This document shows positions 1 through 12,417 of a DNA stretch of 12,417 nucleotides, one piece after another. The notes beneath the pieces were generated by a model, which did no database searches, was not told the DNA's origin, and was given only the letters and a program-made list of their open reading frames with translations. The stretch spans positions 1 through 12,417 of the forward strand of contig JAOUNC010000029.1 in the NCBI GenBank assembly GCA_029881175.1. Direction: 5' to 3'. Position numbers and translations under genes: made by a program. The stretch's first letter is position 1. Each line of letters begins with the position of its first letter. The DNA is from Nitrospirota bacterium (GTDB lineage Bacteria > Nitrospirota > Nitrospiria > Nitrospirales > UBA8639).

Positions 1-21
1 TGAAGATTTTCCATTTTCCAT
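1..21 (-). CDS. Possible start of a gene leaving the left edge
   Basis: On the - strand an ATG at 21-19 opens seven codons (MENGKSS) that run off the window. A GGGAG Shine-Dalgarno-like stretch sits about 8 bases before it, in the sequence just right of the start. Nothing can be said about the product. If real, this gene diverges from the PhoX-like gene, and the 350 bases between them would hold both promoters. A second ATG a few bases upstream in another frame weakens the call. Confidence 0.3.
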
Positions 22-377
22 GGTGCATTCTCCCGGCCAGTCCGTCACATTTCTTCCGTTAACCCTTGCCTAACTCTCGGCCGACCCATCCGGTTGAAAA
101 ACACGTCGTATAAATAAAGTCCTTGTTGAAAAAGTGTGAAATTTTTAGTCCCCCTTCACGTTCCATCACGACTGAAGCGCCAGCATCGTCCCGGTCCTTC
201 CCGGTTTGTCCATTTGTCACATTTTCTTTACAGCCTCGCTGAATACCTGAAACCAGTTTGTCATGTTGGGTGTCCACAATGATACCTGATGATGGTTGGC
301 CACCACCATGAGGGTTTATGGAATTCCTGTTCCCGCAACATGTTTTTTTAACAAAACTAACAACATGGAGGTTTCGT
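22..377. other. Intergenic region upstream of the PhoX-like gene
   Basis: This stretch of about 355 bases holds no convincing gene on either strand. The long - strand frame across it runs antisense deep into the PhoX-like gene and has no recognisable protein character. The only regulatory structure I can see is a short Pho-type repeat at 205-232, listed separately. A GGAGG at 367-371 serves the gene that starts at 378. Confidence 0.5.
205..232 (+). promoter_or_regulatory. Weak Pho-box-like repeat
   Basis: GTCACA (216-221) and TTTACA (227-232) lie exactly 11 bases apart and are both of the nTnACA type seen in the stronger arrays of this window. A degenerate third copy, TTTGTC, sits one period upstream at 205-210. 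The hexamer 9 bases downstream (AATACC, 242-247) is a poor -10, and the leader to the start at 378 would be about 125 bases. Only two good half-sites are present, so this is a candidate, supported mostly by the PhoX-like gene it precedes. Confidence 0.4.
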
Positions 378-1670
378 ATGTCATCACGATTCGTTATGAA
401 TTTTGTCCTGGGCCTGGCCATGACGGGGATATCGTCCATGGCGTTTGCCGAGGCGCCTGCTGTGAAAGGGCCGTTTTCGTTTAATCCACTCACTGAGTCC
501 ACTTTACCGGGAAGCCAGCTGCCTTGTTCGCCCTTGAATCTTCCCGCCGGGTTTAGCCAGTCCATTCTGGTGCAAGAGAAAAATAATTGTCCAGATGCGC
601 AGATGACCGTGAACGTGGTGGCCGGTGAAAATGATTTGACCGATATGAATGTGGTCAATGAAACCGGTGCCCAAGCCGGACGGTATCTCTACCGGACCCA
701 CGAAAATGGGGGAGGAAAGGCGGCAATTTCTGCGATTGATTTGCAGACCGGAAATACTGCCGTCTATACCGCGTCTGATTTTGGGATTGTCCCTGCCTGG
801 AGCCGACTTGACGGAATCGATTGGACTCCCTGGGGGACGCTGCTGGCAGCCGAAGAGAATGGCGCTGCGGGTCGATTGTTTGAATGTGATGCCGACGGGT
901 TGATTGTTCACTGTTTTGATAGACCAGCTGTTGGTCGTATGTCCCATGAGGGCATCGCGGCTGCCAAGAATGGAACCGTGTATGTGGGTGATGAACTCAA
1001 TGGTGGGTCCATTTGCCGGTTTGTGCCTGCCCAATACGGTGATTTATCTGCGGGCATTCTGTATGCGTTGAATGTGCCAGGGTCTGTTACGGTCTGTGAT
1101 GGAACTACCGGGGCCGGGAAGACCCCAACCGGGCCTGCCGAGTGGATCGCGTTGATCCCCGGTCAGAATGGCGTGGTAACAGATCCGGCAGTTAATGCCC
1201 GTGCAGCAGCGGATGAAGCCGGTGCCAGCGATTATTGCCGGCCGGAAGATGCCGAACTTATCGGCCCCAATTTGTATTTTGCCACCACAACCACCAAGAA
1301 CGTGTTACAGATTCCCATTAACACTCCAACTCCTGTGGTGACGGAGTTTGCCGGGATCAACACGAATATGAATAATGAATCGGATGTGTCTAATTTTGGT
1401 TTGCATAGCCCCGACAATCTGGCTTCTGATTATGCCGGGAATTTGTACATCGTGGAAGATAACTCCGGTGAGAGCGATGTGTGGGTTGCGACGAAAGATC
1501 TTGATAATGATGGGTCGGCTGACAATGTGTCTCTCTTTTCGACCTTGAATACGGTTGGCGCCGAAGGCACAGGGATTTATTTTCCCCCAACGAAGCCGAA
1601 GACCATGTACATCAACGTGCAACATGCGGCTGATGGGAATGATATGACCATGGCCGTCACCAAAGATTAG
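378..1670 (+). CDS. Secreted PhoX/DUF839-type phosphatase-like protein
   Basis: This 430-residue protein probably folds as the beta-propeller of the PhoX (DUF839) family, whose known members are Ca2+/Fe-dependent alkaline phosphatases that release phosphate from organic esters outside the cytoplasm. The start at 378 is chosen over the longer frame from 318 because GGAGG (367-371) is well placed. It also yields a clean Sec signal peptide, about residues 1-24, cleaved after MAFA. Family-like segments are YRTHENGGG (105-113), DGIDWTPWGTLLAAEE (145-160), VYVGDELNGG (201-210), SPDNLASDYAGNLYIVED (344-361) and a final IYFPPTKPKTMYINVQHA (400-417), which matches the usual PhoX ending. At 374-382 there is a DxDNDGxxD calcium-binding loop. 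Classical PhoX proteins are longer and usually carry Tat signals, so this is a short, Sec-exported relative. Enzymatic activity is inferred. A Pho-box-like repeat lies upstream. Confidence 0.75.
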   Translation: MSSRFVMNFVLGLAMTGISSMAFAEAPAVKGPFSFNPLTESTLPGSQLPCSPLNLPAGFSQSILVQEKNNCPDAQMTVNVVAGENDLTDMNVVNETGAQAGRYLYRTHENGGGKAAISAIDLQTGNTAVYTASDFGIVPAWSRLDGIDWTPWGTLLAAEENGAAGRLFECDADGLIVHCFDRPAVGRMSHEGIAAAKNGTVYVGDELNGGSICRFVPAQYGDLSAGILYALNVPGSVTVCDGTTGAGKTPTGPAEWIALIPGQNGVVTDPAVNARAAADEAGASDYCRPEDAELIGPNLYFATTTTKNVLQIPINTPTPVVTEFAGINTNMNNESDVSNFGLHSPDNLASDYAGNLYIVEDNSGESDVWVATKDLDNDGSADNVSLFSTLNTVGAEGTGIYFPPTKPKTMYINVQHAADGNDMTMAVTKD

Positions 1671-1672
1671 GC

Positions 1673-1712
1673 AACACAAGTTACCTGATCTTTCCTCAGG
1701 TTCTGTGTTTTC
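1673..1712 (+). terminator. Hairpin just after the PhoX-like gene
   Basis: Starting 3 bases after the stop, AACACA (1673-1678) pairs with TGTGTT (1704-1709). Inside it, ACCTGA pairs with TCAGGT across a 7-base loop, with a small internal bulge between the two stems. A short T run (1708-1711) follows. This is plausible as a rho-independent terminator. Confidence 0.5.
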
Positions 1713-1728
1713 GGGGTGTTTCCTCGTG

Positions 1729-1769
1729 ACCGCTGCGGTTTGAAAAAGCTGCAGCGGTTTCTTTCCTTT
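1729..1769 (+). terminator. Second terminator-like hairpin
   Basis: ACCGCTGC (1729-1736) pairs perfectly with GCAGCGGT (1751-1758) around a 14-base loop. A T-rich tail follows (1756-1769, T runs broken by C). With the hairpin at 1673 it would form a tandem terminator isolating the PhoX-like gene from the next one. Confidence 0.5.
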
Positions 1770-1983
1770 ACAGGGCTCTGTCCACCACCTTTCCAAAAGC
1801 TTATTCGTGCCTTTCGTAGGTTTACATGGTATCGGTGTGCCATCCGTTAAAACCTCTTTCCCAAGCAGTGAGGCAAGCATGCTTTGACCTGAAGAAATCC
1901 AGAATGGTTTGTTGTGCCATTGTCAGATTGAGTATACTTCTTTCCTCAATGAAATCCAGGGATGCCAGTATGAGGGAAGTCCA
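1770..1983. other. Intergenic region before the HisN-like gene
   Basis: No gene is visible. A TATACT hexamer at 1933-1938 is a reasonable -10, with only a poor TTGTTG-like -35 some 18 bases upstream. No 11-base Pho-type repeat is seen here. Confidence 0.3.
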
Positions 1984-2781
1984 ATGAATTATGGTTTAAC
2001 CGACGATCAGCTTAAGAAATTATTGGAAGTGGCTGTTCAATCCGCGCATGCGGCGGCCACTCCCATTCAAGCGTATTTTGAGCAGCAGGATCTGGGAGTC
2101 AAAGAAAAACGGGATGGATCTCCAGTCACTCAAGCCGACCAAGAGGCCGAGGCCATGATCCGGTCTCATTTACTCTCACATTCCGTGATCGGCCCCCTTG
2201 ATATTCTTGGGGAAGAAGAGGGACTTCAAGGGGAGGGCACACGCTGGCGTTGGATTGTTGACCCCATTGATGGGACGCGTTCCTTCATTCATGGAATTCC
2301 GCTTTTCGGAACCCTTATTGCGTTGCTCGATACCGAAACCAATTTCCCCCTTGTTGGGGTGATTCATCTCCCTATACTTGGCCTGACTTTCGCGGGAGCC
2401 AAAGGGCATGGAGCGACTTGTCAGGGAAAGGTCTTGCGCGTAGCTTCAGACGGGCCACTACAGAGCATGATTATCGCCGTTGGGGATATCGCTCAATTTA
2501 TCAGTGCCAATCGACTCAATGACTATCATCGTTTGATTGCTTTATCTGAATATGTTCGAGGGTATACCGACTGTTTCGGCCACGGGTTGGTGTTAAACGG
2601 GTCTGTTGGCGCGATGTTGGATCCTGCCCTCAATCCTTGGGATATCATGGCCACCCAGGTTCTTATTGAAGAGGCTGGTGGGGCGATGCTCTTGCGTCCT
2701 TCTCAGGTAGTTGGGAAAGTTGATGCCTTGTTTGGCAGTCCAGGACTTGTCGAACACATTGCCAGAGATATCTCTTTCTAG
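1984..2781 (+). CDS. Histidinol-phosphatase-like inositol monophosphatase family enzyme
   Basis: This 265-residue protein belongs to the Mg2+-dependent inositol monophosphatase superfamily, cytoplasmic enzymes that remove phosphate from small phosphate esters. The metal and catalytic motifs are intact: DGSPVTQADQEAE (44-56), GEEEG (76-80), WIVDPIDGTRSF (90-101) and the C-terminal LNPWD (216-220) followed by IEEAGG (228-233). The segment SFIHGIPLFGTLIAL after the DPIDGT motif is typical of the HisN-type histidinol-phosphate phosphatases, so that is my preferred function. Inositol-1-phosphatase or another sugar phosphatase is the alternative. The start at 1984 is preferred over 1909 because the family begins near here and a GAGGGA lies 6-12 bases upstream. 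There are no other histidine genes nearby, so context does not confirm the substrate. Confidence 0.8.
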   Translation: MNYGLTDDQLKKLLEVAVQSAHAAATPIQAYFEQQDLGVKEKRDGSPVTQADQEAEAMIRSHLLSHSVIGPLDILGEEEGLQGEGTRWRWIVDPIDGTRSFIHGIPLFGTLIALLDTETNFPLVGVIHLPILGLTFAGAKGHGATCQGKVLRVASDGPLQSMIIAVGDIAQFISANRLNDYHRLIALSEYVRGYTDCFGHGLVLNGSVGAMLDPALNPWDIMATQVLIEEAGGAMLLRPSQVVGKVDALFGSPGLVEHIARDISF

Positions 2782-2794
2782 TTCCTCCTTCCTT

Positions 2795-2830
2795 CTTTTC
2801 GCTGAAAAGTTCTTAGGCGAAGTTTTTCTT
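2795..2830 (+). terminator. Weak terminator-like hairpin
   Basis: TTCGC (2798-2802) can pair with GCGAA (2817-2821), followed by a run of five T (2823-2827). An alternative small stem, CTTTTC/GAAAAG with a 3-base loop, overlaps it. Both are weak. The position, just after the HisN-like gene and just before the Pho-type array, fits a terminator. Confidence 0.35.
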
Positions 2831-2843
2831 CTCGAATTATTCC

Positions 2844-2893
2844 GTAACTGACACTTTACTTGCTTGTAACATCAGCATAACTGAACCGAAACC
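2844..2893 (+). promoter_or_regulatory. Pho-box array of four to five half-sites
   Basis: Four hexamers occur at an exact 11-base period: GTAACT (2844-2849), TTTACT (2855-2860), GTAACA (2866-2871) and ATAACT (2877-2882). A degenerate fifth, GAAACC, follows at 2888-2893. The 5-base spacers are unrelated to one another, so this is a repeated protein-binding site rather than a simple repeat. Known PhoB (two CTGTCAT-type half-sites, 11-base pitch) and Bacillus PhoP (TTAACA-type, N5 spacers) boxes have this layout. The array faces the response-regulator remnant and ppx. Confidence 0.75.
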
Positions 2894-2902
2894 TTAGCCG
2901 GC

Positions 2903-2908
2903 TAGACT
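2903..2908 (+). promoter_or_regulatory. Candidate -10 element
   Basis: TAGACT matches the TATAAT consensus at four positions and lies 9 bases after the fifth half-site. The same spacing and a similar hexamer (TAGTAT) are seen at the porin promoter in this window. No sigma-70-type -35 is needed in such activator-dependent promoters, where the Pho box takes its place. Confidence 0.5.
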
Positions 2909-2969
2909 GCCCTCTCACGAAGACATTCATTTAAGCTCAAGGGTTTTCGTTCAATCCGTTGCTGACTCT

Positions 2970-3279
2970 ATGCGTGTGCTCAGGCTTGATCCAGAGACCC
3001 GATATTTGCATTTCAGGGATCAAGCCCTTCGACTGACAAAATGAGTATGCGATCTTAACCAAATTTTTGAGCGGCGATGGCGGTTTTGTTGCCCGGCAGG
3101 AACTGTTGGGACTCGTGTGGGGTCTGAAAATCTCTGTTGAGGCTCGAACAGTGGACTCCCATGTAGTGCGCCTGCGGAGAAAGTTGCTGCAATTGGCCGG
3201 GTCGGAAGGCCCGACCATTGAAACGGTCTGGGGTCTGGGGTATCGTGTCAAATGTTCTGGTGAATGTGCTTTCTTGTGA
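2970..3279 (+). pseudogene. Remnant of OmpR/PhoB-type response regulator
   Basis: Only the C-terminal winged-helix DNA-binding domain of an OmpR/PhoB-family response regulator survives, in two frames. Frame one (2970-3044) reads VLRLDPETRYLHFRDQALRLTK and then hits TGA at 3042-3044. Frame two (from 3037) carries NEYAILTKFL, then RQELLGLVWG, TVDSHVVRLRRKL and IETVWGLGYRV up to the stop at 3279. These are the expected beta-sheet, recognition-helix and wing segments in the right order. The join needs two extra bases near the A run at 3038-3041 to give the family spacing LTxxEY. The receiver domain with its phospho-accepting Asp is absent, and a stop at 2895-2897 closes the frame upstream. No ribosome-binding site precedes ATG 2970 or TTG 3067. 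It is most likely a decayed phoB-like gene whose autoregulated promoter persists. A sequencing error could explain the frameshift but not the missing receiver. Confidence 0.75.
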
Positions 3280-3379
3280 TAAAAGTTGCCCTTTTGCAGA
3301 ATGAATCAACAAGCCTAATGTCCGAGAGAAAATCAAATTGTGAGAATGTGAAACCAGACCACCAAGGAGTTCTCAATCG

Positions 3380-4936
3380 ATGAAACGTCTTGCCGTGATT
3401 GATATTGGCACCAACTCCATTCATATGGTGTTAGCAGAAATCGGGAAAAATTTTTCGTATAAAATTGTGGATCGAATTAAGGAGATGGCCAGGTTGGGTG
3501 ATGGGACGTTTACCTCCCATCGGCTTTCCCAAGAGGCCATTGATCGTGGGTTAGCCGTTCTGAAGCGGTTTTCTCTTTTAGCGAAAAATAAAGGGTTTGA
3601 CATCATTCTTCCCGTGGCGACCAGTGCTGTCCGAGAATCCAAGAATGGGGGAGATTTTATCAAGCTGGTTCGAAAAGAAGTGGGGCTGAGGGTGCGAGTG
3701 ATTACCGGAGAAGAAGAAGCTCGGCTCATTTATTTAGGTGTACGGCATAGTATGGATCTGTCCGATTCCCCCGCCATGATTGTAGATATCGGAGGGGGGT
3801 CTGTGGAGCTGATGGCCTGTACGTCGAAACGGCTCAAGTTTTTTCGAAGCTTGAAGCTGGGGGCGATACGGTTGAAGGACCAGTATCTGAAGGCCGATCC
3901 GCCTGACAAAAAAATGGTTCAACGCATGGAACAGGCTGTTTCTCAATCTCTCAAAAAATCCTTGATGCAGAAGAAATCTCTCTCGCTCGCATCGCTGGTG
4001 GCGACATCAGGTATGGCGGGCAATTTGACAGAAATCATTTACTTGGCTCGAACGGGCAGGGCGCTTTCGCAAATTGATATGGCGGTGATTACGCTGGCAG
4101 AGATCAAGGAAGTGGAGCAACTGCTGCGGATCAAAGACATGGAAGGCCGCTTGAAGATTCCGGGTCTGGACCCTCGGCGCGTGGATACCTTGTATCCAGG
4201 TGTGATGGTCCTACGGATGTTGATGGAATGTCTTGGTATGAAGCAGGTACGGATCAGTGATAAGGCGATTCGTGAAGGCGTGATCTATGATTTCATTCAA
4301 CAGCATCACGAAGGGTTAAAGGCTGAGCAGGACATTCCCAATGTGCGTCGCCGACAAGTCCTGTTGCTGGCTCGTCGCTATCAATATTCAAAAGTGCATT
4401 CCCATCATACGGCCAAATTGGCCTTAAGCCTCTTTGATCAAACCCAACCGATTCATGGGATGGGCGAGACCGAGCGGGAATGGTTGGAGTATGCCGCACT
4501 GCTGCATGATATCGGGCATCATATTCAGGAGAGTGAACATCATAAGCATACCTATTATTTGATTACCCATGCTGATTTACCGGGCTTCTCGTTAGATGAA
4601 ATTGGCATCCTGGCAAATGTGGCGCGCTATCATCGGCGAAGTTTGCCAAAAGTTGCCCACCGGGGATTCAAGCTGCTGAATGCCGAACAACGAAAAACGG
4701 TGTTAGGATTGAGCGCCATTCTTCGAATTGCCGATGGGCTGGATCGGAGTCATTTTTCTGTGGTGAAGGCTGTGAAGGTGGTGTTGGGAAAATCCATTCA
4801 GCTTGAAGCCATGTTTCGGTACGATCCAGAATTAGAGTTGTGGACCACTGAACGTAGGAAAAAGCTCTTTGAGAAAATCTACCATTGTTGTGTCGAATTG
4901 AGTGCGTCCGCTGTCACGACAAAAGATGCGGCGTAG
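3380..4936 (+). CDS. ppx: Exopolyphosphatase/pppGpp phosphatase with HD domain
   Basis: This 518-residue protein belongs to the Ppx/GppA family, which hydrolyses terminal phosphate from polyphosphate and/or pppGpp in the cytoplasm. The ASKHA-type phosphatase half is complete: IDIGTNSIH (7-15), ATSAVRES (80-87), GEEEAR (110-115), VDIGGGSVEL (135-144) and KAIREGVIYDF (295-305). The C-terminal half is an HD-type domain with H340, HH at 342-343, LLHDIGHHI (374-382), ARYHRR (415-420) and RIADGLDRSH (449-458). Length and layout match the longer E. coli Ppx type. AAGGAG at 3364-3369 precedes the start by 10 bases. It follows the response-regulator remnant by 100 bases with no obvious terminator or own promoter between, so it is probably read from the Pho-type promoter near 2844-2908. 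Ppx and GppA activities cannot be told apart from sequence alone. Confidence 0.9.
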   Translation: MKRLAVIDIGTNSIHMVLAEIGKNFSYKIVDRIKEMARLGDGTFTSHRLSQEAIDRGLAVLKRFSLLAKNKGFDIILPVATSAVRESKNGGDFIKLVRKEVGLRVRVITGEEEARLIYLGVRHSMDLSDSPAMIVDIGGGSVELMACTSKRLKFFRSLKLGAIRLKDQYLKADPPDKKMVQRMEQAVSQSLKKSLMQKKSLSLASLVATSGMAGNLTEIIYLARTGRALSQIDMAVITLAEIKEVEQLLRIKDMEGRLKIPGLDPRRVDTLYPGVMVLRMLMECLGMKQVRISDKAIREGVIYDFIQQHHEGLKAEQDIPNVRRRQVLLLARRYQYSKVHSHHTAKLALSLFDQTQPIHGMGETEREWLEYAALLHDIGHHIQESEHHKHTYYLITHADLPGFSLDEIGILANVARYHRRSLPKVAHRGFKLLNAEQRKTVLGLSAILRIADGLDRSHFSVVKAVKVVLGKSIQLEAMFRYDPELELWTTERRKKLFEKIYHCCVELSASAVTTKDAA

Positions 4937-4983
4937 GTCTTTGTGGCCAAGCTGAGAAATTGCTAGATATGGGTTGGAGGTTT

Positions 4984-5016
4984 ATGGAATACTTCTTTTT
5001 CGTTCCCATGTTCTAG
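4984..5016 (+). CDS. Possible 10-residue Phe-rich leader peptide
   Basis: GGAGG at 4976-4980 is followed after 3 bases by ATG and ten codons, MEYFFFVPMF, ending in TAG. Four of the ten residues are Phe. Phe-rich short frames can act as attenuators, but no alternative-hairpin set is evident after it and the downstream genes are not linked to phenylalanine. The ribosome-binding-site spacing is shorter than usual. Low confidence. Confidence 0.15.
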   Translation: MEYFFFVPMF

Positions 5017-5030
5017 AGGGGAGAGAATAT

Positions 5031-5120
5031 ATGAATTTCGAGAAGTGCCCGCCTTCCCTTTGGCATGTCGTTGCCTCTCGGTGGCAGCTTGAACGACGCC
5101 AATATGTGAAGGTCAGCTGA
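5031..5120 (+). CDS. Possible 29-residue small protein
   Basis: An ATG preceded by GGGGAGAG (5018-5025) opens 29 codons, beginning MNFEKCPPSLWHVV and ending in TGA at 5118-5120. The translation is mixed in character, with no membrane segment or known motif. The main support is the well-placed ribosome-binding site and the position ahead of the DUF47-PiT pair. It may be chance. Confidence 0.2.
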   Translation: MNFEKCPPSLWHVVASRWQLERRQYVKVS

Positions 5121-5214
5121 TCCCGACCTCTTCCTTGAGGGAAACTCCCGTCTTTCAAAATTTCAAGAGGATTACCATTCTTCCGTTGATCTTTCCGGTT
5201 TAAGGAGACAGTGT

Positions 5215-5832
5215 ATGTGGAGTTTTTTGCCTCGAGAAACAGGGTTTTTTGATTTATTTGAACTGGCCTCGGAAAATGTAGTGGAGGCGGGGCAATGTCT
5301 CAAAAACTTAATGAACAATTTTGAGGAATCGGATAAGCAAATCCAACACATCAAGGATCTGGAGCATAAGGGGGATGGGCTGACCCATGACCTACTTTCC
5401 AAGTTGAACAAAACATTTATTACTCCCTTGGACCGTGAGGACATTCATGCTCTGGCCAGTTCATTAGACGATATCCTGGATGAAATCGATGCGGTGGCGA
5501 TGTTGTTTAGGGTGTTTAAGATTGATCGTCCGACTCCTACCGCCTGCAAGCTTGCTGAAATTCTTCATGAAGCGGCAAGGGAGGTTGGGAAGGGGATTGG
5601 CCTGCTTCTGGAAAAAAACTGGGACATCAAAGATTGTACGATCCGGGTGAATAGTCTAGAAAATGAAGCTGATGCGGTGAGCCGCGAAGCCATCTCCAGG
5701 TTGTTTGAAGAAGAACCGGATGCCAAGATGGTGATGAAATGGAAAGAAATTTATGAAAATTTCGAGGTAGGGACCGATTGCTGTGAGGACGCAGTTAATG
5801 TCCTCGAGCGAATAGCCTTGAAGCATGGCTAA
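5215..5832 (+). CDS. DUF47/PhoU-like partner of PiT transporter
   Basis: This 205-residue, almost wholly helical protein belongs to the DUF47 (YkaA-type, PhoU-related) family. Members are cytoplasmic helical-bundle proteins nearly always encoded beside a PiT phosphate permease and thought to control or assist it. The acid-rich helices LEHKGDGLTHDLL (49-61), PLDREDIHALASSLDDILDEID (71-92) and LENEADAVSREA (148-159) resemble the metal-binding helices of PhoU, and the C-terminal EDAVNVLERIALKHG is the usual ending. AAGGAG ends 8 bases before the ATG. The PiT gene follows after 70 bases without a terminator, so the two are almost certainly one operon. No Pho-type array is visible upstream, which suggests expression independent of phosphate starvation. 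Confidence 0.85.
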   Translation: MWSFLPRETGFFDLFELASENVVEAGQCLKNLMNNFEESDKQIQHIKDLEHKGDGLTHDLLSKLNKTFITPLDREDIHALASSLDDILDEIDAVAMLFRVFKIDRPTPTACKLAEILHEAAREVGKGIGLLLEKNWDIKDCTIRVNSLENEADAVSREAISRLFEEEPDAKMVMKWKEIYENFEVGTDCCEDAVNVLERIALKHG

Positions 5833-5902
5833 GAGATTCACGATTCAACGCGTTTGATAATTCTGCTTGACCTTCCATTGTTGCTATCCTTTGTAACCAA
5901 CC

Positions 5903-6895
5903 GTGGCTGATTTTAGTATCTTATTATTTTTGGTCATTGGATTGGCCCTGTTGTTTGATTTTTCAAACGGCTGGCATGATAGTGCCAACGCTATTGCCAC
6001 GGTTGTCTCAACACGCGTGCTCAGTCCCCTGACTGCCGTCTTTTTTGCTGGAGTTCTGAATGTCGCCGGGGCATTTATGTCGACTGCCGTCGCCAAAATG
6101 GTGGGCAAAGGGATCATTGATCCTAGTGCCGTCAATGATGTGGTGATTATATCTGCATTAGGAGGTGCCATTATTTGGAACTTCATTACCCTGAATATGG
6201 GTTTGCCTTCGAGTTCTTCGCATGCCTTGATTGGTGGGATGGTGGGCGCGGGTTTTATTCATGGCGGCCTGGATGTCTTGCAGGTGGCTGGGCTGGTGAA
6301 GGTCTTGAAAGCGATGGTGTTCTCGCCATTTTTTGGGTTTTTAATCTCGTTTGTGTTGATGGTTCTGTTGAGTTGGGTCTTTTTTCGGACCCAACGCGGA
6401 ATGGCCATGGTTCTGTTCCGTCGTCTTCAATTGGTGTCTGCCGGGTTTATGGCTCTCAGTCATGGGGCGAATGACGCACAAAAAGCCATGGGGATTATTA
6501 CCTTGGCCTTGTTGTCAGCTGGACATATTCCTTCGGCAGAAGTGCCGCAATGGGTTATCATTTCGTGTGCGCTTGCGATGGGCCTGGGAACGGTTCTTGG
6601 GGGTTGGAAAATAATAAGAACCTTGGGGATGGGAATCGCTAAGCTGGAACCCGTCCATGGGTTTGCGGCTGAAACGGGAGCAGCGGCAGTGCTGATGGCC
6701 ACCGCTCATATTGGACTTCCCGTCAGTACGACCCATACCATTACATCTGCAGTCATGGGTGTGGGCGCGGTCAATCGTTTTTCAGCTGTTCGCTGGGGAG
6801 TCACTCGTCGAATTGCTTATGCCTGGATCTGTACACTTCCAGGAGCTGCGTTTTTGGCCATCATGTTATATGTCCTTTTGTCGGCCATTTTGTAG
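5903..6895 (+). CDS. pit: PiT-family low-affinity phosphate permease
   Basis: This 330-residue inner-membrane protein carries out cation-coupled inorganic phosphate (or metal-phosphate) uptake. Both signature repeats of the family are present: NGWHDSANAIATVVST (22-37) and SHGANDAQKAMG (186-197). Two matching re-entrant-type segments are GLPSSSSHALIGG (100-112) and GLPVSTTHTITSAVMGVG (271-288), which show the internal duplication. About ten hydrophobic segments are visible. The start is a GTG. An in-frame TAA at 5894-5896 rules out anything longer, and the family begins with exactly this first membrane helix. No clear Shine-Dalgarno precedes it, so translation may depend on the DUF47 gene upstream. 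The length is typical of the short prokaryotic PiT type. Confidence 0.93.
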   Translation: MADFSILLFLVIGLALLFDFSNGWHDSANAIATVVSTRVLSPLTAVFFAGVLNVAGAFMSTAVAKMVGKGIIDPSAVNDVVIISALGGAIIWNFITLNMGLPSSSSHALIGGMVGAGFIHGGLDVLQVAGLVKVLKAMVFSPFFGFLISFVLMVLLSWVFFRTQRGMAMVLFRRLQLVSAGFMALSHGANDAQKAMGIITLALLSAGHIPSAEVPQWVIISCALAMGLGTVLGGWKIIRTLGMGIAKLEPVHGFAAETGAAAVLMATAHIGLPVSTTHTITSAVMGVGAVNRFSAVRWGVTRRIAYAWICTLPGAAFLAIMLYVLLSAIL

Positions 6896-6955
6896 ATCCT
6901 CTTTTTTCCCCCTCAATTTCCCCTGTTAGATCTCGCATGGTCCGCTGATCCATGA

Positions 6956-6973
6956 ACCCCTCCAAAGAGGGGT
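6956..6973 (+). terminator. Hairpin after the DUF47-PiT operon
   Basis: ACCCCTC (6956-6962) pairs perfectly with GAGGGGT (6967-6973) around a CAAA loop. The following bases (AGTTTCACTTT) are only moderately T-rich, so it may be an inefficient terminator or an mRNA 3' end stabiliser. It lies 60 bases after the PiT stop. Confidence 0.5.
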
Positions 6974-7090
6974 AGTTTCACTTTCAGTTCTTCCATAGCC
7001 TGTCTGTTCACGAACTTGGCGGTCATGGGGTGGGTAAATCAGTAGGCTTCCCACTTCATGGATTCGTATCACCTAACAGAGGAGGAGTTT

Positions 7091-7480
7091 ATGGAAGCCG
7101 TGAAATCATCGACGACGCTTCACCCAGCCACGACCGTTTTGCAAGAGGAAGGTTATCAGATGTATTTGGGCCAAAAGTGTCGGTTGACCGGTGTACTCAA
7201 AGTGCAGGGTATGGTGCGAATAGACGGATTTGTCGAAGGAGAAGTCTTTGGAAGTGATCTTATTCAGGTGGGGAAAGAAGGCACCATCGAAGCCACGGTT
7301 CACGCGAAACATATTGTGGCACAAGGGCCGCTGCGTGGCGATATTGTGGCACGAGAGAAGGTGGAATTGCTCGCCCCGGCCAAGGTTGAAGGCACCATTG
7401 ATTCTCCCGTGTTTTTGCTGGAGGAGGGAGTCTTAGTCAATGGTATCTTGAAAATGGCTCCTGTGAGTCCTAGCCTTTAG
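7091..7480 (+). CDS. Bactofilin (polymer-forming cytoskeletal protein)
   Basis: This protein of about 129 residues has the repeated short beta-strands of the bactofilin (DUF583) family, which polymerise without nucleotide into filaments under the membrane and help in cell shape, stalk or polar organisation. The right-handed beta-helix core spans roughly residues 30-121, with the strand-turn rhythm seen in LTGVLKVQGMVRIDGFVEGE, then LIQVGKEGTIEATVHAKHI and VELLAPAKVEGTI. The N-terminal 25 residues are a non-helix tail. The start at 7091 is preferred over 7058 because GGAGG at 7081-7085 sits 5 bases before it. It lies between phosphate genes but has no visible tie to them. No partner such as an M23 peptidase is in the window. 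Confidence 0.85.
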   Translation: MEAVKSSTTLHPATTVLQEEGYQMYLGQKCRLTGVLKVQGMVRIDGFVEGEVFGSDLIQVGKEGTIEATVHAKHIVAQGPLRGDIVAREKVELLAPAKVEGTIDSPVFLLEEGVLVNGILKMAPVSPSL

Positions 7481-7517
7481 TTTTCCTCAAAAACACCACT
7501 CGTTCGTATTCACATTT

Positions 7518-8021
7518 CTAACCCTTGCGCAGAGCACGAAGCTGCGCAGGGGGGATCCACCATTCCAGTATTCCTTGACCAATCGTGGCGTTCTTGTGAA
7601 AAGTAATAAAAGCACTACCGGCCTTTTTCAATGAAAGGCTTGGCGAATGTTTACCAAAGAGCATGAGTGCGGCCGCCTGTCCCAAGTGTGGTTCATGGCC
7701 GACACACATCACCACAGCCTCTGAAGGGAAGTTTTGTAAGATGGGGAACAGGAGCATGGGGGATTGGTCATAGACCAAGGCTGGGGTGATTTGAATGTCA
7801 GCTTGAATGGCTAACCAGCGCTTGGCAATTTCAGCGGTTTGCTGAGTCCGAGTCAAAGGGCTGCAGAGCAGGTGTGTGGGTGTTACGCCAATTCTCTTAA
7901 GTCCTTCGACGGCATGTTGGGTTTTGGTGACGCCTTCTTGGGTTAAGGGACGGGAAGATTCATCCCCGGACCAGTTGGCGGGCTCTTCCGCAATTCCATG
8001 TCTGAAGAGGAGGCAGTGCAT
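7518..8021 (-). CDS. sixA: SixA-type phosphohistidine phosphatase
   Basis: This 167-residue protein of the histidine-phosphatase (phosphoglycerate-mutase-like) superfamily matches the SixA branch, cytoplasmic enzymes that remove phosphate from phosphohistidine in signalling or phosphotransfer proteins. The catalytic set is complete: RHG (7-9, His8 as nucleophile), SPLTRT with Arg58 (54-59) and VGHEPHLG with His109 (107-114). Together with LKKAG (131-135) these are typical SixA motifs, and the length is normal. The gene follows psiE by 112 bases on the same strand. No Shine-Dalgarno is visible; instead the start codon lies inside one arm of a perfect 10-bp inverted repeat. SixA genes often sit near ppx in environmental bacteria, which fits here. 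The actual substrate is unknown. Confidence 0.88.
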   Translation of the reverse strand: MHCLLFRHGIAEEPANWSGDESSRPLTQEGVTKTQHAVEGLKRIGVTPTHLLCSPLTRTQQTAEIAKRWLAIQADIQITPALVYDQSPMLLFPILQNFPSEAVVMCVGHEPHLGQAAALMLFGKHSPSLSLKKAGSAFITFHKNATIGQGILEWWIPPAQLRALRKG

Positions 8022-8049
8022 AGTGATTCTGACAATGAGGAATCACTAT
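8020..8049 (-). repeat. Perfect 10-bp inverted repeat over the sixA start
   Basis: ATAGTGATTC (8020-8029) and GAATCACTAT (8040-8049) are exact reverse complements separated by 10 bases. The arm at 8020-8029 contains two bases of the sixA start codon (8021-8019 on the - strand). In RNA it would hide the start in a stem. As DNA it could be an operator for a dimeric repressor. A TATAGT -10-like hexamer lies in the distal arm (8050-8045 on the - strand). Confidence 0.6.
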
Positions 8050-8133
8050 AGCAGAATGAGGTCTAGGAAATCGTGTGTGGATGGAAAGCGAAAGGCTCCT
8101 TGTCTGCTGCAGTGGGATCAGCATTGCTTTGCG

Positions 8134-8652
8134 CTAAGACGCAGATTGGGGGTCGAGGTGCTGTTCTGCTTTCGTGGGGGACCATTGAACCGCGACGATG
8201 CGAATAATTCCAAGGATCAGGAGTATCCCGCCTAGCGTTATCCATTGGGACACCGGAGCCTCTGAAAACCATTTTGAAATGATTTCCGTGAGCATGACGA
8301 CCAGAATCGTATCAACAATAAAGGTTACCTTCACGCGTCCTTCAGAAAAATAGGTCAAGGTGGTTTTAAAGACTTCGACAATAGCCAAAATGATCAGTGT
8401 GTCTACACTCAAATGGCGCAATGCCTGTTCAAGCGGGTGACTAAAGATGCTTTGCAGATTAAGAAAAATGCGAACAACGCCTCCAGTCAGTCCCAGCAGA
8501 ATCGTGATAATGAGGAGACTGAGGACGGCTTTAATGCCTTTCATCCACATGTGAGTCAGATCGGCTGCGAGAGCCTGGGTAATCCAAGATGACGATTCTC
8601 GCAGCGATGGCTGGAAGACATTTAATGAAAGTCGAGAGTTCATAGTTTTCAT
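8134..8652 (-). CDS. psiE: PsiE-family membrane protein
   Basis: This protein of about 172 residues has four predicted membrane helices, about 41-63, 82-102, 108-129 and 137-157. It fits the PsiE (phosphate-starvation-inducible E) family, whose molecular role is unknown. The conserved-looking core is VDTLIILAIVEVFKTTLTYF followed by the stretch VKVTFIVDTILVVMLTEIIS. The start is uncertain. I favour the ATG at 8652, one base after the CBS gene's stop, which would give translational coupling. Starts at 8664 or 8691 would overlap that gene. Tight spacing with the CBS gene indicates one operon. The protein has about 35 polar residues before the first helix. Family membership fits the Pho context and the upstream Pho-type array. 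Confidence 0.78.
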   Translation of the reverse strand: MKTMNSRLSLNVFQPSLRESSSWITQALAADLTHMWMKGIKAVLSLLIITILLGLTGGVVRIFLNLQSIFSHPLEQALRHLSVDTLIILAIVEVFKTTLTYFSEGRVKVTFIVDTILVVMLTEIISKWFSEAPVSQWITLGGILLILGIIRIVAVQWSPTKAEQHLDPQSAS

Positions 8653-8653
8653 A

Positions 8654-9037
8654 TTATAACTCATCTCGTGAAACAGGGGATAAGAGATCACGGACCGACA
8701 ACATCCCGAGGATTTGATCTTCTTTGCCGACGGCGAGATGGCGGATTCCAGAGGATTTCATCATGCCAGCCGCTTCAAAGATTGATTCGCTTTCATTGAT
8801 GAAGACGATGGGACTGCTCATGATCTGTTTCACTTGCACAAACTCTGGTTGAAGGTGGAAGGCCACCACTTTTCGGACGATATCGCTTTCCGTGACAATG
8901 CCGATCACCTCGGAACCCTGCATCACCAACAAGCTGCCAATGTTCTTGATGCGCATGACCTGCGATGCGATAGAGACGGCTTGGCTTGATTCAATACAGG
9001 CCAACTCTCGAGTCATTAATTGTTCTACACGTACCAT
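8654..9037 (-). CDS. Two-CBS-domain protein
   Basis: This 127-residue protein consists almost only of a CBS pair (about residues 7-60 and 70-122), a module that usually binds adenine nucleotides or related ligands and senses energy state. The repeat ends GIVTESDIV (46-54) and GMLSVRDLL (111-119) are the typical CBS closing motif. No catalytic or membrane domain is attached, so it probably acts on a partner, perhaps the PsiE protein encoded immediately after it. The start at 9037 has an ideal GGAGG 8 bases upstream. The longer frame from 9220 would run through the regulatory array and is rejected. It leads an apparent CBS-psiE-sixA operon. Confidence 0.88.
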   Translation of the reverse strand: MVRVEQLMTRELACIESSQAVSIASQVMRIKNIGSLLVMQGSEVIGIVTESDIVRKVVAFHLQPEFVQVKQIMSSPIVFINESESIFEAAGMMKSSGIRHLAVGKEDQILGMLSVRDLLSPVSRDEL

Positions 9038-9079
9038 TTCTTTGCCTCCTTCTTTTATAGATATTGATTCTTGACCTGA

Positions 9080-9085
9080 ATCATA
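9080..9085 (-). promoter_or_regulatory. Candidate -10 for the CBS-psiE-sixA operon
   Basis: Read on the - strand this is TATGAT, five of six bases of the -10 consensus. It lies 10 bases from the near edge of the 11-base array at 9096-9134 and about 43 bases before the CBS start codon. Spacing to the array resembles a Pho-type promoter, although the half-sites match better in the opposite orientation. Confidence 0.4.
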
Positions 9086-9095
9086 TCCGTAGCAT

Positions 9096-9134
9096 ATGAC
9101 TAATCGGTCACAAGTTGATGTCATATTTGTTACA
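9096..9134 (+). promoter_or_regulatory. Pho-box array in divergent region
   Basis: Four hexamers lie at an exact 11-base period: ATGACT (9096-9101), GTCACA (9107-9112), ATGTCA (9118-9123) and GTTACA (9129-9134). All keep T at position 2 and C at position 5. The last two, with flanks, closely resemble an 18-base enterobacterial Pho box (ATGTCAT, 4 bases, GTTACAT). The array sits between the CBS-psiE-sixA operon and the lipoprotein gene. On the + strand no good -10 is found 9-10 bases downstream (a TACAAT lies much further, 9172-9177), whereas on the - strand TATGAT is well placed, so which side is controlled, or both, is open. Confidence 0.65.
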
Positions 9135-9232
9135 TCTTTCAAAGAAAGCTGCTTCCAGAGAGCCTCTGCGGTACAATTTTTTGATGCGAATGATCGAAGG
9201 GATTTCTTGCCTGTTGTCAAAGGAGGATGTTG

Positions 9233-9880
9233 ATGTTCATGAAACGAGGTGTCGTGGTTGGAGCGCTAGCGGGGTTGATGCTGTTTTGGGGAGCCTGTAG
9301 TACTCCTCAATTTCAAACCCTGAAGATTTTTGATAGTCCGAATCGGGTCGTCGCGTTACGTGCCATACCGGATGCCTATGGCGGAAAAGGCTATGATCAT
9401 CCAGTGTCGTTGACGACCGAGGAGATGAGTCGTTTGTTGAAAGGCGTAAGGGTGGAACGTGGCTTACTGTCTTCGACTCAACATGCTGCGTTGAGTGAGA
9501 CCGAGATTCGGCTCTTTGCCCCTCACTTTGTGAAGGCATTACAACAAGCGACCAGGGAGGAAATGGTGACATTTTTTGAGACGGCCGATTTGGGAGACGA
9601 TCATCAACTCACGACGTCCGGTGGACTGTTTGTCGCGGGGGGAAATCTCCATGTGATTATGAGCAACTTTTCTGTAAAAACACGCATTTGGCAGGACAAT
9701 GAACGCTATGAAGCGTCTTTCCGTGATCGTCCTCTCGATCAAATGGAGCCTCAACCAGGACGGTTAGTCTACGAACCTCGTGAATTTATGGTGGACTCTC
9801 CTGATGGGGAAATCGGAAGCCGATTCAAAGGCAAACCCTGGCAGGTGGCAATTCGGTATCAAGCGTTGTTGGGAAAATGA
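9233..9880 (+). CDS. Lipoprotein of unknown function
   Basis: I do not recognise this 215-residue protein. It starts at 9233, six bases after an AAAGGAGG, with a second possible start at 9239. A short basic N-terminus (MFMKRG) leads into a hydrophobic segment and a lipobox-like WGAC ending at Cys22, so it is probably a lipid-anchored envelope protein. The residue after Cys is Ser, which in enterobacterial rules would favour the outer membrane. The Trp three residues before Cys is unusual for a lipobox. The mature part is polar, mixed alpha/beta in character, without repeats or known motifs. Notable stretches are RVVALRAIPDAYGGKGYDHP and GGLFVAGGNLHVIMSNF. It is divergent from the CBS-psiE-sixA operon and shares the Pho-type array, hinting at a role in phosphate stress. 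Confidence 0.75.
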   Translation: MFMKRGVVVGALAGLMLFWGACSTPQFQTLKIFDSPNRVVALRAIPDAYGGKGYDHPVSLTTEEMSRLLKGVRVERGLLSSTQHAALSETEIRLFAPHFVKALQQATREEMVTFFETADLGDDHQLTTSGGLFVAGGNLHVIMSNFSVKTRIWQDNERYEASFRDRPLDQMEPQPGRLVYEPREFMVDSPDGEIGSRFKGKPWQVAIRYQALLGK

Positions 9881-9898
9881 TCGGAAAATTTTTCCCCT

Positions 9899-9924
9899 CC
9901 CTGCGTGAAACGGGTTTCCCAGGG
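9899..9924 (+). terminator. Hairpin after the lipoprotein gene
   Basis: CCCTG (9899-9903) pairs with CAGGG (9920-9924), and inside it GAAAC pairs with GTTTC around a GG loop, with a small asymmetric bulge. No T run follows, so it may be a 3'-end structure rather than a true rho-independent terminator. Confidence 0.35.
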
Positions 9925-10084
9925 GGCGAGAGTCTATTCGGCAACGGGACACTTTAAGGTGGGGGCAGGCTTAGCATGTGTCTATTCAGGCCGTGACTAC
10001 TGCTGAAGTGATGATGAGGGCATTCTTCCCGTAGTTATCAAAGCCAAGTGTCTTGCTTTGTCTCTTGACCATTGCTTTGGGTTC

Positions 10085-10110
10085 AGATCCTTCGCGATGC
10101 TCAGGATGAC
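10085..10110 (-). repeat. Dispersed-repeat-like element (ATCCTGAG...AAGGAT type)
   Basis: On the - strand this reads GTCATCCTGAGC, then ATCGCGAAGGATCT. It closely resembles the intergenic element written roughly TCATCCTGAGCGAAGCGAAGGATC, which I recall as common in many bacterial genomes. It has ATCCT/AGGAT ends around an 11-base centre and could form a small hairpin. Only one copy is in this window, so repetition is inferred from prior knowledge and not seen here. Confidence 0.5.
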
Positions 10111-10268
10111 AACCACCAACGTGGTAAGCTGAGACTTGAGCCATCCACACGAAATAGGAAAGCGCGTATTTTTAATCATTTCTGATTGTTGCTCTTCCAG
10201 CCATTCATCGTTTCCACAGGTATGACGGTGAAGGGGGTGACCTGTAGCGTTTTCATGCAACTGACTTC

Positions 10269-10310
10269 AAAAAAAAGCCCATCCGAGTGTGGAAACTCGG
10301 ATGGGCTTTT
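10269..10310 (-). terminator. Strong rho-independent terminator of the porin gene
   Basis: GCCCATCCGAG (10277-10287) and CTCGGATGGGC (10296-10306) form a perfect 11-bp stem with an 8-base loop. On the - strand the stem is followed by eight T (the A run at 10269-10276), giving a classic terminator 45 bases after the porin stop. A TTTT on the other side means it could also act on + strand transcripts. Confidence 0.9.
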
Positions 10311-10350
10311 GGGGGGACGAGAGGAGGAGTGCCTTTCGATCCCTTGGAAA

Positions 10351-11736
10351 TTAGAACGAAACGTCCCATTGCAGGCGGATCCGTTGTTCATGTTGATTTT
10401 GACCAGCTGGTTGCGAAAGCGTCAGCCAGGAGCCGTCGAGTGTCAGCTTGTTTTTATGCCCCGCGAAAAACCAATTGAGAACGGTCGTGTATTCCTGCCG
10501 TCTATCATTTGGGGCTGAGATGTTGGGGTCGACGAATGCATAGCGGAAGGCCACTTCCAACGGTTTGGGAACGGTGGGAATGAGATAATGGGGGAAATAC
10601 CCGATTTGTGCATAACTCCCCATCATGTTGGTCTTGTAGCCAGCCATGCCTTGGGAATAATTATTATCTTTGACCTCTTTCCAATGGTATTCATGTTGAA
10701 TGGAGAGTCCCTGCCATTTAAAGGCGAATTCCTCCATCATGCCTTGTACCCGGTATTGTCCGGCGTTAGCGTTAGAATCTGACGTATAGGCCACGCCTGC
10801 CGAATTGTTTTCTGGCAATGTTCCGCATCCACTCGATGACCATCGGGTACATTTGCCAATAGTTGTATAGGCACCAAAGGCCACGCTTCCGGTGGGTTGC
10901 TGATGAAACTCCACGTCACTTTGCGACCATTTTAGATCACGTCCCAAAAAGTTCCATTGGTACCGTCCGAAATACATCATGTTGGCATCGTCATTGGCCT
11001 CGCCACGTCCTGATCCCGTAAACACGCCGGCATAATACCGGGAATCAAAAAATGTTCCAGGGGCCACATGGCCGTACAGCATGGCTCCAACCTGTCGATC
11101 GATGGTAAAGATTTCATTGACGATTGATCGTTCGACAAACTGCTGATTGCCGGAAGAATCTCTCCGTTCACGGTTATAGTCGACTTTCCATTGGCCCACT
11201 TGAAGGGAAAGAAATTTCCATTTTTCGAGGCTGATCCGCCAGTCAATCAATCTTGTACTTCCAGCCGATCCGCCGGAATCGGATGTAGATTGCAAGTCCA
11301 GCTCGAAATAATACTTAATCCAGGGTTGATACCCATGACCGCCGATTTTCAGACGAACCCGTCGAAGTTCAAGTGTACTCTGGCTGGAATTAAAATCTGA
11401 GCTAGATATAGGATCTCCGTTTGTGGGATTTGTAAAACGACCCTGGAACCGCCATTGCATTTGTGTGGCAAATTTTCCATCCGTGGTTGCAAATTCAAAG
11501 CCCTTCTTACCCCAACCGACGGTGACAGGAAATTTCGCCTCAAGTGCTTTTTGTTGTTCTTCCGCTTTTTTCTCTTCTGCCGCCTCAATGCGAACCCAAT
11601 CTTCCATGGTGATAATTTCTTTTTCGCGCAACACATTTGAGAGAGTATCATCATAAAGGGGATCAACAGCCCAGACTTCAGAAAAGGCCAAACATAAAGC
11701 GAAAGTAATAAGCAGGCCTACGAGAGAACTTTTCAT
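10351..11736 (-). CDS. Phosphate-selective porin, OprO/OprP type
   Basis: This 461-residue outer-membrane protein resembles the OprO/OprP family, trimeric beta-barrels that let phosphate or polyphosphate into the periplasm. It has a Sec signal peptide (about 1-23, ending EVWA) and then a charged helical stretch (about 36-68, rich in Glu and Lys) that may form a coiled coil, as in many OprO-like proteins. A long barrel of alternating strands follows, beginning near GFEFATTDGKFATQMQWRFQ and ending in RIRLQWDVSF with the C-terminal Phe required for barrel insertion. The strands LELRRVRLKIGG and YYFELDLQ are typical of the family. AGGAG precedes the ATG by 8-9 bases. It lies 165 bases after pstB on the same strand, behind its own four-half-site Pho array, and has a strong terminator. 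Selectivity for phosphate is inferred from family and context. Confidence 0.85.
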   Translation of the reverse strand: MKSSLVGLLITFALCLAFSEVWAVDPLYDDTLSNVLREKEIITMEDWVRIEAAEEKKAEEQQKALEAKFPVTVGWGKKGFEFATTDGKFATQMQWRFQGRFTNPTNGDPISSSDFNSSQSTLELRRVRLKIGGHGYQPWIKYYFELDLQSTSDSGGSAGSTRLIDWRISLEKWKFLSLQVGQWKVDYNRERRDSSGNQQFVERSIVNEIFTIDRQVGAMLYGHVAPGTFFDSRYYAGVFTGSGRGEANDDANMMYFGRYQWNFLGRDLKWSQSDVEFHQQPTGSVAFGAYTTIGKCTRWSSSGCGTLPENNSAGVAYTSDSNANAGQYRVQGMMEEFAFKWQGLSIQHEYHWKEVKDNNYSQGMAGYKTNMMGSYAQIGYFPHYLIPTVPKPLEVAFRYAFVDPNISAPNDRRQEYTTVLNWFFAGHKNKLTLDGSWLTLSQPAGQNQHEQRIRLQWDVSF

Positions 11737-11812
11737 GAATACGGTCTCCTATTTTTGAATGAGAATGTAGGGGTTTCATGAGGCTTTACGAGTTTCATTG
11801 TTGTTGAAAGGA

Positions 11813-11818
11813 ATACTA
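11813..11818 (-). promoter_or_regulatory. Candidate -10 of the porin promoter
   Basis: On the - strand TAGTAT lies exactly 9 bases after the last half-site of the Pho array and would start RNA about 70 bases before the porin ATG. It matches four of six consensus bases, as does TAGACT at the other strong array. Confidence 0.55.
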
Positions 11819-11827
11819 GGGGAGGTG

Positions 11828-11866
11828 TGTTACGACTGTGTTAAGAACAGGTCAAACTGCCGTAAA
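11828..11866 (-). promoter_or_regulatory. Pho-box array upstream of the porin
   Basis: On the - strand, in reading order, TTTACG (11866-11861), TTGACC (11855-11850), TTAACA (11844-11839) and GTAACA (11833-11828) lie at an exact 11-base period with unrelated 5-base spacers. T at position 2, A at 4 and C at 5 are kept in all four. This matches the PhoP (TTAACA, N5) and PhoB (11-base pitch) box architecture. It lies in the pstB-porin gap, so the porin can be induced separately from the pst operon. Confidence 0.78.
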
Positions 11867-11900
11867 CTTGCTAGCGATTGGCGGGAGAGTTGGAGGGCTG

Positions 11901-12417
11901 TTAGCCTCGCGATCCAGAAATATACGCGGCCGTCAATTCATGTTGAGGAGACTCAAAGATCTTTTGCGCAGACCCATGTTCAAGAAGCTGGCCGATTTCA
12001 TTCACCGACCAGAACAGGGCGACGTGATCGGCAATGCGGCGGGCTTGGGCGAGATTGTGTGTGACGATCACTACGGTGTATTGACCGCGTAAACTCACAA
12101 TCAGGTCTTCGACAATTCCGCTGGAGATGGGGTCTAAGGCGCTACAGGGTTCGTCGAGGAGAAGCACCTCCGGGCAGAGGACTAAGGCCCGTGCCAGACA
12201 CAAGCGTTGTTGTTGCCCTCCGGAAAGCGCTTGGGCTGGATGGTTCAGCCGATTTTTGACTTCATGCCATAACCCGACTTGGCGTAAGGCGGTTTCGATG
12301 GTTGAGGCCCAGGCTCCTTGAGCCTGCAAGCCATGTTCTCGGAGTGGGATTTCAAAATTTCTTCTGATGGAGAAAGGAAAGACTGTGGGTTTTTGAAAGA
12401 TCATGCCAATTGTGCGA
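11901..12417 (-). CDS. pstB: Phosphate ABC transporter ATP-binding protein PstB (partial)
   Basis: The C-terminal part of PstB, the ATPase that powers high-affinity phosphate import by PstSCAB at the inner membrane. The frame is open to the right edge, so the N-terminal part with Walker A is outside the window. Visible motifs in order (numbered from the internal ATG at 12404) are the Q-loop MIFQKPTVFPFSIRRN (1-16), signature LSGGQQQR (60-67), Walker B LLLDEPCSALDP (81-92) and switch His in IVTHN (113-117). The C-terminus LLEHGSAQKIFESPQHELTAAYISGSRG follows the PstB pattern (SGRFG-like ending). The Q-loop region KPTVFPFSIRRNFEIPLREHG departs from the usual PNPFP wording, so a close PstB relative is possible. 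pstSCA would be expected beyond the right edge. Confidence 0.88.
   Translation of the reverse strand, partial: RTIGMIFQKPTVFPFSIRRNFEIPLREHGLQAQGAWASTIETALRQVGLWHEVKNRLNHPAQALSGGQQQRLCLARALVLCPEVLLLDEPCSALDPISSGIVEDLIVSLRGQYTVVIVTHNLAQARRIADHVALFWSVNEIGQLLEHGSAQKIFESPQHELTAAYISGSRG

Follow-up and report, generated by a model that had tools for sequence, protein, structure and literature searches.

The stretch of DNA analysed here, which we call the window, is the entire 12,417-b contig C153 of a draft genome (3.07 Mb, 509 contigs, 82% complete); it belongs to g1, which like g2, g9 and g10 is a genus label of our search, and the closest named relatives of its ppx gene are Nitrospirota, Nitrospirales and Nitrospira MAGs. 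Judged from its Pfam content, the contig is a phosphate island: PhoX and an inositol monophosphatase come first, then a repeat array, a broken small gene, Ppx-GppA and PhoU_div, followed by PHO4 (Pit), bactofilin, a histidine phosphatase, PsiE, a CBS protein, an unknown protein, Porin_O_P and the end of an ABC ATPase that is probably pstB. The ppx gene starts 100 bp past the broken gene on the same strand, and no terminator-like site was found in 2700-3500 (Table 1).

Table 1. Positions of the promoter elements and genes discussed, numbered along the window.
Feature	Position	Strand	Description
Predicted Pho-box array	2844..2893	+	GTAAC, TTTAC, GTAAC, ATAAC, degenerate GAAAC, in 11-bp steps
Predicted -10	2903..2908	+	TAGACT, in the register common to 27 of 28 promoters compared
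Broken gene, first part	2970..3044	+	Receiver-less PhoB-type winged helix; 24 codons, then TGA
Broken gene, second part	3037..3279	+	Other frame, stop included; Trans_reg_C positions 8-76
ppx	3380..4936	+	Ppx-GppA family, 518 aa; first intact gene 3' of the array
Second predicted Pho array	11813..11866	-	TTTAC, TTGAC, TTAAC, GTAAC; -10 TAGTAT; before the Porin_O_P gene starting at 11736

A sequence-only reading of this DNA had listed six words here, and all of them, with their positions, matched when the sequence was read directly: GTAACT at 2844-2849, TTTACT at 2855-2860, GTAACA at 2866-2871, ATAACT at 2877-2882, GAAACC at 2888-2893 and, nine bases later, TAGACT. We scored the array with a 5-position matrix built from 21 half-sites ahead of the small gene in relatives (loci L061-L064, L068, L072, L073 and L083), leaving out the repeats from L067 and all window, pstS and oprP arrays. 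The array reaches 16.6, 21.3 and 22.2 bits for three, four and five steps. When the whole window was shuffled 200 times by dinucleotides, the maxima were 16.5, 15.8 and 15.9 bits, and no shuffle equalled any of the three scores. Within the window, 2845 (plus) and 11854-11865 (minus) rank far above all other places, and the top 3- and 4-step scores (16.8 and 23.3) belong to the minus-strand array before the Porin_O_P gene rather than to the one at 2844. No Rfam element was found at gathering score.

Laid out in 11-base blocks, the promoters of pstS and of the small regulator have three canonical steps and then a degenerate fourth, mostly GAAA, GACA or GCAA, whilst the porin promoters mostly have four canonical ones. 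A TAnnnT begins at base five of the block after the array; of 28 promoters, drawn from four genera, 27 share this register and 26 of those 27 have an identical offset, although the 28 are not independent, because orthologous promoters are among them; the exception is the porin of G013. The block reference was moved by hand in four of the 28 rows (the window, and oprP of the window, G025 and G013), which leaves the register modulo 11 unaffected. Four further promoters were laid out and kept out of the count (the winged-helix gene and oprP of G028, and the second upstream pstS arrays of G000 and G029), and on visual inspection each of them shows a TAnnnT in that register. The second array of the window is in register with that at 2844. 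The spaced -10 and the degenerate fifth step that had been proposed from the window recur in relatives. The window promoter matches the common layout with one canonical step added at the far end; this outermost GTAACT at 2844, like which there is none among the other arrays laid out, could be a chance in-register word. A sigma-70 scan of 2700-3500 returned one promoter-like site, at 3218-3246 (9 of 12; shuffle mean 1.0), and neither picked up TAGACT nor found a -35 partner for it.

At 14 bits, 102,787 b of the source genome (the window, and contigs picked because of their regulators and pst genes) contain five clusters in four places: ahead of the broken gene (on both strands), ahead of the porin gene, and two ahead of pstS on contig C471. 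A check for random placement, run on a sample, found no position at 11-bp spacing in 20 further contigs of the source genome (120,748 b) and one in 20 spread 20-kb stretches (400 kb, about 9% of the genome, outside its island) of the closed relative G029. The 27 g1 island loci (357,671 b) hold 45 positions at 11-bp spacing, and 0, 0, 2, 2, 2, 2 and 2 at spacings of 8, 9, 10, 12, 13, 14 and 15, these counts taking in overlapping positions, both strands, orthologues and training loci. Of the 14 genomes searched, 13, the source genome among them, have an array ahead of a pstS (that of G014 has none at 14 bits), and six oprP-type porin genes have one too (window, G013, G025, G028, G029 and G047). 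At the same threshold, none was found before a further pstS-type gene in G029, G034, G036 and G047, or before the oprP-type genes of G011, G021 and the second copy of G028. Twelve genes of the window were tested, and two of them, the broken gene and the porin, are preceded by an array; at 14 bits there is none for phoX (8.6 bits), ppx, PhoU_div, Pit or psiE. The shuffles, the 11-bp spacing peak and the placement before phosphate genes together uphold the original description of the array as Pho-type.

A weak array of 8.6 bits lies before phoX at about 205-240 (plus) of the window; a second array occurs ~350-450 bp further 5' of pstS in several genomes (L075 4062 minus, L114 7585, L127 10586, L128 11793, L130 473); and in G021 (L120 4692) a 14.7-bit array stands ahead of a 792-aa protein, a candidate further Pho target. 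Matches at 14 bits that stand outside the counts are L068 2028, L073 15274, L080 4284 and 8087, L083 13735, L115 6937 and 10466, L120 4692, L124 15738, L126 7282, L127 10586, L128 800 and 11793, L130 473, L131 797, and opposite-strand echoes.

The arrays are reminiscent of several known systems. The PhoP boxes of Bacillus subtilis are TTAACA repeats, and share with the arrays TTAACA-like words at a pitch of about 11 bp, four or more in number. PhoB promoters of E. coli have direct repeats in 11-bp steps in the -35 place, with a TAnnnT -10 ~10 bp on (PMC1906773), which is the arrangement that we find; according to an mBio paper, structural models support a strict distance from the pho box to the core promoter (PMC10294691). 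The E. coli consensus is given as CTGTCAT (PMC4415409), whereas the core of the Nitrospirales-type arrays is T[AT]AC, with three to four canonical steps and often a degenerate last one; since the same review describes a consensus that varies between species, the mismatch leaves the Pho box reading standing. Similar, too, are the cyanobacterial SphR boxes, CTTAACCT, with a TAAC core, an 8-bp unit and a 3-bp linker (11 bp), and at least three steps (PMC1906773), although they belong to another phylum, and the predicted arrays here are tied to a -10 in fixed register. The sequence-only reading had taken the window array to be unusually long: its five steps are there, but more than two half-sites are not unusual, SphR boxes coming at least three together in the account of PMC1906773. 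By its pattern, then, we read the window array as a Pho-box promoter, ordinary in kind and one step longer than those of its relatives. Among the papers listed from an open-access library, none describes a Pho regulon or Pho box of Nitrospira or Nitrospirota, and none fits receiver-less PhoB proteins.

The gene behind the array is indeed broken, as had been claimed, by one frame change: the frame from ATG 2970 encodes the domain start that is absent from the 3037 frame. Its intact relatives encode a PhoB-type winged helix of 103-129 aa that begins at or slightly before the Trans_reg_C domain, too short for a receiver domain, which is absent; the order is array, small regulator, ppx, with a gap of 30-113 bp to ppx. 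A search of 5.8 billion proteins returned 76 relatives, 32 of them exactly 103 aa; as it admits only ~57-180 aa, full-length regulators could not turn up. One of the 76 carries a receiver (P0071); the 13 lowest-scoring ones, with E above 1e-13, could be pieces of unrelated regulators. The second piece in the window scores 264 to this small-protein group and 132 to the PhoB of G029. For an intact copy (G037, residues 1-93), the best solved relatives are 3t72, 1qqi and 1gxp, the DNA-binding domain of E. coli PhoB, at E values of 1.8e-14 to 2.1e-14, a small margin over other OmpR-family domains (7e1d at 3.6e-14); compared with E. coli PhoB, the small gene is a natural gene without the receiver. 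These matches reveal a widespread group of receiver-less, PhoB-type small regulators.

Within g1 the small gene is intact in G034, G036, G037, G046 and at one of two G040 ppx loci, and outside it in G021-G025 (g9) and G028 (g10). It is broken in G000, G029, G030, G035, G038 and G047, and was not found beside ppx in G031, G039, G041, G042, G045 and the other G040 copy; G032, whose contig starts inside the gene, and G017, a short fragment, are partial, and the tally does not take in G033, G043 and G044. On a ppx tree of 22 rows, three changes account for the broken state and three for absence, of which the well-supported branches force at least two and three, respectively. By eye, an integrase/transposase-like frame lies just 5' of the G040 ppx copy with the intact regulator (L061, G040:C212); because it adjoins upstream, this copy may have moved.

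Such an array would suit an autoregulated phoB promoter, as first suggested, and a gene decayed from a full-length phoB. We reject both: the relatives encode 103-129 aa without a receiver, phoB candidates lie elsewhere, and in 10 relatives no array lies inside 600 bp of the best phoB candidate, the highest score being 10.4 bits against a threshold of 14. A TIGR02154 match of 247-268 bits is present in 12 of 14 genomes, and in 10 of those 12 a pstS is found at a distance of 2-8 kb from it; the name PhoB rests on rank and place, because no candidate in any of the 14 passes the curated cut-off. In the 82%-complete source draft the best TIGR02154 match has only 204 bits, and its phoB copy likely sits in the missing part. 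On these comparisons, the true phoB likely lies elsewhere than behind the array.

What, then, does the array go with? It reaches at least 14 bits at 11 of 13 family loci with the small gene in any state, the two exceptions both having a broken gene (G030, 13.6 bits; G029, none), though nine of the 11 array-positive loci are training loci or L067, which leaves the window and G047 as independent cases. At the six g1 ppx copies that lack the small gene, no score above 6.8 bits occurs upstream (1000 bp or less), so that the array belongs with the small gene and not with ppx. A scan of named genomes, covering the 79 of 80 ppx loci with at least 600 bp upstream, agrees: the small gene is present at five, all with an array (three are training loci; L182 and L205 are new), and one of the 74 loci without it has an array (L189, 14.3 bits). 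At several canonical Nitrospira ppx loci (L184-L207) we observe two half-sites, GTAAC-N6-TTAAC, and then a TTGACAG-like -35 within ~250 bp upstream, a different promoter layout that is perhaps phosphate-linked as well. In G013 (g2), which is without the small gene, an array of 14.2 bits with TATCCT in register stands directly before ppx, which makes ppx a credible Pho target for the family; G011, of the same genus, has no array before ppx. For the window array, ppx is plausible as the live target, and is the likeliest remaining target of the promoter.

Taking the evidence together, we think it probable that 2844-2908 is a PhoB-activated Pho-regulon promoter of a Nitrospirales-type bacterium, whose ancestral first gene was the receiver-less regulator, followed by ppx. 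The array, its spacing, the -10 register, the placement before phosphate genes, and the nature and state of the gene are computed. In the mechanism that we infer from them, subunits of phosphorylated PhoB would line up head to tail, each on one 11-bp step, covering the -35 place, and would recruit RNA polymerase to TAGACT in response to phosphate; transcription would start near 2915 and run rightward through the ancestral first gene, the receiver-less winged-helix regulator at 2970-3279, into ppx. Because the small regulator is frame-broken in the assembly, the first intact product would be exopolyphosphatase, behind a leader of about 465 nt; an untranslated leader of ~340 nt could invite Rho-dependent termination before ppx.

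Perhaps the promoter is a relic, which serves nothing and will be lost as in neighbouring species, ppx being transcribed from elsewhere. The array and the small gene do appear and vanish together, the six gene-less g1 ppx copies having none, and the array is weak or gone at two decayed loci. However, the window array is intact and the longest found, and the distant G013, with its array directly before ppx, makes a Pho-controlled ppx credible for the family; we consider the relic unlikely. Nor do we favour, although it deserves some weight, the idea that the frame break arose as an error of assembly or sequencing, in which case the regulator would be alive and the promoter would drive both it and ppx, as in relatives. 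There is a single break, in a draft assembly and beside a short A run, and 40 of 67 differences between the second part and G034 fall at third codon positions; on the other hand, third positions are not clearly in excess in the first part (15 of 36), five other g1 genomes carry independent breaks in the gene, and the contig of the nearest genome, G032, begins only within it.

A further candidate binder, in place of PhoB, would be the receiver-less protein or some other regulator of the OmpR family. The small protein resembles PhoB and, where intact, is always near such an array, but arrays also stand before pstS or oprP-type genes in genomes without an intact regulator (G029, G030, G041, G042, G047 and G013), and we regard this as distinctly improbable. 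A chance run of TNAC words, which half-sites so short and degenerate might invite, is rejected as barely conceivable against the shuffle scores (0 of 200 reach those of the array), the 11-bp spacing peak and the -10 register of 27 of 28 promoters.

Even with PhoB as the activator of this promoter, the small protein may have a role of its own. A PhoB effector domain whose receiver has been removed binds DNA constitutively, according to a review (PMC4415409), and the residues of PhoB that contact bases (Arg201, Thr194, Val197, Arg219) and those for activation (Glu177, Trp184, Gly185, Val190, Glu191, Asp192) are listed in PMC3973317. Aligned with E. coli PhoB, the g1 small proteins keep Thr194, Arg201, Trp184, Gly185, Val190 and Glu191, whereas Val197 is replaced by Ser, Arg219 by Trp, Glu177 by Gln and Asp192 by Val; Arg201 is lost in the small proteins of G025 and G021. 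With Gln for Glu177 and Val for Asp192, and the base contacts Thr194 and Arg201 kept, the g1 protein may therefore occupy boxes without activating; on the alignment, binding without activation is no more than possible, since Asp192 is missing from the genus's own PhoB too. We could speculate, tentatively and with more doubt than conviction, that Nitrospirales-type bacteria have a dedicated, phosphate-induced, receiver-less PhoB domain, expressed from a Pho-box promoter immediately upstream of ppx, which binds Pho boxes unphosphorylated and acts as a feedback brake on the Pho response, coupled to polyphosphate breakdown and lost repeatedly.

The matrix and the promoter layout are usable for the Pho regulon of nitrite-oxidiser-like bacteria, and the array would tie polyphosphate breakdown to that regulon. 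The group of receiver-less regulators is the more interesting part of the finding than the array, and, because it has been lost repeatedly, comparing lineages offers a test of its function; if the brake reading were true, several lineages, that of the window included, would be discarding a built-in Pho brake.
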